Below are positions 1 through 64,000 of a DNA stretch of 64,000 nucleotides, one piece after another. The notes under the pieces are model-generated. The model saw only the letters and a program-made list of their open reading frames with translations. It ran no database searches and was not told the DNA's origin. Every line of letters begins with the position of its first letter. Positions within the stretch are counted from its first letter, which is position 1. Source of the DNA: Microbacterium sp. Bi121 (GTDB taxonomy: Bacteria > Actinomycetota > Actinomycetes > Actinomycetales > Microbacteriaceae); assembly GCF_918698005.1 (NCBI RefSeq), contig NZ_CAKKLJ010000001.1, positions 124,001 through 188,000 on the forward strand, given 5' to 3'. The translations under genes were made by a program, and so were the position numbers.

Positions 1-1009
1 TGTAGAGCGGATCACCCTCGAAGTCGAAGAAGATGTCGCCACGGCTCGGCCGCGGGAGCGTGTGGATCGCGGCCGGATGGTAGACGTCGTAGGTGGGCGC
101 CTGGTCGGCGTCGGCTCGGAGCTGCAGCCGCGCCTGCGCCCGAAGCGCCTCGAACGTGTCGGCGTTCATTCCCGTCGGTGCATCCGTCGCAGCGGCCAGC
201 GCATCGATCGTCTGGATGCCGGCGTCACGCAGGCGGGTGCGCTGCACCGGGCGCATCCGCGCGACCATGAGCAGGTCGCGCGCGGCATCCACCTGCTGGG
301 TGCAGGTCTCGCATCTGCCGCACGCGACGATGCCGATATCGCCGCGCTCGTCTCCCCAGGCGAGCGGCGAGCCGGACGCGCCGACCTCCACGTTGCGATC
401 CGCGATCAGTGTGCGCAGGCGCGCACGGCGAACGTGGAACAGGGGCAGCAGATCATCGACCTGATGCGTGCTGATGGTTCCGTCACCGAGGATGAGGTCG
501 ACCTCGGTGGACCGAGGGATGCCGAGGCCATCGAGCTGGTCGACGTATGCCGCGAGCTGCATGAGCGCGGTCACACGCGCCGCACGGGCGAGCTTGGAGT
601 CCTGGACGCGCCAGCCGCCGTCGTCGTCGCGGAGCAGGAAGTCGGCGAATCCGACGAACTCGTCGGTCGCGAACGCCGCCTGGAAGAGCAGCTTGGCATC
701 GGACCGCAGGGCCTCGCGGGTCTCGGCGACGACAGCGGCCAATGCGCCGGGCTCGGACGAGTTGATCCGGGCGACCTCATGCACGGCGTTCGGCCCGAGC
801 TGCTCGCGGTACGCCTCGAGGACCTTGAGCTCGTGCGCGTCACCGAGCCTCGCCGCTCGTTCGAGAGTCGCGTCCTCCGGCTCTTCGACGGCCGGAACCC
901 TGCCGAGCTTGGCGTCGATCGCGCGCGCCCAGGCGAACTCGCATTCGGCGGCCGCTTTCAGGTCGCTGGCGCTCCAGATGACGCGCTGCGCCTGAGTGTC
1001 GATCCGCAT
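1..1009 (-). CDS. TM0106-family RecB-like nuclease, 3' part cut off by window edge
   Basis: This is the N-terminal 336 residues of a TM0106/RecB-like putative nuclease; the gene runs off the left edge. Visible residues are a lone Cys23, a later C230-x2-C233-x2-C236 cluster (CGRCETC) that together resemble the four-Cys iron-sulfur arrangement of RecB/AddB-type nucleases, and a PD-(D/E)xK-like core with D123 (GFADF), D137 and K139 (VQDSK). The last residues, IFFDFEGDPLY, match the start of the second, RNase H-like domain of this family. A TACGCT hexamer lies 6 nt before the ATG, so the transcript is probably leaderless. Role in DNA repair or defence is inferred; full-length members often carry a helicase domain further on, which cannot be seen here. 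Confidence 0.85.
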   Translation of the reverse strand, partial: MRIDTQAQRVIWSASDLKAAAECEFAWARAIDAKLGRVPAVEEPEDATLERAARLGDAHELKVLEAYREQLGPNAVHEVARINSSEPGALAAVVAETREALRSDAKLLFQAAFATDEFVGFADFLLRDDDGGWRVQDSKLARAARVTALMQLAAYVDQLDGLGIPRSTEVDLILGDGTISTHQVDDLLPLFHVRRARLRTLIADRNVEVGASGSPLAWGDERGDIGIVACGRCETCTQQVDAARDLLMVARMRPVQRTRLRDAGIQTIDALAAATDAPTGMNADTFEALRAQARLQLRADADQAPTYDVYHPAAIHTLPRPSRGDIFFDFEGDPLY

Positions 1010-1050
1010 GCTTCGAGCGTATCCGGGGGTACCGACAGCGGGTGCCGGTG

Positions 1051-1118
1051 CGACTTCGGCTCGCCTGCGGCTCGCTCAGTCCGTTTCGGCTGCGGGCTGC
1101 GCCCTCCGCTCAACGACC
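1051..1118. repeat. Family I intergenic repeat, copy 1
   Basis: One of five copies in the window of a 60-65 bp element running from about CGACTTCGGCTCG, through CTCGCTCAG and CCGTTTCG, to CTCCGCTCAACGACC. It lies just past the stop of nadE. This copy is more diverged in the middle than the copies at 34279 and 36991. It is not inside a recognisable gene. Confidence 0.75.
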
Positions 1119-1155
1119 CGCAGGGAGTCTCCCCGCGGATCCTCGACCGTCGGAC

Positions 1156-1974
1156 TCAGCGCCACCAGTCGTCGTCCGGGGCTACGGGCAGGTGGCGCTT
1201 GTGCTCGGTCGCCAGGTACTTCTGCTCGATGCGGGCGGCGGCGTCAGCATCCACCGGCCTGCCCTCGAGGTAGTCGTCGATCTGCTCGTACGTGATCCCG
1301 AGTTCGTCCTCATCTGAGCGGCCGGGCTGGTCGTCGAGCAGATCGGCCGTCGGCACCTTCATCCAGAGGCGATCGGGCGCCTGCAGCACCCGCAGCAACT
1401 GCTTGCCCTGGCGTTTGTTGAGCCCGGCGAGCGGCAGGATGTCCGCGGCCCCATCGCCGAACTTGGTGTAGAAGCCGGTGACCGCCTCTGCGGCGTGATC
1501 GGTTCCGATGACGAGGTGACCGTCGTGGCCCGCAAGTGCGTACTGGGTGACCATGCGGATGCGCGCCTTGATGTTGCCGCGGTTGAAGTCCGAGATGGAT
1601 GCGCCGGCGGCCTGCTCGATGTCGGCCTCGACGCCGTCCACACCGTGCTGGATGTTCACCTCGACGACGCGGTCTGCCGCGACGAAGTCGAGCGCGGCGA
1701 TCGCGTCATCTGCATCGTGCTGCACCTTGTACGGCAGGCGGACCGCTATGAAGTCGGCCGTGCCCCCGTTCCCACGAACGCGCTCGACGGCAAGCTGAGC
1801 GAGGCGGCCGGCGAGCGTTGAATCCTGTCCGCCCGAGATGCCGAGCACGAGTCCCTTCGCGCCGGTCCTCTCGAGATAGTCGACGAGGAACTGCACGCGG
1901 CGTTCGATCTCGGCGGCCGGGTCGATCTCGGGCTGCACGCCCAGAGTCTGAGCGATCTGCTGCTGAAGCGTCAT
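1156..1974 (-). CDS. nadE: Ammonia-dependent NAD+ synthetase
   Basis: 272 residues, the usual length of the stand-alone NH3-dependent NadE that converts deamido-NAD to NAD+ in the last step of NAD synthesis. The PP-loop ATP pyrophosphatase motif SGGQDST lies near residues 46-52, followed by the family's [19 protein letters not shown] and the PLAGLNKRQ segment. There is no glutaminase domain, so free ammonia or a partner supplies nitrogen. The ATG follows GATACT plus ggaggc, which can be read either as a leaderless promoter or as a very close ribosome binding site. It is transcribed alone; the following gene upstream is divergent. Confidence 0.95.
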
Positions 1975-2081
1975 GCCTCCAGTATCGTCCCCCGAGTGTT
2001 ACGCGGGAATGACGCGGCGGGAATAGCACTGCCGCCGGCCGCCTTGTGCCCAGAGACCTCTTCTTGACGAAAGCGAGAACC

Positions 2082-3032
2082 ATGACCCTCCTCGGCCGCA
2101 GCGACCTCGATGTCCTCCCCCTCTCCCTCGGCGGGAACGTGTTCGGCTGGACCGCCGACCGCGACGCGTCCTTCGAGATCCTGGATGCGTTCACCGCAGG
2201 CGGCGGGAACTTCATCGACACGGCGGACGGATACAGCGCGTGGGTGCAGGGAAACTCCGGCGGTGAGAGCGAGACGATCATCGGCGAATGGCTCGCGTCG
2301 CGCAATCCGGCAGGGCTCACGATCGCCACGAAGGTCAGCACCCACCCGGAGTTCAGGGGACTATCGGCGAAGAACATCCGCGCGGCCGCCGAGGCGTCGC
2401 TGAAGCGTCTCGGCGTCGACACGATCGACCTGTACTACGCGCACTTCGATGACGCCGAGACTCCGTTGGAGGAGACGGTCGCCGCCTTCGGCCAACTCGT
2501 CACCGACGGCCTCGTGCGCCACACCGCCGTCTCGAACTACTCGGCCGACCGCATCCGTTCGTGGATCTCGATCGCTCAGGATGCCGGCACCGCCCTTCCC
2601 GTCGCGATCCAGCCGCACTACAACCTCGTGCACCGCAACGACGTCGAGGAGAGCATCGTCCCGGTCGCCGAGGAGTTCGGGCTGAGCCTGGTGCCGTACT
2701 ACGCACTGGCGAGCGGTTTCCTCACCGGGAAGTACCGGTCGACGGATGCCTCGGGCATCTCACCGCGCGCCGGTGGCGCCGCCAAGTACGCCACGGAGCA
2801 CGGGCTGCGGATCATCGACGAGCTGGAGCGCATCGCCGGCGAGCACGATGCCTCGATCACGTCGGTGTCGTTGGCGTGGCTTCGCGCTCAGCCCACTGTG
2901 GCGGCGCCGATCGCGAGCGCCTCGCGGGTCGAGCAGGTCCCGGACCTGCTCGCGAGCGCGACGCTGGAGCTCACGGCCGATGAGGTGAGGGCGCTGAACG
3001 CCGTATCGGACTGGGTGCCGGCGAAGGTCTGA
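2082..3032 (+). CDS. Aldo/keto reductase
   Basis: 316 residues with the (beta/alpha)8 aldo/keto reductase pattern. The catalytic tetrad is visible as D46 and Y51 (FIDTADGY), K84 (IATK) and H121 (YYAH), so the protein should be an active NADPH-dependent reductase of carbonyl compounds; the substrate is unknown. The ATG at 2082 is chosen over an in-frame upstream ATG at 2046 because homology-like sequence begins with MTLLGRSDLDV and a purine-rich stretch precedes it. It is a single gene between divergent nadE and convergent sbcC. Confidence 0.9.
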   Translation: MTLLGRSDLDVLPLSLGGNVFGWTADRDASFEILDAFTAGGGNFIDTADGYSAWVQGNSGGESETIIGEWLASRNPAGLTIATKVSTHPEFRGLSAKNIRAAAEASLKRLGVDTIDLYYAHFDDAETPLEETVAAFGQLVTDGLVRHTAVSNYSADRIRSWISIAQDAGTALPVAIQPHYNLVHRNDVEESIVPVAEEFGLSLVPYYALASGFLTGKYRSTDASGISPRAGGAAKYATEHGLRIIDELERIAGEHDASITSVSLAWLRAQPTVAAPIASASRVEQVPDLLASATLELTADEVRALNAVSDWVPAKV

Positions 3033-3070
3033 GCGCGCACCCGCGTCTTCCCGGACACGGCCGCCGCAGC

Positions 3071-6049
3071 TCAGCAGCGGATGCGACTGGGCCCGGCAGG
3101 GGTCTGCTCGACGACGAGCTGGGCGGGGATCTGCTCCTGCATGGACTCGACGTGACTGATGATGCCGACCGTGCGGCCCCCGGAGCGCAGCTCGTCGAGC
3201 GTGCGCATCGCGACCTCCAGGGTGTCGGCGTCGAGAGACCCGAAGCCCTCATCGATGAAGAGGGTGTCGAGCCGGATTCCGCCGGCCCTGGCTGTCACGA
3301 CCTCGGCGAGGCCGAGCGCGAGCGCCAGTGAGCTGAGGAACGTCTCGCCGCCCGAGAGGGACTGCGCAGGACGCGTCTGACCGGTGAAGGCATCGAACAC
3401 GACGATGCCGAGCCCGGATGCCGCGCCCCGCGCCGCCAGCGCATCGGAGTGCTGCAGCTGGTAGCGCCCGGTCGACATGTCGCTCAGGCGGCGGTTCGCA
3501 GCCTCCACGATCTCTTCGAGCTCTGCGGCGAGCACGAAGGTCTCCAGCGTCATCTTGTGGGTGTTCCCTGCGCGGCCGGCGATGGTGTCGGCGAGCCCGC
3601 GGAGCACCTCGTGCTCGGCCTGCCGCTCCGCGCTGCGAGCGTGTTCGGATGCCGCGGACTCGACGAGGCGATCGAGCTGCGCCGCGACGGACTCGGCCCG
3701 CCCGGCGGCATCCATCGCCGTCTTCCAGACTGTGCGCGCCTCGCCGGATGCCGTTTCCGCCGGTACGAGATCGATGGGCTCCTCGGGGAGCGTGCGCAGC
3801 TCGAGTTGGAGCAGCGTCGAGCGTTCCTTCTCGCGCTGCACGCGATGCGCCGTGATCCTGGCGTCGAGCACTTCCTGCTCAGATGCGGAGCGCATGGCGT
3901 CGCTCGCCGCTGCGACGCCATCGAAGTCGGAGGCCACGAGCGCAGCGACCTGCTCCTGCGAAGCCGCGGTGTAGGCTTCCTCCGCCCTGGTGCGCTCGGA
4001 GATCGCCGTCGCCAGCGCATGCGCGGTGGACGCCTGTGCGACGACGGATGCGACGCGGTCGGCGACGGTGTCGAACTCGCCCCGCGCCTCGGTGATCTGC
4101 GTCGCCGCCTCCTGTTCGCGCTGCACGATGACGGCGAGCGTTTCGCGCGCTGCGGCCAGGGTCGCCGCCGCATCCGTGCGTCGCTGTTCCAGAGCAGCAA
4201 TGGCCTGCGTGGCCTGTTCGACCTGCGCCTCGAGTGCGGCGAGCTCACCCGCCGCTGCCACCGCTTCCGCGTGCGCTCGTTCCGCCGTCGCCAGCTCGGC
4301 ATCGGCGGTCTCCATGGTGCGGCCGTCGGCGACGGCCGAAGCAGCGGCGAGGTCGGCGGTGAGCGTCGTGACTCGATCCTGAGCCGCACGTTCGACGGTC
4401 TGCGCGGCATCCCGCGTCGCCTCGGCGTCATCGATGTGGTCGGCGGAGACCGGGTCCGTGTGCGCTGCCGGGGCCGGATGCTCCGTCGACCCGCACACGG
4501 CGCAGGGCTCCCCCGGCACCAGAGAGGTGGCGAGCTCGCCCGCGAAACCGTCCAGGCGACGGCGACGAAGGAGCGCGAGCACGCTCTGCGCATCGGCTAG
4601 CGTCGTGCTCGCCTCGGCAAGTGTCCGCTCGGCGGCTTCGCGCTGCGCGCTCACCGACGCCACCGCAGCAGCGGCTTCGCGACGCGAGGCCGCCGCGTTC
4701 AACGCGCGTTCGCGGTCTTCGATCCGGTCGGCGTTCCGCCTGACCTCATCGCGCTGCGTCCTCAGGGCGTTCAGGCGTGCCGGCAGCTCCGCGCGCTCGG
4801 CTTCGCCGGCATCGACCAGAGCGGATGCCGCGGCGACCTGCTCTCGTGCGGTCGCGAGTTCAGCGGCGAGCGTTGCGGCGGTCTGCTCGAGCTCCGCGGC
4901 GCGCGCCCACGCGCCGCTCTCCCTGGTTCGGTCGGCCGCCCACGCTTCGAGTGCCTCGGCAGAGGCCTCGGCGAGTTCGACGCCGACGGCGTCCCAGCGT
5001 TCGCGCGCCTCGACCTCAGCCGCCTGCGCGGTCTCGCGGGCCGACCGCGCTCGGGCAGTCGCCGCGAGAGTGGAGCGAAGCGCCTCGGCGGCTCGCGCCC
5101 GCTGCAGTTCGGACTTCGCCCTGTCGATCTCGGTCTGCTCGGAGTCCAGTCGTGCCATCTCGGCGCGTGCACGGTCCCGCTCCTGCTGCGCCTTCTGTTC
5201 TTCGCGGATGGCCGTCAGCGCAGCATCCGCCGCCGTCAGGCGCTTCTCGGCGTCGTCTCGCTCGGCTCCTCGGCGCTCGACGCGATACTCCGCGCGACTG
5301 GTCGCCGCGCGCAGAGCGTCGATGCGCTCCTGCGTCGACGCTGTCTCCGGCCCCGCACCCGCATCGCCCCAGAGCTCCGCTTCGGACACGACGCGTTCCG
5401 CCTCGGACACTCGCGCATCGACCGTGGTGACGACGCCTGCGAGTGCCTGCTCGGATGCGCGGCGCCTATCGTCGAAGCGCGCCTGGACTTCTTCGAAGCG
5501 CTCTGTGCCGAACAGACGACGCAGCAGCCCCTGACGCTCCTTGCTGTCGGCGAGCAGGAAGCGCGCGAACCGGTTCTGGGCGAGAAGGATCACCTGCAGG
5601 AACTGCTCGCGGCTGAGCTGAACGATCTCCTCCAGTTCGTCAGCGACCCGCTTCTCCTTCGCTGCGAGCGTCACCCATGCGCCGTCGCGGAGGACGTCGA
5701 GCTGCACGGCGGAGCTCTGCTTGGTCAGCCCACCGCCGCGCTTCGCCGGCCGCAGGTACTCCGGCGAGCGCGTGACCCGGAATCTCCCGGCGCTCGTGCT
5801 GAACTCGACGACGACCTCGCTCGGGTCGTCCGGCTCGCAGTGGTCGCTGCGCAGACGCTTGTCACCGCTCTCGTAGCGCGGCACCGAGCCGTAGAGGCCG
5901 AAGCAGACGGCATCCAGAATGCTCGACTTGCCTGCCCCTGTTCGCCCGGCGATGAGGAAGATGCCGTCCTCGGCGAATGAATCGAAATCGACCGTCTGCC
6001 GGGCGAGGAACGGACCGAAGCCCTCGATCTCGAGTCGGTGAAGGCGCAC
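3071..6049 (-). CDS. sbcC: Exonuclease SbcC, SMC-like ATPase subunit
   Basis: 992 residues. SbcC (Rad50-type) works with SbcD to cut hairpins and protein-blocked double-strand ends. The N-terminal Walker A is GRTGAGKS near residue 35. Two very long Ala/Glu/Arg-rich coiled coils flank a CAVCG zinc hook near residue 516. The C-terminal half-ATPase shows the signature SLSGGETF near residue 898 and Walker B TLFIDEGFGSLD near residue 928. The start is GTG, overlapping the sbcD stop by one base (TAGTG), so the two are translationally coupled and sbcD is first. Coiled-coil composition makes long antisense reading frames here, none with support. Confidence 0.97.
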   Translation of the reverse strand: MRLHRLEIEGFGPFLARQTVDFDSFAEDGIFLIAGRTGAGKSSILDAVCFGLYGSVPRYESGDKRLRSDHCEPDDPSEVVVEFSTSAGRFRVTRSPEYLRPAKRGGGLTKQSSAVQLDVLRDGAWVTLAAKEKRVADELEEIVQLSREQFLQVILLAQNRFARFLLADSKERQGLLRRLFGTERFEEVQARFDDRRRASEQALAGVVTTVDARVSEAERVVSEAELWGDAGAGPETASTQERIDALRAATSRAEYRVERRGAERDDAEKRLTAADAALTAIREEQKAQQERDRARAEMARLDSEQTEIDRAKSELQRARAAEALRSTLAATARARSARETAQAAEVEARERWDAVGVELAEASAEALEAWAADRTRESGAWARAAELEQTAATLAAELATAREQVAAASALVDAGEAERAELPARLNALRTQRDEVRRNADRIEDRERALNAAASRREAAAAVASVSAQREAAERTLAEASTTLADAQSVLALLRRRRLDGFAGELATSLVPGEPCAVCGSTEHPAPAAHTDPVSADHIDDAEATRDAAQTVERAAQDRVTTLTADLAAASAVADGRTMETADAELATAERAHAEAVAAAGELAALEAQVEQATQAIAALEQRRTDAAATLAAARETLAVIVQREQEAATQITEARGEFDTVADRVASVVAQASTAHALATAISERTRAEEAYTAASQEQVAALVASDFDGVAAASDAMRSASEQEVLDARITAHRVQREKERSTLLQLELRTLPEEPIDLVPAETASGEARTVWKTAMDAAGRAESVAAQLDRLVESAASEHARSAERQAEHEVLRGLADTIAGRAGNTHKMTLETFVLAAELEEIVEAANRRLSDMSTGRYQLQHSDALAARGAASGLGIVVFDAFTGQTRPAQSLSGGETFLSSLALALGLAEVVTARAGGIRLDTLFIDEGFGSLDADTLEVAMRTLDELRSGGRTVGIISHVESMQEQIPAQLVVEQTPAGPSRIRC

Positions 6050-7203
6050 TAGACGAGGGCCTCCGCGATGACGCGCTCGTCGAGCACCTCGCGGATGAGT
6101 TCGCTCTCGCGCTCACTCGGACCCTGACCCGCCCGAACGTGCTCGAGGAACGCCTCGATGCGCTCGGTGTCGGTGACCGCGGTCCTCAGCCGCGCCGAGT
6201 ACGAACGCTCCATCTGCTCGCCGTCGATCGCCGGCGCGTGCTGAACCATGGCGCAGTACGGGAAGCGCTCTTTGAGTCGGCGCATCGGCTCGGCCTGCGG
6301 GAGCGTGTCGGTGTAGACGGCGCACACCCAGTCGTCGGCGTGTGCCGCGATGTTCTCGTCCGAGAGGATGTCGTCCAGCGCTCCGGTCAGTGTGACGAGC
6401 CGGCGCGGCACCGGCAGCTCCAGCCATTCGACGGATACCAGGCCGTCGGCGTCGAGGTCGACCAGCCAGGAGCCGCGCTCCTTGTGCTGTTCACCGAAGC
6501 TGTAGTGCAGCGGCGCGCCGGCGTATCGAACCCGGTCGCTGAGCGTCTGGCGCCCGTGGATGTGGCCGAGGGCGACGTAGTCGGGCCCGTCGAAGACATC
6601 GAGCGGGACGACGTCGAGCCCGCCCTGACGCACCTCGCGCTCGAGGCCGACCGTGGCATCGACGCCGGCGGCGAAGCAGTGCGCGACCGCGACCGAGCGC
6701 CCCTCGTTCACAGCCATCCCCGCGCGCACGAGGCCCATCGCGTGCGCCATGGTCTGCGCCTGCGTCTTGAGCGCGACACCCTCCCAGTGCTGCCGCACGA
6801 TCGCCGGCTCGAGGTACGGGATGCCGTAGAAGTGCACCGGGCCGTCGGCGTCGTCGATCGTCACCGGCGTGCCTATCGACAGCGGATCGGTGACGACGTG
6901 GATGCCATCGCGCAGCAGGCGCGCCTGGAAGCCGAGCCGCGCGGCGGAGTCGTGGTTGCCACTGGTGACGATCACTCGGGCGCCGGTGTCGTGCAGCGCG
7001 ACCAGCGTGTCGCCGAGCAGTGTGTACGCGGGCCCGGCTGGTGTCGCGGAGTCGAACACGTCACCGGCGACGATGACGACGTCGACCGCATTGTCGCGGA
7101 CCTGCTGCACGATCGCGGAGAACACCTCGGCCAGCGCATCCATGGTCGAGTTGCCATGGAACGTGCGGCCGATGTGCCAGTCGGAGGTGTGCAGGATTCG
7201 CAT
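6049..7203 (-). CDS. sbcD: Exonuclease SbcD, nuclease subunit
   Basis: 384 residues of a calcineurin-like metallophosphoesterase, the Mre11-type nuclease partner of SbcC. Metal-binding motifs are TSDWHIGRTFHG at the N terminus, AGDVFDSATP, SGNHDS and GHIHGRQ. The ATG at 7203 is preferred over a GTG at 7209, because a TACCGT -10 hexamer at 7210-7215 ends exactly 6 nt before that ATG, the leaderless layout common in this window. It heads the sbcD-sbcC operon. Confidence 0.96.
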   Translation of the reverse strand: MRILHTSDWHIGRTFHGNSTMDALAEVFSAIVQQVRDNAVDVVIVAGDVFDSATPAGPAYTLLGDTLVALHDTGARVIVTSGNHDSAARLGFQARLLRDGIHVVTDPLSIGTPVTIDDADGPVHFYGIPYLEPAIVRQHWEGVALKTQAQTMAHAMGLVRAGMAVNEGRSVAVAHCFAAGVDATVGLEREVRQGGLDVVPLDVFDGPDYVALGHIHGRQTLSDRVRYAGAPLHYSFGEQHKERGSWLVDLDADGLVSVEWLELPVPRRLVTLTGALDDILSDENIAAHADDWVCAVYTDTLPQAEPMRRLKERFPYCAMVQHAPAIDGEQMERSYSARLRTAVTDTERIEAFLEHVRAGQGPSERESELIREVLDERVIAEALV

Positions 7204-7284
7204 ACTCACACGGTACGGACGGCCTCGGACATTCCCACAGAGGCGTGCCGCGCCGACGCCCGACCCACCCCGGAGAGAAGAGGC

Positions 7285-8751
7285 TCAGTGCACCAGAACC
7301 GGGGCCGCCTCGGACTCCGCCGCCCCCTGCGGCAGCAGGTCGTCCATGCGCCCGCGCACCATCGCGATCGCGATAGCGGAGGCGATCAGCATCCCGACGG
7401 CAGCCGCGATGAAGGTCGCGCTGTATCCGTCGGCGAGGACATCGAGGTCGACCTGCGCGTGCCCGCCGACGACAGCCGCATACACGGCCGTGAACACCGA
7501 CAGTCCGATCGAGCCACCGATCTGCATGGCCGAGTTGGTCACGGCCGACGCCACGCCCGCGTCATGCGGTGCGACGCCGGCAAGGGCGACGTTCTGCAGC
7601 GGGATGAAGACGAACGCCATTCCGAAGCCCATCACGAGGAGCGCCGGAGCGACCTGCACGAAGTAGTTCCCACCGGGGGTGATGAACGACATGTAGAACA
7701 GGCCGGCGGCGACGACGAGCGGACCGCCGATGAGCATCGGACGCGGGCCGATGGACCCGAGCAGGCGAGTCGCCAGGGGTGCCATGACCATCGTGCCGAG
7801 CGGCAGCGGAAGGCTGGCGATGCCCGACTCGAGCGCACCCTGGCCGAGCACGATCTGCAGATGAAACGTGAGGTAAAGCGTCGCGCCGATCATGACGCTG
7901 CCGGCGACGGCCTGGATGAGGAAGGCCCCAGCGCGCACCCTGTGCGTGACGACGCGCAGCGGCAGCAGAGGGTTCTTGACGCGAAGCTCTACCCACACGA
8001 ACGCCGCAAGCAGCACAGCGCCGAGCGCGAGGAAGCCGATCGTGAGCGGGTTGCCCCAGCCGGTCTCGGCCAGGCTGAAGCCGTAGACGAGCGACCCGAG
8101 CCCGAGAGTGACCAGCAGCGCGCCCCACATGTCGTAGTGGTTGTCGCCGCCTGCCTTGCTCTCGGTGAGGAAGAGTCCACCGCCGATCAGGCCGACAGCC
8201 ACGAAGAACAGGTTGACGAGCAGGCACCAGCGCCAATCGAGGAACTCGGTGAGGAATCCGCCGAGCACGAGCCCGACGGCTGCTCCGGCACCGGCGACCG
8301 TTCCGAAGACGGCGAACGCTGTGTTGCGCTCCTTGCCCGAGGGGAACAGCGTCGTCAGCAGCGCGAGAGCGGCGGGAGCGAGCATGGCGGCGAAGACGCC
8401 CTGCAGACCGCGGCCGAGGATGAGTTCCCAGCCGGTGGTGGCGATGCCGGCATAGAGGGAGGCGAGGCCGAAGCCGATCATGCCCACCATGAAGGTGCGC
8501 TTGCGCCCCCAGTAGTCGGCGATGCGACCGCCGAGCAGCAGCAGCGCTCCGAAGGCGAGAGCGTATGCAGTGACGACCCACTGACGCAGGTGGTCGTCCA
8601 TGTTCAGGGCGACCTGGGCCTGTGGGAGGGCGATGTTGACGATGGTGCCGTCGAGGACGACGACGAGCTGCGTGAGCGAGATGACGAACAGCGCCCACCA
8701 CTTGGCTTTCGGATGGGCGCGCAGGGGCTTCGAACGCAGGGACGACGACAT
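7285..8751 (-). CDS. DHA2-family MFS multidrug exporter
   Basis: 488 residues with about 14 hydrophobic segments, the EmrB/QacA (DHA2) class of proton-driven drug exporters in the cytoplasmic membrane. Motifs seen are DGTIVNIALP in the first segment, the loop motif GRIADYWGRKR between segments 2 and 3, and FVPLQN-like FIFIPLQNVAL-type sequence in the second half. ATG 8751 is taken because GGAGG lies 8 nt before it; an in-frame TTG at 8793 lacks a good site. The leader from about 8752 to 8859 holds competing base-pairing segments around this ribosome binding site (see findings). Substrate unknown. Confidence 0.92.
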   Translation of the reverse strand: MSSSLRSKPLRAHPKAKWWALFVISLTQLVVVLDGTIVNIALPQAQVALNMDDHLRQWVVTAYALAFGALLLLGGRIADYWGRKRTFMVGMIGFGLASLYAGIATTGWELILGRGLQGVFAAMLAPAALALLTTLFPSGKERNTAFAVFGTVAGAGAAVGLVLGGFLTEFLDWRWCLLVNLFFVAVGLIGGGLFLTESKAGGDNHYDMWGALLVTLGLGSLVYGFSLAETGWGNPLTIGFLALGAVLLAAFVWVELRVKNPLLPLRVVTHRVRAGAFLIQAVAGSVMIGATLYLTFHLQIVLGQGALESGIASLPLPLGTMVMAPLATRLLGSIGPRPMLIGGPLVVAAGLFYMSFITPGGNYFVQVAPALLVMGFGMAFVFIPLQNVALAGVAPHDAGVASAVTNSAMQIGGSIGLSVFTAVYAAVVGGHAQVDLDVLADGYSATFIAAAVGMLIASAIAIAMVRGRMDDLLPQGAAESEAAPVLVH

Positions 8752-8758
8752 GGAAAAG

Positions 8759-8811
8759 CCTCCGGTGTCTGGTGAGGATGCCGGAGGTTTCAAGCCTCGG
8801 ACCAGCCTCCG
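8759..8811 (-). promoter_or_regulatory. Candidate RBS-sequestering leader of the DHA2 exporter
   Basis: Read on the minus strand, three short segments can pair in two exclusive ways. Segment 1 is CGGAGG (8806-8811), segment 2 CCTCCGG (8781-8787), segment 3 CCGGAGG (8759-8765), and segment 3 contains the exporter's Shine-Dalgarno sequence. Pair 2:3 is 7 perfect base pairs and would hide the site; pair 1:2 is 6 base pairs and would free it. A TACAAT hexamer (8858-8863) could be the -10. This is sequence inspection only. Confidence 0.4.
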
Positions 8812-8895
8812 TTCTCAGGGGCTGACCGCCTCAGCGAACGGTGCTGAGCAGAGTTCCATTGTATCGGATCGATTACGACTGACGTAAGCCGAGCG

Positions 8896-9204
8896 TCAGT
8901 GACGGCGCAGCAGGCCCTGATGCTCCGGGTTCTGCTCGAACCACTCCGCGACGTACCAGCAGACCGGCTCGACCTTGCGATCGCCACGGCTCTCGATGTC
9001 GGCGACGGCGCCCTTCACGACGCAGGCGGCGTACCCGTGGCCGCGGAAAGTCGGGATCGTGAAGGCTCTGGTGAGGGCGATCGTCTTGCCGTCATCGCGG
9101 TAGTCCAGGGCACTGACGAGCACTCCGTCTCGCGTGAGCGTGTAGCGCGAAGCGTCCTTCTCATCGGTGACGAGGAACCCGTCGACCATCGTGGAATCCG
9201 TCAT
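8896..9204 (-). CDS. GCN5-related N-acetyltransferase, COG2388 type
   Basis: 102 residues, the short GNAT form in which one compact domain carries an acetyl-CoA loop. The sequence shows the beta strands around LDYRDDGKTIALTRAFT, the CoA-binding stretch FRGHGYAACVVKGAV and a C-terminal PVCWYVAEWFEQNPEH, typical of the YjdJ-like group whose substrate is unknown. A TAGCGT hexamer ends 6 nt before the ATG, so a leaderless start is likely. It ends 37 bp from the leader of the exporter gene and may share its direction by chance only. Confidence 0.88.
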   Translation of the reverse strand: MTDSTMVDGFLVTDEKDASRYTLTRDGVLVSALDYRDDGKTIALTRAFTIPTFRGHGYAACVVKGAVADIESRGDRKVEPVCWYVAEWFEQNPEHQGLLRRH

Positions 9205-9243
9205 ACGTCCACGCTAGGGCACCCCGTCGCACCGAGACTCGTT

Positions 9244-9273
9244 TTGACACCGGGCGTCATGGTCAGACATAAT
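9244..9273 (+). promoter_or_regulatory. Near-consensus promoter of the Met/Cys-rich leader ORF
   Basis: TTGACA at 9244-9249 and CATAAT at 9268-9273 are 18 nt apart. The predicted start of transcription, 7 nt after the -10, falls on the A of the ATG at 9280, so the message would begin with the leader ORF itself. It is the best sigma-70 promoter seen in the window. Confidence 0.75.
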
Positions 9274-9279
9274 CCCCCC

Positions 9280-9381
9280 ATGACCACCAACGCGCTCCCC
9301 TTGTCCGCCCAGGAGGCGAACGGGACTGCCGGGATGATGATGCCCGGTTGCGTTGGCATGTGTTGCCGAATGTGTCGCTGA
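9280..9381 (+). CDS. 33-aa Met/Cys-rich leader peptide (C-x3-CC)
   Basis: A 33-codon ORF beginning at the predicted transcription start. Its C terminus, MMMPGCVGMCCRMCR, holds Cys24, Cys28, Cys29 and Cys32, a C-x3-CC arrangement within a Met-rich run. About 150 nt separate it from the winged-helix regulator gene on the same strand, and the spacer can form a hairpin near 9432-9462 (GAGCAC with GTGCTT). Short uORFs with C-x3-CC are known in other bacteria as copper-responsive (CruR type), and Cys-codon-rich uORFs act as cysteine sensors in mycobacteria; either role here is inference. An inner start at 9334 would give the 15-residue tail alone. Confidence 0.6.
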   Translation: MTTNALPLSAQEANGTAGMMMPGCVGMCCRMCR

Positions 9382-9530
9382 TCACTCAGCTGACCTGTCT
9401 GGCTCCGTTCTACGCCATCTGCGAAGCGTGAGCCCCGAGCACCTACCCGTGTGCTTGTTCTCGGCCTTCAGGGTCAACATCGCAACACATCCGAGTCGTA
9501 TCGACTCACCCTCCCAAGGACTTCATCATC

Positions 9531-10262
9531 ATGTCGAACATCGCACTCCTCGAGCGTCCAGCCACCCGCGCCCCTCATCTGCGTCCCGTCCCCCGCTTCG
9601 TCGAATCCGAGGCGCCCGCCACTTCCGCGGCTCCGGCGACACCCGCTGACCTTCCCGCCACCCGCTCACCGCGCGGCTTCGCCCTCTACGTCGGACTCGA
9701 CGAGATCAAGGCCGCAGAGGCCGGCGTCAGCCTGCCGCTGCTCGTCGACGCCCTGCGCCGCACGCTCGCCGAGCTCGCTCCCGGCGCCGAGACTCACGCC
9801 ACCGTCGCCCTCGCGCCGCACGGTTCCGGCGGTCGCGACCTCGACGTCGTGCGCCTCGCCCTCCAGGAGCCGGGCGCGATCGCCCGCGCCAAGGCAGCAA
9901 CGGAGACCGAGGAGAAGAACGAGGACTACGGCGTCACCGTCGACATCTCGCGCAAGCGGGTGCTGATCGATGGCGAGTCCGCCGCGTTCACCTACAAGGA
10001 GTTCGAGCTGCTGCAGTACCTCGTCCTCCGCGAGGGCCGCACGATCGAGCGCTCAGAACTCGTCGGCGCCCTGTGGCAGTCTCCAGAGGACGAGACACCG
10101 GGCGAGCGCACGATCGACGTGCACGTTCGCCGTCTGCGCGCCAAGCTCGGTCGCTACGAGGACATCGTCCGCACCGTGCGCGGCGTCGGCTACCGGTTCG
10201 ACCGCCACGCCGATGTCGTCATCCGGTACGGCCACGGCACGCCTTCGCCCGACCGGTTCTGA
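9531..10262 (+). CDS. Winged-helix transcriptional regulator without receiver domain
   Basis: 243 residues. The last 100 form an OmpR/PhoB-type winged helix: FTYKEFELLQYLV, GRTIERSELVGALW, ERTIDVHVRRLRAKLG and IVRTVRGVGYRFD are the recognisable elements. The N-terminal 130 residues have no phosphoacceptor receiver; instead there is a Pro/Ala-rich leader and a small domain around ALYVGLDEIKAAEAGVSLPL. So it is not a standard two-component regulator and no kinase is nearby. It lies downstream of the Met/Cys-rich leader ORF and probably shares its promoter. Targets unknown. Confidence 0.85.
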   Translation: MSNIALLERPATRAPHLRPVPRFVESEAPATSAAPATPADLPATRSPRGFALYVGLDEIKAAEAGVSLPLLVDALRRTLAELAPGAETHATVALAPHGSGGRDLDVVRLALQEPGAIARAKAATETEEKNEDYGVTVDISRKRVLIDGESAAFTYKEFELLQYLVLREGRTIERSELVGALWQSPEDETPGERTIDVHVRRLRAKLGRYEDIVRTVRGVGYRFDRHADVVIRYGHGTPSPDRF

Positions 10263-10345
10263 GGCTCGCGCCTTCGCCGACCCGTCGGGGGTCAGTCGGC
10301 GGGATGCCGCGACCCACTGTCAGCGGTGCGACGTAGGGTGTTCGC

Positions 10346-11332
10346 ATGACCTTGACAGCGGATGCCGCGACCTCAGCCGCCGCACCCGCGAAGTCGGCGC
10401 AGCGTGAGCCGCTCCACACCGTCTACCGCCCCGCGCACCCGCTGAACCTCTTCCGCACGGTCGGCGTCCTGATCCGCGGTCCGAAGGATCCGACGATGCT
10501 CGTCGACGGATCGACGCTCTGGCGCGCAACGCGCACTCCTGACGGCATCGCCACGCTCGCCCTCCGCCAAGCGACCGGCGAGGTTCACGCGAGCGCCTGG
10601 GGCCCAGGCGCCGGGTGGGCGCTCACGCAGCTCCCCCGGCTGTGCGGCGGCGATGACGATGCGACCGGATTCGACGTGGCTTCCTTGACCGCCGCCGGGC
10701 ATCCGCTCCTCGCCGAGGTCGCCCGCCGCACCGCCGGCACGCGCCTCACCCGCACCGACCTCGTCTTCGACGCCCTCGCGAGCGCCACGATCGAGCAGAA
10801 GGTCACCTCGTACCAGGCGTTCGGCGCGTGGCGAGTGCTGATCACCCGCTTCGGCGAGCGCGCCCCAGGGCCGACGCCGCGGCCGATGTTCGCTCCGCCG
10901 ACGGTCGACGGCTGGCGCGGCATCCCCTCATGGGCCTGGCACCGAGCCGGTGTCGAGCCCCCGCAGTCCCGCGCGATCGTCCGCGCGGCCGAACGCGGTC
11001 GGCGCATCGCCGACGCGGTGCTCGCCGCCGAATCGGGCGACGACCGCGACCGGGTGCTCACGAGCCTGCCCGGCATCGGCGCGTGGACATCCGCCGAGAC
11101 ACGCATCCGCGCGCTCGGCGATCCCGATGCAGTGAGCGTCGGGGATTACCATCTCGCCCACCAGGTCGGTTTCGCGCTCACCGGCGCCCGCGTCGACGAC
11201 GACGGAATGCTGGAGCTCCTCGCCCCCTGGGCCGGGCACCGCCACCGCGTCATCCGCCTCATCCTGGCCAGCGGTGTCGTCGAACCCCGCCGTGGACCGC
11301 GCCTCGCCCCAGAGGATCATCGCCGCCGCTGA
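10346..11332 (+). CDS. DNA-3-methyladenine glycosylase, AlkA type
   Basis: 328 residues of the HhH-GPD superfamily, which removes alkylated bases in base-excision repair. The helix-hairpin-helix SLPGIGAWTSAE and the catalytic aspartate in VSVGDYHLAHQ are present, with the family's EQKVTSYQAFGAWRVLITRFGE helix before them. The N-terminal 110 residues form the usual beta domain. TAGGGT at 10334-10339 ends 6 nt before the ATG, pointing to a leaderless message. The VOC gene follows 21 bp later in the same direction. Confidence 0.92.
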   Translation: MTLTADAATSAAAPAKSAQREPLHTVYRPAHPLNLFRTVGVLIRGPKDPTMLVDGSTLWRATRTPDGIATLALRQATGEVHASAWGPGAGWALTQLPRLCGGDDDATGFDVASLTAAGHPLLAEVARRTAGTRLTRTDLVFDALASATIEQKVTSYQAFGAWRVLITRFGERAPGPTPRPMFAPPTVDGWRGIPSWAWHRAGVEPPQSRAIVRAAERGRRIADAVLAAESGDDRDRVLTSLPGIGAWTSAETRIRALGDPDAVSVGDYHLAHQVGFALTGARVDDDGMLELLAPWAGHRHRVIRLILASGVVEPRRGPRLAPEDHRRR

Positions 11333-11353
11333 ACCGTCTGCGAGGGTGGGAAG

Positions 11354-11764
11354 ATGCTCATCTTCGATCACCTCGGCATCACCGTCGACGACCTTCCGCA
11401 CGCGATCGCGCAGTTCGATCCGGTGATGGTCGCGCTCGGCTTCACCCGGCATGACATCGAAGGCTCGGTGTCATGGCAACGCGACGGCGAGCCCGAGCTC
11501 ATCCTCTTTCCCGCACGGGAAGCGGGAACCGGTCCGCACCGGCACGGCCATGTGGGCTGGCAGCATCTCGCTCTCGCGGTGGAATCGCGCGACGAGGTCG
11601 ACCGTCTGCACGGCATCGCCATGGATGCGGGCTGGTCTGCGGTCCGCGCCCCGAAGGAGTACCCGCGATTCAGCGACCGCTACTACGCGGCCTTCGTCGA
11701 GGACAGCAGCGGGATCCGCATCGAGTTCATGCACAACCCGCCGCGCGAGCCCGAGACGCTCTGA
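11354..11764 (+). CDS. VOC superfamily (glyoxalase-like) protein
   Basis: 136 residues with the paired beta-alpha-beta-beta-beta modules of the vicinal oxygen chelate fold: ITVDDLPHAIAQFDPVMVALGF at the start, HVGWQHLALAVESRDEVDRLHG in the middle, and YYAAFVEDSSGIRIEFMH at the end, where H and E residues could bind a metal. Members include glyoxalases and ring-cleaving dioxygenases; the substrate cannot be told. It follows the AlkA-type gene by 21 bp and is probably co-transcribed. Confidence 0.85.
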   Translation: MLIFDHLGITVDDLPHAIAQFDPVMVALGFTRHDIEGSVSWQRDGEPELILFPAREAGTGPHRHGHVGWQHLALAVESRDEVDRLHGIAMDAGWSAVRAPKEYPRFSDRYYAAFVEDSSGIRIEFMHNPPREPETL

Positions 11765-11799
11765 GCAGTAGTGACAGGTGTCTCCTCTAGGCTGAGCCC

Positions 11800-12009
11800 A
11801 TGTCGGCCACCAAGAAGCAGCGCTGGACCTGGCTCGCCGGCACGGTCGTGCTCTTCATCCTGGGCATCGTGATCGGGTTGATCCTGCAGAACGTGTGGCT
11901 GGGCCTCGTACTCGCCCTGATCGTGTCCGTCGTGTGGCTGATCGCCACCGAGTCGCGCAAGGGCGGCAACACCGGCGTCAACGACGAATCGCACGGCATC
12001 GAGCTCTAG
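11800..12009 (+). CDS. Small two-helix membrane protein
   Basis: 69 residues: a short basic N terminus (MSATKKQRW), two hydrophobic segments covering roughly residues 10-29 and 31-48, and a polar tail. A TAGGCT hexamer ends 6 nt before the ATG, the leaderless layout used by many genes here, which supports it as a real gene. Function unknown. It converges with the iron transport ATPase gene, leaving 6 bp between the stops. Confidence 0.75.
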   Translation: MSATKKQRWTWLAGTVVLFILGIVIGLILQNVWLGLVLALIVSVVWLIATESRKGGNTGVNDESHGIEL

Positions 12010-12015
12010 AAGGCG

Positions 12016-12771
12016 TCAGTAGTACACCGCGAGACGCCCGCGTGGACCGTCGATGACCGTCACCGGGGTGTGGAACACTCGCGTGAGCACCTCGTCCGTG
12101 ATGATCTCGTCCGGGGTGCCGTGCACGGCGATCCGGCCATGCTCCATCGCGATGATGTAGTCGCTGTAGGCGGCTGCGAAATTGATGTCGTGCAGCACGA
12201 TGACGATCGTGCGTCCCAACTCGTCGGCGGCGCGGCGCAGCTGCCTCATCATCTGCACCGAATGCTGCGCGTCGAGGTTGTTGAGCGGCTCGTCGAGCAG
12301 GAGGTAGTCGGTGTCCTGCGCGAGGACCATCGCGACGTAGGCGCGTTGCCGCTGACCGCCGGATAGCTGATCGAGGAAGCGCTGTTCCAGATCGGTGAGG
12401 TCGAGGAAGTCGATCGCCTCGGAGATCTTGTCCTCGTCGACCTGCGTGAGCCGTCCCCCGCTGTACGGATAGCGCCCGAAACCGACCAGCTGACGCACGG
12501 TCAAACGCGTCACGAAGTGGTTCTCCTGGCGCAGGATCGACACGGTCTTGGCGACCTGTTTCGACGCCGTGCGATGCACGTCGAGGCCCGCGACCTCCAC
12601 CGTCCCCTCGTCGGGCGCGAGCAGGCGCCCGATCATCGTGAGCACGGTGGACTTGCCTGCGCCGTTCGGTCCGACCAGCGCGATGATCCCGCCGGCCGGG
12701 ATATCGACCGAGATCGGACCGATCTCGATGTCGTTGCCGTAGCGCTTGGTGACATTGTTGAGACGTATCAC
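12016..12771 (-). CDS. Ferric-siderophore ABC transporter ATPase, FepC type
   Basis: 251 residues. Walker A GPNGAGKST near residue 34, signature LSGGQRQRAYVAM, Walker B DYLLLDEPLNNLD and the H-loop VLHDINFA are all present, so it should power siderophore uptake with the two permeases upstream. The GTG start overlaps the preceding permease stop (GTGA), which fixes the start and shows coupling. Last gene of a four-gene iron operon. Confidence 0.94.
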   Translation of the reverse strand: MIRLNNVTKRYGNDIEIGPISVDIPAGGIIALVGPNGAGKSTVLTMIGRLLAPDEGTVEVAGLDVHRTASKQVAKTVSILRQENHFVTRLTVRQLVGFGRYPYSGGRLTQVDEDKISEAIDFLDLTDLEQRFLDQLSGGQRQRAYVAMVLAQDTDYLLLDEPLNNLDAQHSVQMMRQLRRAADELGRTIVIVLHDINFAAAYSDYIIAMEHGRIAVHGTPDEIITDEVLTRVFHTPVTVIDGPRGRLAVYY

Positions 12772-13817
12772 AGACGCCCCTTCCGAAGGATGACGAACAA
12801 GAACAGCAGACCGCCGATGAGCTCGACGACGATGGTCACGGCGTCGACGAGCGGGAAGACGTGCCGCAGGAGGAAGTACGCGGCCGTGAGGATGACGTAG
12901 CCCAGCAGCCAGGCCACAGGCAGGATCCGACGGTGATCGTAGGTGCTCGTGATCGAGTACGCGAGGGTCGCCATGAGGAATCCGAGGAAGGTCATCGGGC
13001 CCACGAGGGACGTGGTCATCGCCATCAGCACCGAGACCAGGGTCAGCATGAGCATGATCTGACGCTTGTGGTTCAGGCCGAGGTTGGCGCTGATCTCGCT
13101 CCCCAGCGAGATCACGTTCAGACGTCGCGCGAGGAACCAGATCGTGCCACCGGTCGCGAGGACGACCGGGATGACGAACCACAGGAAGTCGGTGCTCGCG
13201 TTGCCCACGCTGCCGAACAGGCGCGCGGTCAGCACATCGAACTCGTTCGGGTCGAGCATCTGCTGCATGAATGTGGCCAACGAGCCCATGCCTGCACCGA
13301 TGATGATGCCGATCAGCAGCATCACGTGCAGGTTCCCGAACCGGCCGGAGAGCAGCCACGAATACAGCAGCACGGCGAAGAGCACCATCATCGCGCTCTG
13401 CAGCAGGAAACGGCCGAACGGGCTGATCTCAGCGATCCCCGCTGTGCCGAAGAAGAACACGATCGTGGTCTGCATGAGCACGTAGAGCGATTCGAAACCC
13501 ATGATCGACGGAGTGATGATCCGGTTGTTCGTCACCGTCTGGAAGGTGACGGTCGCGATCGCCTGGCAGAACGTGACCACCGCGATGACGACGAGAGTGG
13601 TGACGCGCATCCGGGAGATGCGCCACCACTTCTCACTTAAAGGCTCGAACTGATTCCCCCAGGTCAGCAGCAGCATCGTGACGGCCACCGCGCCGACGAT
13701 GAGAGCGCCCAGGATGAGCAGATACCGGATGCGGTGCGCACTGCTCGCGTAGGGTCCGAAGTCCCGTCGGGACGCCGACTGCGCGGACGCGGAGATGGGA
13801 GTCGTGTCAGCTGACAC
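12768..13817 (-). CDS. Ferric-siderophore ABC permease, FecCD family
   Basis: 349 residues with about nine hydrophobic segments of the FecCD/BtuC fold. The family's IGFLG-like stretch appears as FLGFLMATLAYS, and LGSEISANLGLNHKRQIMLML resembles the coupling-helix region that meets the ATPase. The N terminus is a 35-residue polar extension. It overlaps the upstream permease gene by 11 nt and the ATPase gene by 4 nt. It forms a heterodimeric channel with the upstream gene. Confidence 0.93.
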   Translation of the reverse strand: MSADTTPISASAQSASRRDFGPYASSAHRIRYLLILGALIVGAVAVTMLLLTWGNQFEPLSEKWWRISRMRVTTLVVIAVVTFCQAIATVTFQTVTNNRIITPSIMGFESLYVLMQTTIVFFFGTAGIAEISPFGRFLLQSAMMVLFAVLLYSWLLSGRFGNLHVMLLIGIIIGAGMGSLATFMQQMLDPNEFDVLTARLFGSVGNASTDFLWFVIPVVLATGGTIWFLARRLNVISLGSEISANLGLNHKRQIMLMLTLVSVLMAMTTSLVGPMTFLGFLMATLAYSITSTYDHRRILPVAWLLGYVILTAAYFLLRHVFPLVDAVTIVVELIGGLLFLFVILRKGRL

Positions 13818-14847
13818 CGTTCCTCCTCGTGCGAAGCAGCATGAAGATGAACACGGCCGAGCCGACGACGCCGAGCACCAGCGACACGGGCACTTCGAAC
13901 GGCATGATGACGACGCGGCCGATGATGTCGCACATCGTGACGATCCAGATGCCGGTCAGGAACACCCAGGGCAGGTTGGATCGCAGATCGTCACCGCGAA
14001 CCATCGAGACCAGGTTCGGGACGATCAGGCCGAGGAACGGCAGCATGCCGATCACGACGGTGACGACTCCGGTGGTGAGGGAGATCAGGCCGACTCCGAG
14101 CAGCATGACGCGCTCGTAGTCGAGGCCCACGTTCGTCGCGACGTCCTTGCCGAGGCCCGCGACGGTGAAACGGTCGGCGACGATCATCACGATCACCGCG
14201 ACGACCAGCACGATCCAGAGCAGTTCGTAGCGGCCGACCTCGATGCCGGTGAATCGGCCCATGAACCAGCCGCCGAGAACCTGCAGCAGGTTGAACCGGA
14301 GGGCGAGGAACGTCGTGATCGCGCTGACCACCGCGCCGAACATGATGCCGACGATCGGCACGATGAGGGACGACTTCAGCGTGACCCGGCGCAGGAACGC
14401 GAAGAAGATCAGTGTGCCGATGAAGGCGAAGACGATCGCCACGACCATCTTGACGAAGATCCCGGAGGACGGGAGCACGATGTAGGTCACGAGGAGCCCG
14501 AGACCGGCCCACTCCGTGGTGCCGACGGTCGTCGGCTCGACGAAGCGGTTCTGGGTCATCAGCTGCATGATCAGGCCCGCCATCGCCATGCTGGCGCCGG
14601 CGAGCACGAGGGATGCTGTTCGCGGGATGCGGGTGATCCAGAGGAACTCCGCTCCCTCACCAGGGACAGCGGTGATGTCGGCGACCCCGACGAAGATAGA
14701 CAGCGTGATCAGGCCGATCGTCAGCGCGATCGCGAGGAGCAGCGGCCACGTCCTGCGCCAGCGCGACCGGGTGCGCGAACGGGGTCTGGACGTGGAGAGC
14801 GCGTCGATGTTGGTGACGCGCGGTGTAGGGGTCGCCGGAGAGGCCAT
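13807..14847 (-). CDS. Ferric-siderophore ABC permease, FecCD family
   Basis: 346 residues, a second FecCD-type permease with recognisable LAGASMAMAGLIMQLMTQNRF near the start of the channel domain, LGKDVATNVGLDYERVMLLG (ATPase contact region) and GMLPFLGLIVPNLVS. An Arg-rich stretch, TSRPRSRTRSRWRRTWP, precedes the first membrane helix on the inside. It sits between the binding-protein gene (70 bp gap) and the other permease (11 nt overlap). Confidence 0.93.
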   Translation of the reverse strand: MASPATPTPRVTNIDALSTSRPRSRTRSRWRRTWPLLLAIALTIGLITLSIFVGVADITAVPGEGAEFLWITRIPRTASLVLAGASMAMAGLIMQLMTQNRFVEPTTVGTTEWAGLGLLVTYIVLPSSGIFVKMVVAIVFAFIGTLIFFAFLRRVTLKSSLIVPIVGIMFGAVVSAITTFLALRFNLLQVLGGWFMGRFTGIEVGRYELLWIVLVVAVIVMIVADRFTVAGLGKDVATNVGLDYERVMLLGVGLISLTTGVVTVVIGMLPFLGLIVPNLVSMVRGDDLRSNLPWVFLTGIWIVTMCDIIGRVVIMPFEVPVSLVLGVVGSAVFIFMLLRTRRNGVS

Positions 14848-14917
14848 GGTTCACCGTTCTGCGAGACGCGTCGCCGCCGAGGCTCTCGGCGGCGACGCGT
14901 CTGAAGTACTCAGCGGG

Positions 14918-15904
14918 TCAATTCTCTCCGAAGAGGTCGGCGAGGCCGTTCAGAACAGTGGTGTAGGCGAACACGTCCTCGGTGAGGTAGTAGTCCGCGG
15001 GGAAGACATAGATCGCTTCGTTCTTCACGGCGGGCACATTCGCCAGCGCCGCGGAACTGTTGATCAGGTCGAGTGCCGGGGTGACCTCGCCCTCGCCGAC
15101 GGCGGCGTCACGGTCGAGCACCGTGAAGAAATCGGCGTTCGCGCCGGCGAGCGCCTCGAGCGAGACGCTGTCGCCGGTGTGGTTCTCCGACCCCTCGGCG
15201 TCGAGCGCCGGGGTGAGGCCGAGCAGATCGAAGAAGATGCTCGATCCACGGCCGTCGATCGGGTTGGCGTAGTTGATCTCTCCGCCCGACGTGATCAACC
15301 CCATGACGGTGGACTCGGGGTCATAGGCGTTCTTGGCGCCGTCGACCGCGGTGTGGAACTCCTCGATCAGCGCCTCCGCCTCGGCCTCCCGGTTGAAGAC
15401 CTCGCCCATCAGCGTGATGCTCTCGGTGACGTACTCGTCGACCGACTGATCCTCGGGGCCGGTCATGTCGACGAACGCGGCGTCTGGTGCGGCATCCTTC
15501 ACGCCCTGTGCGTTCTCCTTCGCGCTGAAGCGGTAGCCGTTGATGATGAGATCGGGGTCTGCCGCCACGATCTGCTCGAAGTCGGGCTCACCGTGCGTGC
15601 CGATGTTCAGGATCTCCTCATCGGCGGCGAGCGGGTTCTCGGGGCTCATGAGGTCGCGCGGGGCGACGGAGACCGGAAGGTCCCAGTCGGCGGCGAGCTG
15701 GAAGAAGCGGTTGTCCGTGACGGCGACGCTGTCGGCGCTCTCGATCGTCACCTCGTTGCCGGCGAGATCGGTGACCGTGATCGGGTAATAGTCCTCGGCT
15801 GCGTTCTCGGGGGTTTCGGCATCCGCGGGTGCGCTGCACCCGGCGAGAGCGAGGAGTGAGACGGCACCGAGAGCGGCCACTGCGAGAGTTCTGGGCATGG
15901 ACAT
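14918..15904 (-). CDS. Siderophore-binding lipoprotein of the iron ABC importer
   Basis: 328 residues. A signal peptide ends in the lipobox LALAGC with Cys23 as lipid anchor, so the protein is held on the outer face of the membrane. The rest fits a FepB/FhuD-type periplasmic-binding fold (ITVTDLAGNEVTIESADSV, GTHGEPDFEQIVAADPDLII). AGGAG lies 9 nt before the first ATG at 15904. It is the first gene of the iron operon, directly downstream of a DtxR/IdeR-type box, so it should be induced by iron starvation. Confidence 0.94.
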   Translation of the reverse strand: MSMPRTLAVAALGAVSLLALAGCSAPADAETPENAAEDYYPITVTDLAGNEVTIESADSVAVTDNRFFQLAADWDLPVSVAPRDLMSPENPLAADEEILNIGTHGEPDFEQIVAADPDLIINGYRFSAKENAQGVKDAAPDAAFVDMTGPEDQSVDEYVTESITLMGEVFNREAEAEALIEEFHTAVDGAKNAYDPESTVMGLITSGGEINYANPIDGRGSSIFFDLLGLTPALDAEGSENHTGDSVSLEALAGANADFFTVLDRDAAVGEGEVTPALDLINSSAALANVPAVKNEAIYVFPADYYLTEDVFAYTTVLNGLADLFGEN

Positions 15905-15940
15905 GGAAGGGACTCCTGTTCTGCTGCGTGTCGAGGTTAG

Positions 15941-15959
15941 TAAGGTAAGGCTTACCTGA
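15941..15959. promoter_or_regulatory. DtxR/IdeR-type iron box
   Basis: TAAGGTAAGGCTTACCTGA is close to the actinobacterial iron-box consensus TTAGGTTAGGCTAACCTAA. It sits between the divergent siderophore-import operon and the siderophore-interacting reductase, where a metal-bound repressor would block transcription when iron is plentiful. Confidence 0.85.
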
Positions 15960-15969
15960 AGGGATCCGG

Positions 15970-15988
15970 AATCAGGCTAGCCTGAAAT
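15970..15988. promoter_or_regulatory. Second palindrome and -10 of the siderophore-interacting gene
   Basis: AATCAGGCTAGCCTGAAAT contains the perfect palindrome TCAGGCTAGCCTGA (15972-15985). Its TAGCCT (15978-15983) lies 6 nt before the ATG at 15990 and fits a leaderless -10. The AGGCTAGCCT core resembles half-sites of the neighbouring iron box, so a second repressor site over the -10 is possible. Confidence 0.6.
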
Positions 15989-15989
15989 C

Positions 15990-16754
15990 ATGGCCGATCC
16001 GAAATCGTCGTTCTCGCTCGAGCGCAAGATGCTCGCCCTCCAGTTCCGCGAGGTCGCCCTCGTCGCACGCGAGCAGCTCGCCCCGAACTATGTGCGCGTG
16101 CGGCTCGAAGGCGACGACCTCTTCGGCTTCGCTTCACTCGGCAGCGACGACCACATGCGGCTGTTCTTCCCTGATCGGATGCCGGATTCCATCGAGGAGC
16201 TTCGCGCCGCCCCGAGCCGCGAGTACACGCCGCTGGTCTGGGACGAGAACTGGCTCGAGGTGGAGTTCGCCGTTCACGGCGACGAGGGAATCGCCGCGCG
16301 CTGGGCCGCGACGGCTCCGATCGGATCCCGGATCGGCGTCGGTGGGCCACGAGGCTCCGCTGTGATCACCGGGACACCAGGGTCGTGGTTCCTCGCCGGC
16401 GACGAGACGGCGATCCCCGCGATTCGCCGGTTCGCGGCGCTGATCGGAGAGCAGCCGGCACGCGTCGTCATCGAGGTGCACGGCGCGGAGGACGAGATCG
16501 AGATCGACGCTCCGGTGAAGCCCGAATGGCTGCACCGCGGTGACGAGCCGGCCGGCTCCGCCCTGATCGCCTTCCTCGAGGGACTGGGTGAAGCGGATGC
16601 TGTCGGCTCGGACTCGTTCGTGTTCATCGCGGCCGAGCAGTCGGTGGTCAAGCCTGGCCGCGCCCTCCTCGCGCGCTGGGGCGTCGACACCGCCCACGCC
16701 GTCGTGAAGGGCTACTGGAAGCGCGGCGAGGCCGAGTACCACGCACCGCACTGA
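15990..16754 (+). CDS. Siderophore-interacting protein, ferric-siderophore reductase
   Basis: 254 residues of the SIP family, FAD/NAD(P)H enzymes that release iron from imported siderophores in the cytoplasm. The FAD-binding SREYTPL motif is near residue 73, the nucleotide-binding GDETAIPAIRR near residue 137, and EQSVVKPGRALLARWGVD near the end is typical. Divergent from the importer operon, with iron box and -10 in the 85 bp between them, so uptake and reduction are likely co-regulated by iron. Confidence 0.93.
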   Translation: MADPKSSFSLERKMLALQFREVALVAREQLAPNYVRVRLEGDDLFGFASLGSDDHMRLFFPDRMPDSIEELRAAPSREYTPLVWDENWLEVEFAVHGDEGIAARWAATAPIGSRIGVGGPRGSAVITGTPGSWFLAGDETAIPAIRRFAALIGEQPARVVIEVHGAEDEIEIDAPVKPEWLHRGDEPAGSALIAFLEGLGEADAVGSDSFVFIAAEQSVVKPGRALLARWGVDTAHAVVKGYWKRGEAEYHAPH

Positions 16755-16772
16755 GTGCTGAGATTCCGCAGC

Positions 16773-16832
16773 CGACTTCGACTCGCTCCGCTCGCTCAGC
16801 GCGTGTCGTCCCGCTCCGTTCGCTCGACGCCC
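16773..16832. repeat. Family I intergenic repeat, copy 2
   Basis: From CGACTTCGACTCGCTCCG to CGCTCGACGCCC, aligned with the other four copies but degraded in its second half. It fills the gap between two convergent genes (stops at 16754 and 16842). Confidence 0.75.
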
Positions 16833-16841
16833 CGCCTCGCA

Positions 16842-18302
16842 TCACACGACGGGCGTCACGTCCACCTCGGCGACCCGGTCGGTGAACGCCTGCTTCGGAA
16901 CGAACAGCAGCAGCACCGCGGCGAGCAGCGCTGTCACGCCGCAGACGATCCAGACGGTGAAGTAGCCCGCCAGCGAACCCGCTGTCCCCTCGGCACCGCC
17001 TGAGGTCGAGGCAACCCCGTGCAGCAGCGCGATGCCGAACACGCACGAGGCGATCGCGCCACCGACCGTCTTCACCGAGTTGGTCAGTCCCGTCGCGACA
17101 CCGGTCTGGGTCTCGGGAGCGGCGGACGCCGCGGCCGCCGGGAGAGCGGCGACCAGCGCACCGGATCCGAGCCCGACGATCACCATGTTGACGATGACCT
17201 GCAGATACGCATCGTGGAACGGCAGGAACAGCAGGAACCCGATCGCGACCAGCGCGGATGCTCCGATCAGGGTGACCCGGGGTGTCGCGGGCCGCGCGAT
17301 CACGGGGAAAAGCAGCGCGCCGGCGATCATGCCGATCAGGTAGATGCCGATGATCAGCGAGGTCGCGAACCCCGTCGTTCCCAACCCGTAGCCGTACACC
17401 TCGGGGTCGGTCCGCGCGAACGTCGACAGCGGCGCCTGTGCGCCGAGCACGCTGACGCCGAACAGGCCAGCGGTCAGGAACACAGGGCCGAGCGCCGGCG
17501 AGCGGAACATCCGCACATCGATCAGCGGGTCGTCGTGGCGCAGCTCCCACAGCACGAACGGCACGATCAGCAGCAGCCCGAGCACGACGACGGCCCACGA
17601 CCACGGGTTCACGAGTCCCCCGTCGAGTCGAAGCAGGCTGAGGCCTCCGGTGAAGCAGATCAGCGCCATCGAGATGAGCACGAGCCCCACGGTGTCGAGG
17701 ACGCCGCCATTCTGCTCCGGCGACTCCTTCACCCCGAACAGGATCACGAAGAAGCACACGACGACCAGCAGCGCCGGGATGAGCAGCACGATCGTCAACG
17801 GCAGCACATCGATGAGCGCGCCGCCCAGCAGCGCGCCGAGGATCGCCCCGCCCTCGAGCGCTGCGACCAGGAGTCCCGCCGCCCGCGCCGTGATGACAGA
17901 CCGCCCCTCCATCCGACGCGAGCGCGACCAGATCAGGGCGATCTCCAGAGGCAGCCAGACGACGTAGAACCCCATCAGCGTCCACGCGATCAAGAACACC
18001 CAGAACGAATCCGTGAACGGCAGCGCCAGCGCAGCGGCTGCGGTCAGGGCCGTGGAGATAAGCAGCATCCGCTTGTGGCCGACCATGTCGCCGAGTTTCG
18101 CGAATGCCGGAACGACCAGCGCCGAGAGCATAAGCTGCGTGCCCTCGAACCAGTTGACGTCGGCGTCGTGGATCTGCAGGTTACGCGCGATGTCGGACAG
18201 CATCGGCGTGTAATAGCCCTGCAGGACGCCGCTGGTGAACTCGACGAACGCGAGGAATCCGACGACGGCGGCGAGCGCGCCCAGGGTCGCGGTACGGGGC
18301 AT
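16842..18302 (-). CDS. DHA2-family MFS exporter
   Basis: 486 residues with about 14 membrane segments. The early loop reads KLGDMVGHKRM, a motif-A variant, and YVVWLPLEIALIWSRSRR follows; the second half includes LGSGALVAALPAA. It is a proton-linked exporter of the EmrB/QacA class with unknown substrate. GGAG lies 5 nt before the ATG at 18302 (a second ATG at 18305 directly precedes it). It stands alone; the M20 peptidase gene upstream ends 25 bp before it in the same direction. Confidence 0.88.
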   Translation of the reverse strand: MPRTATLGALAAVVGFLAFVEFTSGVLQGYYTPMLSDIARNLQIHDADVNWFEGTQLMLSALVVPAFAKLGDMVGHKRMLLISTALTAAAALALPFTDSFWVFLIAWTLMGFYVVWLPLEIALIWSRSRRMEGRSVITARAAGLLVAALEGGAILGALLGGALIDVLPLTIVLLIPALLVVVCFFVILFGVKESPEQNGGVLDTVGLVLISMALICFTGGLSLLRLDGGLVNPWSWAVVVLGLLLIVPFVLWELRHDDPLIDVRMFRSPALGPVFLTAGLFGVSVLGAQAPLSTFARTDPEVYGYGLGTTGFATSLIIGIYLIGMIAGALLFPVIARPATPRVTLIGASALVAIGFLLFLPFHDAYLQVIVNMVIVGLGSGALVAALPAAAASAAPETQTGVATGLTNSVKTVGGAIASCVFGIALLHGVASTSGGAEGTAGSLAGYFTVWIVCGVTALLAAVLLLFVPKQAFTDRVAEVDVTPVV

Positions 18303-18327
18303 CATTGCTCCATTCGGGTCAGGCGGG

Positions 18328-19662
18328 TCAGTCGAGGTGCTCGAGCAGAGCCCGGTGGAACATCTCGCCTCGCTCGAGCGTAGCGATCTCGACGCTCTCA
18401 TCCACGCCATGAATCGCCGCGCGCTGCGCGTTCGACATCTCCAGCGGCGCGAACCGGTACACCGCGGGCGAGAACCGGTGGAAGTGACGCGAGTCGGTCG
18501 CCGCCATCATCACGTACGGGACGGGCCGCACGCCGGGGAAGGCCTCCTCCAGCGCGCGGCCGAGCAGCGCGAACTGCTCGTTGTCGGTCGGAGACTCCGG
18601 TGACGGCTCGCTGCCCTCGAGGACGTCGATCGAGACCAGCGGGTCACGGATACGGCGCCGCACACGTGCGACGGCGTCGTCGACGGTCTCGCCGAGTGCG
18701 ATGCGCAGGTTCACGGTGGCGGATGCCTGGGAGGGGATGACGTTGGCCGCGGTTCCTCCTGACTGCATCGTGGGAGCGACCGTCGTCCTGACCATCGCCG
18801 CGGGCTCCCCGCCGAGCGCGGCGAAGATGCGGGCATTCAACGGCGGCACGGCCGCGAGCACCTTCAGCAGCAGCCGCGACGGCCCTGTCGCCTGCTCGGA
18901 GAACTGCGACAGCATCCGCGAGATCGCCTTCGGCGTGTGGGGCCGGAACGTGCCGGGGCCCAACCGATTCACGGCCCGTGCGATGCGGCGCACCGCGGTC
19001 AGAGCGGGCGGTGCCGACGCGTGCCCGCCGTCACCCCGCGCACTGAGGCGGAGCGTCAGCACGCCCTTCTCCCCCACGCCGATCATCGCCGCTCGTCCCT
19101 GCACGAACGACAGCGGAGCATCCACCACCGCCCCGCCCTCATCGACGACGAGCCACGGAACGAGCCCACGCTCCTGGAAGACCCGCGCGATCTCGACCGC
19201 TGCCGCCCCGAACGTCTCCTCGTTCCCGCCGAACGACAGGTACACGTCGCGCGCCGGCGTGAACCCGGCGGCGAGCAGGTTCTCGACGGCTTCGAGCACG
19301 ACGATCAGCGGACCCTTGTCGTCGAGCGTCCCGCGGCCGTAGACCCGACCGTCAGCGATCGTGCCGGCGAACGGCGGGTGGGTCCACGGGTCGGACTCGT
19401 CGACGGGCACGACGTCGTAGTGCGCCATGAGCACGAGAGGCGCGGCATCCGATGCGCTCCTCCAGCGGAACAGCAGCCCGAGGTCCGTGTGACGCTCGAG
19501 CTCGAGATGCTCGTGCGTGAGCGGGTAGAGGTCGGCGATGAGCGAGACGAAGTCCTCGAACGGCTGCATCCCTCGCTGCTCGAGCTCGGCCGACACGGTC
19601 GGCAGCTGGATCATGCGTGAAAGGCGTTCGGCGATGCCGGGGCGTGCGACGACAGCGTGCAT
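18328..19662 (-). CDS. M20-family metallopeptidase (carboxypeptidase S-like)
   Basis: 444 residues. Metal ligands and catalytic residues appear as MAHYDVVPVD, GRGTLDDKG and FGGNEETFG, then a dimerisation domain (GVGEKGVLTLRLSARGDGGHASAPP) and a late HFHRFSPAVYRFAP segment. These fit the Cps1/PM20 branch of zinc peptidases and amidohydrolases. No signal peptide, so it acts in the cytoplasm. TAGCAT ends 6 nt before the ATG, a leaderless start. The DHA2 exporter downstream could be co-transcribed. Confidence 0.9.
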   Translation of the reverse strand: MHAVVARPGIAERLSRMIQLPTVSAELEQRGMQPFEDFVSLIADLYPLTHEHLELERHTDLGLLFRWRSASDAAPLVLMAHYDVVPVDESDPWTHPPFAGTIADGRVYGRGTLDDKGPLIVVLEAVENLLAAGFTPARDVYLSFGGNEETFGAAAVEIARVFQERGLVPWLVVDEGGAVVDAPLSFVQGRAAMIGVGEKGVLTLRLSARGDGGHASAPPALTAVRRIARAVNRLGPGTFRPHTPKAISRMLSQFSEQATGPSRLLLKVLAAVPPLNARIFAALGGEPAAMVRTTVAPTMQSGGTAANVIPSQASATVNLRIALGETVDDAVARVRRRIRDPLVSIDVLEGSEPSPESPTDNEQFALLGRALEEAFPGVRPVPYVMMAATDSRHFHRFSPAVYRFAPLEMSNAQRAAIHGVDESVEIATLERGEMFHRALLEHLD

Positions 19663-19694
19663 GGGCTCATGCTATCGGCGCGCTGTCGCCGCCC

Positions 19695-20576
19695 TCAGCG
19701 CCAGAGCGTGAGCTTGTCGGGGTTGCGGACGAGGTAGATCTCGGTGATCCTGTCGCCCGCGACATCGACCGAGATGACCGAGTCGGCACGGCCGTCGACA
19801 CGCACGAGGAATGCCAATCCTTCTGGCGTCAGCGTCGGCTCGATGGTCGCCGTCGGCTCGAGGTGCGGAACGCCGAGCAGGAACCGTGCCACCCTGTCGG
19901 CTCCGAACACCGGGCGACGGGCAGCCGAGATCTTGCCGCCGCCGTCCGAGCGCAGCACGACGTCCGGATCCAGGATCCCGATGAGCGCGGCGAGGTCGCC
20001 CGTCGCCGTCGCCTCGGCGAAGGCGCGCGCAACGGCGTCGTGCTGCTCGCGCGAGGCGATGCCCGCGCGCCGTTCGCGGATGCGTCGACGCGCCTGCGAT
20101 GCGAGCTGCCTGGTCGCGTCGGGGCTCCGTCCGACGGTCTCGGCTATCTCGGCGAACGGCACGGCGAAGACGTCGTGCAGCACGAACGCGACGCGTTCGG
20201 CCGGGGTGAGCGACTCCAGAACCACCAAGAGCGCCACGCTCACCGATTCGTCGAGCGTCACCCGGTCGAGCGGGTCGACCGGAACGGATGCCGCGATGGC
20301 CGACTCCCCCGGCACGGGCTCTGGCAGCCACTCGCCGACGTACCGTTCGCGTCGGGCTCGCGCGGAGCCGAGCAGATCGAGACACACCCGCCCGGCGACC
20401 CTGGTCAGCCAGGCCGCTGGATTGTCGATGCGGGCGCGCTCCTCCGCCGGCATCCGGTACCAGCGCAGGTAGGTCTCCTGCACGGCATCCTCAGCGTCGG
20501 CGACCGTGCCGAGCATCCGATAGCCGAGCGCGAGCAGCGTCCGCCGCTCCGCCTCGAGGTCGTCGATCGCGTCCAT
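19695..20576 (-). CDS. ECF41-type RNA polymerase sigma factor
   Basis: 293 residues. Sigma region 2 (LLALGYRMLGTVADAEDAVQ) and region 4 (VFAVPFAEIAETVGRSPDATRQ) are followed by a SnoaL-like C-terminal domain that acts as a built-in regulator in this group. All three ECF41 signatures are visible: WLPEP in the linker, DGGGK and NPDKL in the tail. GGGAGG lies about 10 nt before the ATG at 20576. No anti-sigma gene is adjacent, as expected for ECF41. The divergent operon carries a matching promoter, and so does this gene (see site entries). Confidence 0.95.
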   Translation of the reverse strand: MDAIDDLEAERRTLLALGYRMLGTVADAEDAVQETYLRWYRMPAEERARIDNPAAWLTRVAGRVCLDLLGSARARRERYVGEWLPEPVPGESAIAASVPVDPLDRVTLDESVSVALLVVLESLTPAERVAFVLHDVFAVPFAEIAETVGRSPDATRQLASQARRRIRERRAGIASREQHDAVARAFAEATATGDLAALIGILDPDVVLRSDGGGKISAARRPVFGADRVARFLLGVPHLEPTATIEPTLTPEGLAFLVRVDGRADSVISVDVAGDRITEIYLVRNPDKLTLWR

Positions 20577-20615
20577 CCCGTCACATCCTCCCGCACTTCC
20601 TGCTTCCACGGCTAC

Positions 20616-20642
20616 GACGACGCAGCAAGGGCGAATGTGAGG
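20616..20642 (-). promoter_or_regulatory. Predicted ECF41 promoter of the sigma gene
   Basis: On the minus strand CCTCACA (20642-20636) is followed after 16 nt by CGTC (20619-20616), matching the ECF41 pattern TGTCACA-N16/17-CGTC at five of seven -35 positions. It implies self-activation, with a 5' leader of about 30 nt carrying the GGGAGG site. Confidence 0.7.
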
Positions 20643-20658
20643 TCGCGGCTCACATTCG
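20632..20658. repeat. Perfect inverted repeat uniting two divergent -35 elements
   Basis: CGAATGTGA (20632-20640) and TCACATTCG (20650-20658) are exact inverse copies with a 9-bp spacer. Each arm supplies the -35 core of one of the two divergent ECF41-type promoters. Confidence 0.9.
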
Positions 20659-20674
20659 AGGCGCCTGCATCGTC
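20648..20674 (+). promoter_or_regulatory. Predicted ECF41 promoter of the divergent operon
   Basis: GCTCACA (20648-20654), 16 nt, then CGTC (20671-20674), as expected for ECF41 recognition. It would drive the membrane-protein and NAD(P)-binding genes that start at 20683. Confidence 0.75.
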
Positions 20675-20682
20675 GAAGAGGT

Positions 20683-21135
20683 ATGAGCATGACGATCAGA
20701 CGCATCCTGCTGGGAGTCACCGCAGCGATCGGCACGTTCGTCGGGTTGTGGGCCGCCGCGTGGCCGGCATCCTTCTACGACGCGTTCCCCGGTCTCGGGC
20801 GCATGTGGATCGCCGTGGACGGACCGTTCAACGAGCACCTGATCCGCGACGTCGGAGCGCTGTACCTCGCCTTGGCCGCAGCCAGCGTCGCTGCGGCGTT
20901 CACCCGAGGCCCCGAAGCCGGTCAAGTCGTCGGGGTGGCGTGGACCGTCTTCGGACTGCCGCACCTGATCTACCACGCCACCCAGTTCGGAGGCATGCCG
21001 TTCATCGACGTGATCGGCAACATCATCGGGCTCGGCGGGAGCCTTCTGCTCGGCATCGTGCTCATGCTCCCCGGCCCTCGCGCCGCACACCCCCAGTCCA
21101 CGAGAATCGACAACGAGAAGGAGATCACCACATGA
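20683..21135 (+). CDS. Four-helix membrane protein in the ECF41 operon
   Basis: 150 residues with four hydrophobic segments, approximately at residues 6-26, 55-75, 80-100 and 108-130, and a polar tail. Family not recognised with certainty. It is the first gene after the predicted ECF41 promoter and overlaps the next gene by 4 nt (ATGA), so the two are coupled. ECF41 neighbours are typically small redox or membrane proteins, which fits. Confidence 0.85.
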   Translation: MSMTIRRILLGVTAAIGTFVGLWAAAWPASFYDAFPGLGRMWIAVDGPFNEHLIRDVGALYLALAAASVAAAFTRGPEAGQVVGVAWTVFGLPHLIYHATQFGGMPFIDVIGNIIGLGGSLLLGIVLMLPGPRAAHPQSTRIDNEKEITT

Positions 21136-21878
21136 AGATCGCTATCGCAGGCGGAACAGGAGTCGTGGGCGCACCGACCGTCGACGCGGTGCGGGCAGCC
21201 GGGCATGACGCTGTGATCCTCACGCGCTCCCGGGGCGTCGACCTCCTCACCGGCGCCGGCCTTGATGCCGCCCTCGACGGAGTCGACGCCGTCATCGACA
21301 CCGCGAACGTCTCGACCCTGAACGCGGATGCCGCGATCGCGTTCTTCACGACAGCGACGGGCAACCTGGTGCAGGCCGCCGAGCGCGCCGGCGTGCGACA
21401 CCTCGTGCTGCTCTCGATCGTAGGGATCGACCGGATGCCGTACGACTACTACGCGGGCAAGGTCGCGCAGGAGAAGGTCGTGGAGTCGTCGCCGGTGCCG
21501 TGGACCATCCAGCGCGCCACGCAGTTCCACGAGTTCGCGGCGCAGATGTTCTCCGGCGCCAAGGTCGGTCCTCTGCATCTCGCCCCGCGGGCGCGCACCC
21601 AGCCGATCGCGGCTGCTGAGGTCGGCGAGCGTCTCGCCGACCTGGCATCCGGAACCCCGCAGGGACGCGCCCGCGATATCGCCGGACCGCGCGAGGAGGC
21701 CCTGGATGCCATGGTCAAGGCTTATGCGAACGCCATCGGCCATGGCGGCTGGGTTCCCTCGATCAGCATCCCGACCAAGCAGATGAAGGGGATGCGCGCT
21801 GGGCTGGCGCTGCCCGGCTCGGCTGCCGATCTCGGCACGCAGACCTTTGCGGAGTGGGTCGCCACGCAGCACCCCTGA
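21132..21878 (+). CDS. Atypical SDR, NAD(P)-binding protein
   Basis: 248 residues. The nucleotide-binding glycine motif GGTGVVGAPTV at the N terminus, then GVRHLVLLSIVGIDRMPYDYYAGK and PWTIQRATQFHEFA, match the NmrA-like/YtfG-type atypical short-chain dehydrogenases. These often act as redox sensors or quinone reductases; the substrate here is unknown. AAGGAG lies about 7 nt before the ATG. Second gene of the ECF41-linked operon. Confidence 0.9.
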   Translation: MKIAIAGGTGVVGAPTVDAVRAAGHDAVILTRSRGVDLLTGAGLDAALDGVDAVIDTANVSTLNADAAIAFFTTATGNLVQAAERAGVRHLVLLSIVGIDRMPYDYYAGKVAQEKVVESSPVPWTIQRATQFHEFAAQMFSGAKVGPLHLAPRARTQPIAAAEVGERLADLASGTPQGRARDIAGPREEALDAMVKAYANAIGHGGWVPSISIPTKQMKGMRAGLALPGSAADLGTQTFAEWVATQHP

Positions 21879-21925
21879 CGTCCAGGTCCCGACGTCCAGG
21901 TCGCGAGTCGCGAGAGAATGGACGG

Positions 21926-22942
21926 GTGAGCCTGTTCGCCTTCGCCCCACCCAGCGGCCCGCGGTGGCAGCTCGGCCTGCAGGCGGCGATCGGCATGGCT
22001 GTTCCCATCGCCGTGATGACCCTGCTGGGCGACCCGACGCTCGGCTACATCGCCGGTTCCGGCGCCTTCACCGTGCTGTTCGCAGGCGCGGCCCCTGTCG
22101 TCGATCGTGCCCGCGTGCTGCCGATCGTCGCTGCCGCCCTCATCGTGAGTGCTGCGCTCGGCGCGTTCGCCGGAGCCAGCAGCTGGCTGGTGACCATCGG
22201 CATCGTCGTGATCGCCCTCGTCGCCGCCGGGCTCTCGTTCGGCTTCCGGCTCGGCCCTCCGGGGCCGCTCTTCTTCGTGCTCGTGTTCGGGCTCTCCGCC
22301 CAGGTGACCGGCCACGCTGCGATCGCGCCGCTCACGTACACTGCCGCGATCGCCTCCGGCTGTCTGTTCTCGTACGTGGTCGCGATGTCGCCGCTGCTGA
22401 TCCGACGCGTGCGAGCCCACCCTCCCCGTCCGCTGCGCGAGCTCTTGCCCGGCCCGGCCCTCGATGACGCGTCACGCCTGCTCCTGCTGCGGGTGGTCAT
22501 CGTCGCGCTGCTCGGCGTGCTGATCGGCTTCTTCGTCGACCCCGCGCGCAGCTACTGGATCGTGGGCGCCGCGATCGCCGTGATCGGCGTCGCCGCCGAC
22601 CGCCGCGCGGCTTTCCAGCGCGGCCTGCACCGGATGCTGGGCACCGTGCTCGGCGTCGGCGTGTACGCGCTGCTGGCGCTGCTGCATCCGCACGGACTCT
22701 GGATCGCCCTGCTGCTCGGCATCATGCAGTTCTCCGTTGAACTCGTCGTCGTGCGCCACTACGCGCTGGCGCTGACGATCATCACTCCCCTCGTGCTGCT
22801 GCTCACGGGCGCGGCGACCGGTCAGATCGGATCGATGGACGTGGCCTTCGAGCGGGTCGTCGACACCATCATCGGTGCGGCGCTCGGCGCGGCATCCGGT
22901 GTCCTGCATCCGAAAGAAGTCCCCGCAACGCGCCGGGACTGA
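21926..22942 (+). CDS. FUSC-family membrane protein
   Basis: 338 residues with two blocks of about five to six hydrophobic helices (LGLQAAIGMAVPIAVMTLLG and VVIVALLGVLIGFFVDPARSYW start the blocks), the duplicated layout of the FUSC/aromatic-acid exporter superfamily. Usual members have a cytoplasmic domain between blocks, which is short here. The GTG at 21926 is chosen because the protein-like sequence begins at SLFAFAPP. A direct repeat of GACGTCCAGGTC lies just upstream (from 21879). Substrate unknown. Confidence 0.8.
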   Translation: MSLFAFAPPSGPRWQLGLQAAIGMAVPIAVMTLLGDPTLGYIAGSGAFTVLFAGAAPVVDRARVLPIVAAALIVSAALGAFAGASSWLVTIGIVVIALVAAGLSFGFRLGPPGPLFFVLVFGLSAQVTGHAAIAPLTYTAAIASGCLFSYVVAMSPLLIRRVRAHPPRPLRELLPGPALDDASRLLLLRVVIVALLGVLIGFFVDPARSYWIVGAAIAVIGVAADRRAAFQRGLHRMLGTVLGVGVYALLALLHPHGLWIALLLGIMQFSVELVVVRHYALALTIITPLVLLLTGAATGQIGSMDVAFERVVDTIIGAALGAASGVLHPKEVPATRRD

Positions 22943-22957
22943 CTTAGGGTTGCGATC

Positions 22958-23386
22958 GTGAGGACGTCGATTCGGAGATGGATGCCACGCGCGATCGACG
23001 TCGTCGACGTGTTCGCGTACACGACAGTGCTCGCACTGTTCGTGGAGTTCGCACCCGACATCATCTCGGAGTCCTTCCTCGTGTCGTTCGTGACCGCCAT
23101 CGTGCTGAAGCTCGTGCTCGAGCTCGCTGTGGCAGCGAAGACCCGCATCGTCAAGCGGATCCGAGCAGCTCAGAACCGACGTGGCCGGATCGTCAGCACG
23201 GCCGCTCTCATGCTCACCGCCGGTGCGAGCAAGTTCTTGATCCTGTGGCTCACTGACCTCGTGCTCGGCGACGCCGTCCACCTCGGCGGATTCCTGTCGG
23301 TCACTGTGCTCGTCATCGCGCTGATGCTCACGCGAGAGCTCGTGCGTCGCGCCGTGCGGCCGTCGTCGCTCACGACATCGGCGTGA
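22958..23386 (+). CDS. Small membrane protein of unknown function
   Basis: 142 residues with about four hydrophobic segments (VFAYTTVLALFVEF, SFLVSFVTAIVLKLVLELAV, ILWLTDLVLG, FLSVTVLVIALMLT). A TAGGGT hexamer ends 7 nt before the GTG start. The last 17 nt overlap the end of the convergent LysR gene. I do not recognise the family. Confidence 0.75.
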   Translation: MRTSIRRWMPRAIDVVDVFAYTTVLALFVEFAPDIISESFLVSFVTAIVLKLVLELAVAAKTRIVKRIRAAQNRRGRIVSTAALMLTAGASKFLILWLTDLVLGDAVHLGGFLSVTVLVIALMLTRELVRRAVRPSSLTTSA

Positions 23387-24308
23387 CCGGATGCAGCGTC
23401 TCCGGCGAGCGCGCCGCGAGGTAGTCGGCCGTACTCACGATCACCGCTCGCATCGCGGCGGCCGCGCGGGTCGGGTTCACGTCGCTCCGGTGGGCGAGGA
23501 CGATGGTGCGCTCCAACTGCGGATCCGTCAGCCGCGCTGACCGCAGCGTCGGCCGATCAACGGGCACGGTTGCTGGTACGACGGCGACGCCGAGACCTCG
23601 TTCGACGAATCGCAGCACGGCATCCATCTCGGCGCCCTCGACCACGAGGGATGGCGTCAGCCCCGCAGCCTCGAACGCGGCATCCGTCGCCCCGCGCAGG
23701 TCGTAACTGTCGGCCAGGGCGACCAGCGGCAGCTGGGCCAGCCCCTCGAGGTCGATCGAGCCGTCGGTGATCGGCTGCGCATCCGCCGACGAGACCACGA
23801 CCAGCTCCTCGGTGAGCAGCGGGGTGCGCACGAGCGCGGGGCCCGCGACCGGCTGCCCGTCCGACATCGTGACCAGGGCCATGTCGACGGCCCCACCGGC
23901 GAGCTGCTCGATCAGCAGGTTCGAGCCGCCCTCGACCAGCTGCAGCTCCACGCCAGGGTACGCGTCGTGGAATGCCCGCAGCACCTCGGCGACGAGACTG
24001 ATGCACAGCGTCGGGGTGGCGCCGAGCCGAACGCGACCGCGCTGGAGCCCGGCGAGCTCGGCCATCTCGGAGCGAATGGCCTCGGCATCCGCCAGCATCC
24101 GGCGCGCACGGGGCAGCAGCGTCTCGCCGGCGGCCGTGAGTGAGATATTGCCGCGCGCACGATGGAACAGCTCAGCACCGAGCTCCTGCTCGAGGGTCGA
24201 GATCTGTCGACTGAGCGATGGCTGGGCGAGGTGCAGCTTCTCGGACGCGCGCGTGAAGTGCCCGAGTTCAGCGACCGCGACGAATCCCCTGAGCTGCTCC
24301 AAGTTCAT
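23370..24308 (-). CDS. LysR-family transcriptional regulator
   Basis: 312 residues. The N-terminal winged helix reads MNLEQLRGFVAVAELGHFTRASEKLHLAQPSLSRQ in successive pieces, typical of LysR, followed by a periplasmic-binding-like effector domain (RLGATPTLCISLVAEVL). It is divergent from the flavoprotein gene at 24380, with 71 bp between, the usual layout in which a LysR protein controls the divergent gene in response to a small molecule. Confidence 0.93.
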   Translation of the reverse strand: MNLEQLRGFVAVAELGHFTRASEKLHLAQPSLSRQISTLEQELGAELFHRARGNISLTAAGETLLPRARRMLADAEAIRSEMAELAGLQRGRVRLGATPTLCISLVAEVLRAFHDAYPGVELQLVEGGSNLLIEQLAGGAVDMALVTMSDGQPVAGPALVRTPLLTEELVVVSSADAQPITDGSIDLEGLAQLPLVALADSYDLRGATDAAFEAAGLTPSLVVEGAEMDAVLRFVERGLGVAVVPATVPVDRPTLRSARLTDPQLERTIVLAHRSDVNPTRAAAAMRAVIVSTADYLAARSPETLHPVTPMS

Positions 24309-24379
24309 GCCACCAGTCTATCGTGACTACGCGAACAATGCATTGGAGTTATCGGCTTCCGGTTCTTACCGTTGATCTC

Positions 24380-26110
24380 ATGAGCACTCGCGAACGCCAG
24401 ATCTCCACCACCGTCCTCGTCATCGGCACCGGCGGCTCGGGCCTCCGCGCCGCGATCGAGGTCGCCGAGCACGGCGTCGACGTCCTCGCGGTCGGGAAGC
24501 GGCCGCGGAACGACGCGCACACCTCGCTCGCCGCCGGCGGCATCAACGCCGCGCTGGGCACGATGGACGCCGACGACACGTGGCAGCAGCACGCCGCGGA
24601 CACGATCAAGGAGAGCTACTTCCTCGCGAACCCGCACACGGTCGAGGTGGTCACGCAGGGCGCGGAGCGCGGCATCCGGGATCTCGAGCGCTGGGGCATG
24701 GACTTCGCCCGCGAGGACGACGGACGCATCTCGCAGCGCTTCTTCGGCGCGCACACGTTCCGGCGCACGGCTTTCGCCGGCGACTACACCGGTCTCGAGA
24801 TCCAGCGCACCCTCGTGCGCCGCGCCGAGCAGCTCGATGTGCCGATCCTCGACGGCGTCTACATCACCCGCCTGCTCGTGCGCGATGGCGTCGTCTTCGG
24901 CGCCTACGGCTTCGACCAGGCCGACGGCACGCGCTACCTCATCCATGCGGATGCCGTGATCCTCGCCGCCGGCGGACACAACCGCATCTGGCGCCGCACG
25001 TCGTCGCGCCGAGACGAGAACACCGGCGACTCGTTCCGTCTGGCGGTCGAAGCAGGCGGCCGCCTGCGCGACCCGGAGCTCGTGCAGTTCCATCCGTCGG
25101 GCATCATCGAGCCGGAGAACGCGGCGGGCACGCTCATCTCCGAGGCCGCGCGCGGCGAGGGCGGCATCCTGCGTAACGCGCTCGGCGAGCGATTCATGGC
25201 GAAGTACGACCCGGAGCGGATGGAGCTGTCCACCCGCGACCGCGTGGCGCTGGCCGCGTACACCGAGATCAAGGAGGGGCGCGGAACCGAGAACGGTGGC
25301 GTCTGGCTCGACGTGTCGCACCTGCCGCGCGAGACGATCATGACCCGGCTGCCGCGGGTCTACCAGACCATGATGGAGCTGCAGATGCTCGACATCACCG
25401 TCGACCCGATCGAGATCGCCCCGACCGCGCACTACTCGATGGGCGGCGTGTGGGTCAGGCCGGACGACCACGGCACCGACGTCGACGGACTCTACGCGAT
25501 CGGCGAGGCGTCCAGCGGCCTGCACGGCGCGAACCGCCTCGGCGGCAACTCGCTGATCGAGCTGCTCGTGTACGGCCGGATCGTCGGCCAGGCCGCGATG
25601 GCGCACGCCGCGGGTCTTGAGGCGCAGAACCGATCTGCGGATGCCGTGACCGCGGCTCGCGCCGAGATCGACGACCTGCTGGCCGCCGATGGCCGCGAGA
25701 ACGTCCGCGCGCTGCAGCGCGCGATCCGCAACACCATGACCGAGCACGCCGGCGTCGTGCGCTCGGAGGAGGGTCTGCGCGCCGGGCTCGCGGAGCTCGA
25801 GGAGATCGAGGCCCGGATGCACGACGTCGGCATCCACCCCGACATCGCCGGATTCCAGGACCTCGCGCATGCGTTCGACCTGAAGGCCTCGGCGCTGGCC
25901 GCGCGGGCTACCCTCGAAGCTGCTCTCGAGCGCCGCGAGACACGTGGATGCCACAACCGCAGCGACTTCCCCGACGAGGACCCGACTCTGCGGGTGAACC
26001 TGGTGTGGTCGCCGAGCACGGGGGTGACGCGCGAGGAGATCCCGCCGGTGCCCGCCGAGATCATGGACCTCATCCGCGAGGTGTCCTCCGAGGGCAAGCT
26101 CGTCGAGTAG
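24380..26110 (+). CDS. Succinate dehydrogenase/fumarate reductase-like flavoprotein
   Basis: 576 residues. The N-terminal FAD motif is VIGTGGSGLRAAIEVAEHG; THTSLAAGGIN-like AHTSLAAGGINAALG, the HPSGI and TAHYSMGGVWV active-site segments, and RLGGNSLIELLVYGRI place it in the SdhA/FrdA/NadB superfamily. No iron-sulfur or membrane-anchor subunit follows, so it is probably a stand-alone reductase or oxidase rather than respiratory complex II. A TACCGT hexamer ends 7 nt before the ATG. It is likely controlled by the divergent LysR gene. L-aspartate oxidase is less likely without nadA or nadC nearby. Confidence 0.88.
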   Translation: MSTRERQISTTVLVIGTGGSGLRAAIEVAEHGVDVLAVGKRPRNDAHTSLAAGGINAALGTMDADDTWQQHAADTIKESYFLANPHTVEVVTQGAERGIRDLERWGMDFAREDDGRISQRFFGAHTFRRTAFAGDYTGLEIQRTLVRRAEQLDVPILDGVYITRLLVRDGVVFGAYGFDQADGTRYLIHADAVILAAGGHNRIWRRTSSRRDENTGDSFRLAVEAGGRLRDPELVQFHPSGIIEPENAAGTLISEAARGEGGILRNALGERFMAKYDPERMELSTRDRVALAAYTEIKEGRGTENGGVWLDVSHLPRETIMTRLPRVYQTMMELQMLDITVDPIEIAPTAHYSMGGVWVRPDDHGTDVDGLYAIGEASSGLHGANRLGGNSLIELLVYGRIVGQAAMAHAAGLEAQNRSADAVTAARAEIDDLLAADGRENVRALQRAIRNTMTEHAGVVRSEEGLRAGLAELEEIEARMHDVGIHPDIAGFQDLAHAFDLKASALAARATLEAALERRETRGCHNRSDFPDEDPTLRVNLVWSPSTGVTREEIPPVPAEIMDLIREVSSEGKLVE

Positions 26111-26213
26111 CGCGAACGCATCGCGGCGCGATCACGTTGCCGCAGAACCCATTGAGGATCGCGGATGCTGGGCGCACACTGGTTGCATCCGAGCACTCGA
26201 CCAAGGAGCGATC

Positions 26214-26636
26214 GTGGCGAACCTCAACCCGTACCTGTCCTTCCGCGACTCCGCCCGTGAGGCGATGGAGTTCTATCAGAGCGTGCTCGGCGGCGACCTG
26301 GCCGTTAGCACGTTCGGCGAGATGCCCGACAGCGGCACAGCCGCGGGCGAGGAGAACCTGGTCATGCATGCGCAGCTGAATGCTCCGGGCGGGCTGGTGC
26401 TCATGGCATCCGACACCCCGACCGGCATGGAGTACCAGTCGCCGCAGGGCATCTCGGTCTCGCTGAGCGGCGGATCGGTCGACACGGACTATCTGCACCG
26501 CGCGTGGGACGGCCTCGTCGACGGCGGAACAACGGTCATGCCGCTGGATGCCGCGCCCTGGGGCGGCGAGTTCGGCATGCTCGTCGACCGCTTCGGCATC
26601 TCGTGGATGGTCGCGATCGAGGACTCGTTCGCCTGA
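26214..26636 (+). CDS. VOC/PhnB-like protein
   Basis: 140 residues of the PhnB-like branch of the VOC fold: NPYLSFRDSAREAMEFYQSVLGG at the start and VDRFGISWMVAIEDS at the end are characteristic. Members are often unassigned. The start is GTG with AAGGAG 6 nt ahead. Single gene after the flavoprotein gene, with 103 bp between. Confidence 0.88.
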   Translation: MANLNPYLSFRDSAREAMEFYQSVLGGDLAVSTFGEMPDSGTAAGEENLVMHAQLNAPGGLVLMASDTPTGMEYQSPQGISVSLSGGSVDTDYLHRAWDGLVDGGTTVMPLDAAPWGGEFGMLVDRFGISWMVAIEDSFA

Positions 26637-26654
26637 ACACTTCCCCGCGTCCCG

Positions 26655-26712
26655 ATGCGGGAATGTTTTCGTCGGTTCTGGACGCTCAGAACCGACCGGA
26701 ATCATCTCGCAT
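26655..26712. repeat. Family II 58-bp palindrome, copy 1 (diverged arms)
   Basis: Two 23-nt arms around a 12-nt loop (26678-26689). The inner GTCGGTT...AACCGAC part pairs perfectly; the outer arms carry several mismatches but share the ATGCG...CGCAT ends. Size and loop match the two copies near 45.4 and 46.5 kb. Its right end covers the stop codon of the convergent hydrolase gene. Confidence 0.8.
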
Positions 26713-27499
26713 CGCCCCGGGGCGCGGCATCCACGCGAGCGAGCCAGTCCGTGACAAGCGCTGCGACCAACGCCGGCCGCTCAAGGGGCACGTTGTGACC
26801 ACCGGCATCCACAATCGCGAACGTCCCCCGCGAGTAATGCGCGCGAAGCGCGAGTCCGTCCTCGAACCCGGTGACCTGATCCTGCCGGCCGAATACATGC
26901 AGCGACGGCGCGTCGAAAGGCTCTGGATGCGCCGCCTCCGGCTCACGATCGAGGGCGTACGAAGACGCGATCTTGGCGAGAAGGCGCACGTCGGCAGCGC
27001 GAGCCGCCGGAGCGATCGACTCAGCAAAAATACGAGCAGAGTCCACGGACTGCACGACGGCGATCTCGGCATAGTCGTCGGCGGCATCGCCTGCGGCACG
27101 CCGCGCTTCGTCATCCTCGAACAGAATCTCCCGCGGAGGCAGCATCCGATCCGCGGCATAGGGAACGAAAGCGCCGACAAGTGTGGCGAGCCCGCGCACC
27201 TGCGAGCGCAGCTCGTGCGCGACGTAGCGGGCGAGCATCCCGCCGAACGAGTTCCCCAGGATTGCGAAGGGCTCGTCGCCGAGCCGACCTCGCAGCTCTG
27301 CGACCAGCACATCGGCCACCGCCTGGGTGCTGGCCGGAGCATCCGGAGCGACGGGCGGTACCCAGGGAAGGTCGACATAAATGCGGCGCCACCCGGCGGA
27401 AGCCACGGCCGCGTCGAGCGGCAGCACCACCCGATGATCGACGCCGAATCCGTGGACCAGTACTAGAGGCGCCCCATCGCCGATCTCCTGAACGATCAC
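26702..27499 (-). CDS. Alpha/beta-hydrolase
   Basis: 265 residues. Oxyanion HGFGVDH near the N terminus, nucleophile elbow GNSFGG, acid FGRQDQV and catalytic His in DAGGHNVPLERP complete the triad. It is probably a cytoplasmic esterase or C-C hydrolase with unknown substrate. The GTG start has TAGGGT 6 nt upstream (leaderless). The last codons, GDAR-stop, lie inside a family II palindrome, so the C terminus may have been shaped by insertion of that element. Confidence 0.88.
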   Translation of the reverse strand: MIVQEIGDGAPLVLVHGFGVDHRVVLPLDAAVASAGWRRIYVDLPWVPPVAPDAPASTQAVADVLVAELRGRLGDEPFAILGNSFGGMLARYVAHELRSQVRGLATLVGAFVPYAADRMLPPREILFEDDEARRAAGDAADDYAEIAVVQSVDSARIFAESIAPAARAADVRLLAKIASSYALDREPEAAHPEPFDAPSLHVFGRQDQVTGFEDGLALRAHYSRGTFAIVDAGGHNVPLERPALVAALVTDWLARVDAAPRGDAR

Positions 27500-27561
27500 G
27501 TGCCCACCCTACGGGCCTGATACGTCGATGCGAGAAGGGTCGGGCGGGCGACGCCCGCGCT

Positions 27562-28326
27562 TCAGCGCAGCTTCTTGCGATACACCGCCACCGCGAACGC
27601 ATAGGCGACGACCAGGATGCCGACGAGCCAGCCCAGCGCGATCCAGATGTCGCCGCCCACCGGCTGCCCGGCGAACAGCGCGCGGATCGTGTTGACGATC
27701 GAGGTGACCGGCTGGTGCTCGGCGAACCAGGCGACCGGCCCCGGCATGGATGCCGTCGGGACGAACGCCGAGCTGATGAACGGCAGGAAGATGAGGGGGT
27801 AGCTGAATGCGCTCGCGCCGTCGACGGTCTTCGCCGACAGCCCGGCGATCACCGCCAGCCAGGTCAGTGCCAGCGTGAACAGCAGCAGGATGCCGGCGAT
27901 GCCGAGCCATGCGCCGAACGACGCTCCTGTGCGGAACCCCATGGCGAACGCCACGCCGATCACGATCGCGACCGACAGCATGTTCGCCACGGCCGACGTG
28001 AGCACGTGCGCCCACAGCACGCTCGAGCGCGCGATCGGCATCGACTGGAACCGTTCGAAGATCCCACCCTGCATGTCGAGGAACAGCCGGTAGGCCGTGT
28101 ACGCGATGCCAGAGGCGACCGTGATGAGCAGGATGCCGGGGAGCATGTAGTCGATGTACGCGCCGTTGCCCCCGGTGTCGATCGCGCCGCCGAACACCCA
28201 CACGAACAGCATGAGCAGGGCGATCGGTGTGATCGCGGTGGTGATGATCGTGTCGGGGCTGCGCAGGATGTGGCGCAGCGAGCGCCCGGTGAGAACGCGG
28301 GTGTCGCTGAGGACGTGACTGGTCAT
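27562..28326 (-). CDS. ABC-2 type exporter permease (DrrB-like)
   Basis: 254 residues with six membrane segments of the ABC-2 fold. SPDTIITTAITPIALLMLFV and GIAYTAYRLFLDMQGGIFER are typical of DrrB-type daunorubicin-resistance permeases. It starts one base after the stop of the ATPase gene, so the two are coupled. Works as a dimer with the ATPase as a drug or lipid exporter; the substrate is unknown. Confidence 0.9.
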   Translation of the reverse strand: MTSHVLSDTRVLTGRSLRHILRSPDTIITTAITPIALLMLFVWVFGGAIDTGGNGAYIDYMLPGILLITVASGIAYTAYRLFLDMQGGIFERFQSMPIARSSVLWAHVLTSAVANMLSVAIVIGVAFAMGFRTGASFGAWLGIAGILLLFTLALTWLAVIAGLSAKTVDGASAFSYPLIFLPFISSAFVPTASMPGPVAWFAEHQPVTSIVNTIRALFAGQPVGGDIWIALGWLVGILVVAYAFAVAVYRKKLR

Positions 28327-28327
28327 C

Positions 28328-29086
28328 TCAGTTCCCTTCTGCAGCAGACGGGCCGACCAGGGCGAGGAAGACGTCTTCGAGGCTCGGTTGCTTCTCGATG
28401 TATTCGACTTCGGCGGCCGGCAGCAGCTTCTTGAGCTCTGCGAGCGTGCCGTTCTGAATGATCGTGCCCTCGTGGAGGATCGCGATCCGGTCGGCGAGTT
28501 GTTCGGCCTCGTCGAGGTACTGCGTCGTGAGCAGCACCGCGGTGCCGGCATCCGCCAGGTCCCGCACCGTCTGCCACACCTCGATGCGCGACTGCGGGTC
28601 AAGACCCGTGGTCGGCTCATCCAGGAAGATGATCGACGGACGACCGACCAGGCTCATGGCGATGTCGAGGCGGCGGCGCATACCGCCGGAGTAGGTGCCG
28701 GCGCGTCGGCCGCCGGCATCCGTCAGCGAGAAGCGCGCGAGCATGTCGTCGGCGATCCCGCCCGGGTCCGCGAGGTGGCGCAGCTTCGCGACGAGCACGA
28801 GGTTCTCACGCCCGGTGAGCACCTCGTCGACCGCGGCGAACTGCCCGGTGAGGCTGATCGACTCGCGGACGTCGCCAGGAGCTGCGGCGACGTCATGGCC
28901 GTCGACGGTCGCGGTGCCGCCATCCGCCTTGAGCAGGGTCGACAGAATACGGACGAGTGTCGTCTTTCCGGCGCCGTTCGAGCCGAGGAGAGCGAAGATC
29001 GACCCCGCCTCGACCTCGAAGTCGACGCCGCGCAGGACCTGGACGTCCTTGAACGACTTCGTGATGCCGTGTGCTGTGATCATCAT
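28328..29086 (-). CDS. ABC exporter ATPase (DrrA-like)
   Basis: 252 residues. Walker A GSNGAGKTT, signature YSGGMRRRLDIAMSL, Walker B IIFLDEPTTGLDP and the DrrA-like C-terminal PSLEDVFLALVG tail. The first ATG at 29086 overlaps the DUF1048 stop by 4 nt (ATGA) with GGAG 8 nt ahead; a second ATG at 29083 is possible. Partner of the downstream permease. Under probable PadR control from the operon promoter. Confidence 0.93.
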   Translation of the reverse strand: MMITAHGITKSFKDVQVLRGVDFEVEAGSIFALLGSNGAGKTTLVRILSTLLKADGGTATVDGHDVAAAPGDVRESISLTGQFAAVDEVLTGRENLVLVAKLRHLADPGGIADDMLARFSLTDAGGRRAGTYSGGMRRRLDIAMSLVGRPSIIFLDEPTTGLDPQSRIEVWQTVRDLADAGTAVLLTTQYLDEAEQLADRIAILHEGTIIQNGTLAELKKLLPAAEVEYIEKQPSLEDVFLALVGPSAAEGN

Positions 29087-29460
29087 TGCTCTCGCTCCGG
29101 GTCTTCGGCGACGGCCGCGTCGATGGCGTCGGCGAGGCGCTTGCGCTCCTTGTCGACCCAGTGCTTGCCCGCGTACGCCTGGGCGAAGGTGTCGGCGAAC
29201 TCGGAGGGGTCGTCCCCCACGATCTCGCGTACCGGCGTGCCGTCGGCGGCCGCCTGCTCCCACAGGTCGGCGAAGTCGTCGAACATGTGGATCAGAGTCT
29301 CGCCGTCTACGATTCCGCCGGATGCCATCAGGTAGCGGTGCAGCGCCATCGCCGTGGCGCGATAGGGGGCGGGCAGGGCGTCGATGCGCGCCATGCTCTG
29401 CTTGTACTTCTTCTTCTGCTCGAGCGATCCGGTGAGCGCTTCGATCCACTTTGCAGCCAT
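29083..29460 (-). CDS. DUF1048 protein
   Basis: 125 residues matching the DUF1048 pattern (QKKKYKQSMARIDALPAPYR, then HMFDDFADLWEQAAADGTPVREIVG). Genes of this family regularly sit between a PadR regulator and an ABC exporter, exactly as here. It may help regulation or assembly, but no activity is known. The longer in-frame start at 29532 is rejected because it runs through the PadR gene. Confidence 0.88.
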   Translation of the reverse strand: MAAKWIEALTGSLEQKKKYKQSMARIDALPAPYRATAMALHRYLMASGGIVDGETLIHMFDDFADLWEQAAADGTPVREIVGDDPSEFADTFAQAYAGKHWVDKERKRLADAIDAAVAEDPEREQ

Positions 29461-29462
29461 TG

Positions 29463-29810
29463 TCAGTCTCCTTGGTCGGTGGGGTTGTGAGTGCCGTGGA
29501 GGTGTTCGATGCGCTCGGCGAGGAAGCTCCACGTCTTCCAGAACTCGCCGAGTTGAATGCGGCCCTGCCTGTTCAGCGAGTACACCTTGCGGGGCGGACC
29601 CTTCTCAGACGGAACCTTCTTGACGTCCACGAACCCGCGCTGCTCGATCCGCACGAGAAGCGCGTACACGGTGCCCTCGACGAGGTCGGTGAACCCCTCA
29701 TCGCGCAGTCGCGCCGTGATCTCGTAGCCGTATGCAGGGCGATCGGCGAGGATCGCGAGCACGATGCCCTCGAGCGTGCCCTTGAGCATCTCGGTCATCT
29801 GGTTGGCCAT
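29463..29810 (-). CDS. PadR-family transcriptional repressor
   Basis: 115 residues. A winged helix with the family's KGTLEGIVLAILADRPAYGYEI and EGTVYALLVRIEQRGFVDV elements and a short C-terminal dimerisation helix. It is the first gene of the PadR-DUF1048-DrrA-DrrB operon, so it is expected to repress its own operon and release on binding an exported compound. A large inverted repeat directly upstream is the likely operator. Confidence 0.93.
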   Translation of the reverse strand: MANQMTEMLKGTLEGIVLAILADRPAYGYEITARLRDEGFTDLVEGTVYALLVRIEQRGFVDVKKVPSEKGPPRKVYSLNRQGRIQLGEFWKTWSFLAERIEHLHGTHNPTDQGD

Positions 29811-29828
29811 CGCCCCTCCTTCTACTCA

Positions 29829-29881
29829 GTGTTGTTGAGTACCAGTAGAAAGTAACACTAGGTACTGGTACTTGGCAACAC
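29829..29881. promoter_or_regulatory. PadR operator candidate
   Basis: Arms GTGTTGTTGAGTACCAGTA (29829-29847) and its near-inverse at 29863-29881 match at 16 of 19 positions, with a 15-bp spacer. The inner ten bases, AGTACCAGTA/TACTGGTACT, are exact. A position 18 bp before the padR ATG fits a self-repression site. Confidence 0.8.
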
Positions 29882-30044
29882 CGAGTACTGAAGTTCGCGG
29901 AACCCGCTCACACCGCGCATTCAGGCCCCACGGAGGTCTCGCACAGGCTCCGTGATACAGAATCGTTACCTTGTGCGCTCGACCCGAGGGCGCACCTGCC
30001 GCCCCGAAGCGGCTCAGCTACGTCAAAGGATCGTTACGTTCGTC

Positions 30045-30869
30045 ATGCCTGAAACCCGACTCGCCACCCGTGCCCGCCGCCGAACCGTTCGCACCCACCG
30101 CCGCATCGTCGCACTCACCCTCGTCGCCGGGGCCGCTCTCGGTCTCGTCGCGACGGCCGGACTGACCTCCGCAGCCCCCGCGACCGCCGACGTGACCGGA
30201 CGAGCAGCCGTCATCGATCGGGGCGAGCTTCGTGCCGAGCTGGCCGCAGCCGAGAGCGCCCTCGAGTCGGCCGATGCCGCCCTGACAACGGCCGCTGACA
30301 CCTCGGCCAAGGTCGAGGACTCCGGCTTCGACATCGACGCCGACATCGATACGAGCAGCCTCGAGAACTCCGTCGCCGCCCTGTCGGACGAGGACGCGAT
30401 CGGCTTCGTCCGCTCGATGCTCACCGAATCGACCACCGTGCAGAGCAAGCTCGTCACGGCCCAGACCACGGCGCTCCAGGCGAGCCTGGACGACGCGGTC
30501 GCCGAGAAGAAGGCCGAGGAGGCCGCCGCAGCGAAGGCAGCAGCCATCGCCGCGGCGAACACCCCTGACGGCGCGCGGAACGCCGCCGCTCTGATCGCCG
30601 CCGAGGACTTCGGCTGGGGTGCGGACCAGTTCTCCTGCCTGAACTCGCTGTGGACCAAGGAGTCGGGCTGGAACTACCAGGCCTACAACCCGAACGGTGG
30701 AGCGACCGGCATCCCGCAGGCGCTCCCCGGCAGCAAGATGGCCAGCGCCGGATCCGACTGGCAGACCAACGCCACCACGCAGATCCGCTGGGGCCTGGAC
30801 TACATCCAGCGCGCCTACGGCACCCCGTGCTCGGCGTGGGGCCACTCGCAGGCCGTCAACTGGTACTGA
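30045..30869 (+). CDS. Exported lytic transglycosylase-like cell-wall hydrolase
   Basis: 274 residues. An Arg-rich N terminus and a hydrophobic stretch (IVALTLVAGAALGLVATAGL) form a signal peptide or anchor; an Ala/Glu-rich coiled region follows, and the last 80 residues are an SLT-like domain with the catalytic Glu in WTKESGWN, then GATGIPQALPGSKMASAG and two cysteines. It probably cuts peptidoglycan outside the cell. ATG 30045 is preferred to an upstream ATG at 29952, which would put an Arg/Gln-rich stretch before the signal peptide. Two GTTAC motifs lie in the 200 bp upstream. Confidence 0.88.
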   Translation: MPETRLATRARRRTVRTHRRIVALTLVAGAALGLVATAGLTSAAPATADVTGRAAVIDRGELRAELAAAESALESADAALTTAADTSAKVEDSGFDIDADIDTSSLENSVAALSDEDAIGFVRSMLTESTTVQSKLVTAQTTALQASLDDAVAEKKAEEAAAAKAAAIAAANTPDGARNAAALIAAEDFGWGADQFSCLNSLWTKESGWNYQAYNPNGGATGIPQALPGSKMASAGSDWQTNATTQIRWGLDYIQRAYGTPCSAWGHSQAVNWY

Positions 30870-30875
30870 TCCGGC

Positions 30876-30911
30876 GATTCATTTTTGTTGCCGCGGGAAC
30901 AAAAATGAATC
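30876..30911. terminator. AT-rich perfect hairpin between two genes
   Basis: GATTCATTTTTGTT (30876-30889) and AACAAAAATGAATC (30898-30911) pair over 14 bp around GCCGCGGG. It lies 6 nt after the transglycosylase stop and 19 nt before the next start. No separate U-tract follows, so it could be a terminator in either direction or an operator. Confidence 0.6.
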
Positions 30912-30930
30912 GAAGGCTGTTTCCCGTGGT

Positions 30931-31896
30931 GTGACCTCATCTCCACGCCGCTCTCTGTCAACGACCGCCCGCTGGACGATCGGCGCCGGAGCCCTCGTGC
31001 TCATCGTCGCCGTCGTCGGGATCTGGTGGGCGATGTCCGGCCGCTCCGCCGAATCGACGCCGGATGCCGGCATCCTCCCGGCCGACACCGCGATGGGCGT
31101 CGTCACGATCGCGGCGCGCGATCTCGACACCATGACCACGTACTACCGTGACGTCATCGGACTGACGGTTCTCGAGGAGTCCGACGGCCTGGCCGTCCTC
31201 GGGCTCGAGGATCCCCTGATCCGCCTGGAGAGCACTGATGCCGTATCCGATGATCCGCGCAGCGCGGGCCTGTATCACTCGGCGATCCTGTACGCGGATG
31301 CGGCCTCGCTGGCACGGACGCTGGTGAACGTCGCAGAGCGCGCTCCCGAATCGTTCCAGGGCAGCTCCGACCATGCCGTCAGCCTCGCCTTCTACGTGGG
31401 CGATCCGGAGGGCAATGGTGTCGAGCTGTACATCGATCGCCCGCGAGACGAGTGGGTGTGGGAGGACGGCCGGGTCGTCATGGGCAGCGCGATACTCGAC
31501 CCGAATCAGTTCATCAACGAGAACCTCGAGGGCGACGCCTCAGGTGTCGCGACGATGGGGCATGTGCACCTGCGCGTGGGCGACCTCGACAGCGCACGCG
31601 ACTTCTACTCGGATGTGCTCGGTTTCGACGTCACGGCCGAGTCCGATGGCGCCGTCTTCTACTCGGCCGGCGGATACCATCACCACCTCGCGACGAACAC
31701 GTGGCAGAGCGCCGGAGCCGGAGAACGGCCCGAGAGCGCTGGACTGCGCGGGATCACGGTCGCCGTCCCCTCGGCATCCGACCTCAATGATCTCGTGACG
31801 CGCCTGACGGATGCCGGGATCGAGCACACGGCGTCGGACGCCGACGTCATCACGGCTGATCCGTGGGGCAACGCGGTGCGGTTCGTGTTGGGCTGA
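30931..31896 (+). CDS. Membrane-anchored double-VOC protein
   Basis: 321 residues. One N-terminal membrane segment (WTIGAGALVLIVAVVGIWWAM) is followed by two glyoxalase/dioxygenase-like modules: VTIAARDLDTMTTYYRDVIG and HVHLRVGDLDSARDFYSDVLG begin them, and DPWGNAVRFVLG ends the second. The soluble part resembles CatE-type (COG2514) proteins, which are normally cytoplasmic; here it would face the outside. The GTG at 30931 is chosen as the only start giving the membrane segment without running into the hairpin. Substrate unknown. Confidence 0.78.
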   Translation: MTSSPRRSLSTTARWTIGAGALVLIVAVVGIWWAMSGRSAESTPDAGILPADTAMGVVTIAARDLDTMTTYYRDVIGLTVLEESDGLAVLGLEDPLIRLESTDAVSDDPRSAGLYHSAILYADAASLARTLVNVAERAPESFQGSSDHAVSLAFYVGDPEGNGVELYIDRPRDEWVWEDGRVVMGSAILDPNQFINENLEGDASGVATMGHVHLRVGDLDSARDFYSDVLGFDVTAESDGAVFYSAGGYHHHLATNTWQSAGAGERPESAGLRGITVAVPSASDLNDLVTRLTDAGIEHTASDADVITADPWGNAVRFVLG

Positions 31897-31953
31897 CACC
31901 GGCCCTTGCACGGCCCGATCGCGCAGCCTGGCAAAGTTTCCGTGACCAAACCG

Positions 31954-32090
31954 TTGCATTCGTTACCTCGCCGTTATACAGTTATCGCACGGTGAATGTT
32001 TGCTGTGGCATCCACCGCATGTGATTGCAGGACACTCTTGGTGCAAGGGACAAGGGCCGGTCGGAAGCCTCTCCGACCGGCCCTTCACCG
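31954..32090 (+). ncRNA. Candidate short leader or small RNA with terminator, upstream of marR
   Basis: TTGCAT (31954-31959) and TACAGT (31977-31982), 17 nt apart, form a plausible promoter. About 100 nt of transcript would end at the strong hairpin at 32052-32085. A ten-codon ORF from GTG 31992 to TGA 32024 encodes a peptide with two adjacent cysteines (VNVCCGIHRM). A further stem TTGCA/TGCAA lies at 32025-32046. It may be a stand-alone RNA or an attenuating leader. Confidence 0.4.
32052..32085 (+). terminator. Strong GC-rich hairpin before marR
   Basis: AAGGGCCGGTCGG and CCGACCGGCCCTT form a perfect 13-bp stem with loop AAGCCTCT. Only a short T-poor tail follows. It lies just before the TACTCT -10 of the marR gene. 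Confidence 0.75.
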
Positions 32091-32108
32091 TTCCGTTACT
32101 CTGTATCC

Positions 32109-32537
32109 ATGACAGACCGGAAGCTCGCGCTCGAAGCGTGGGAGGGCCTGTTCCGCGCCCAGCACGAACTGTTCACCGCGATGAGTGCGGACTTCGAGAA
32201 CACCCCGATCTCCCAGGCCGAGTACGACGTGCTGCTCACGGTCACGCGCGCACCCGAGATGACCGCGCGCCTCAGAGATGTCACCACGCACATGCTCATC
32301 AGCCAGCCCAGCGTCTCCCGGCTCGTCGACCGCATGGTGGCGCGCGGACTGATCACCAAGACCGGCGACCCCACCGACGGACGCGGTGCCGTGCTGAAGG
32401 CGACGGATGCCGGCGCACGGGCCTTCCGCGAGGTCGCGACGGTTCACAGCCGCTCGATCGCGGAGAGCATGCGCGCTCTCGACGAGGACGAGCTGCGTCA
32501 GCTGCGCACTCTGACCGACAAGCTCCGCGGGCGCTGA
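32109..32537 (+). CDS. MarR-family transcriptional regulator
   Basis: 142 residues with the MarR winged helix: ISQAEYDVLLTVTRAPEMTARLRDV, then ISQPSVSRLVDRMVARGLI and DPTDGRGAVLKATDAG in the wing. Acts as a dimeric repressor of genes for stress or drug response; no clear target is adjacent, although the flotillin gene follows. TACTCT at 32097-32102 ends 6 nt before the ATG, fitting a leaderless message. The terminated leader just upstream may link it to a second promoter. Confidence 0.92.
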   Translation: MTDRKLALEAWEGLFRAQHELFTAMSADFENTPISQAEYDVLLTVTRAPEMTARLRDVTTHMLISQPSVSRLVDRMVARGLITKTGDPTDGRGAVLKATDAGARAFREVATVHSRSIAESMRALDEDELRQLRTLTDKLRGR

Positions 32538-32633
32538 GCACACAACACCGAATCCCTCGACGCCGAACATGCCATCTCTGGCATAGTCGGGTGTGCACGC
32601 TCACCGGGAGCGCGTCACACAGGGGGTAGTCAC

Positions 32634-34277
32634 ATGGAGATCGCCGGACTCGTCGGCATTCTGGTTCTCGTCGGCATCGCGGTCGTCGTCCTGATCGTCA
32701 TCGGTCTGGTGGTGCTGCTGTTCGCACGCAGCTGGATCAAGGTCGCCCGAGCCGATGAGGCGCTGGTCATCTCGGGGCGAAAGCAGAAAGTGCAGCGCGC
32801 AGTCATCAACGCGGATGGCAGCAGCAGCTCGGAGATCGTCGACTCCCCCGTCACCGTCATCGTCAACGGCAAGTCCCTGGTCAACCCGATCACCCAGCGC
32901 CACGAGATCATCTCGCTTCGTTCGCGTCAGGTCTCGCTGAACGCCGAGGCGCAATCGCTCGACAGCGTGACGCTGAACGTCGACGGCGTTGCGATCGTGA
33001 AGATCGGCTCCGATCCCCTCTACGTGCGCCGTGCGGCCGAACGCTTCGCCTCCCAGGACAAGGCCATCGAACAGTTCACCACCGAGCAGCTCGAGGGTGC
33101 TCTCCGCGGCATCGTCGCGACCCTCTCGGTCGTCGAGCTCATGCGCGAGCGCAAGAAGTTCTCCGACCAGATCGCCGCCGACGTCTCGCAGGAGCTGGCC
33201 GAGCAGGGCCTGATCCTGGACTCGTTCCAGATCAAGGGCATCACCGACAAGGTCGGCTACATCCAGTCGCTGGGTGCACCAGAGATCCAGTCGAAGCGCC
33301 AGGCGGCCGAGATCTCGCAGACCAATGCCGACCGCGCGATCAACCAGAAGAACATCGCCAACCAGGAGTCGAACCTGGTCGAACAGACCGCGCTCGACAC
33401 CAACACCGCGAACGCCAACGCGGGCATCGGTCGCGCACGGGCCGAGGCCGAACAGGCCGAGCACCTGGCCCGCGCACAGGCTGAGCAGGCCGTTCTGCAG
33501 CAGAACGCCGAGAACCGCCAGGCCCAACTGGATGCCGACGTCAAGCGCGTCGCGGACGCCCAGAAGTACGAGGCCGAGACCCGCGCGCAGGCCGACCTCT
33601 ACACCCGCGAACGCGCTGCAGAGGCTGCAGCGATCGAGCAGGTCAAGCAGGCCGAGGCCCGCACCCGCATCGCCGAGCAGCAGGCAGAGGCCGACCGCGC
33701 CCGCGCGGCAGGTGAGGCAGCCGCCGCCGAGGCGAAGGCCACGGGTGAGGCCAACGCCCTGCGTGCGCTCGCCGACGCCGAGGCCGAAGCCCGTCGCCTG
33801 CGCGCCAGCGCCGAGGCAGACGCCATCCGCGCCGAGGGTGAAGCTCGCGCGGCCGCCGTTGAGGCCGAAGCGAAGGCCATCGCATCCAACCAGGAGGCGT
33901 TCCTCTCGCAGCGCGTGCTCGACGTGCTCCCCACGATCATGGGCGAGTTCGCGAAGGGCTACGCCACGATCGGCAGCGTCTCGATCATCGGCGGGTCCGG
34001 CGAGGACGGAGCGTCGAACGTCGTCGGCGCCGACAGTGCGAAGGCCCTGAAGTCCGTATTCGACAGCGTGAGCTCGGCCACGGGTCTCGACCTCGCCGCG
34101 ATCATCCAGGGTCAGGCGGTCGGACAAGGCATCGGCGCGGGCATCGCGAAGACGCAGGCGTCAGCACAGGCATCCGCTCCCGCAGCAGCGACGGCCACGG
34201 CGCCGGCGAAGCGTGCCAGCGCGAAGAAGGCGGAGGCGTCGGATGCCGTCAGTGCTGAGGATGCAGCCGGCGAGTAG
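32634..34277 (+). CDS. Flotillin-like SPFH/band 7 protein
   Basis: 547 residues. One N-terminal membrane segment (GILVLVGIAVVVLIVIGLVV) is followed by an SPFH domain (residues about 30-210, including ITQRHEIISLRSRQVSLNAEA) and a long Ala/Glu/Arg-rich coiled coil to about residue 430, then a flotillin C terminus (LPTIMGEFAKGYATIGSVSIIG) and a Lys/Ala tail. Such proteins scaffold ordered membrane domains. GGGGG lies 9-12 nt before the ATG. Single gene with a family I repeat directly after its stop. Confidence 0.93.
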   Translation: MEIAGLVGILVLVGIAVVVLIVIGLVVLLFARSWIKVARADEALVISGRKQKVQRAVINADGSSSSEIVDSPVTVIVNGKSLVNPITQRHEIISLRSRQVSLNAEAQSLDSVTLNVDGVAIVKIGSDPLYVRRAAERFASQDKAIEQFTTEQLEGALRGIVATLSVVELMRERKKFSDQIAADVSQELAEQGLILDSFQIKGITDKVGYIQSLGAPEIQSKRQAAEISQTNADRAINQKNIANQESNLVEQTALDTNTANANAGIGRARAEAEQAEHLARAQAEQAVLQQNAENRQAQLDADVKRVADAQKYEAETRAQADLYTRERAAEAAAIEQVKQAEARTRIAEQQAEADRARAAGEAAAAEAKATGEANALRALADAEAEARRLRASAEADAIRAEGEARAAAVEAEAKAIASNQEAFLSQRVLDVLPTIMGEFAKGYATIGSVSIIGGSGEDGASNVVGADSAKALKSVFDSVSSATGLDLAAIIQGQAVGQGIGAGIAKTQASAQASAPAAATATAPAKRASAKKAEASDAVSAEDAAGE

Positions 34278-34278
34278 G

Positions 34279-34343
34279 GCTTCGACTCGCTGACGCTCGC
34301 TCAGCCCGTTTCGTCTTCGGGCTTCGCCCTCCGCTCAACGACC
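34279..34343. repeat. Family I intergenic repeat, copy 3
   Basis: From GCTTCGACTCGCTGACGC to CTCCGCTCAACGACC, one of the better-preserved copies. It starts right after the flotillin stop and runs into a 30-bp direct duplication. Confidence 0.85.
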
Positions 34344-34415
34344 CACGACCAGAGCAGCCGCGGGCCGTTGAGCGACCGGAGCGAGACGACCCACGACCAG
34401 AGCAGCCGCGGGCCG
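34338..34415. repeat. 30-bp direct duplication before hrpB
   Basis: The 30 bp at 34338-34367 (ACGACCCACGACCAGAGCAG, then CCGCGGGCCG) recur exactly at 34386-34415, giving a 48-bp period. Between them lies TTGAGCGACCGGAGCGAG, an inverse of the family I end. The second copy stops 6 bp before the likely hrpB start. Confidence 0.9.
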
Positions 34416-34421
34416 GGCGCC

Positions 34422-37007
34422 ATGCTCGATGATGGAACAGTGAAGAGCGGTTCGTTCGACCTCGCCCGCATCGGCGACGGCCTCGCGTTCGCCGCTGCGC
34501 TCGGCGACCTCAGCGCAGCTCTCGATCGCAACGCGGCCGTCGTCGTGAGCGCCCCACCGGGAACGGGCAAGACGACCCTCGTGCCGCCGGTTCTCGCGAA
34601 CCGGACCGCTGGCCGAGTGATCGTGACGCAGCCCCGCCGGGTCGCCGCGCGGGCAGCCGCTCGACGCCTCGCGCAGCTCGACGGATCCGCGCTCGGCACC
34701 CGAGTGGGTTTCACGGTGCGGGGCGAGCGCCAGGTCGATGCCTCCACGCGCATCGAGTTCGTCACCGCCGGCGTTCTGCTGCGCCGACTGCTCTCGGATC
34801 CGGGGCTGGACGGCGTGGGCGCCGTCATCATCGACGAGGTGCATGAGCGCGCGCTCGAGACAGACCTGCTGGTCGGCCTCCTCGGGGAGGTCGGGGAGCT
34901 CCGCGACGACCTGGTGCTCGTCGCCATGTCGGCGACGCTCGATGCCGACAAGGTCGCCGGTGTGCTGGGGACGGACGATGCCCCCGCCCCGATCGTCACC
35001 CAGACGGTCCCGGCCCATCCGCTCGAGGAGCGCTGGGCTCCGAGCCCGGCGGAGAGACTCGATGAACGCGGTGTCACCCGGGGCTTTCTCGATCACGTCG
35101 CTGCAGTCACGGCATCCGCTGCCCGGGAACTGTTCCGCACCGACTCCGCGGCCGACGTCCTGGTCTTCGCCCCGGGCGCGCGAGAGGTGTCGGAGATCGC
35201 CCGACGCCTCACGCAGACCGCACAGGGCGTCGATGTCCGCGAGCTGCACGGTCAGCTGCCGGCGGCCGAGCAGGATGCCGTGATCCGCGGCCGGGGCGCG
35301 AAAGAGCCGCCGCGCATCGTCGTCACAACGTCGCTCGCGGAGTCCTCGCTCACCGTCCCCGGCGTGCGGCTCGTGGTGGACACCTGCCTGTCGCGGTACC
35401 CGCAACGCGATTCGGCCCGCAGCATGACCGGTCTGGTCACGGGGTCGACGTCACGCGCTTCGGCCGTCCAGCGCGCCGGCCGCGCGACGCGACAGGGCCC
35501 TGGGGCGGTCATCCGCTGCGTCGATGAGCGCACGTTCGCCGCCTCGCCTGCTCGCCCTGCGCCCGAGATCGCGACGACCGACCTGGCCGATGCGGCCCTG
35601 CTGCTCGCCTGCTGGGGCGCGCCGGGCGGCATCGGGTTGCGGCTCCTCGACCCGTTGCCCGCTGAGAGCCTGAGCGACGCCGTCTCGGTGCTCCACGATC
35701 TGGGTGCGACCGACGAGGACGGCCGCGTGACGCCGGAGGGTCGTGAGCTCGCCCGAATCCCTACCGACCCCCGGCTCGCACGTGCGCTGCGCGACGGCGC
35801 TCGATTGGTCGGGTCGCGGTTCGCCGCCGAGGTCGTCGCGCTGATCGGCGGCGAGATCCGGATCACGGGCGGGGACATCGGCGCAGCCCTCCTCGCTCTG
35901 CGGGATGCGCGATCCGCTGATTCGCACCGCTGGTCGCGGGAGGTGACGCGTCTGTTGCGTTCGAGCCCGGCCACGGGCGGGGAAAGTGCGCGGCCGAGCT
36001 CTGACGATGCCGGCCTGATCGTCGCCCTCGCCTTCCCGAACCGGATCGCCAGGCGCGTCGATCGTTCGGTGCACGGGGCGACGTTCCTGCTGGCATCCGG
36101 AACCCGTGCCGGCGTCAGCGGTCCGCTCGCGGACGCCGAATGGCTGGCCGTCGCCGACGTCGCTCGCGCCCAGGGACGAGCCGCCGAGGGAACAGGCGCG
36201 ATCATCCGAGCGGCCGCCGCGATCATGGAGAGCCAGGTCGAGCGGGCCGCAGACCACCTGATGACCGACCGCATCGAGGCCGAGTTCGTGGACGGTCGTG
36301 TCATCGCCCGACGCGAACGGCGCATCGGGGCGATCGTGCGCTCGTCCGTCCCCGTGCGCGCGCAGGCCGACGGCGGCGGCCGCGCCGCCGTGCGCCGCGC
36401 CCTGACCGAGCGCGGACTCGACGTGTTCACGTGGTCGGATGCCGCGGACGGACTCCGCCGCCGTCTCGCCCTGCTCCATCGCGAACTCGGGATGCCGTGG
36501 CCGGACATGTCCGATGCCGCACTGCTCGATCAGCTCGACGCGTGGCTCGGTCCCGAGCTCGATGCGCTGGCAGCGGGCACTCCGGCTGCGCGGATCGACC
36601 TCGCATCAGCGCTGCAGCGACTGCTGCCGTGGCCGGCGGCGGCGGACCTCGGTGCGCTGGCGCCGGAGCGGCTGGAGGTGCCGAGCGGCTCGCGCGTCCG
36701 CATCGCATACCCGCCGGCCGACGATCCGACCGGGCGACCGGTCGTGGCGGTGAAGCTGCAGGAGTGCTTCGGCTGGGCGGAGACGCCGCGGCTGGCCGGC
36801 CGTCGCGTCCCCGTGCTCTTCCACCTGCTCTCGCCTGCCGGGCGACCGCTCGCCGTCACCGACGATCTGGCCTCGTTCTGGTCAGGCCCGTACGCGCAGG
36901 TTCGCGCGGAGATGCGCGGTCGCTACCCGAAGCACCCCTGGCCGGAGGACCCATGGGCGGCGGCACCTACCAGGCATACGAAACGGCGAGACGCTTCGGC
37001 TCGCTGA
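34422..37007 (+). CDS. hrpB: ATP-dependent helicase HrpB
   Basis: 861 residues of the DEAH/RHA superfamily 2 helicases. Walker A PPGTGKTT, Ia TQPRRVAARAAARR, DEVH box IIDEVHERALETD, SAT motif VAMSATLD, and the later RAGRATRQGPG motif are present, followed by the HrpB-specific C-terminal domain ending PKHPWPEDPW. ATG 34422 is preferred to an earlier TTG because that stretch is repeat DNA. The final residues KRRDASAR are encoded by a family I repeat, so the native C terminus seems to have been replaced by the element. The role of bacterial HrpB is poorly known. Confidence 0.93.
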   Translation: MLDDGTVKSGSFDLARIGDGLAFAAALGDLSAALDRNAAVVVSAPPGTGKTTLVPPVLANRTAGRVIVTQPRRVAARAAARRLAQLDGSALGTRVGFTVRGERQVDASTRIEFVTAGVLLRRLLSDPGLDGVGAVIIDEVHERALETDLLVGLLGEVGELRDDLVLVAMSATLDADKVAGVLGTDDAPAPIVTQTVPAHPLEERWAPSPAERLDERGVTRGFLDHVAAVTASAARELFRTDSAADVLVFAPGAREVSEIARRLTQTAQGVDVRELHGQLPAAEQDAVIRGRGAKEPPRIVVTTSLAESSLTVPGVRLVVDTCLSRYPQRDSARSMTGLVTGSTSRASAVQRAGRATRQGPGAVIRCVDERTFAASPARPAPEIATTDLADAALLLACWGAPGGIGLRLLDPLPAESLSDAVSVLHDLGATDEDGRVTPEGRELARIPTDPRLARALRDGARLVGSRFAAEVVALIGGEIRITGGDIGAALLALRDARSADSHRWSREVTRLLRSSPATGGESARPSSDDAGLIVALAFPNRIARRVDRSVHGATFLLASGTRAGVSGPLADAEWLAVADVARAQGRAAEGTGAIIRAAAAIMESQVERAADHLMTDRIEAEFVDGRVIARRERRIGAIVRSSVPVRAQADGGGRAAVRRALTERGLDVFTWSDAADGLRRRLALLHRELGMPWPDMSDAALLDQLDAWLGPELDALAAGTPAARIDLASALQRLLPWPAAADLGALAPERLEVPSGSRVRIAYPPADDPTGRPVVAVKLQECFGWAETPRLAGRRVPVLFHLLSPAGRPLAVTDDLASFWSGPYAQVRAEMRGRYPKHPWPEDPWAAAPTRHTKRRDASAR

Positions 37008-37051
37008 CGCTCGCTCAGCGCGTTTCGTCTCGCTGCGCTCGCTCAACGACC
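36991..37051. repeat. Family I intergenic repeat, copy 4
   Basis: A well-preserved copy from CGCTTCGGCTCGCTGACG to CGCTCGCTCAACGACC that includes the last codons and stop of hrpB. It contains two tandem subunits, TCGCTGACGCTCGCTCAGCG and TCGCTGCGCTCGCTCAACG, about 29 bp apart. Confidence 0.85.
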
Positions 37052-37073
37052 GGCGGGGTGATCGGTTCCCACA

Positions 37074-37808
37074 TCACCGCGTTCGCCGACGCAGCGTGAG
37101 CGATGCCAGCAGCAGGGCGCCGACCGCGAACGCGAGCACGATGAGCAGCGGCCCGAACACGTCCCACCCCTCATCCCCTGCGGCCACCGCGTTGATCGTG
37201 TCGATCGCGTAGCTCAGCGGCAGCCAGTCGGAGATCGCGTGCAGCACGTCGGGCATCTGATCGCGCGGCATGAACAGTCCGCCGAGGATGATCTGCGGGA
37301 ACACCAGCAGCGGCATGAACTGCACGGCCTGGAACTCGGTCTGCGCGAACGCGCTCGCCAGCAGCCCGAGCGCCGTGCCGAGCAGGGCGTCGACGATGGC
37401 CACCAGGCCGAGCTGCCACAGCGGACCGTCGACCTCCAGGCCGCACACCCACACCGCGAAGGTCACCGTGATCGCAGCCTGAAGCAGGGCCATCAACCCG
37501 AACGCGACCGCGTACCCGAGGATGAAGTCCGGCTTGCCGAGCGGCGTCGTCATGAGCCGTTCGAGTGTTCCCGATCGACGCTCGCGCAGCGTGGTGATCG
37601 ATGTGATCAGGAACATCACGATGAACGGGAACAGCGCGAGGATCGCACCGCCGAACTGATCGAAGACCCCCTCCTTATCGCTGAACAGCCAGGCGAACAG
37701 TCCGACCAGGAGGCTCGGTGCGATGAGCATCAACGCGATCGAGCGCGGGTCGTGTCGCAGCTGCGCGAGCACTCGACCGGCGGTCGCGAAGGTCCGACGG
37801 CCGCTCAT
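37074..37808 (-). CDS. ABC-2 type exporter permease
   Basis: 244 residues with six membrane segments. LRHDPRSIALMLIAPSLLVGLF at the start and RRSGTLERLMTTPLGKPDFILGY in the first loop are characteristic of ABC-2 permeases. It overlaps the ATPase gene by 4 nt and ends the TetR-ATPase-permease operon. The exported compound is unknown. Confidence 0.9.
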   Translation of the reverse strand: MSGRRTFATAGRVLAQLRHDPRSIALMLIAPSLLVGLFAWLFSDKEGVFDQFGGAILALFPFIVMFLITSITTLRERRSGTLERLMTTPLGKPDFILGYAVAFGLMALLQAAITVTFAVWVCGLEVDGPLWQLGLVAIVDALLGTALGLLASAFAQTEFQAVQFMPLLVFPQIILGGLFMPRDQMPDVLHAISDWLPLSYAIDTINAVAAGDEGWDVFGPLLIVLAFAVGALLLASLTLRRRTR

Positions 37809-38611
37809 TCTCCGACCTCCTCGTCGCGCTCGGGTGCACTGTCTTCCGTACCGCTCTCTCGGGCTTCTCTACGCGACCGGCGGGTCTCTCCCCCGGTGCG
37901 GTCGCGCTCGATCAGCGCGAGGAACGCCGCCTCAGGGTCGGCAGTGCCGGTGTCGTCCAGCAGCTGCGACGGCGTGGTGTCGGCGATGATGCGTCCCTCG
38001 CGCATCAGCAGCAGCCGATCGCAGCGCAGCGCCTCATCCATGACGTGGCTCGAGACGATCAGCGTGACGCCGCGGTCCGCGAGACCGCGGAACAGCCCCC
38101 ATAGCTCGGATCGCAGCACGGGGTCGAGTCCGACCGTCGGCTCGTCGAGGACGACGAGCTCCGGCGAGCCGATCAGCGCCATGCCGAGCGATACCCGAGT
38201 GCTCTGTCCACCGCTGAGCGAGTCGACCAGCTGCCCGGCCTGACCGCGCAGGCCCACCTCGTCGATCACACGGTCGACGTCGCCCTTCGGCGCCCTGAGC
38301 AAGGATGCGAAGTAGGCGAGGTTCTGTCTCACACTCAGATCGCCGTAGACGGCCGCCCCCTGCGTTCCGTACGCGACGCGGTGTCGAAGCCGGCTGGACC
38401 CGCCCGGTTCGCCGAGCACGGTCACGTCTCCGGATGCGATCTTCTGCACTCCGACGATCGAGCGCATGAGCGTGGTCTTCCCGCAGCCAGACGGCCCGAG
38501 GAGACCGGTGATCTGTCCCTTCGGGATCACGAGATCCACGCCGTCGAAAACGCGAACGGATCCGCGGTGCACGCGCAGCTGCGCGATCTCGACAGCCGAG
38601 TTATTCACCAT
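37805..38611 (-). CDS. ABC exporter ATPase
   Basis: 268 residues: Walker A GPSGCGKTT, signature LSGGQSTRVSLGMAL, Walker B LVVLDEPTVGLDP, and the H-loop IVSSHVMDEA. A charged C-terminal tail (RRSRREARESGTEDSAPERD) is unusual. ATG 38611 is chosen over one at 38647; it is 5-6 nt after an AT-rich -10-like stretch and its start codon lies inside an inverted repeat. Works with the downstream permease. Confidence 0.9.
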   Translation of the reverse strand: MVNNSAVEIAQLRVHRGSVRVFDGVDLVIPKGQITGLLGPSGCGKTTLMRSIVGVQKIASGDVTVLGEPGGSSRLRHRVAYGTQGAAVYGDLSVRQNLAYFASLLRAPKGDVDRVIDEVGLRGQAGQLVDSLSGGQSTRVSLGMALIGSPELVVLDEPTVGLDPVLRSELWGLFRGLADRGVTLIVSSHVMDEALRCDRLLLMREGRIIADTTPSQLLDDTGTADPEAAFLALIERDRTGGETRRSRREARESGTEDSAPERDEEVGE

Positions 38612-38622
38612 GTGTTGAATTA
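38601..38622. promoter_or_regulatory. Inverted repeat over the ABC ATPase start, TetR operator candidate
   Basis: TTATTCA (38601-38607) and TGAATTA (38616-38622) are inverse at six of seven bases, with an 8-bp spacer that includes the ATPase start codon. A TetR protein is encoded directly upstream in the same direction, so its product may bind here. Confidence 0.5.
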
Positions 38623-38652
38623 TTGACCCGCGGGCGGGGATCGTCAAGGCAC

Positions 38653-39240
38653 TCAGTCGAACAGGTAGCGCTGGATCGTCGGCCCCACCAGCGCGACGAG
38701 CTCGTCCACCTCGGCATCCCGCATGGCGGGAAGCTTCACCACATACCGGGCGATGATGAGACCGGCGATCTGCGAGGCGACCAGCGTCGCCCGAAGCTCG
38801 GCATCCGGAGCATCCAACTCGTTCGCGATGCGCGGCAGCAGCTCAAGCGTCAGGAACCCCGTGACCAGGGGTCCTGTGAGCCTGCCGCTGATCGCGGTGC
38901 GCAGCACCATCACGCCGCGTTTGCGCACGTCGGGACGCTCGAACGCCTCCAGCACGAACCGGACGATCCGCTCTCCTGCACCGTGAGGGCCGCCGCGCAG
39001 GATCGCCGGAACCTCGACGTCCGGCCGCACCGGGAACCCGGCGACCTCGGCGAACAGATCGGCCTTGGCGCCGAAATAGTGGTGCACGAGCGCAGGGTCG
39101 ACGTCGGCGCGCGCCGCAATCGCTCGCACGGTCGCCCCGTCGTAACCGTGCTCGCCGAACTCATGCGTCGCGGCTGCCGCGATGCGCTCGCGGGCATCGG
39201 AATCGCCAGGAGGCCGCCCCCGCCCCCGCCTGCTCACCAT
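38653..39240 (-). CDS. TetR-family transcriptional repressor
   Basis: 195 residues. Helix-turn-helix in [20 protein letters not shown] and [20 protein letters not shown]; the rest is the ligand-binding helical domain with a TetR_C-like [10 protein letters not shown] region. TAGGCT ends 6 nt before the ATG at 39240, a leaderless start. First gene of the operon with the ABC exporter (41 bp gap), which it presumably controls. Confidence 0.92.
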
Positions 39241-39259
39241 GCGGACAGCCTACGACCCG

Positions 39260-40813
39260 TCAGCACTCGATGACGTTGACCGCGAGGCCGCCCTCGCTGG
39301 TCTCCTTGTACTTCGTCGACATATCGGCGCCGGTCTGACGCATGGTCTCGACGACGGCATCCAGTGACACGTAGTGCTCGCCGTCCCCGCGCAGCGCGAG
39401 CCGTGCGGCGGTGACGGCGGTGGATGCTGCGATCGCATTGCGCTCGATGCACGGGATCTGCACGAGCCCGCCGATCGGGTCGCAGGTGAGGCCGAGGTGA
39501 TGCTCCATCGCGATCTCGGCGGCGTTCTCGATCTGGCGGTTCGTGCCGCCCATCACTGCGGTCAGTCCCCCCGCAGCCATCGCACAGGCGGAGCCGACCT
39601 CGGCCTGACAGCCACCTTCGGCTCCCGAGATCGACGCGTTCGCCTTGAACAGGGAGCCGAGCGCGGTGGCAGTGAGCAGGAAGCGCCGGATGCCGCGCCG
39701 CCTGTTCGCCTCGGCGATCCGATCAGCCGGGAGTCCGCTTTCGACTCCCTGCGGTCGCTCAAGCCGTTTCGTCTCGTCGCTGCGCTCCTCGCTCAACGAC
39801 CCCCGAGGCGGCCCCTCGCTTCTCGAGAACCCGAGCAGGGCGCTTCCGACGAGCTCACCGTCCGGGGTGACCGCGTTGCCCGACCCGAGTCCGGAGTCGG
39901 CGAGGAACCGCCACCAGTACATCGCGACGGCGGGCAGGATGCCGGCGGCGCCATTCGTCGGCGCCGTGACGACGCGCCCGCCGGCGGCGTTCTCCTCGTT
40001 GACGGCGAGCGCGAAAGCACCGAGCCACTCGCCGGGGATCGCCGGCGAGCCATCCGCCTCGATGGCGTCGAGCTGCTCGCGGATCGCCCCGGCACGCCGC
40101 TTCACCTTGAGGATGCCTGGGAGCACACCGTCTGCGTGGAGTCCGGCGTCGACGCACGACGCCATGGCATCCCAGATCGCGTCGAGACCAGCCGCGACCT
40201 GCTCCTCCGACCGCAGCGCCATCTCGTTCTCGCGCGCCACGTCGGCGATGGTGATGTTCCGTTCGTCGCACAGCGCGAGCAGCGATGCCGCATCGGTGTA
40301 ATCCAGCGGGAAGCCGCCGGCGGCGATCTGCGCCTCCTCGCCGTCGCGGCGGATGAACCCGCCACCGATCGAGTAGTAGATCTGCTCGATCAGGACCTCA
40401 CCGTCGGCGGCGTGCGCGCGCAGGGTCATGGCGTTCGGGTGCCCTGGGAGCCTCGTCCGCGGCGCGAACTCGATGTCGTCCTTGTCGAACGCCACGGCGT
40501 GCTCGCCGGCGACGAGCAGGTCGACCCCCTCAGGGTAGGCCGACCATGCCGCGCGGACATCAGCCGGGTCGCAGCTCTCCGGCGCGAGCCCGCGGAGCCC
40601 TGCCACGACGGCATCCGGGGTTCCGTGCCCGATGCCGGTGGCTCCGAGCGATCCGTACAGGGTGCACGTCACCCTGGAGACGGCGGCGAGCGCGCCGTAT
40701 GCGCGCAGGCGCTGCGCGAAGTCCAGCGCGGCGCGCATCGGCCCGACGGTATGGGAGCTCGAGGGCCCCACGCCGATGGAGAACAGGTCGAAAGCCGAGA
40801 CGTACGCAGTCAC
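39260..40813 (-). CDS. sdaA: L-serine ammonia-lyase with in-frame repeat insertion
   Basis: 517 residues; single-chain enzymes of this type are usually about 455-480. It converts L-serine to pyruvate and ammonia using a 4Fe-4S cluster. The beta domain ([18 protein letters not shown]) and alpha domain ([38 protein letters not shown]) with cluster cysteines are present. Residues about 338-359 ([20 protein letters not shown]) are encoded by a family I repeat that adds no stop or frameshift, between GFSR and the [14 protein letters not shown] helix. GTG start with TAGCCT 6 nt upstream. Single gene. Confidence 0.93.
39737..39801. repeat. Family I repeat, copy 5, inside sdaA
   Basis: GCTTTCGACTCCCTGCGG through CCGTTTCGTCTCGTCGC to CTCGCTCAACGACC aligns with the intergenic copies, but it is read in frame in the serine ammonia-lyase gene on the opposite strand. 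Confidence 0.85.
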
Positions 40814-40830
40814 TCCTCCAGGCTACGCTG

Positions 40831-40869
40831 GCGAAAGAAAAGAACCCCGCCGCTTTCGCGACGGGGTTC
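40831..40869 (-). terminator. Rho-independent terminator of the tRNA-Arg gene
   Basis: On the minus strand GAACCCCGTCGC, loop GAAA, GCGGCGGGGTTC (40842-40869) is followed by TTTTCTTT. It is a textbook terminator about 20 nt after the tRNA 3' end. Confidence 0.93.
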
Positions 40870-40890
40870 GACTACTGTCTCAACACAGTG

Positions 40891-40963
40891 TGCGCCACAA
40901 GGGACTCGAACCCCTAACCTTCTGATCCGTAGTCAGATGCTCTATCCATTGAGCTAGTGGCGC
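40891..40963 (-). tRNA. tRNA-Arg, anticodon ACG
   Basis: 73 nt without encoded CCA. The acceptor stem GCGCCAC/GTGGCGC, D arm AGCTCAATGGATAGAGC, anticodon stem TCTGA/TCAGA with loop CTACGGA (anticodon ACG), and the T arm GGGTTCGAGTCCC are all in place; discriminator base A. It reads CGN arginine codons after deamination of A34. A terminator follows. Confidence 0.96.
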
Positions 40964-41035
40964 ATCGGGCATCCGCTCCGAAGAACGGGCCTCAGCAAGA
41001 ATACATGACGAACCATGCGAACGCGAAACCAGCGG

Positions 41036-41596
41036 TCAGGACGCCGCTTCTCGCTTGCGCTTCGCACGCTGATGCGAAGACAGGGCCTGCAGATCGACCA
41101 GACGTAGCGCCTGCATCCGCGCCTCGCGCATCGTCGCGTAGTCGGGGTCCTGCTCGGGGCGCATCCCCTCGACCTTGAGCCGGCGATCGAGATTGCTGCG
41201 CACCTCGGCCCAGGCCGCCTCACGCGCGCTCTCGACGAGTGCCCCGAGCTCTTCGGGGTCTTCGACCATCGCCTTCAGTCGCTCGGCGACGCCTGCGTAC
41301 TGCTTGGCTCGGCGTCGAAGGTTGCGGACGTCACGGTCGCGGTAGTCGTGCGTGCCGACTGGATCCGAGTAACGGCCGCGGGCGCGCTTGCGCAACCGCG
41401 CCATCGCCTCCGCCCCGTGCTCGGACTCCCGCGCCATCGCCTCCAGCGCCTGACGCGCCTCGTCGAGGTACTGGGCCGAGTCGAAGACCCCGCCCTTCGC
41501 GATCGTTCCGACCAGGATGTGGTTCTTCACCGTGAGACGTGCAGCGGCAGTGGCGATCGCGACACCTTCAGCGATCGCATCCGCAGTCTTTCCCAC
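41036..41596 (-). CDS. Uncharacterised actinobacterial protein
   Basis: 186 residues, helix-rich and very rich in Arg, Ala and Glu, without membrane segments or a motif I can assign. It starts with GTG, 3 nt after the strong site GGAGAGGAGG, and a TACGAT hexamer lies upstream, so it is a convincing gene. N-terminal TADAIAEGVAIATAAARLTV could be a buried helix; the middle, RKRARGRYSDPVGTHDYRDRDV, is strongly charged. Similar Microbacteriaceae proteins are, as I recall, sometimes labelled asparagine synthase; nothing seen here supports that name. Confidence 0.7.
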   Translation of the reverse strand: MGKTADAIAEGVAIATAAARLTVKNHILVGTIAKGGVFDSAQYLDEARQALEAMARESEHGAEAMARLRKRARGRYSDPVGTHDYRDRDVRNLRRRAKQYAGVAERLKAMVEDPEELGALVESAREAAWAEVRSNLDRRLKVEGMRPEQDPDYATMREARMQALRLVDLQALSSHQRAKRKREAAS

Positions 41597-41722
41597 CAGA
41601 ACCTCCTCTCCCGATCGTATCCTCACCCACCGACGCCACTCTCGGCCACAATAGAACACAACAGGTTCTCCCCACCTGCGATGAAGCGAACGGCACGACC
41701 CGAGTGCCTGGAGGAGGATGTG

Positions 41723-42559
41723 ATGCGACGGCTGACCCTCGCCGGAAACACCACGGTGATCACCGGTGCCGCCAGTGGCATGGGCGCGCAGGTCGCGCGT
41801 CAGCTCGGAGCGGCCGGCGTCGACCTCGCCCTCATCGACCACAACGCCGAAGCCCTGGCATCCCTCGCAGCTGACCTTCCCGGACGCACCACGACCCACG
41901 TGGTCGACCTCCGCGACGACGTGGCCACGTTCGCCACTGCGGCCGACATCATCGGCGCGCACCCGAGAGTCAACGCGCTGATCACCTGCGCCGGGTCATC
42001 GATGCTCGGCAGCCTCGAACAGCTCACCATGGAGGAGATGCGCTGGTTGATGGACGTGAATCTCTGGGGCACGGTCTCGATCACCAAAGCGCTGCTGCCG
42101 ACGCTGCGCGTGCAGCCCGCCGCGCACATCACGCACCTCGCGAGCGTCTACGCCCTCGCCGCTCCGGCAGGGCGCATCCCGTACGCGATGAGCAAGTTCG
42201 CGGTGCGCGGGTTCTCCGAGGCCCTCCGTCACGAACTCGAGGACAGCAGGGTGACGGTCGGCGCCGTGTACCCGGCGGGCGTCCGCACCGGGATCATCCT
42301 GCACGGCCGGTACGCCGCCGCGATCGACCCCGCTGTGGCCGCACGGGCTGCATCGGCGCAGGCCGCGATGTATCACACCGAACCCAAGGATGCCGCGGCG
42401 CAGATCATCCGCGCGACCGAGCGCCGCCGCATCCGCACCATGGTCGGACGCGAAGCGCGACTCATCGACACGATCGTCCGGGTATCCCCCGGCCGGTACT
42501 GGCGCGCGATGCGCGGCACCCTGCGGCAGGCAACGGACACCACGACGCCGGTGGCCTGA
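41723..42559 (+). CDS. Short-chain dehydrogenase/reductase
   Basis: 278 residues. Cofactor motif TGAASGMGAQVARQLG, NAG-equivalent ITCAGS, catalytic Ser in HLASVYAL and Tyr-x3-Lys in YAMSK make a classical SDR. The tail (EPKDAAAQIIRATERRRIRTMVG) resembles the SDR group often annotated as oxidoreductases of lipid or aromatic metabolism; the substrate is unknown. GGAGGAGG lies 5 nt before the ATG. Divergent from the uncharacterised gene at 41596. Confidence 0.9.
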   Translation: MRRLTLAGNTTVITGAASGMGAQVARQLGAAGVDLALIDHNAEALASLAADLPGRTTTHVVDLRDDVATFATAADIIGAHPRVNALITCAGSSMLGSLEQLTMEEMRWLMDVNLWGTVSITKALLPTLRVQPAAHITHLASVYALAAPAGRIPYAMSKFAVRGFSEALRHELEDSRVTVGAVYPAGVRTGIILHGRYAAAIDPAVAARAASAQAAMYHTEPKDAAAQIIRATERRRIRTMVGREARLIDTIVRVSPGRYWRAMRGTLRQATDTTTPVA

Positions 42560-42606
42560 ACCGCCGCGGCGCGCGCCGGCCTGACGCCGTCGCGACGCCT
42601 GCCGGT

Positions 42607-43248
42607 TCAGGGCAGGCGGTTCGCCCTCGCGAGGTTGGCAGTCAACTCTTCCGCATTCTGGCGGACGACGTACGCCGGGCGATCGCGCTCGACGCGCCAC
42701 GACTCGCTGAGCGGGCCGACGTTCACGGTGTCGAATCCGACCTGGTCGTAGAACTCCGTGACCCAGGCAGCCGCGTCCTCGAAGTCGCTGGACGTCGCGA
42801 GCGCGCGGCGGTCCTCGGTGCCCGCCGGCGTGCCGTCGGTGGTGATGTCACCCGAGACGATGTGGTTGAACGCCTTCACGACCTTCGAGGTCGGCAGGTG
42901 CTCCTGCAGCATCTGCGAGGTCGTCGTCTCGCCCTTGTCGAGGGCGTCGATGCGGCCGTCGCGCTCGAAGTAGTAGTTGTTCGTGTCGAGCACGATCTTG
43001 CCGGCCAGCGGCTCGACCGGCACCTGCGACAGCGCGTGCAGCGGCACGGTCACCACGACCACGTCGCCGGCCGCCCCTGCCTCAGCGGCGGTCGCCGCGC
43101 GCGCCTGCGGACCGAGGTCGGCGACGAGGGAGCTCAGAGTCTCTGGCCCCCGGGAGTTGGAGATCACGACGTCGTATCCGTTCGCGATCGCCGCCCGTGC
43201 GACCTGGCTGCCGATGTGTCCTGCTCCGATGATTCCCAAAGTTGTCAT
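42607..43248 (-). CDS. NADPH-binding oxidoreductase, F420-dependent NADP reductase-like
   Basis: 213 residues. The Rossmann motif IIGAGHIGSQVARAAIANG is followed by VVISNSRGPETL, VVVVTVPLHAL and KIVLDTNNYY, as in the FNO/NpdG-type coenzyme F420:NADP oxidoreductase family and its F420-independent relatives. It starts 35 nt after the sufU stop, with AAGGA upstream, so it may be the last gene of the sufS-sufU unit, though a link in function is not evident. Confidence 0.87.
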   Translation of the reverse strand: MTTLGIIGAGHIGSQVARAAIANGYDVVISNSRGPETLSSLVADLGPQARAATAAEAGAAGDVVVVTVPLHALSQVPVEPLAGKIVLDTNNYYFERDGRIDALDKGETTTSQMLQEHLPTSKVVKAFNHIVSGDITTDGTPAGTEDRRALATSSDFEDAAAWVTEFYDQVGFDTVNVGPLSESWRVERDRPAYVVRQNAEELTANLARANRLP

Positions 43249-43283
43249 CTCAAGGACAACAGGTGCGCGGAGCCGTTATTCCT

Positions 43284-43727
43284 TCAGTCGAGCTTGCGCA
43301 GCGCGTCCTCCGCGGCGACCCAGCCGAGCATGGCGCACTTCACTCTGGCGACATAGCGCGAGACGCTGCCGAGCACGGCGGCGTCTCCGAGCAGCTCCTC
43401 ATCGGGCTCGATCTTGCCGCGCGATCGCATCGCTTCGCGGAAGACGTCGATCCTCTTCTGCACCTCGGGTACCGTCATCCCCTCGACGAGGTCGGCGAAC
43501 AGGGATGCCGATGCCTGCGAGATCGCGCATCCATGCCCCTCCCACGCGATGGCCTCGATCGTGCCGTCATCCGCGCGGTGCACCTGCAGGGTGATCTCGT
43601 CGCCGCAGGTGGGGTTCAGCTGGTGCGACTGGGCCTTGACCTCGTCGCGCAGCCCGAAGCCGTGCGGCGTGCGCGAGTGGTCGAGGATCAGCTCCTGATA
43701 CAGGTTCTGCAGGTCGCTGGAAGTCAT
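43284..43727 (-). CDS. sufU: Iron-sulfur cluster assembly scaffold SufU
   Basis: 147 residues. The three zinc-binding or scaffold cysteines are visible as NPTCGDE (about 41), GHGCAISQAS (about 66) and RVKCAMLGW (about 128), with the SufU-specific insert EGMTVPEVQKRIDVF. It accepts sulfur from SufS during Fe-S cluster building. Start and sufS stop overlap by 4 nt (ATGA). The rest of the Suf machinery (sufB, C, D) is not in this window. Confidence 0.95.
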   Translation of the reverse strand: MTSSDLQNLYQELILDHSRTPHGFGLRDEVKAQSHQLNPTCGDEITLQVHRADDGTIEAIAWEGHGCAISQASASLFADLVEGMTVPEVQKRIDVFREAMRSRGKIEPDEELLGDAAVLGSVSRYVARVKCAMLGWVAAEDALRKLD

Positions 43728-45073
43728 GAGCGCACTCCGGGAAAGTCGGTGCCGGCGGCAACGCCGCCGAGGAAGAAGTCGATGGTGGCGGCGACGCCGT
43801 CGAGGAAGGCATCGACCTCGGCGTCTGTCGAGTAGAGGTAGGTGCTGGCCCTGGTGGATGACGTGACGCCGAGGCGGCGGTGCAGCGGCTGGGCGCAGTG
43901 ATGTCCGACCCGAACGGCGATCCCGCGGTCGTCGAGGAACTGCCCGACGTCGTGGGAGTGGATGCCGGGGATGTCGAAGCTCGCCAGCCCCACGCGCGGC
44001 AGATCGATGCCGGCGCCGAGCACCCGCGCGCCGTCGATCGCGGAGAGTCCGTCGACGAGCCGGCGTCCGAGTTGCGCCTCGTGCGCGGCGATGCGCGGCA
44101 TCCCGACGCTCTCGAGATAGCGCACAGCGGCGGCGAGCGCGACGGCCTGCGACACCCGCTGCGTGCCGGCCTCGAACCGCTGCGGCGGCGGGAGGTACTC
44201 GGCGCGGGTGGTGGTGACGGTGGTGATCATGGACCCGCCCGTGAGGAACGGCGGCATCGCGGCGAGCAGCTCGCGGCGAGCGTAGAGAGCGCCGATCCCG
44301 GTGGGCCCGAGCATCTTGTGACCGGAGAGCACGGCGAAATCGACGTCGAGCTTCTTCACGTCGAGGGGCAGATGCGGCGCGGACTGGCACGCGTCGAGCA
44401 GCACGAGCGCGCCCACCCTGCGGGCTGCGGCGATCAGCTGTTCGACGGGGTTGACGACGCCGAGCACGTTGGAGACATGGGTGACCGTGACGATCTTCGT
44501 GCGGTCGGTGATGTGCGTCTCGATGTCGCCCGGGCGGAGCGCGCCGTCGTCGTCGAGCGGGATCACGCGCAGGGTCGCGCCGGTGCGCGCGGCGAGCTCC
44601 TGCCACGGGATGAGGTTGGCGTGATGCTCCATCTCGGTGGTCACGATCTCGTCGCCGTCGCCGAGCCGGAACCGTTCGGCCGCAGCTCCCCCGCGACCTG
44701 CTGTCGCGTTGGAGAACGCGTAGGCGACGAGGTTGATCGCCTCTGTCGCGTTGGAGGTCCAGACGAGCTCGTCATCGTCCGCCCCGACGAATCGCGCAAC
44801 GGCGGCTCGGGCGTCCTCGAACACCTCGGTGGCCTCTGCGGCGATCGTGTGCGCGCCGCGGTGGACGGCCGAGTTCAGCGTCGTGAGGAATTCGCGTTCG
44901 GCGTCCAGCACGGCCAGCGGGCGCTGCGAGGTCGCACCGGAGTCGAGATAGACGAGCGGATGCCCGTTCACCTCGGTCTGCAGGATCGGGAAGTCCTCGC
45001 GGAGGCTGCGGACCTCAGCCTCGCTGAGCGGGGCATCCGCAGGCACCGCAGTGGCGATGGTGGGAGAACTCAT
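43724..45073 (-). CDS. sufS: Cysteine desulfurase SufS
   Basis: 449 residues of the class V aminotransferase fold. The PLP lysine lies in SGHKMLGPTGIGALY (about residue 251), the catalytic cysteine in VRVGHHCAQP (about 394), and RGAHTIAAEAT near the N terminus is typical. It takes sulfur from cysteine for cluster assembly and passes it to SufU, whose gene it overlaps. First gene of the pair. Confidence 0.96.
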   Translation of the reverse strand: MSSPTIATAVPADAPLSEAEVRSLREDFPILQTEVNGHPLVYLDSGATSQRPLAVLDAEREFLTTLNSAVHRGAHTIAAEATEVFEDARAAVARFVGADDDELVWTSNATEAINLVAYAFSNATAGRGGAAAERFRLGDGDEIVTTEMEHHANLIPWQELAARTGATLRVIPLDDDGALRPGDIETHITDRTKIVTVTHVSNVLGVVNPVEQLIAAARRVGALVLLDACQSAPHLPLDVKKLDVDFAVLSGHKMLGPTGIGALYARRELLAAMPPFLTGGSMITTVTTTRAEYLPPPQRFEAGTQRVSQAVALAAAVRYLESVGMPRIAAHEAQLGRRLVDGLSAIDGARVLGAGIDLPRVGLASFDIPGIHSHDVGQFLDDRGIAVRVGHHCAQPLHRRLGVTSSTRASTYLYSTDAEVDAFLDGVAATIDFFLGGVAAGTDFPGVRS

Positions 45074-45125
45074 CCTTCAAGCTTCTCACCTGCCGGGTCG
45101 TACCGGGGCAGGTCCCGGCGGATGG

Positions 45126-45311
45126 TCAGGCCGGCGAGTCGTCCGGGTCCAGGGTCTTCAGCATGTCGTCTTCGACGGCGTTGTCGGCATCGAGCTGCTC
45201 TTCGGTCGTCTCGTCGCCGCCGAGGGGTGCGCCATCCGCTGTCCCGGCAACAGTCTCTGCAGTGTTCTCGGGTCGGGCTTCATCTGCGGGATCAGGTCTG
45301 CGGTCGTCCAT
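45126..45311 (-). CDS. Small acidic protein
   Basis: 61 residues, about a third Asp or Glu, ending DDMLKTLDPDDSPA; no predicted fold or motif. A TAGCGT hexamer ends 6 nt before the ATG, the same leaderless layout as neighbouring real genes, which supports it. It lies 52 bp upstream of sufS in the same direction. Function unknown. Confidence 0.6.
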   Translation of the reverse strand: MDDRRPDPADEARPENTAETVAGTADGAPLGGDETTEEQLDADNAVEDDMLKTLDPDDSPA

Positions 45312-45390
45312 ACCCGCACGCTACGCCCGATCCCGCTCGCGCGCTACGCGCCGCCCCGCACGCGCGCTGCGCGCTGTCCCGCATCCGGGG

Positions 45391-45448
45391 ATGCTGTATC
45401 ACTCCGGTCGGTTTAGCGCGCCCAGAACCGACCGAAGTGATACAGCAT
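45391..45448. repeat. Family II 58-bp palindrome, copy 2
   Basis: Arms at 45391-45413 and 45426-45448, beginning ATGCTGTATCAC and ending GTGATACAGCAT, pair at 22 of 23 positions; loop TAGCGCGCCCAG. It ends 7 bp past the DUF559 gene's stop. Confidence 0.93.
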
Positions 45449-45455
45449 CGGCGCC

Positions 45456-46424
45456 TCATCCGCGGCTCGCGATCGCGCGACGCAAGCGGGCGATCAGGGC
45501 GGCGCCGCCGTCGTCAAGATCGGCCTGGGTGAGCCGGATCACGATCCATCCTCGATCTTCCAGGTCGCGCTGCCGGCGGATGTCGACTCGCCACTGCTCC
45601 TTGCTTCGGCGATGTCCGTCGCCTTCGTACTCGATCGCGATCTTGAGTTCGGGATATGACAGGTCCGGCCTGGCGACGAACCGTCCGCCGTCGTACACCT
45701 CGTACTGAACGACGGGCTCCGCGATCCCGGCGGACCGGATGAGCAGTCGAGTCTCGGTCTCCTTCGGAGATTCGACATGCTCGCGCACAAGTGGAATCGC
45801 CCTGCGGACTGTCCCGCTGCCGGGGAATCTCCCCCACGCCTGCAGCCGATTCGCGATCTCGTCGATGCTCGCGAGAGGGCGGCCGGGACCCAGTTCCGGG
45901 TAGTTGTCGGCCTCGGTCACCAGAGCATCCAGGATCACGACCGTCTCGACCAGAGTCAACACGGCCGCACATGTGAACAGTGCGGCGACGGCGTCCACAG
46001 TTCGGGCGCCGCGCACCGTCCAATATCGGATCTTGCGTGCTGCAAGTCGCCGACCGCGCACCCCGGTGATCCTCGGAGCCGAGAGATGGAGGGGAACGGC
46101 GATCTCGAGGTCCTCCTCGGGAGTCCAGATCCACGGCAGCGGCAGTCCCCACAGGCGCGCAGCGGAACGGCCCACGAATGCGTGCTCAGCAGCCAGTCTC
46201 GGTCGATAGCAGTCGACCAGTGCGCTGAACGTCGAGGGGACCGTCGTCGACCGCACTCCTCGGAATGGGCGATGCAGATCGTCGGCATCCCCGCGCGAGC
46301 GGCCGACCCCAGCAGCATGCGCCGCACTCACCCGGAAGCTATCGCCGAGACGGGATGGGAGCTTGCTACGAGTGCGCACGCCCACAGCCTCGGCGATGCC
46401 CTGCCGCAGCTTCGGACTTTCCAC
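45456..46424 (-). CDS. DUF559-type endonuclease-like protein
   Basis: 322 residues. The C terminus carries a Vsr-like PD-(D/E)xK core: ARPDLSYPELKIAIEYEGDG with D and E ligands, then WRVDIRRQRDLEDRGW. The N terminus (LGDSFRVSAAHAAGVGRSRG, then HRPFRGVR) resembles the AbiEi/DUF559 proteins common in actinobacteria, whose role is unknown. The start is uncertain: GTG 46424 or GTG 46379. The gene lies between two near-identical 58-bp palindromes, an arrangement that suggests a mobile cassette. Confidence 0.8.
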   Translation of the reverse strand: MESPKLRQGIAEAVGVRTRSKLPSRLGDSFRVSAAHAAGVGRSRGDADDLHRPFRGVRSTTVPSTFSALVDCYRPRLAAEHAFVGRSAARLWGLPLPWIWTPEEDLEIAVPLHLSAPRITGVRGRRLAARKIRYWTVRGARTVDAVAALFTCAAVLTLVETVVILDALVTEADNYPELGPGRPLASIDEIANRLQAWGRFPGSGTVRRAIPLVREHVESPKETETRLLIRSAGIAEPVVQYEVYDGGRFVARPDLSYPELKIAIEYEGDGHRRSKEQWRVDIRRQRDLEDRGWIVIRLTQADLDDGGAALIARLRRAIASRG

Positions 46425-46492
46425 AGCCGATGGGCACCAGTCCCGGCATCCGCCGCCTGTGCAGTGCGAGTCGCGCCCCGCATCCCGGCGCG

Positions 46493-46550
46493 ATGCTGTA
46501 TCACTTCGGTCGGTTACGAGCGATCAGAACCGACCGAAGTGATACAGCAT
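46493..46550. repeat. Family II 58-bp palindrome, copy 3
   Basis: Perfect 23-bp arms (46493-46515 and 46528-46550), same ATGCTGTATCAC start and loop ACGAGCGATCAG. It lies upstream of the DUF559 gene and past the end of the small membrane protein gene. Confidence 0.95.
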
Positions 46551-46579
46551 CGGTGTGCGGCGGGACTGCGCCGGACGCG

Positions 46580-46918
46580 TCAGGCCACGGCGCGCTCGTT
46601 CTTGATCAGGACGCCGGCTGCGATGAAGAGCAGCGCGGCGACGAACTGCGCGGCCGTCCACACCTGGCCGGTGAAGCCGAACGGGAACACGGGGTTCCAG
46701 ATCACCGCGATCGCGACGAAGACGATGGTCCACCACCACTGCCGCGCCTGCCACGCGAACCACGCGACGATGAGCGCGAGGATCGGGACGAGGTAGAAGA
46801 TGATCGTCGCACCGACGTTGTCGTCACCGGTGAACAGCGGCGAGAGGAAGAGGGCGATCGCGGCGAGGAGCCCTGGGGCGAGCGCATTGCGCTGCGTCTG
46901 CGGGGTGGGAGAAGCCAT
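46580..46918 (-). CDS. Small membrane protein (DUF6804-like)
   Basis: 112 residues with four hydrophobic segments, including GLLAAIALFLSPLF, IIFYLVPILALIVAWFAW, WWWTIVFVAIAVIWNPVFPF and TAAQFVAALLFIAAGVLI. The RQWWWT and NPVFPF pieces recall DUF6804, an assignment I hold loosely. ATG 46918. It is divergent from helR, but the resistance element lies nearer helR. Confidence 0.7.
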   Translation of the reverse strand: MASPTPQTQRNALAPGLLAAIALFLSPLFTGDDNVGATIIFYLVPILALIVAWFAWQARQWWWTIVFVAIAVIWNPVFPFGFTGQVWTAAQFVAALLFIAAGVLIKNERAVA

Positions 46919-46956
46919 GTCTCCATCTTCCCGCACTTCCAGTTTACCGCTGAGGT

Positions 46957-46979
46957 GGGGGCTTGCGGCAAGGGCCCCC
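46957..46979 (+). promoter_or_regulatory. Rifamycin-associated element of helR
   Basis: GGGGCTTGCGGCAAGGGCC (46958-46976) closely matches the inverted-repeat rifamycin-associated element (GGGGCTTGCGGCAAGGCCC in the literature) found before actinobacterial rifamycin-resistance genes. CATACT follows at 46988-46993 as the -10, placing the element over the -35 region. Confidence 0.9.
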
Positions 46980-47044
46980 GCAGGGCGCATACTTGTCGAT
47001 CGTGCGCAGCGAAAACCGCAGTTGCGCGCCGGAATCGGAGCATC

Positions 47045-49174
47045 GTGAACACCCCTGCCCTCAGCGCCTTCCACCTCTCTGACGAACTCGCCCACAAGGC
47101 CGACCCCGCCCTCATCGCTCGCGACGATGAGCAGTTCGACGCGATCGCCGCCACGCTGCGCGACAGCCTGGCCACAGCATCCGCTCGCCTGGATAGCGCC
47201 CTCGCCGCCCCCAGCGGCGTCGGCGGCGCGGCCGTCGAACGCGATCTCGAGATCCACCGTCTGAACGCGCGCCTGACCGTGCTGCGTCGGTACGGCATCG
47301 ACATGTGCCTCGGTCGCATGGTGACGGATGCCGGCGACCACATCTACATCGGACGACTGGGGCTCACCGGCGACGACGGCCGTCAGCTGCTCGTCGACTG
47401 GCGAGCGCCGGCCGCCGAACCGTTCTTCGGCGCCACCCTCGCCGACCCCATGGGCCTCGTCAGCCGCCGGCGCTACCGCTGGGCGAGTGCCCGCGTCACG
47501 GACTACTGGGACGAGGCGTTCACCGCGGAGGCCCTCGAGACGGGCGGCGCGCTCGACGACCAGTCATCGTTCATCGCCAGCCTCGGCACCTCGCGATCTT
47601 CCCGCATGCGCGATGTGCTGGCGACGATCCAGGCCGATCAGGATGCCATCATCCGGGCGGGCTCTGCGGGGACGCTCGTCGTCGATGGCGGACCAGGCAC
47701 GGGCAAGACCGTCGTCGCCCTGCACCGTGCCGCGTACCTGCTGTACTCCGACACCCGGATCTCGCGCGGCAGCGGCGGCGGGGTGCTCGTGGTCGGCCCC
47801 TCGCAGCCGTACCTCGGCTACGTCGACGACGTCCTGCCGAGCCTGGGGGAGGACCGCGTGCAGACCTGCACGCTCCGCGACCTCGTTCCCGAGGGCCGGA
47901 GCGCGCCGCCCGAATCCGACCCCGATATCAAGGCCTCGGCGCGACTCATCGACGCCGTCGGCTCAGCCGTGCGTCTGTACGAGCAGCCGCCGGAGCGGGG
48001 CACGGTCGTCGAAACGCCGTGGGTGGATCTGCGCGTGAGCGAAGCCGACTGGGAAGAGACGTTCAGCACCGACACCGGATCCGCGCACAACGAGGCGCGT
48101 GACGAGGTCTGGGAGGCGCTGGTCGACATCATCTCCGACCGATTCGCCGGGCGCGTCCCCCGCTCGCAGCTGCGTCGCGCGCTCGCGCAGAGCGAGGCAC
48201 TCATCGCAGCGTTCAACCGCGCCTGGCCGCTGCTCGACCCCGCAGCGCTCGTCGCGGCTCTGTGGAGCAACCCGGGATTCCTGCGCCGCTGCGCGCCGTG
48301 GCTGACGGACGACGAGGTATGGATGCTGCAGCGCGAGGATGCCGCGATGTGGACGGCATCCGACCTTCCGCTGCTGGATGCCGCCCGCCGCGCCGTCGGC
48401 GATCCGGACGCGGGCCGAATCCGCCGCGAGCGCGAACGGCTGCGCGCCTCAGAGCGGGAGTACCGTGCGAGCGTCGCCGACTACCTGATGGACACGTCCG
48501 ACGATGACCTCGGCCTCATGTCGATGCTCCGCGGCGAGGACGTGCTGAACAGCCTGGACGACGATGACGCGCTCCCGACGTTCAGTCATGACGCGCTCGC
48601 CGGACCGTTCGCGCACATCATCGTCGACGAGGCGCAGGAGCTCACGGATGCGGAGTGGGCGATGCTGCGCAGCCGCTGCCCTTCGCGCAGCTTCACCGTG
48701 GTCGGCGACCGGGCCCAGGCCAGGCACGGGTTCGCGCAGACGTGGGAGGACAGGCTCACGGACGCGGGACTCCGTGACGTGCGCCTCGCCTCGCTCTCCG
48801 TCAACTACCGAACGCCGGAGGAGATCATGGCCGAGGCTGAGCCGGTCATCCGCGCGGCGCTCCCTGATGCGAACGTGCCGACCTCCGTGCGCTCGAGCGG
48901 GATCCCCGTTCGACACGGATCGGTCGCGGACCGTGAGGCGATCGTGGATGCCTGGCTGGCCGACAACGACGAAGGAACCGGCGTCGTGATCGGCGACGAG
49001 ACCTTCACCGGATCGGATCGGGTGAGGTCGCTGACTCCCGAGACGGCGAAGGGGCTGGAGTTCGACCTTGTCGTGCTCGTGGCCCCCGAACGCTTCGGCG
49101 ACGGCGTCGAGGGCGCTGTCGATCGCTACGTCGCGATGACCCGCTCGACCCGGGAGCTCATCGTCCTCACGTGA
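47045..49174 (+). CDS. helR: HelR, RNA polymerase recycling helicase-like ATPase
   Basis: 709 residues of the UvrD/HelD superfamily. Walker A GGPGTGKTVVALHRAAYLL (about residue 215), Walker B IIVDEAQELTD (about 525), VNYRTPEEI and the late AKGLEFDLVVLVAPERF are present. HelR proteins push stalled or rifamycin-bound RNA polymerase off DNA and give rifampin tolerance in Streptomyces and Mycobacterium abscessus. The N-terminal coiled coil (residues about 10-90), which enters the polymerase channel in this family, is present. Start GTG with GGAG 5 nt ahead. The rifamycin-associated element upstream supports the name. Confidence 0.93.
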   Translation: MNTPALSAFHLSDELAHKADPALIARDDEQFDAIAATLRDSLATASARLDSALAAPSGVGGAAVERDLEIHRLNARLTVLRRYGIDMCLGRMVTDAGDHIYIGRLGLTGDDGRQLLVDWRAPAAEPFFGATLADPMGLVSRRRYRWASARVTDYWDEAFTAEALETGGALDDQSSFIASLGTSRSSRMRDVLATIQADQDAIIRAGSAGTLVVDGGPGTGKTVVALHRAAYLLYSDTRISRGSGGGVLVVGPSQPYLGYVDDVLPSLGEDRVQTCTLRDLVPEGRSAPPESDPDIKASARLIDAVGSAVRLYEQPPERGTVVETPWVDLRVSEADWEETFSTDTGSAHNEARDEVWEALVDIISDRFAGRVPRSQLRRALAQSEALIAAFNRAWPLLDPAALVAALWSNPGFLRRCAPWLTDDEVWMLQREDAAMWTASDLPLLDAARRAVGDPDAGRIRRERERLRASEREYRASVADYLMDTSDDDLGLMSMLRGEDVLNSLDDDDALPTFSHDALAGPFAHIIVDEAQELTDAEWAMLRSRCPSRSFTVVGDRAQARHGFAQTWEDRLTDAGLRDVRLASLSVNYRTPEEIMAEAEPVIRAALPDANVPTSVRSSGIPVRHGSVADREAIVDAWLADNDEGTGVVIGDETFTGSDRVRSLTPETAKGLEFDLVVLVAPERFGDGVEGAVDRYVAMTRSTRELIVLT

Positions 49175-49490
49175 TGTTCGGCTCGCTCCGCGGGGGGAAG
49201 TGCGGAATCCTGTTCGGACGCGTGGCACGCGAGGCCGGTCCGGCTGCGTCCGCGGCATCCAGATCGGCGAGCAGCTCGTCCAGGTTTCGATAACGCGACC
49301 TGGTCGGGCAGGGGCTGCGCAGCCAGAGAACGTCATACGTTCCCGTCTCGTTCTTGTCGACGTAGGCGACCAGGCGCGAGGCATCCGATTCGGTGAGGGA
49401 TGCGTCGCAGATCCGCCAGGCGGTTCGGGCGATCGGGATGACTTCCCAGACGGATGCCGGTCGCGGAGGCTCCGGGGCTGTCATGGTCAT
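49167..49490 (-). CDS. Conserved actinobacterial hypothetical protein
   Basis: 107 residues. The core (VWEVIPIARTAWRICDASLTE, SRLVAYVDKNETGTYDVLWL) looks like a small alpha/beta domain found across actinobacteria with no known role. It overlaps the helR end by 8 nt in convergent orientation and the SDR stop by 4 nt, so it may be co-transcribed with the SDR gene. Met1 or Met3 could be the start. Confidence 0.7.
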   Translation of the reverse strand: MTMTAPEPPRPASVWEVIPIARTAWRICDASLTESDASRLVAYVDKNETGTYDVLWLRSPCPTRSRYRNLDELLADLDAADAAGPASRATRPNRIPHFPPRSEPNIT

Positions 49491-50371
49491 AGCGCCTTCC
49501 CTCCGGTCACGGCGAGAACCGCGCCCGACGTGTACGACGACTCGGCGGAGGCGAGATACACGTACGCGCCGGCGAGTTCGGCCGGTTGACCCGCTCGGCC
49601 GAGCGGTGTGTCGGCGCCGAACGAACGAACCTTCTCGTCGTCCCAGCCTGTTCCGGGGATCAACGGCGTCCAGATCGGGCCGGGTGCGACGGCGTTCACG
49701 CGGATGCCGCGCGGGCCGGCTTCTTCGGCGAGCGCCTTCACGAACGCGACCTGCGCCGCCTTCGTCATGGCGTAGTCGATGAGTCCGGGGGACGGATTGA
49801 AGGACTGGATGGATGCCGTGACGATGATGCTCGCACCGGCGTCCAGGCTCGGGAACGCGGCCCGCGCGGAGAACAGCAGCCCCTCGAGGTTGGTCTGGAA
49901 CACGCGCTGCATCTCATCGGTGCGGAGGTTCTCGAAGCCATCGATGTCGTGCTGGTAACCGGCGTTCAGCACGAGGATGTCGAGTCCGCCGAGGCCCTCG
50001 CGCGTCTTGTGGACGGCCTCGGAGGCGAAGTCCTCATTGCGCAAGTCGCCGGCCAGGCTGAGTCCGGCGCGGCCGGCATCCCGAACGAGGGCGAGCGTGG
50101 CGTCGGCATCCTGCTGCTCCTCCACCATGTGCGCGATCGCGACGTCAGCGCCTTCTCTGGCGAAGGCGATCGAGACCGCGCGTCCGATCCCCGAGTCGCC
50201 GCCGGTGATCAGGGCGCGGCGACCGTCCAGTCGCCCGTGGCCGACGTAGCTGGTCTCGCCGTGGTCTGGCTCCGGTCGCATGCGCTCGGTGTGACCCGGC
50301 TGGCTCTGCGCCTGAGCCGGGAACTCGTCATCGTGGTGCGCATGTCGTGGGTCGGGGGTGCTGTCAGTCAT
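49487..50371 (-). CDS. SDR oxidoreductase, YhdF/YghA-like
   Basis: 294 residues. A 45-residue polar N-terminal extension (HDDEFPAQAQSQPGHTERM) precedes the SDR fold, as in the YhdF/YghA general-stress dehydrogenases. Cofactor motif TGGDSGIGRAVSIAF, NAG motif LNAGYQ, active-site S in TASIQSF and Y-x3-K in YAMTK. The start has GGAG 8 nt ahead. Divergent from the PfkB gene; a GTCAAC motif lies between. Confidence 0.92.
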   Translation of the reverse strand: MTDSTPDPRHAHHDDEFPAQAQSQPGHTERMRPEPDHGETSYVGHGRLDGRRALITGGDSGIGRAVSIAFAREGADVAIAHMVEEQQDADATLALVRDAGRAGLSLAGDLRNEDFASEAVHKTREGLGGLDILVLNAGYQHDIDGFENLRTDEMQRVFQTNLEGLLFSARAAFPSLDAGASIIVTASIQSFNPSPGLIDYAMTKAAQVAFVKALAEEAGPRGIRVNAVAPGPIWTPLIPGTGWDDEKVRSFGADTPLGRAGQPAELAGAYVYLASAESSYTSGAVLAVTGGKAL

Positions 50372-50496
50372 CTGAGCGCTCCTTCGAGAGTCGAGTGTTG
50401 TACTCACCTTCCACGTGCACTGCGCACCGGCCAAGGGGGTTGACACTTCCGGGTCGCGACTGCAGACACTGAGAACACCGAACGGAAGGAGTCGTC

Positions 50497-51495
50497 ATGA
50501 GCGTCACGATCTTGGCTCCGTCACCAACGCTGACGGTGACGGTCGAAGACCATCCGCAGGGTTCTGAGATCCATGTGCATGCGGGCGGGCAGGGCGTGTG
50601 GCACGCCAGGATGCTGCGCCGGCTGCAGGTGCCGGTGACGATGTGCTGTCTGCTGACCGGGGAGGTCGGCCGGACGCTGAGGCATCTCATGGAGGACGAG
50701 GATGTCACGGTCCACGCTCTGACGCGCGACGGACGGGGTTCCGCCTACGTGCACGATCGCCGGGGAGGCGAACGCATCGTGGTCGACGAGGAGGACGGCG
50801 ATCCGATCGGAAGACACGACCTCGACGATCTGTACAGTGCCATGCTTCGCAGCAGCGACCCCTCTTCGGTCGTGGTGCTGAGCGGCCCGGCCGGCGACGA
50901 CACGATCCCCGCGGATTTCTACCGGCGACTCACGATCGACCTCCGCGCGGCCGGCAAGACAGTGGTCGCCGACCTCGCCGGCGAGCGGTTGGAGGCAGTC
51001 GTGACCGGCGGAGTCGACATACTGAAGGTGAGTCATGAGGAGCTCAAGGCCGACGGCCTGGTGAGCGCGGTCACCGACGACGAGATCATCACCGCGATGC
51101 ACCGGCTTCGGGCGGACGGCGCCGGCGCCGTGATCGTCACGCGAGCAGGCGACCCGTTGCTGCTCGCTGATGCTCAGGGCGTGCTCGAGGTGACTCCTCC
51201 GCCGTTCGAGGAGACCGAGACCCGCGGTGCCGGTGACTCCCTGACTGCAGGCCTGATCGCCGCGCTCACGCGGAGCGAGAACCTGCGGGACGCCATCACC
51301 CTCGGCGCCGCTGCCGGCGCACTCAATGTCACGCGGCACGGGCTGGGAACGGGAGACGCGGAACTGATCGAGAGCCTTCGAGAGAAGGTCACCGTCCGAG
51401 AAGTTCCGGCGACGGGTGCCGGTGATCGTGAACCTGAGGGCCGGGTGAGCCCCGACGGCCTCGCCGCACTCGCGGAGCCGGAGGCGTCATCATGA
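50497..51495 (+). CDS. PfkB-family sugar kinase
   Basis: 332 residues. The active-site GAGDSLTAG is near residue 243 and the N terminus (APSPTLTVTVEDHPQGSE) resembles 1-phosphofructokinase-type members, with the conserved GGQGVWHARMLRRL. A sugar-phosphate substrate is likely but cannot be fixed. GGAAGGAG lies 5 nt before the ATG. Its stop overlaps the surE start (ATGA). Confidence 0.88.
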   Translation: MSVTILAPSPTLTVTVEDHPQGSEIHVHAGGQGVWHARMLRRLQVPVTMCCLLTGEVGRTLRHLMEDEDVTVHALTRDGRGSAYVHDRRGGERIVVDEEDGDPIGRHDLDDLYSAMLRSSDPSSVVVLSGPAGDDTIPADFYRRLTIDLRAAGKTVVADLAGERLEAVVTGGVDILKVSHEELKADGLVSAVTDDEIITAMHRLRADGAGAVIVTRAGDPLLLADAQGVLEVTPPPFEETETRGAGDSLTAGLIAALTRSENLRDAITLGAAAGALNVTRHGLGTGDAELIESLREKVTVREVPATGAGDREPEGRVSPDGLAALAEPEASS

Positions 51496-52238
51496 CCCGG
51501 GTTCTCATCACGAACGACGACGGGATCGACGCGCCGGGCCTGTGCGCACTCGCCGAGGCCGCTGTCCGCGCCGGATTCGACGTCACCGTCGCGGCTCCGG
51601 CCAAGCAGTCCAGCGGGTCGAGCGCGTCGATCATGGCGACAGAAGCCGACGGACGGATAGCGATGGAACGACGCACGTTGACGCCGATACCCGATGTGCA
51701 GGCGTTCGCGGTGCACGGCGGCCCGGGGCTCATCGCGTTGATCGCTGCCAGAGGGGCCTTCGGCGACCCGGCCGAGGTGGTGCTGTCGGGTGTCAACCAC
51801 GGCGCGAACGTCGGTCGTGCGATCCTGCATTCCGGCACGGTGGGCGCTGCTCTCACCGGCGGCCTGAACGGAGCGCGCGCGATGGCCGTGTCATTGGATG
51901 TCGGAATGAACCCCGACGAGTTCCACTGGACGACGGCAGCGGATGCTGCGGTCGCACTCCTGCCCGAGCTCATGGCGCGTGCCGCCGGCACGGTGATGAA
52001 CGTGAATGTGCCGAACGACGATCATCCTCGTGGTGTCCGCGAATCTACCCTGGCGCCGTTCGGCATCGTCCAGATGACTGTGGCCGAGAGCGACGATAGC
52101 TATCTGCGACTCGCCGTGGAGGAGCTGCCGAACGTCCCCACCGCCGAGAGCGACGCAGCGCACCTGGCTGACGGGTGGATCACCGTCACCGGCATCGACT
52201 CCATCACCGAACGACGACTCGATCTCGCGGTGGAGTGA
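51492..52238 (+). CDS. surE: 5'/3'-nucleotidase SurE
   Basis: 248 residues. Metal-binding DD in LITNDDGIDAPGL, the Ser of the SGSSAS segment and Asn of SGVNHGANVG are the SurE active site. It is a stationary-phase survival nucleotidase that removes phosphate from nucleoside monophosphates. Coupled to the PfkB gene by a 4-nt overlap. Confidence 0.93.
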   Translation: MTRVLITNDDGIDAPGLCALAEAAVRAGFDVTVAAPAKQSSGSSASIMATEADGRIAMERRTLTPIPDVQAFAVHGGPGLIALIAARGAFGDPAEVVLSGVNHGANVGRAILHSGTVGAALTGGLNGARAMAVSLDVGMNPDEFHWTTAADAAVALLPELMARAAGTVMNVNVPNDDHPRGVRESTLAPFGIVQMTVAESDDSYLRLAVEELPNVPTAESDAAHLADGWITVTGIDSITERRLDLAVE

Positions 52239-52256
52239 TCTCGCGGCGGAGCGACC

Positions 52257-52592
52257 TCAGCCGGGGAGCTCGGTCGACGCCGGCTCCTCGCCGGACTCCG
52301 GCGGCTCCGGCACGAGGTACAGACCGGTCGGAGCGTTGGAGGTGAAGGCGAGGGCGTCGACCCAGGCGCGGTTGATGGACGGCTGCCGCCCGCCGTAGTA
52401 CTTGTACACGATGGAGCTGCCCGGGTGCACCCACACCGTGGTCCGGCCGCCGCCGACGCTGGCATCCTCGCGCCAGCTGAACGCGAAGGGCTCACCCCGG
52501 CGCAGCTTCGCACTGATGACGAGCTGGAGGTGCGTCAGCGCGCGGTCCTCGATCTCGACCTTGACGCCACCCTCATAGATGAATCTGCCCAC
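52257..52592 (-). CDS. DUF7882-type small protein, paralogue A
   Basis: 111 residues: GRFIYEGGVKVEIEDRALTHLQ and LRRGEPFAFSWRED match the short family sometimes mislabelled as DNA ligase in Microbacteriaceae. Function unknown. It faces its paralogue B across 18 bp. GTG 52592 is chosen because it lies 7 nt after TACGCT on this strand. Confidence 0.78.
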   Translation of the reverse strand: MGRFIYEGGVKVEIEDRALTHLQLVISAKLRRGEPFAFSWREDASVGGGRTTVWVHPGSSIVYKYYGGRQPSINRAWVDALAFTSNAPTGLYLVPEPPESGEEPASTELPG

Positions 52593-52598
52593 ACTCGA

Positions 52599-52605
52599 TA
52601 GCGTA
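52599..52605. promoter_or_regulatory. Symmetric -10 shared by two divergent genes
   Basis: TAGCGTA reads TAGCGT for the plus gene (ATG 6 nt later, at 52611) and TACGCT for the minus gene (GTG 7 nt later, at 52592). No -35 is evident on either side. The two messages would both be leaderless. Confidence 0.65.
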
Positions 52606-52610
52606 GCGCC

Positions 52611-52934
52611 ATGGGCTCGATGTTCTACGGCGCAACGGCAGACCCGATCTTCGTCGAAGATCGGGCGCTCGCGCATCTGAAGGTGGTGATCGCGACGAAG
52701 CTCCGCCGCAATGAGAGCTTCACGCTGTCATGGCGTCATCCCGATGGGTCGGGGCGTTCGACGATCTGGCTGCACCCGGCGATTCCGCTGCGGTTCGTCT
52801 TCGACGAGCCCGGGCCGCCGACGCTGTCGCCGGAGTGGATCACGGCGATGGCGCACTCGGCGAACACCAGCGGAGGCATCTCGCTCGTGCCAGAGAATGT
52901 CGACCCGGATCAGCAAGAACCTGCACAGCCCTGA
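52611..52934 (+). CDS. DUF7882-type small protein, paralogue B
   Basis: 107 residues: MFYGATADPIFVEDRALAHLK, RRNESFTLSWRH and STIWLHPAIPLRFVF line up with paralogue A over their whole length, so the two arose by duplication. Function unknown. ATG 52611 (a second Met is at residue 4). Confidence 0.8.
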   Translation: MGSMFYGATADPIFVEDRALAHLKVVIATKLRRNESFTLSWRHPDGSGRSTIWLHPAIPLRFVFDEPGPPTLSPEWITAMAHSANTSGGISLVPENVDPDQQEPAQP

Positions 52935-52941
52935 CCGGGCG

Positions 52942-52980
52942 GTCAACCCCCTCGTGGCGATGACGCGGACGACCTAGCGT
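52942..52980 (+). promoter_or_regulatory. GTCAAC-N27-TAGCGT promoter of the FHA gene
   Basis: GTCAAC at 52942-52947 and TAGCGT at 52975-52980 are 27 nt apart, the same spacing as at three other starts in this cluster. An activator or alternative sigma factor might read the upstream part. Confidence 0.55.
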
Positions 52981-53009
52981 GAAATGGACCGATCGAAGAG
53001 GAGAGCACC

Positions 53010-53531
53010 ATGAATTCTCACGATGCACCGCACCCGCCCGAGCCGACCACGACCCACGCCGAGTGGGGTGCCGGCAATCCGCATCTCAAGATCACGCGCG
53101 ACGATGACCGTTTCGAATTCGCGCTGACTTCGGACGCTGTGCGCATCGGATCCGCGGGGGGGAATGAGTTGCGACTGCCCGAAACCGATCCCGTCCACGC
53201 AGAGATCAATCACGATGATCAGGACGAATACGTGTTGACCCTGCACGGCGCCGGAGAGATGAACGCGAGCGCGAGCGCCGCAGAGACCGGCGCCAGCGGA
53301 CGATCGGAGATCCTGCGCACCGGAGCACGGTTCACTGCCGGCCCGTGGACCCTGGTCTTCGGCCGGGAGGAGTTCGCCGATCACGGCCGGCCGTACGGCG
53401 GCCGCACTGGAGGAGAGTTGTCCGACCAGCCCCCGCAGCCGGCCAGACCCGACTACAGCGAAGGCTTCCGCCGCGAATCGGATGAAGCCCGCGCTCCGGA
53501 GGGCGAGGGCTACGAGGTCAAGGACGGCTGA
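53010..53531 (+). CDS. FHA-like domain protein
   Basis: 173 residues. RIGSAGGNELRLPETDPVHAEI fits the first half of a forkhead-associated phosphothreonine-binding domain (G-R/S and N/H pattern), with YVLTLHGAGEMNASA and WTLVFGREEF as later strands. Long acidic tails surround it. Single-domain FHA proteins act as adaptors for Ser/Thr kinases. The strong site GAGGAG lies 7 nt before the ATG. Confidence 0.75.
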   Translation: MNSHDAPHPPEPTTTHAEWGAGNPHLKITRDDDRFEFALTSDAVRIGSAGGNELRLPETDPVHAEINHDDQDEYVLTLHGAGEMNASASAAETGASGRSEILRTGARFTAGPWTLVFGREEFADHGRPYGGRTGGELSDQPPQPARPDYSEGFRRESDEARAPEGEGYEVKDG

Positions 53532-53543
53532 GAGGGCTGATCG

Positions 53544-54221
53544 TCAGTCGGATTCCTCTGCCGCGATGCGATGCGGCAGTCCGACGGGCTTAGATTCGGC
53601 CGACCCGCGCTGACGGAGATAGATGGCGAACGCGACCATCGCGCCCACTGCGAGGAACTCGGATTGCCAGTTCTGCAGGGTGCGGTCCCAGAAGTCGGGG
53701 CTGACCACGTAATCGGCCCAGGTGATCGACGGCTGCGCGTGCATCGCGTTCTCCTCGTTCGCGACGACGAGGCCGGCGAGTGATTGTGCGAGCCACGAGA
53801 ACACGAAGATCGAACCCATCACGATCAGCAATGAGTTTCCGTATATCGCCGTGCGCCAACCACCCCGGCGGGCCCAGTTCGGCGAATCCGGGCGGCCGTG
53901 AGCGCCGACGAGTTGGTCCTCATCGCTGCCGAGCCCCTCGTCGCCCGGCTTCTTCGACTCGGGTGACCCGCGTTGGATGAACCACACGGTGGCGGCGATG
54001 AACACGAAGAACTGGAGGAACTCGGACTGCCAGTTCTCCGCGACGTCCACGAGGAACTCGCTGGAGGTGACGAATGAGAAGAAATCGACGGCCGACTGCC
54101 CATGCTCGGCCAGCTCCTCGTTCTCGCGAAGGAATCCGGCGATGGACTGTCCGGCGAGCGCCAGCACGAACAGGGCCAGGAAGACCAGGCTGAGCCCGTT
54201 GTCCCGCAGCATCCTGCGCAT
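53544..54221 (-). CDS. DUF6766-type membrane protein with two similar halves
   Basis: 225 residues and four membrane segments. The two halves repeat each other: NWQSEFLQFFVFIAATVWFI with QRGSPESKKPG, and NWQSEFLAVGAMVAFAIYL with RQRGSAESKPVG. The family matches DUF6766 as I recall it; function unknown. Expressed after the 37-residue protein gene, which ends 3 nt upstream. Confidence 0.82.
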   Translation of the reverse strand: MRRMLRDNGLSLVFLALFVLALAGQSIAGFLRENEELAEHGQSAVDFFSFVTSSEFLVDVAENWQSEFLQFFVFIAATVWFIQRGSPESKKPGDEGLGSDEDQLVGAHGRPDSPNWARRGGWRTAIYGNSLLIVMGSIFVFSWLAQSLAGLVVANEENAMHAQPSITWADYVVSPDFWDRTLQNWQSEFLAVGAMVAFAIYLRQRGSAESKPVGLPHRIAAEESD

Positions 54222-54224
54222 GAT

Positions 54225-54338
54225 TCACCGTCCTCCCAGCGCGGTGATCGCCATGAAGGCGAGGCCGCCGGAGATGATCACCATCCACGTCCAGAAGACC
54301 ACTCGCATTCCCGCGGTGTCTCGCGTCGGCTCACTCAA
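54225..54338 (-). CDS. 37-aa single-pass membrane protein
   Basis: The 37-codon ORF starts at TTG with GGAGG 6 nt ahead and gives MSEPTRDTAG, then a hydrophobic helix (VVFWTWMVIISGGLAFMAIT) and ALGGR. An internal ATG at 54308 is also possible. Its stop is 3 nt before the DUF6766 start, so the two are probably coupled. GTCAAG-N27-CACATT lies upstream on this strand. Too short to be called by standard length cut-offs. Confidence 0.6.
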   Translation of the reverse strand: MSEPTRDTAGMRVVFWTWMVIISGGLAFMAITALGGR

Positions 54339-54363
54339 CCCGCACCTCCATCTCGTGATGACC

Positions 54364-54402
54364 AATGTGTCACCGGCGGGTTCCGGCCGGAGGGGGCTTG
54401 AC
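54364..54402 (-). promoter_or_regulatory. GTCAAG-N27-CACATT promoter of the 37-aa/DUF6766 genes
   Basis: On the minus strand GTCAAG (54402-54397) and CACATT (54369-54364) are 27 nt apart, as at the FHA, CBS and flavodoxin genes. Its GTCAAG faces away from the CBS copy across 16 bp. Confidence 0.5.
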
Positions 54403-54418
54403 GCGCTGGGCGTCGCCT

Positions 54419-54457
54419 GTCAAGGCCCCTTGCGGTGCACGAGCCGCCACCTATCGT
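54419..54457 (+). promoter_or_regulatory. GTCAAG-N27-TATCGT promoter of the CBS-cinA genes
   Basis: GTCAAG at 54419-54424 and TATCGT at 54452-54457, spaced by 27 nt. It drives the CBS gene at 54492. Confidence 0.55.
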
Positions 54458-54491
54458 CGGGGCATCCGGACTCAACCGAAAGGATCAGGAC

Positions 54492-54917
54492 GTGACTCTG
54501 ACGCGCGACATCATGACACCCGCTCCCCGTTGTATCGGCGAGAACGATGCCTTGAGCATCGCCGCATCCGTCATGTCGGAACTCGATGTCGGGGCCCTGC
54601 CGATCTGCGGCGAGGATCGCAAGCTGAAGGGGATGCTGACCGACCGCGACATCGTCGTGAAGGCGCTGGCGTACGGGATGGACCCCGAGACGACACCCTC
54701 GCGCACTCTGGCTGCGGGAGTCCCCGTCACGGTCGATGCGGACGACGAGGTCCATGTCGCGCTGGATCGGATGCGCGAGAACCAGGTTCGCCGGCTTCCC
54801 GTGCTCGAGAATCGCGAGCTCGTCGGCATCATCAGCCAGGCCGATATCGCGCTCGCTCTCAGTCCGGAGACGACCGGCGTAACCGTCGAGCACATCTCAC
54901 GCGCGGACACTCCATGA
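54492..54917 (+). CDS. CBS-pair domain protein
   Basis: 141 residues made of two CBS motifs: IMTPAPRCIGENDALSIAASVM with LKGMLTDRDIVVKAL, then VTVDADDEVHVALDRMRENQ with ELVGIISQADIALAL. Stand-alone CBS proteins bind adenine nucleotides and sense energy or redox state. AAAGGAT lies before the GTG start. Overlaps the next gene by 4 nt (ATGA). Confidence 0.9.
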   Translation: MTLTRDIMTPAPRCIGENDALSIAASVMSELDVGALPICGEDRKLKGMLTDRDIVVKALAYGMDPETTPSRTLAAGVPVTVDADDEVHVALDRMRENQVRRLPVLENRELVGIISQADIALALSPETTGVTVEHISRADTP

Positions 54918-55405
54918 GCCATGTCGTCACCGAGGCCGACGGGGCAGTCGACGCGATCAGTGCGCTGGCGCGCGAGCGCGGTCTGCGAGTCGCCGTCGTC
55001 GAATCGCTCACGTCAGGAGAGCTCGCGCACGCCATCGGCGCAGGAGAGAATGCGTCCGAGTGGTTCCTCGGGGGCGTCGTGGCCTACATGCAGGATGTCA
55101 AGCAGAGCGTGCTCGGCGTGACCCCCGGATCCGATCCGTGTTCGGCCGAGTGCGCAGAGCAGTTGGCCGTCGGAGGACTCCATCTGCTCTCGGCCGACGT
55201 ATGCGTCGCGACGACCGGGGTGGGCGGGCCGGATCCTGAGGGAGGGCATCCGCCCGGAACCGTTTACCTCGGCTGGGCGACTGCGGAGAAGGTCGGTCAC
55301 CAGCTTCTCGAACTGCACGGCTCCCCCGAGACGGTGATGGCCATCACGACCACGACGGCGACCGATCTGATCGCCGCCACCATGCGAGTCGTCGACTCGC
55401 ACTGA
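54914..55405 (+). CDS. CinA C-terminal domain (nicotinamide-nucleotide amidohydrolase-like)
   Basis: 163 residues. VVESLTSGELAHAIG, GGVVAYMQDVKQSVLGV and TTGVGGPDPEGGHPPGTVYLGW are the CinA-C motifs, with the active-site Ser in the first. CinA-C can deamidate NMN and belongs to the pyridine-nucleotide cycle. Coupled with the CBS gene, which fits a nucleotide-sensing partner. Confidence 0.88.
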   Translation: MSHVVTEADGAVDAISALARERGLRVAVVESLTSGELAHAIGAGENASEWFLGGVVAYMQDVKQSVLGVTPGSDPCSAECAEQLAVGGLHLLSADVCVATTGVGGPDPEGGHPPGTVYLGWATAEKVGHQLLELHGSPETVMAITTTTATDLIAATMRVVDSH

Positions 55406-55420
55406 CGACAAGGAGACATC

Positions 55421-55693
55421 ATGCCTCGCGGCGCGAATTCACGACTCAAGGATCCAGAACTCTACGAAGAGCTGCGGGATGACGGAGCATCCAAGGAGAA
55501 GGCCGCCCGCATCTCGAACGCGACTGGCGGCACCAAGAAAGGCCGTTCAGAGGTCGGTCGGCGCGGCGGCGAGGCCGGCGACTACGACGACTGGACGGTC
55601 GACGACCTCCGAAAGCGCGCGAAGGAACTCGGGATCTCGGGTTACTCCGGCAAGAAGAAGGCCGAGATCATCAAGATGCTGCGCAACCACTGA
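55421..55693 (+). CDS. DUF7218-type protein with Rho N-terminal/SAP-like domain
   Basis: 90 residues. The N-terminal half (PELYEELRDDGASKEKAARISNA) is a Ku-associated or DUF7218-like piece; the C-terminal WTVDDLRKRAKELGISGYSG with KKKAEIIKML is a Rho_N/SAP-type nucleic-acid-binding helix bundle. AAGGAG is 5 nt before the ATG, and the gene lies 15 bp after the cinA-like gene in the same direction, so it is likely the last of that operon. Confidence 0.85.
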   Translation: MPRGANSRLKDPELYEELRDDGASKEKAARISNATGGTKKGRSEVGRRGGEAGDYDDWTVDDLRKRAKELGISGYSGKKKAEIIKMLRNH

Positions 55694-55699
55694 CCGCGG

Positions 55700-56266
55700 T
55701 CACGGCCGCGGCAGAACCGTCAGCACGCGGGCGATGTGCTCGCGGAACTCTGTCATGTAGGCGCGCAGGAACTCTTCGGTCGCGGGCTTGCCGATCGACC
55801 CGTCGTCGGCGAACACGTCCTTCGTGAAGTGGATGTACGCCTCGGGAGCGGTCATCTGCCGGGCGTTGCAGAACGCCAGGACAGCGCGAAGGCTCTGCTG
55901 GGCGACCGCCGTGCCGATCACGCCGATCGATGCGCCGATCACGGCTGCTGGCAGATGGTCGAACGAGTTCTGCCCCCACGGCCGCGAGGCCCAGTCGATC
56001 GCGTTCTTCAGCGCGCCGGGTATCGAGCGGTTGTACTCGGGGGTGACGAACAGCACGGCGTCGCTGGACTCGATGGCCGTCTTCAGAGCGCGAGCCTCGG
56101 CCGGGTAGTCGGCGTCGTGATCGGGACTGTACAGCGGCAGGTTGCCGATGGGGACCTCAGTGAACTCGAGATCGTCGGGGGCGACCCGGATGAGAGCCTT
56201 CGAGAGCACCCGGTTGATGGATGTGGACGACAGGCTTCCGACGAAGTATCCGACCTTGTACGACAT
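55700..56266 (-). CDS. NADPH-dependent FMN reductase
   Basis: 188 residues of the flavodoxin fold: FVGSLSSTSINRVLSKAL is the phosphate loop, VTPEYNRSIPGALKNAIDW the FMN-binding segment. It transfers electrons from NADPH to FMN or quinones/azo dyes. It follows the second flavin protein gene by 15 bp. Confidence 0.93.
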   Translation of the reverse strand: MSYKVGYFVGSLSSTSINRVLSKALIRVAPDDLEFTEVPIGNLPLYSPDHDADYPAEARALKTAIESSDAVLFVTPEYNRSIPGALKNAIDWASRPWGQNSFDHLPAAVIGASIGVIGTAVAQQSLRAVLAFCNARQMTAPEAYIHFTKDVFADDGSIGKPATEEFLRAYMTEFREHIARVLTVLPRP

Positions 56267-56281
56267 GTTCGCTCCTCGGAC

Positions 56282-56908
56282 TCAGGACTTCGGATAGCTC
56301 GACACGCGCAGCGCTCGAGCCAGGTGGACGGCGTTGGTGAGCGACGTCGTGATCGACGCGCTGACCTTCTCCGGCGTCTGTTCCAGATCCTTGTAATCTG
56401 TGGTGTGCATCGCCTCGCCGTTCCAGTAGACGGAGCCTTGGGCCGGCACGGTGAAGCCGACGTCGTTCAGCGCTTGGAACAGCACGGCGGTGATGTGGTG
56501 CGCGCCGTCCTCATTGCCGACGACACCGGCGACGGCCACCTTGTCGAAGAGGATCGGGCGCCCGGCGGCATCCGTCTCGCTCAGTTCGGCGTCGAGACGC
56601 TCGAGCACCCGCTGAGCGACGCTCGAGTGCTGCCCGAGCCAGGTCGGGGTCACGAACACGAGGATGTCGGCGCCGAGAACCTTCTCGCGCAGGACCGGCC
56701 ACTCGTCACCGTCGCCCATTTCCTTCTGCACTCCGGGCAGGATGTCATGGTCGACCGCCCGTACGCTCTCGCACGCGACATCGTGTTCCGCGAGGAAGTC
56801 CGAGAGCTGGGCGCCGAGCACTTCGGAGCTCGACTCGGCAGGCGAGGGCTTGAGCGTGCAGGTGATGATGAGCGCTTTCAGCTGTCCATCGGCGGTGGCT
56901 TCTGACAT
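56282..56908 (-). CDS. Flavodoxin-like NAD(P)H-dependent oxidoreductase
   Basis: 208 residues. IITCTLKPSPAESSSEVLG (phosphate loop), VFVTPTWLGQHSSVAQRVLERLD and GVVGNEDGAHHITAVLFQAL are typical. First gene of the two-gene unit. AAAGGA lies 6 nt before the ATG 56908; GTCAAC-N27-TAGCGT lies further upstream. Confidence 0.9.
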   Translation of the reverse strand: MSEATADGQLKALIITCTLKPSPAESSSEVLGAQLSDFLAEHDVACESVRAVDHDILPGVQKEMGDGDEWPVLREKVLGADILVFVTPTWLGQHSSVAQRVLERLDAELSETDAAGRPILFDKVAVAGVVGNEDGAHHITAVLFQALNDVGFTVPAQGSVYWNGEAMHTTDYKDLEQTPEKVSASITTSLTNAVHLARALRVSSYPKS

Positions 56909-56933
56909 GGGAATCCTTTCGTCGGATGCCCAC

Positions 56934-56972
56934 ACGCTACGTCCGAGGCCGGTCGATTCCGATCGGGTTGAC
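56934..56972 (-). promoter_or_regulatory. GTCAAC-N27-TAGCGT promoter of the flavodoxin-like genes
   Basis: On the minus strand GTCAAC (56972-56967) and TAGCGT (56939-56934), again 27 nt apart and almost identical in flanking bases to the FHA promoter. It drives 56908 and then 56266. Confidence 0.55.
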
Positions 56973-57051
56973 CGAGGCACGTTCCAGCGCTATGCGCCGT
57001 GGCGTCGACGCATCCATCGGCGGGCTCAGAACACCCTCGCCGTGAGCGCGG

Positions 57052-57186
57052 TCAGAGCTCGACCGGCGGCGCCGGCTCGCTCTCGGCCTCTTCGGGATGA
57101 CGCGTGAGGTTCACGATCGCGGCGATGAGTCCGCCCCAGACCGTGACCATCGCGATGATCATGAAGATGATTGCCTGAGTCGTCAT
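57052..57186 (-). CDS. metS: MetS-type small transporter subunit
   Basis: 44 residues: one hydrophobic segment (IIFMIIAMVTVWGGLIAAIV) then NLTRHPEEAESEPAPPVEL. This is the typical small subunit that follows the methionine/alanine NSS transporter in actinobacteria. It overlaps the transporter stop by 4 nt (ATGA). Confidence 0.92.
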   Translation of the reverse strand: MTTQAIIFMIIAMVTVWGGLIAAIVNLTRHPEEAESEPAPPVEL

Positions 57187-58790
57187 GCTCCCGCTCCCTC
57201 GGTCGTCCGGATCGTTCCGGTCTCAGCATCCGGCTCGTAGCTCTCCTCGACCAAGAACTCGTCGTACTCGGGGTCGTCCTTGGCGTGCGAGCGCCTGCTC
57301 CAAGGAATGAGCGAAAGCACCACGGCGAGGATCACGAGGGAGATCACCATGCCCCAGCCGAAGATCGACAGGAACCATTCGGGGTAGCCCCCGTACGGAG
57401 TGCTGATCTTCGCGATCAGCTCGCTGATGAACAGGTATCCGAGCACGATCGGGGCGAGAGCCCCGACCAGCAGCTTCCAGATCAGCCCGACGCGGAAGCT
57501 CGAACGGCGGCTCAGGTGCTCGTTGAGCGCGGGGAGCTTGTGCAGCAGCCAGGCGACCACGATGACCGCGACCAGGGCGACTGCCATGATTCCGAAGGCG
57601 TTGACGAAGGCGTCGGTCGTATCGAGCACCACCAGCGCCGTGGTCGTCGAGAACAGCGCCATCGAGATGACCGCGAGCGGGATCGTCACCGTCAGCGTGG
57701 TGCGGACGCGACCCCAGCCGAGCTTGTCCTGGAGGGCTGCGACGATCACCTCGAGGATCGAGATCAGAGAGGTGAGGCCGGCGAATACCAGGGCGCCGAA
57801 GAACAGCACGCCGATGATCGATCCGCCGGTGGCCTGCGACACGATGGTCGGGAACGCCACGAACGCGAGACCGATGCCGGCGGATGCGACGTCGGACACC
57901 TCGGTGGACTGCGCCTGAGCCATGAACCCGAGAGCCGCGAACACGCCGATGCCGGCCAGGATCTCGAAGCCCGAGTTCGCGAAGGCCACGACGAGGCCGG
58001 AGCCGGTCAGGTCGGTCTTGCGCTTGAGGTACGACGAGTACGTCACCATGATGCCGAACGCGACGGACAGCGAGAAGAAGATGTGCCCGTACGCGCTCGC
58101 CCAGACGGCCGGGTCGCCGAGGGCCTCCCAGTTGGGGGTGAAGAACGCATTGAGGCCGTCCATGGCTCCGGGGAGGAACAGCGACTGCACCACGAGAACC
58201 GCGAACATCAGGGTCAGCAGCGGAAGGAGCACCGTGTTCGCCGCGCCGATGCCGCGCTTGACGCCCAGCCCCATGATCACGATGGTCACGACCCAGACGA
58301 TGAGCAGCGGGACGCCGACCTGCGGGACGAACTGCGTCGAGACGCCCTCCGCGGCGTCGCCCATCTGCAGGAAGTCGGTGAAGAAGAAGTCGTTCTCGTT
58401 GCCCGGTCCCCAGGTGAGCTGCGACGAGAACCACGTGTACATCGCCGCCCACGCGATGATCACGGCGTAGTAGACCGAGATCACGACGCAGATGAGCACC
58501 TGCCACCAGCCGAGGGGTTCGGCGGCGCGGTGCATGCGGCGGAACGCGAGGGGTGCGGACCCGCGGAAGCGGTGCCCGATGGCGTAGTCGAAGAACAGCA
58601 GCGGGATGCCGGCGGTCAGCAGCGCGCACAGGTAGGGGATGAGGAATGCTCCCCCGCCGCCCTCGTACGCCACATACGGGAAACGCCAGATGTTTCCCAG
58701 GCCGACCGCCGAGCCGATCGCCGAGAGGATGAAGACGTTGCGAGAGCCGAATGCCTCGCGTTTCGGTGCCTGCGTCGTTGCCGTGCTCAT
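57183..58790 (-). CDS. metP: Sodium-dependent NSS amino-acid transporter, MetP-like
   Basis: 535 residues with 11-12 membrane segments of the neurotransmitter:sodium symporter family. The sodium and substrate site SAIGSAVGLGNIWRFPYVAYE in helix 1 is clear (residues about 22-42). With MetS it imports methionine or alanine. ATG 58790 is taken over a far upstream ATG at 58928, which would overlap the divergent oxidase gene. Confidence 0.93.
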   Translation of the reverse strand: MSTATTQAPKREAFGSRNVFILSAIGSAVGLGNIWRFPYVAYEGGGGAFLIPYLCALLTAGIPLLFFDYAIGHRFRGSAPLAFRRMHRAAEPLGWWQVLICVVISVYYAVIIAWAAMYTWFSSQLTWGPGNENDFFFTDFLQMGDAAEGVSTQFVPQVGVPLLIVWVVTIVIMGLGVKRGIGAANTVLLPLLTLMFAVLVVQSLFLPGAMDGLNAFFTPNWEALGDPAVWASAYGHIFFSLSVAFGIMVTYSSYLKRKTDLTGSGLVVAFANSGFEILAGIGVFAALGFMAQAQSTEVSDVASAGIGLAFVAFPTIVSQATGGSIIGVLFFGALVFAGLTSLISILEVIVAALQDKLGWGRVRTTLTVTIPLAVISMALFSTTTALVVLDTTDAFVNAFGIMAVALVAVIVVAWLLHKLPALNEHLSRRSSFRVGLIWKLLVGALAPIVLGYLFISELIAKISTPYGGYPEWFLSIFGWGMVISLVILAVVLSLIPWSRRSHAKDDPEYDEFLVEESYEPDAETGTIRTTEGAGA

Positions 58791-58860
58791 GACAGCCGAC
58801 CTTACCCGAACGACTCGGAGCGCGTGTCGCGTAGGGTGATCGCTGGCAGGAAGGACGTGC

Positions 58861-60243
58861 ATGCCAGAGACAACGTTGCCCGTGGCCGACAGGCTGATCG
58901 ACGCTCTCCCCGATGGTGCGGTGATCACCGACCCCGCGTCGATGGATGCCTACCGGTGGGATCGTGCGAACGATCCATCGGCCGGAATGCCGCTGGCCGT
59001 CGTGCGCGCGACGTCGACGGAGGACGTGCAGGCAGTCGTGCGGCTCGCCGCGGAGACCGGGACGGCGGTGATCCCGCGCGGAGCGGGCTCCGGGCTGTCC
59101 GGTGGAAGCTCGGCCGTCGACGGCGCGATCGTGCTGTCTCTGGATCGGATGCGCTCGATTGCGATCGATGCGGACACGCGCATGGCTGTCGTGCAGCCGG
59201 GGGCGTTCAACGCGGAGGTGAAGGCCGCGGCATCCGCTCACGGCCTCTGGTACCCGCCCGACCCGTCGTCGTTCGAGTTCTGCTCGATCGGCGGGAACGT
59301 CGCGACGAACGCCGGCGGCCTGTGCTGCGTCAAGTACGGCGTCACGACGGACTACGTGCTGGGAATGACCGTCGTGCTCGCGGACGGTCGCGCCGTGCGC
59401 CTCGGCGGACCACGGGTGAAGGATGTCGCAGGGCTCTCCCTGACGAAACTGTTCGTCGGGAGCGAGGGGACGCTCGGCGTGATCACCGAGGTCATCCTGC
59501 GGCTCGTACCGGCGCAGCTGCCGCCGACGACGCTCGTCGCCGTCTTCCCCACGCTCGAGGGCGCCACGGGTGCGGTCATCGAGATGACGAAGTCGACACG
59601 GCCGTCGATGCTCGAATTCATGGATCGCCCGACGATCCGCGCGGTCGAGGCCGCGACTCGGATGGGTCTGGACGTGGATGCCGCGGCGATGCTCGTCATC
59701 CAGTCGGACAGTCACGCGGATGCCGCAGCCGAGGAGATCGCGACGATCGAGGCGATCTGCCTGGCGCAGGGCGCGACGGAGTGCTTCGCCACTTCGGACC
59801 CCGACGAGGGCGAGGCGTTCGTGCAGGCGCGGCGGATGGCGATCCCGGCGATCGAGCGGATGGGCACGATCCTGCTCGAGGACGTCGGAGTGCCGATTCC
59901 GCGGCTCGGTGATCTCGTGCTCGGGATCGCCGAGATCGCCGCGCGGAACGAGCTGACGATCGCCGTGCTGGCGCACGCCGGCGACGGCAACACGCATCCG
60001 GTTCTCGTGTTCGATCCGGCCGATGATGCGCAGCGCGAGCGTGCGCACGTCGCGTACGGCGAGGTGATGGCGCTCGCGATCTCATTGGAAGGCACGATCA
60101 CCGGTGAGCACGGTGTCGGCCGGCTCAAACAGCCGTGGCTCGGCGACTATCTCGGCGACGACGTGCTCGAGCTCAACGAGCGCATCAAGCAGGCGCTCGA
60201 CCCGCAGCGGATCATGAACCCGGGTGCTGTGTTCGCCCGTTGA
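58861..60243 (+). CDS. FAD-linked oxidase, GlcD family
   Basis: 460 residues. The FAD-binding PCMH domain contains IPRGAGSGLSGGSSAVDGAI and SIGGNVATNAGGLCCVKYG; the C-terminal domain has VLAHAGDGNTHPVLVF and GTITGEHGVGRLKQPWL. Such enzymes oxidise glycolate, D-lactate or 2-hydroxyglutarate. AGGAAGGAC precedes the ATG. It ends inside the convergent MFS gene by 32 nt. Confidence 0.93.
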   Translation: MPETTLPVADRLIDALPDGAVITDPASMDAYRWDRANDPSAGMPLAVVRATSTEDVQAVVRLAAETGTAVIPRGAGSGLSGGSSAVDGAIVLSLDRMRSIAIDADTRMAVVQPGAFNAEVKAAASAHGLWYPPDPSSFEFCSIGGNVATNAGGLCCVKYGVTTDYVLGMTVVLADGRAVRLGGPRVKDVAGLSLTKLFVGSEGTLGVITEVILRLVPAQLPPTTLVAVFPTLEGATGAVIEMTKSTRPSMLEFMDRPTIRAVEAATRMGLDVDAAAMLVIQSDSHADAAAEEIATIEAICLAQGATECFATSDPDEGEAFVQARRMAIPAIERMGTILLEDVGVPIPRLGDLVLGIAEIAARNELTIAVLAHAGDGNTHPVLVFDPADDAQRERAHVAYGEVMALAISLEGTITGEHGVGRLKQPWLGDYLGDDVLELNERIKQALDPQRIMNPGAVFAR

Positions 60244-61804
60244 GTTCGAGATGCCCCTCGCTGACGATGTCGGGCACGATGTCGCGTTCGACCGTCGTCT
60301 TCAGCGGGACTTCCTTGATGAAGCAGAGCAGCACGACGGCGATGACGGCGAGCGGTGCCATGCCGAGCAGGAGCGGGGTCAGGGCGTCGTTGTATCCGTG
60401 CACGACGATATCCCGCACGGATGCCGGCAGCTCCAGCACGCTGTGCGGAGTCAGTGAGGCGATGTCGCCCACCTGGGTCTCAGCTCCACCGGCCGGGAGG
60501 CGTTCGTCGATGATGTTCACCAGCCGCAGTGCGAACAGGCTGCCGATCACCGCACTGCCGAGCGATGCGCCGATCTGACGGAAGAAGTTGTTCGCCGCGG
60601 TCGCGGTGCCGACAACCCTGTTCGGGAAGGAGTTCTGCACGATCAGCACGAGGATCTGCATGTTGATGCCGAGTCCCATTCCCAGCAGGCCCACGTCGAT
60701 GCAGAACCGCCAGAGGGGCGTCTCCGGCGTCATCATGCCCAGAAGCACGAGTGCGAGTGCGACGAGCGAGGCGCCGACGATCGGCATCCACTTGTAGCGG
60801 CCGTACCGGCTCACGAGCCATCCGCTGACGAGGGAGGTGACGAGCATCATCCCCATCATCGGCACCATGAGGATGCCGGCGGTCGTCGCATCCTCTCCGA
60901 AAGTCATCTGCAGGTACGTGGGGAGGTACCCGATCGCACCGAACATGGCGACCCCGATGAGCAGACCAGCCGTCGTCGCAAGGGCGAAGTTGCGTTCGCG
61001 GAACATCGCCAACGGCATGATCGGCTCGGCCGCGCGCCGCTCCGCGAAGACGAACAGGACGGCGAGCACGACGGTCGCCGCGATGAGCGACAGGATGACC
61101 GGGGACGTCCATTCGTAGTCGTTGCCGCCCCACGATGCGACCAGGATCAGGGAGGCGGTCGCCCCAGCCAGGGTCATCATGCCGAGCACGTCGATCTTCG
61201 GCTTGGAGTTCGTACCCTTCGGCAGATGCAGCAGGGTGATCGCGGCCACGAGCGCGAGGATGCCGAGCGGGATGTTCATCCAGAAGGTCCAGCGCCAGTC
61301 GACCTCTTCGGTGAGCCAGCCGCCGAGAAGAGGACCGGCAACAGACGACACGGCGAAGACCGCGCCGATGATGCCCATGTACTTTCCTCGTTGGCGGGCC
61401 GGGACGACGTCGGCGATGATCGCCTGCGAAAGGATGATGAGGCCGCCGCCGCCGAGCCCCTGGACGATGCGCCCGGCGATGAGCACCGTCATGTCGGGGG
61501 CGAGCGCGCCGACGACGGATCCCGCCATGAACGTCACGATCGCGAAGATCATCGGCCCTTTGCGGCCGATGAGGTCGCTCATCTTGCCGTAGATCGGCAT
61601 CATGATGGTCGAGGCGAGGATGTAGGCGGTCATCACCCAGAGCATCTGGTCGACGCCGCCGAGCTCACCCACCATCGTGGGCATCGCGGCGCTGAGCACG
61701 GTCTGGCTGAGGGAGGCGAGCAGCATCGCCAGCACGAGCCCGATGAAGAGCAGGATGATGCCCTTGCGCGATTCGTGCGAGCGGGGGCGTGTCGTCGTGG
61801 TCAT
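60212..61804 (-). CDS. DHA2-family MFS multidrug exporter
   Basis: 530 residues with 14 membrane segments. Motifs ASLSQTVLSAAMPTMVGELG, GKMSDLIGRKGP (motif A) and RIVQGLGGGGLIILSQAIIADVV fit the EmrB/QacA class. The start overlaps the tetR stop by 4 nt (ATGA), so expression depends on that repressor. Substrate unknown. Confidence 0.93.
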   Translation of the reverse strand: MTTTTRPRSHESRKGIILLFIGLVLAMLLASLSQTVLSAAMPTMVGELGGVDQMLWVMTAYILASTIMMPIYGKMSDLIGRKGPMIFAIVTFMAGSVVGALAPDMTVLIAGRIVQGLGGGGLIILSQAIIADVVPARQRGKYMGIIGAVFAVSSVAGPLLGGWLTEEVDWRWTFWMNIPLGILALVAAITLLHLPKGTNSKPKIDVLGMMTLAGATASLILVASWGGNDYEWTSPVILSLIAATVVLAVLFVFAERRAAEPIMPLAMFRERNFALATTAGLLIGVAMFGAIGYLPTYLQMTFGEDATTAGILMVPMMGMMLVTSLVSGWLVSRYGRYKWMPIVGASLVALALVLLGMMTPETPLWRFCIDVGLLGMGLGINMQILVLIVQNSFPNRVVGTATAANNFFRQIGASLGSAVIGSLFALRLVNIIDERLPAGGAETQVGDIASLTPHSVLELPASVRDIVVHGYNDALTPLLLGMAPLAVIAVVLLCFIKEVPLKTTVERDIVPDIVSEGHLELNGRTQHPGS

Positions 61805-62418
61805 GGCAGCGTACGCAGTACCTCTCGAAGAGCGTGCAGAGTCTCGTCGACGTGCGGCCGGATGCCGGCGGTCGAGGTGTGGTCGGTGACGACCTTGCGG
61901 ATGCTGAGGCGCAGCACCGCGTTGCAGGTCACGACCAGGGCGCGTGCAGCGTCCTCGATGTCTTCCACGTCTCCGAAGGCGCCCGCGACTCGCATCCGTT
62001 CGGCGACGGCGCCGGCGATGCGCTGCTCGACGCCGATCATCCGTGCCCACTGCCGTTGAATGAGCTGCGGATGCTTCGCGATGAGCGCCTTGCGCTGCTC
62101 GAGGAGAGTCTCATCGCTGGGCGTGAAGACTCCGATCATGAGCGTGAGGATGTCGCCGATGAGATCGTCGGATGTGCCGGCGCGCAGCTCGTCGAGTTCG
62201 TCGTCGCTCGGCAGGCCCTCGTGCAGGCCGACGATCGCGTCTTCCTTGGTCGGGTAGTAGTTGAAGAAGGTGCGCGGAGAGATGTCGACTCGGGCACTGA
62301 TCTCGGCGACCGTCGCCCCCTCCGGCCCGAGTTCCAGCGCCAGATCGACAGCGGCGCGGTGGATCGCATCCCGCGTCTGCCGCTGCTTGCGGGCTCTCAG
62401 ACCTTCCGGTTGTTGCAT
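61801..62418 (-). CDS. TetR-family repressor of the adjacent exporter
   Basis: 205 residues. HTH in RQTRDAIHRAAVDLALELG and VAEISARVDISPRTFFNYYPT; the C-terminal domain is unremarkable. It is first in a two-gene unit with the DHA2 exporter. Two inverted repeats directly before it are its likely operators. Confidence 0.93.
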   Translation of the reverse strand: MQQPEGLRARKQRQTRDAIHRAAVDLALELGPEGATVAEISARVDISPRTFFNYYPTKEDAIVGLHEGLPSDDELDELRAGTSDDLIGDILTLMIGVFTPSDETLLEQRKALIAKHPQLIQRQWARMIGVEQRIAGAVAERMRVAGAFGDVEDIEDAARALVVTCNAVLRLSIRKVVTDHTSTAGIRPHVDETLHALREVLRTLP

Positions 62419-62427
62419 CTCCGCATT

Positions 62428-62463
62428 ATTGCACGCTCTGCAATTCTGCAGGTTATGCAGAAT
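62428..62463. promoter_or_regulatory. Tandem inverted repeats, TetR operators
   Basis: ATTGCA-N5-TGCAAT (62428-62444) and ATTCTGCA-N5-TGCAGAAT (62443-62463) lie 10 bp upstream of the tetR start, with centres 17 bp apart. Both have 5-bp spacers and a shared TGCA core. Confidence 0.75.
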
Positions 62464-62491
62464 AGGCTGCCGGAATCACTCGCGCGAACGC

Positions 62492-63484
62492 TCATGCTCC
62501 TTGCGTCGATGCCCTGGCCACCAGCTCCGGTTCGAACAGCACGTGCTCGTCGGCCGGATGATCAGTGCCGAGCAGGAGATCGACGGCCGTCGAGCCGATG
62601 AGCGCCGCAGGCTGGCGTACGGAGCTGAGCGGGATGACGGCGGCGGCGGCGTAGTCGATGTCGTCGTAGCCGATCAGCGCGATGTCGTCGGGGACGCGCA
62701 CGTCTCCGGTCATCACCAGGCTCTGCAGCAGCCCGAGCGCGAGAAGGTCGTTCGCGGCGAAGATCGCATCCGGCCGATCCGCCGGCCCTCGAGCGAGGAT
62801 GCGCTCGCCTGCTCGGCGCCCCTCTTCGACGCTGAGCGCGTCGCTGGCGATGAACTCGACGCCGACGCCGCGCTCTGCCGCGGCATCCTGTGCACCGCGG
62901 AGTCGGTCGGAGACCTGACGGAGCGCGGCAGGGCCGCCGACCAGCGCCAGTCGGCGTCGCCCCTGATCGAGCAGGTGCGCGGCCGCGATCCTTCCGCCCA
63001 TGACGTCATCGACGGCGACGGAGCAGAACCGGGAGTCGTGCGACTCACGGTCGACGAGCACCGACGGGATGCCGTGCTCGCGCATGCGCTCCAACCGGGG
63101 CAGCGCCTCCTCCACGGGGGTGATGAGCACACCGGCGACACGCTGCTCCTCGAACAGGTCGAGGTGCGTGGCCTCACGCTGCTGCTTCTCGTCGCTGTTC
63201 GCCACGAGGACGGAGTACCCGTGTTCGGCTGCGCGCTCCTCTGCGCCCCGGACGACCTCGGCGAAGAACGGGTTGCGGATGTCGAGGACCACGAGTCCGA
63301 TCGACTTGCTCCGTCCTGCTCGGAGCTGTCGAGCGGCGTCGTTGCGCACGAAACCGAGGCGGGCGATCGAAGCGTGCACCTTCGCAACGGTGTCCGGAGC
63401 CACCTTCTCCGGCCGGTTCAAGACGTTCGACACGGTGCCGACGGAAACGCGGGCATCGACAGCGACGTCTCGCACACTGACCAT
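62492..63484 (-). CDS. LacI-family sugar-responsive repressor
   Basis: 330 residues. HTH in VRDVAVDARVSVGTVSNVLN and hinge VAPDTVAKVHASIARLGFVR, then a periplasmic-binding-like sugar domain (VAVDDVMGGRIAAAHLL, AIFAANDLLALGLLQ). Divergent from a sugar ABC transporter ATPase gene; two operator-like palindromes lie between. Confidence 0.94.
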   Translation of the reverse strand: MVSVRDVAVDARVSVGTVSNVLNRPEKVAPDTVAKVHASIARLGFVRNDAARQLRAGRSKSIGLVVLDIRNPFFAEVVRGAEERAAEHGYSVLVANSDEKQQREATHLDLFEEQRVAGVLITPVEEALPRLERMREHGIPSVLVDRESHDSRFCSVAVDDVMGGRIAAAHLLDQGRRRLALVGGPAALRQVSDRLRGAQDAAAERGVGVEFIASDALSVEEGRRAGERILARGPADRPDAIFAANDLLALGLLQSLVMTGDVRVPDDIALIGYDDIDYAAAAVIPLSSVRQPAALIGSTAVDLLLGTDHPADEHVLFEPELVARASTQGA

Positions 63485-63500
63485 GGGCGACCCCCTCGTG

Positions 63501-63516
63501 AATGAAACGAATCAGT
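63501..63516. promoter_or_regulatory. LacI-type operator, distal
   Basis: AATGAAACGAATCAGT shares AATGAAACGA with the proximal site but is only partly palindromic. It lies 16 bp from the lacI start, fitting self-repression. Confidence 0.65.
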
Positions 63517-63535
63517 CACAGGCCGATTCGCCGTC

Positions 63536-63565
63536 TTGACATGTAATCAAAGCACAGCCTAGTGT
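63536..63565 (+). promoter_or_regulatory. Promoter of the sugar ABC operon
   Basis: TTGACA (63536-63541), 18 nt, TAGTGT (63560-63565). Transcription would start near 63572, just before the proximal operator. Confidence 0.65.
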
Positions 63566-63579
63566 CAGTCGCATACCGA

Positions 63580-63595
63580 AATGAAACGATTCATT
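63580..63595. promoter_or_regulatory. LacI-type operator, proximal
   Basis: AATGAAACGATTCATT is a near-perfect palindrome (AATGAA...TTCATT) just downstream of the predicted transcription start of the ABC gene, where a bound LacI protein would block transcription. Confidence 0.85.
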
Positions 63596-63615
63596 CCCTC
63601 AACGAAGAGAGCGAC

Positions 63616-64000
63616 ATGCCCCCAGTGTCACCAGAACCGGTGCTGGAACTGACGGACGTCCAGAAGGCGTTCGGTTCCGTCATCGCGCTGCGCTCCGGCA
63701 CGATCGCCGTGGACGGCGGCTCGATCCACGCGCTGGTCGGAGAGAACGGCGCAGGCAAGTCGACGCTCGTGAAGATCGTCGCCGGCCTCTACCAGCGCGA
63801 CGGCGGGTCGTTCCGGCTGCACGGCGACGAGGTCGACTTCACCTCGACCGCGCAGTCGAAGGCAGCGGGGATCGCCGTGATCTACCAGGAGCCGACGCTC
63901 TTCCCCGACCTGTCGGTCACCGAGAACATCTTCATGGGACGGCAGCCGATCGGGCGGTTCGGCCGCATCGACCGCAAGGCCATGCGCCACGAGGTCGAGC
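63616..64000 (+). CDS. Sugar ABC transporter ATPase, 3' end cut off
   Basis: The first 128 residues of an RbsA/XylG-type (carbohydrate, double-domain) ATPase: ELTDVQKAFGSVIALRSGTI, Walker A GENGAGKST, Q-loop IYQEPTLFPDLSVTENIF-MGRQ. The start ATG has AGAGAG ahead. It begins a sugar uptake operon controlled by the divergent LacI protein; the sugar cannot be told from this part. Confidence 0.93.
   Translation, partial: MPPVSPEPVLELTDVQKAFGSVIALRSGTIAVDGGSIHALVGENGAGKSTLVKIVAGLYQRDGGSFRLHGDEVDFTSTAQSKAAGIAVIYQEPTLFPDLSVTENIFMGRQPIGRFGRIDRKAMRHEVE

What the first reader, a model, noticed from the sequence alone, without database searches (positions are those of the whole stretch)
9244..9530. Leaderless C-x3-CC leader peptide before a winged-helix regulator
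A near-consensus promoter places the transcription start on the ATG of a 33-codon ORF whose tail has a C-x3-CC motif and five methionines. The downstream regulator has no receiver domain. C-x3-CC uORFs sense copper in the CruR system, and Cys-rich uORFs respond to cysteine in mycobacteria, so this could be a metal- or sulfur-sensing leader controlling a regulator, a pairing I have not seen described.
Basis: partly seen in the sequence, partly recalled or inferred. Interest (0 to 1): 0.7.

Follow-up and report, generated by a model that had tools for sequence, protein, structure and literature searches.

The report
Conserved Cys-Cys-Arg-Met leader peptide controlling regulator
A 33-codon mini-gene directly upstream of an orphan DNA-binding regulator is conserved across Microbacterium's family and in part of the Arthrobacter group, with a nearly unchanging Cys-Arg-Met ending written with one fixed rare arginine codon, and it likely slows ribosomes there, which would set how much of the regulator is made, possibly in response to cysteine shortage.

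Summary
A TTGACA-18-CATAAT promoter sits 6 nt before the ATG of a 33-codon ORF (9280-9381), 149 nt upstream of an orphan OmpR-type wHTH regulator. The ORF is real and old: it was found in 190 of 249 Microbacteriaceae genomes (73 of 85 genera), and at least 215 of the 224 distinct copies kept have the regulator downstream. The same tail occurs in 42 of 149 Arthrobacter-group genomes; all 30 loci examined lie before the orthologous regulator.

The core is Cys-Arg-Met, five residues before the stop in 222 of 223. Tail codons 28-32 give pN/pS 0.002. The Arg codon is CGA in 223 of 223, and in 42 of 42 pattern hits of the second family, against 11.5% in window genes. The mRNA also carries selected structure, and the stretch after the stop is C-rich and G-poor.

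Best reading: a new family of regulatory uORF, likely a ribosome-pausing attenuator (cysteine or slow-codon responsive), probably acting through Rho and/or start-site occlusion. CruR-like metal sensing is not supported. Signal, regulon and switch remain untested.

The parts
9244..9273 (+). Promoter TTGACA-N18-CATAAT; predicted start site on or next to ATG 9280
   Evidence: 11 of 12 matches, 0.1 expected; layout recurs in 224 distinct copies
9280..9381 (+). Leaderless uORF, 33 codons, MTTNALPLSAQEANGTAGMMMPGCVGMCCRMCR
   Evidence: pN/pS 0.34 in frame, 0.84 and 1.58 in the other two frames
9303..9321 (+). RNA hairpin 1 inside the uORF (codons about 8-14)
   Evidence: More stable than synonymous recodings, mean z -1.26, n 49; low synonymous rate in codons 9-17; consensus fold; pair counts modestly above shuffles
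9328..9348 (+). RNA hairpin 2 with AUGAUGAUG loop (9334-9342)
   Evidence: Mean z -1.39, n 45; both-side changes 20 against 8.1 in shuffles, maximum 15, but pairing slid by one base scores as well (0.70 against 0.66); consensus fold
9361..9375 (+). Conserved core Cys28-Cys29-Arg30-Met31-Cys32 (TGT TGC CGA ATG TGT)
9367..9369 (+). Arg30 codon, CGA in every copy that has the core
   Evidence: 223 of 223 and 42 of 42 CGA pattern hits when any Arg codon was allowed, 30 of them located beside the regulator; 5 of 479 at other Arg positions of the same uORFs and 11.5% in window genes
9382..9530 (+). Untranslated interval, C-rich and G-poor (rut-like)
   Evidence: C-G skew of the first 110 nt 0.23 here; median 0.25 in 224 copies; about 1% of 110-nt windows of the 64 kb reach 0.25, and 1 of 27 control upstream regions of the window
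9482..9490 (+). GCAACACAT, complementary to the Cys codons ATGTGTTGC (9358-9366)
   Evidence: GCARCRC in 61 of 75 Microbacterium copies against 5.2 in shuffles, 29 of 149 others against 12.4, and in the consensus fold, but duplex energies do not beat shuffles: inconclusive
9493..9507 (+). Hairpin GAGTCG-TAT-CGACTC just before the Shine-Dalgarno sequence
   Evidence: Consensus fold with 5 both-side changes at one pair; no terminator-like site found
9516..9533 (+). Regulator start site: AAGGA, then CATCATCATG; CATCATCAT (9524-9532) is complementary to the hairpin-2 loop
   Evidence: the pattern RRGGANNNCATCATCATG occurs exactly once in the own genome
9531..10262 (+). Orphan OmpR-type wHTH regulator, 243 aa
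   Evidence: match in 249 of 249 Microbacteriaceae genomes, in nine of them only at E 1e-7 to 1e-20

Best explanation
The 33-codon ORF is a conserved leader ORF that likely acts as a ribosome-pausing attenuator for the orphan wHTH regulator behind it. Shown: a promoter at the ATG; the reading frame under selection; a tail Cys-Cys-Arg(CGA)-Met-x-x-stop kept in two families in front of the same regulator; RNA hairpins in the ORF body that are more stable than synonymous recodings; a C-rich, G-poor untranslated stretch after the stop. Inferred: the ribosome slows at the Cys (mostly the rare TGT) and CGA codons near the stop. When it passes quickly and leaves, the naked C-rich RNA would be open to Rho (the genome encodes Rho) and transcription would stop before the regulator. 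When it lingers, because Cys-tRNA is short or CGA decoding is slow, it would shield that RNA and the regulator would be made. In Microbacterium a second layer is plausible: the AUGAUGAUG loop of hairpin 2 can pair with CAUCAUCAU over the regulator's start codon, so translation of the uORF would also decide whether that start is free. The signal is most likely cysteine supply; this is not tested.
For: Conservation and linkage to the regulator. Leaderless layout. Peptide-level selection on the tail: 1987 synonymous against 21 non-synonymous single changes in codons 28-32, pN/pS 0.002 (pairs not independent). Fixed distance: core Cys to stop five residues in 222 of 223, the same in the second family by the pattern searched. 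Codon choice: CGA 223 of 223 and 42 of 42; TGT 442 of 634 tail Cys codons against 11.4% in window genes. Cys runs: where the Arthrobacter group has no Cys after the Met it often adds one before, CCCRM in 13 of 30. [quoted passage not shown] C-rich interval in 224 copies and in the 30 Arthrobacter-group loci (median skew 0.25 and 0.23). Rho present. RNA structure. Loop-start complementarity. Precedents: tandem-Cys uORF before cysS (passages of PMC8632094); toiL (abstract of PMC12121999).
Against: No expression, start-site or ribosome data. No terminator-like site; C-richness alone does not prove Rho action, and its control came from this window only. Copies were found with a profile that contains the tail, so copies without it would be under-counted. 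Three tails of 223 hold one Cys and 29 hold two, so a pure Cys-count sensor is doubtful. In the Arthrobacter group the residue after Met is His or Gln in 21 of 30 and there is no MMM; 107 of 149 genomes there lack the pattern. The own genome and 200 of 249 family genomes lack a PF01507 match, and the uORF is no commoner where it is present (35 of 49 against 155 of 200). The MMM/CATCATC association (p 1e-7 uncorrected) rests on 6 and 8 changes on a tree with one supported independent pair, is not significant in other genera (p 0.28), and 64 of 212 start regions show neither match. In the pair counts, slid controls reach similar both-side counts for stem A, at lower pairing. Pairing of the Cys codons with the downstream element does not beat shuffles.
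Confidence: 0.45

Rival explanations
1. Nascent arrest peptide: the peptide ...Cys-Arg-Met-x-x itself stalls the ribosome at or near its stop codon by contacts in the peptidyl-transferase centre and tunnel, with or without a small-molecule ligand, and the stalled ribosome exposes or shields the regulator's leader RNA.
For: Cys-Arg-(Met/Lys) in 223 of 224 copies with a five-residue distance to the stop in 222 and again in a second family with an unrelated N-terminal part. Almost no amino-acid change in the tail.
Against: A pure peptide effect does not explain CGA in 223 of 223 and 42 of 42 copies, nor the preference for TGT.
Confidence: 0.25
2. Start-site occlusion (translational attenuation): the uORF RNA pairs with the regulator's start region (AUGAUGAUG loop with CAUCAUCAU) and ribosome position on the uORF opens or closes that start; Rho matters little.
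For: CATCATC within 60 nt of the start in 120 of 212 loci against 0.55 in shuffles; MMM and CATCATC go together in Microbacterium, 54/5 against 3/12; loop-interval duplex energies in Microbacterium mean z -1.12, 15 of 74 beating all 25 shuffles against 2.8 expected; the layout is unique in the genome.
Against: Tree test without power; in other genera 9 of 137 against 5.3 expected; MMM absent in the 30 Arthrobacter-group peptides; in other genera 59 of 110 copies with MMM have no CATCATC in the start region.
Confidence: 0.25
3. General translation-stress sensor of the toiL or whiB7-uORF type: drugs or stresses that stall ribosomes on the uORF switch on the regulator; cysteine is not the signal.
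For: toiL answers to at least five classes of ribosome-targeting drugs through start-site occlusion and Rho (abstract). A drug-efflux MFS gene (DHA2/EmrB type) lies nearby. Cys and rare codons sit at one fixed spot.
Against: The tail is constrained to Cys-Arg-Met far beyond what a general sensor would seem to need. The efflux gene is transcribed away from the regulator, and its linkage in other genomes was not tested.
Confidence: 0.15
4. Copper- or other metal-sensing leader like CruR.
For: Cys- and Met-rich tail.
Confidence: 0.04
5. Independent functional small protein (for example a metal-binding microprotein) that merely shares a transcript with the regulator.
For: Amino-acid conservation.
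Against: RNA-level constraint in the body and fixed CGA; N-terminal two thirds unrelated between families; linked to the regulator in at least 215 of 224 copies and 30 of 30; no NCBIfam match for 15 peptides.
Confidence: 0.07

Closest known systems
Polycysteine leaderless uORFs of mycobacteria (Canestrari et al. 2020)
   Same: Leaderless start, Cys codons, upstream of a gene that is regulated in cis
   Different: Those are described as acting on cysteine biosynthetic genes; here a fixed Cys-Cys-CGA-Met core precedes an orphan regulator. Paper not held; known here only from passages and the reference in PMC13236596 and recall
uORFC-8-2 motif before cysS in Rhodobacterales (PMC8632094, passages read)
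   Same: uORF with two tandem, highly conserved Cys codons, proposed to sense charged tRNA-Cys
   Different: Has a terminator with U-run, UGC dominates, Cys at positions 14-15, target is cysS; here no terminator, TGT preferred, Cys at the end, target a wHTH regulator
toiL-topAI of E. coli (PMC12121999, abstract and outline)
   Same: uORF, start-site occlusion by leader RNA, Rho-dependent termination
   Different: Different target; senses ribosome drugs; the corresponding steps here are inferred
CruR / DUF2946 of Bordetella (PMC9426467, abstract and passages)
   Same: Translated upstream ORF with Cys residues, Rho-dependent control
   Different: 145-residue exported protein with CXXC and RAPP; none of these here
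whiB7/wblC uORF (reference title seen; otherwise recalled)
   Same: uORF controlling a transcriptional regulator in actinobacteria
   Different: Antibiotic-responsive by recall; no sequence comparison was made

Membership tests
Mycobacterial polycysteine uORF attenuators | Leaderless uORF | tested here: met
   By promoter-ATG distance in 224 copies; start site not mapped
Mycobacterial polycysteine uORF attenuators | Run of several Cys codons | tested here: inconclusive
   Microbacteriaceae: three Cys in the five-residue tail in 191 of 223, two in 29, one in 3. Arthrobacter group: CCC before Arg in 13 of 30
Mycobacterial polycysteine uORF attenuators | Upstream of cysteine or sulfur genes | tested here: not met
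   Target is a wHTH regulator of unknown regulon
Mycobacterial polycysteine uORF attenuators | Cysteine-responsive | not testable with these tools
   Needs reporter assays
CruR / DUF2946 | CXXC and C-terminal RAPP in an exported ~145-aa protein | tested here: not met
   33 aa, no RAPP, no such layout
trp-type transcription attenuator | Intrinsic terminator between leader and gene | tested here: not met
   0 terminator-like sites in 9150-9600; tested in this genome only
uORF with start-site occlusion plus Rho (toiL type) | Leader RNA pairs with the start region | tested here: inconclusive
   Supported in Microbacterium, weak elsewhere
uORF with start-site occlusion plus Rho (toiL type) | Rho-dependent termination | not testable with these tools
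   C-rich interval and a Rho gene only
Known Rfam or NCBIfam leader families | Match above cut-off | tested here: not met
   No Rfam match at the uORF at gathering score; only sub-threshold snoRNA and H19 hits; 0 of 15 peptides match NCBIfam
Regulatory uORF (general kind) | Short translated ORF, under selection, in cis to one target gene | tested here: inconclusive
   Selection and linkage shown; translation and regulation not measured

The most novel reading that the evidence does not exclude
A codon-identity sensor: an invariant CGA codon, read only through the poor inosine-adenine wobble pair, set between Cys and Met a fixed five residues before the stop, makes a two-family leader peptide report Cys-tRNA and tRNA-Arg(ICG) decoding capacity to an orphan master regulator. 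It would be an attenuator built on one slow codon in a fixed peptide rather than on a run of one amino acid.
Probability: 0.25. Interest if true: 0.85.

Novelty: new variant of a known kind. Interest (0 to 1): 0.66.

Why it matters
It would add a leader-peptide family present in most Microbacteriaceae genomes examined (190 of 249) and some Arthrobacter-group genomes (42 of 149), sitting in front of a regulator that the sources name only as a winged-helix protein, and so give a handle on what that regulator senses. The codon-level invariance (CGA in 223 of 223 and 42 of 42 tails) makes a sharp question testable: can one synonymous codon, in a fixed peptide context, be the sensing element of an attenuator? 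I found no description of it in the listings of nine paper searches, which cover open-licence papers only.

Tried and rejected
Cys-codon/anti-element pairing: the 9-nt match ATGTGTTGC / GCAACACAT in the window looked decisive. GCARCRC is enriched in Microbacterium and the pairing is in the consensus fold, but longest exact pairings are little longer than shuffles and duplex energies do not beat them (mean z 0.06 and 0.15). Not used as a main argument.

Trans-acting small RNA through the AUGAUGAUG loop: the exact start layout occurs once in the genome, at the regulator itself, so a cis role is simpler.

Link to sulfate assimilation: PF01507 matches in 49 of 249 family genomes and not in the own genome. 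The uORF (E up to 0.1) is in 35 of those 49 and 155 of the other 200 (counted by reading the lists; three of the 35 are weak, E 0.01-0.04).

CGA explained by pairing with the regulator start: TTCGAC-like words near the start in 38 of 212 against 8.6 expected, too few to explain 223 of 223.

Wider distribution: in 296 class genomes the looser tail pattern hits outside Micrococcales look like chance (few real stops, scattered); their neighbourhoods were not examined. Two weak non-family peptide hits (L163, L164) were dismissed. Extra weak matches in some genomes were not examined.

Regulator structure: low-confidence model, so no fold search was run.

Rows dropped: of 232 distinct uORFs, 8 were left out of the counts for score under 33, length outside 28-36 residues or no ATG at the expected place (L033 truncated, L060, L113, L163, L164, L240, L250, L254); one of the 224 kept (L043) has a shortened tail without Cys-Arg-Met and is missing from the 223; one of the 223 has Lys for Met. 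For the start-region counts 211 or 212 of 224 had a recognisable start. The pair counts used 102 non-redundant copies of 33 residues.

Full report
WHAT IS THERE. The window holds a TTGACA-N18-CATAAT promoter (9244-9273), 11 of 12 matches and the only promoter-like site found in 9150-9600, with 0.1 expected from shuffles. Six bases later the ATG of a 33-codon ORF begins (9280-9381). After 149 untranslated bases comes a 243-aa protein (9531-10262) with one Pfam domain, Trans_reg_C. Its best sequence matches among solved structures are OmpR-type DNA-binding domains.

IS IT REAL. The regulator has a match in 249 of 249 Microbacteriaceae genomes, nine of them only at E 1e-7 to 1e-20, where the match may be a paralogue. 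A 15-row peptide profile of the uORF finds it in 190 of the same 249 genomes, 73 of 85 genera, at E up to 0.1. Of the 59 misses 20 are listed, and 12 of those 20 are genomes of 2.0 Mb or less. Among 297 Micrococcales genomes the profile hits 22 Microbacteriaceae and, weakly, two others judged chance. Of 80 named loci, the uORF was seen at 79, one of them with a shortened tail (L043); the other locus is cut by a contig end. After removing duplicates 232 distinct copies remained; 224 were kept for counts. Regulator homology follows 215 of the 224 within the DNA held; the nine others have 375-447 bases downstream, and by the coordinates seven of these nine have the regulator match 305-486 bases further on the same strand (L149 ends with its contig; for L243 the regulator is not listed). 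The promoter layout is kept: the second hexamer ends 6 or 7 bases before the ATG in 214 of 224, and the first hexamer begins TTGA in 215 (the script looked 0-9 bases before the ATG only).

WHICH PART MATTERS. 223 of 224 copies have Cys-Arg-Met or, once, Cys-Arg-Lys. C-x3-CC occurs in 18 of 223, and the distance from the core Cys to the stop is five residues in 222 of 223. The copies were found with a profile that contains the tail, so copies that lost it would be under-counted. In pairs 80-97% identical, codons 28-32 show 1987 synonymous and 21 non-synonymous single changes (pN/pS 0.002); the whole frame gives 0.34 and the other two frames 0.84 and 1.58. Pairs are not independent, but the contrast is very large. 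This is protein-coding selection.

THE CODONS. The Arg codon is CGA in 223 of 223. In 36 window genes CGA is 11.5% of Arg codons, and at other Arg positions of the same uORFs it is 5 of 479. Tail Cys codons are TGT in 442 of 634, against 11.4% in window genes and 4 of 32 at other uORF Cys positions. The third bases of the Cys codons vary while that of the Arg codon does not. CGA is assumed to be read by tRNA-Arg(ICG), and the A:I pair is reported as inefficient (passages and a reference title in PMC10454642). Slow decoding at this point is therefore likely, but it is inferred.

A SECOND FAMILY. In 119 Micrococcales genomes the regulator occurs outside Microbacteriaceae in two families only, at E up to 1e-30. 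One is the Arthrobacter group, by the names of near-identical proteins. Of its eight loci first seen, four had the tail. In a larger draw, 42 of 149 genomes carry the DNA pattern for Cys-Cys-CGA-Met-x-Ala-stop, once each, with none in the reversed control. All 30 loci examined of the 42 have the regulator downstream. The body of the peptide is unrelated (VNTNSTASAAA and the like) and lacks MMM in all 30; the start codon chosen by the script is GTG in 25 of 30 and is less certain than in Microbacteriaceae. The residue after Met is His or Gln in 21 of 30, and 13 of 30 have three Cys before the Arg. With any Arg codon allowed, the same 42 come back, all CGA, plus 7 non-CGA hits, six of them ending in TGG rather than a stop, whose neighbours were not examined; the reversed control then gives 5 hits in 3 genomes. 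The remaining 107 of 149 genomes do not have the CGA pattern. In a third family a different leader (MFFQQRMPMLCVRDLTC and near copy) lies before the regulator in two of four loci, and a related ending in a third.

RNA LEVEL. The uORF body carries structure. The hairpin with the ATGATGATG loop and the hairpin at codons 7-15 are more stable than synonymous recodings (mean z -1.39 and -1.26), while the tail is not. Codons 9-17 have a low synonymous rate. Both-side changes at hairpin-2 pairs number 20 against 8.1 in shuffles (maximum 15); stem A (39 against 24.3) and hairpin 1 (29 against 18.5) also exceed their shuffles, but slid controls of stem A reach 39-44 at lower pairing and hairpin 2 slid by one base pairs as well, so these figures are modest support. 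A consensus fold of 32 Microbacterium leaders has 48 pairs, 4 of them with both-side changes. The regulator start in most Microbacterium reads CATCATCATG, complementary to the loop; the pattern with its Shine-Dalgarno sequence is unique in the genome. CATCATC lies within 60 bases of the start in 120 of 212 loci, 0.55 expected. In Microbacterium, loss of MMM and loss of CATCATC go together (54/5 against 3/12, p 1e-7 without correction for relatedness), but the tree test has one supported independent pair, other genera show no such association (p 0.28), and energies are clearly better than shuffles in Microbacterium only. I treat this pairing as plausible and lineage-specific.

AFTER THE STOP. 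The first 110 bases are C-rich and G-poor: median C-G skew 0.25 in 224 copies (5th percentile 0.14), a value reached by about 1% of windows in the 64 kb and by 1 of 27 control upstream regions of the window, and 0.23 in the 30 Arthrobacter-group loci. No intrinsic terminator was found and the genome encodes Rho. This fits Rho-dependent attenuation but does not prove it.

MECHANISM. Best-supported: the ribosome enters at the 5' end, passes the hairpins and slows at Cys-Cys-CGA-Met near the stop. Its dwell time there likely decides whether the C-rich RNA is exposed and transcription ends, or the regulator is made; in Microbacterium the loop-start pairing may add control of initiation. The invariant codon favours a decoding-based pause over a purely peptide-based arrest. 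The invariant peptide and fixed distance to the stop keep arrest as a serious rival. Cysteine supply is the most natural signal but is not required by the data: tails with one Cys exist (3 of 223), and the uORF is not tied to a PF01507 protein (35 of 49 genomes with, 155 of 200 without). Most of these genomes, the own one included, have no PF01507 match, which could make cysteine supply a matter of uptake (inference).

COMPARISON. It would work like known regulatory uORFs. Tandem Cys codons before cysS, polycysteine uORFs in mycobacteria (known here from a citing paper) and toiL are the nearest. It is not a member of CruR, nor of any Rfam or NCBIfam family searched. The pairing of such a leader with this orphan regulator, the two-family conservation and the invariant CGA were not found described in the searches listed under Why it matters. 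I call it a new variant of a known kind.

Noticed in passing
L287 and L288 about 215 bases upstream of the regulator match; L289 similar: In a third family the regulator orthologue has another short leader, MFFQQRMPMLCVRDLTC (CGA-ATG again in L287 and L288, CGC-ATG in L289), whose end pairs with a downstream arm (GTTCGCGACC / GGTCGCGAAC in L287 and L288).
   Followed up: partly
window 8749-8790, minus strand: A CCTCCGG...CCGGAGG hairpin followed by CTTTTCC lies directly before a likely ATG start (8751) of a DHA2-type drug-efflux MFS gene, looking like a possible attenuator of its own.
   Followed up: no
own genome G000 and the Microbacteriaceae: PF01507 (PAPS reductase / CysD) has no match in the own genome and matches in only 49 of 249 family genomes: most seem to lack this route of sulfate assimilation.
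   Followed up: partly
window 9287-9293 and 9350-9356: Two uORF stretches (CCAACGC and GCGTTGG) can pair and close a three-way junction with the two hairpins; this could explain the rare GTT Val codon at position 25, with modest pair support across genera.
   Followed up: partly
window 12016-14847, minus strand: ABC transporter genes with two FecCD permeases and an ATPase-like ORF, likely for siderophore uptake, downstream of the regulator.
   Followed up: no
regulator residues 1-130: N-terminal part has conserved blocks (RGFALY, GGRD) but no Pfam domain; function unknown.
   Followed up: no
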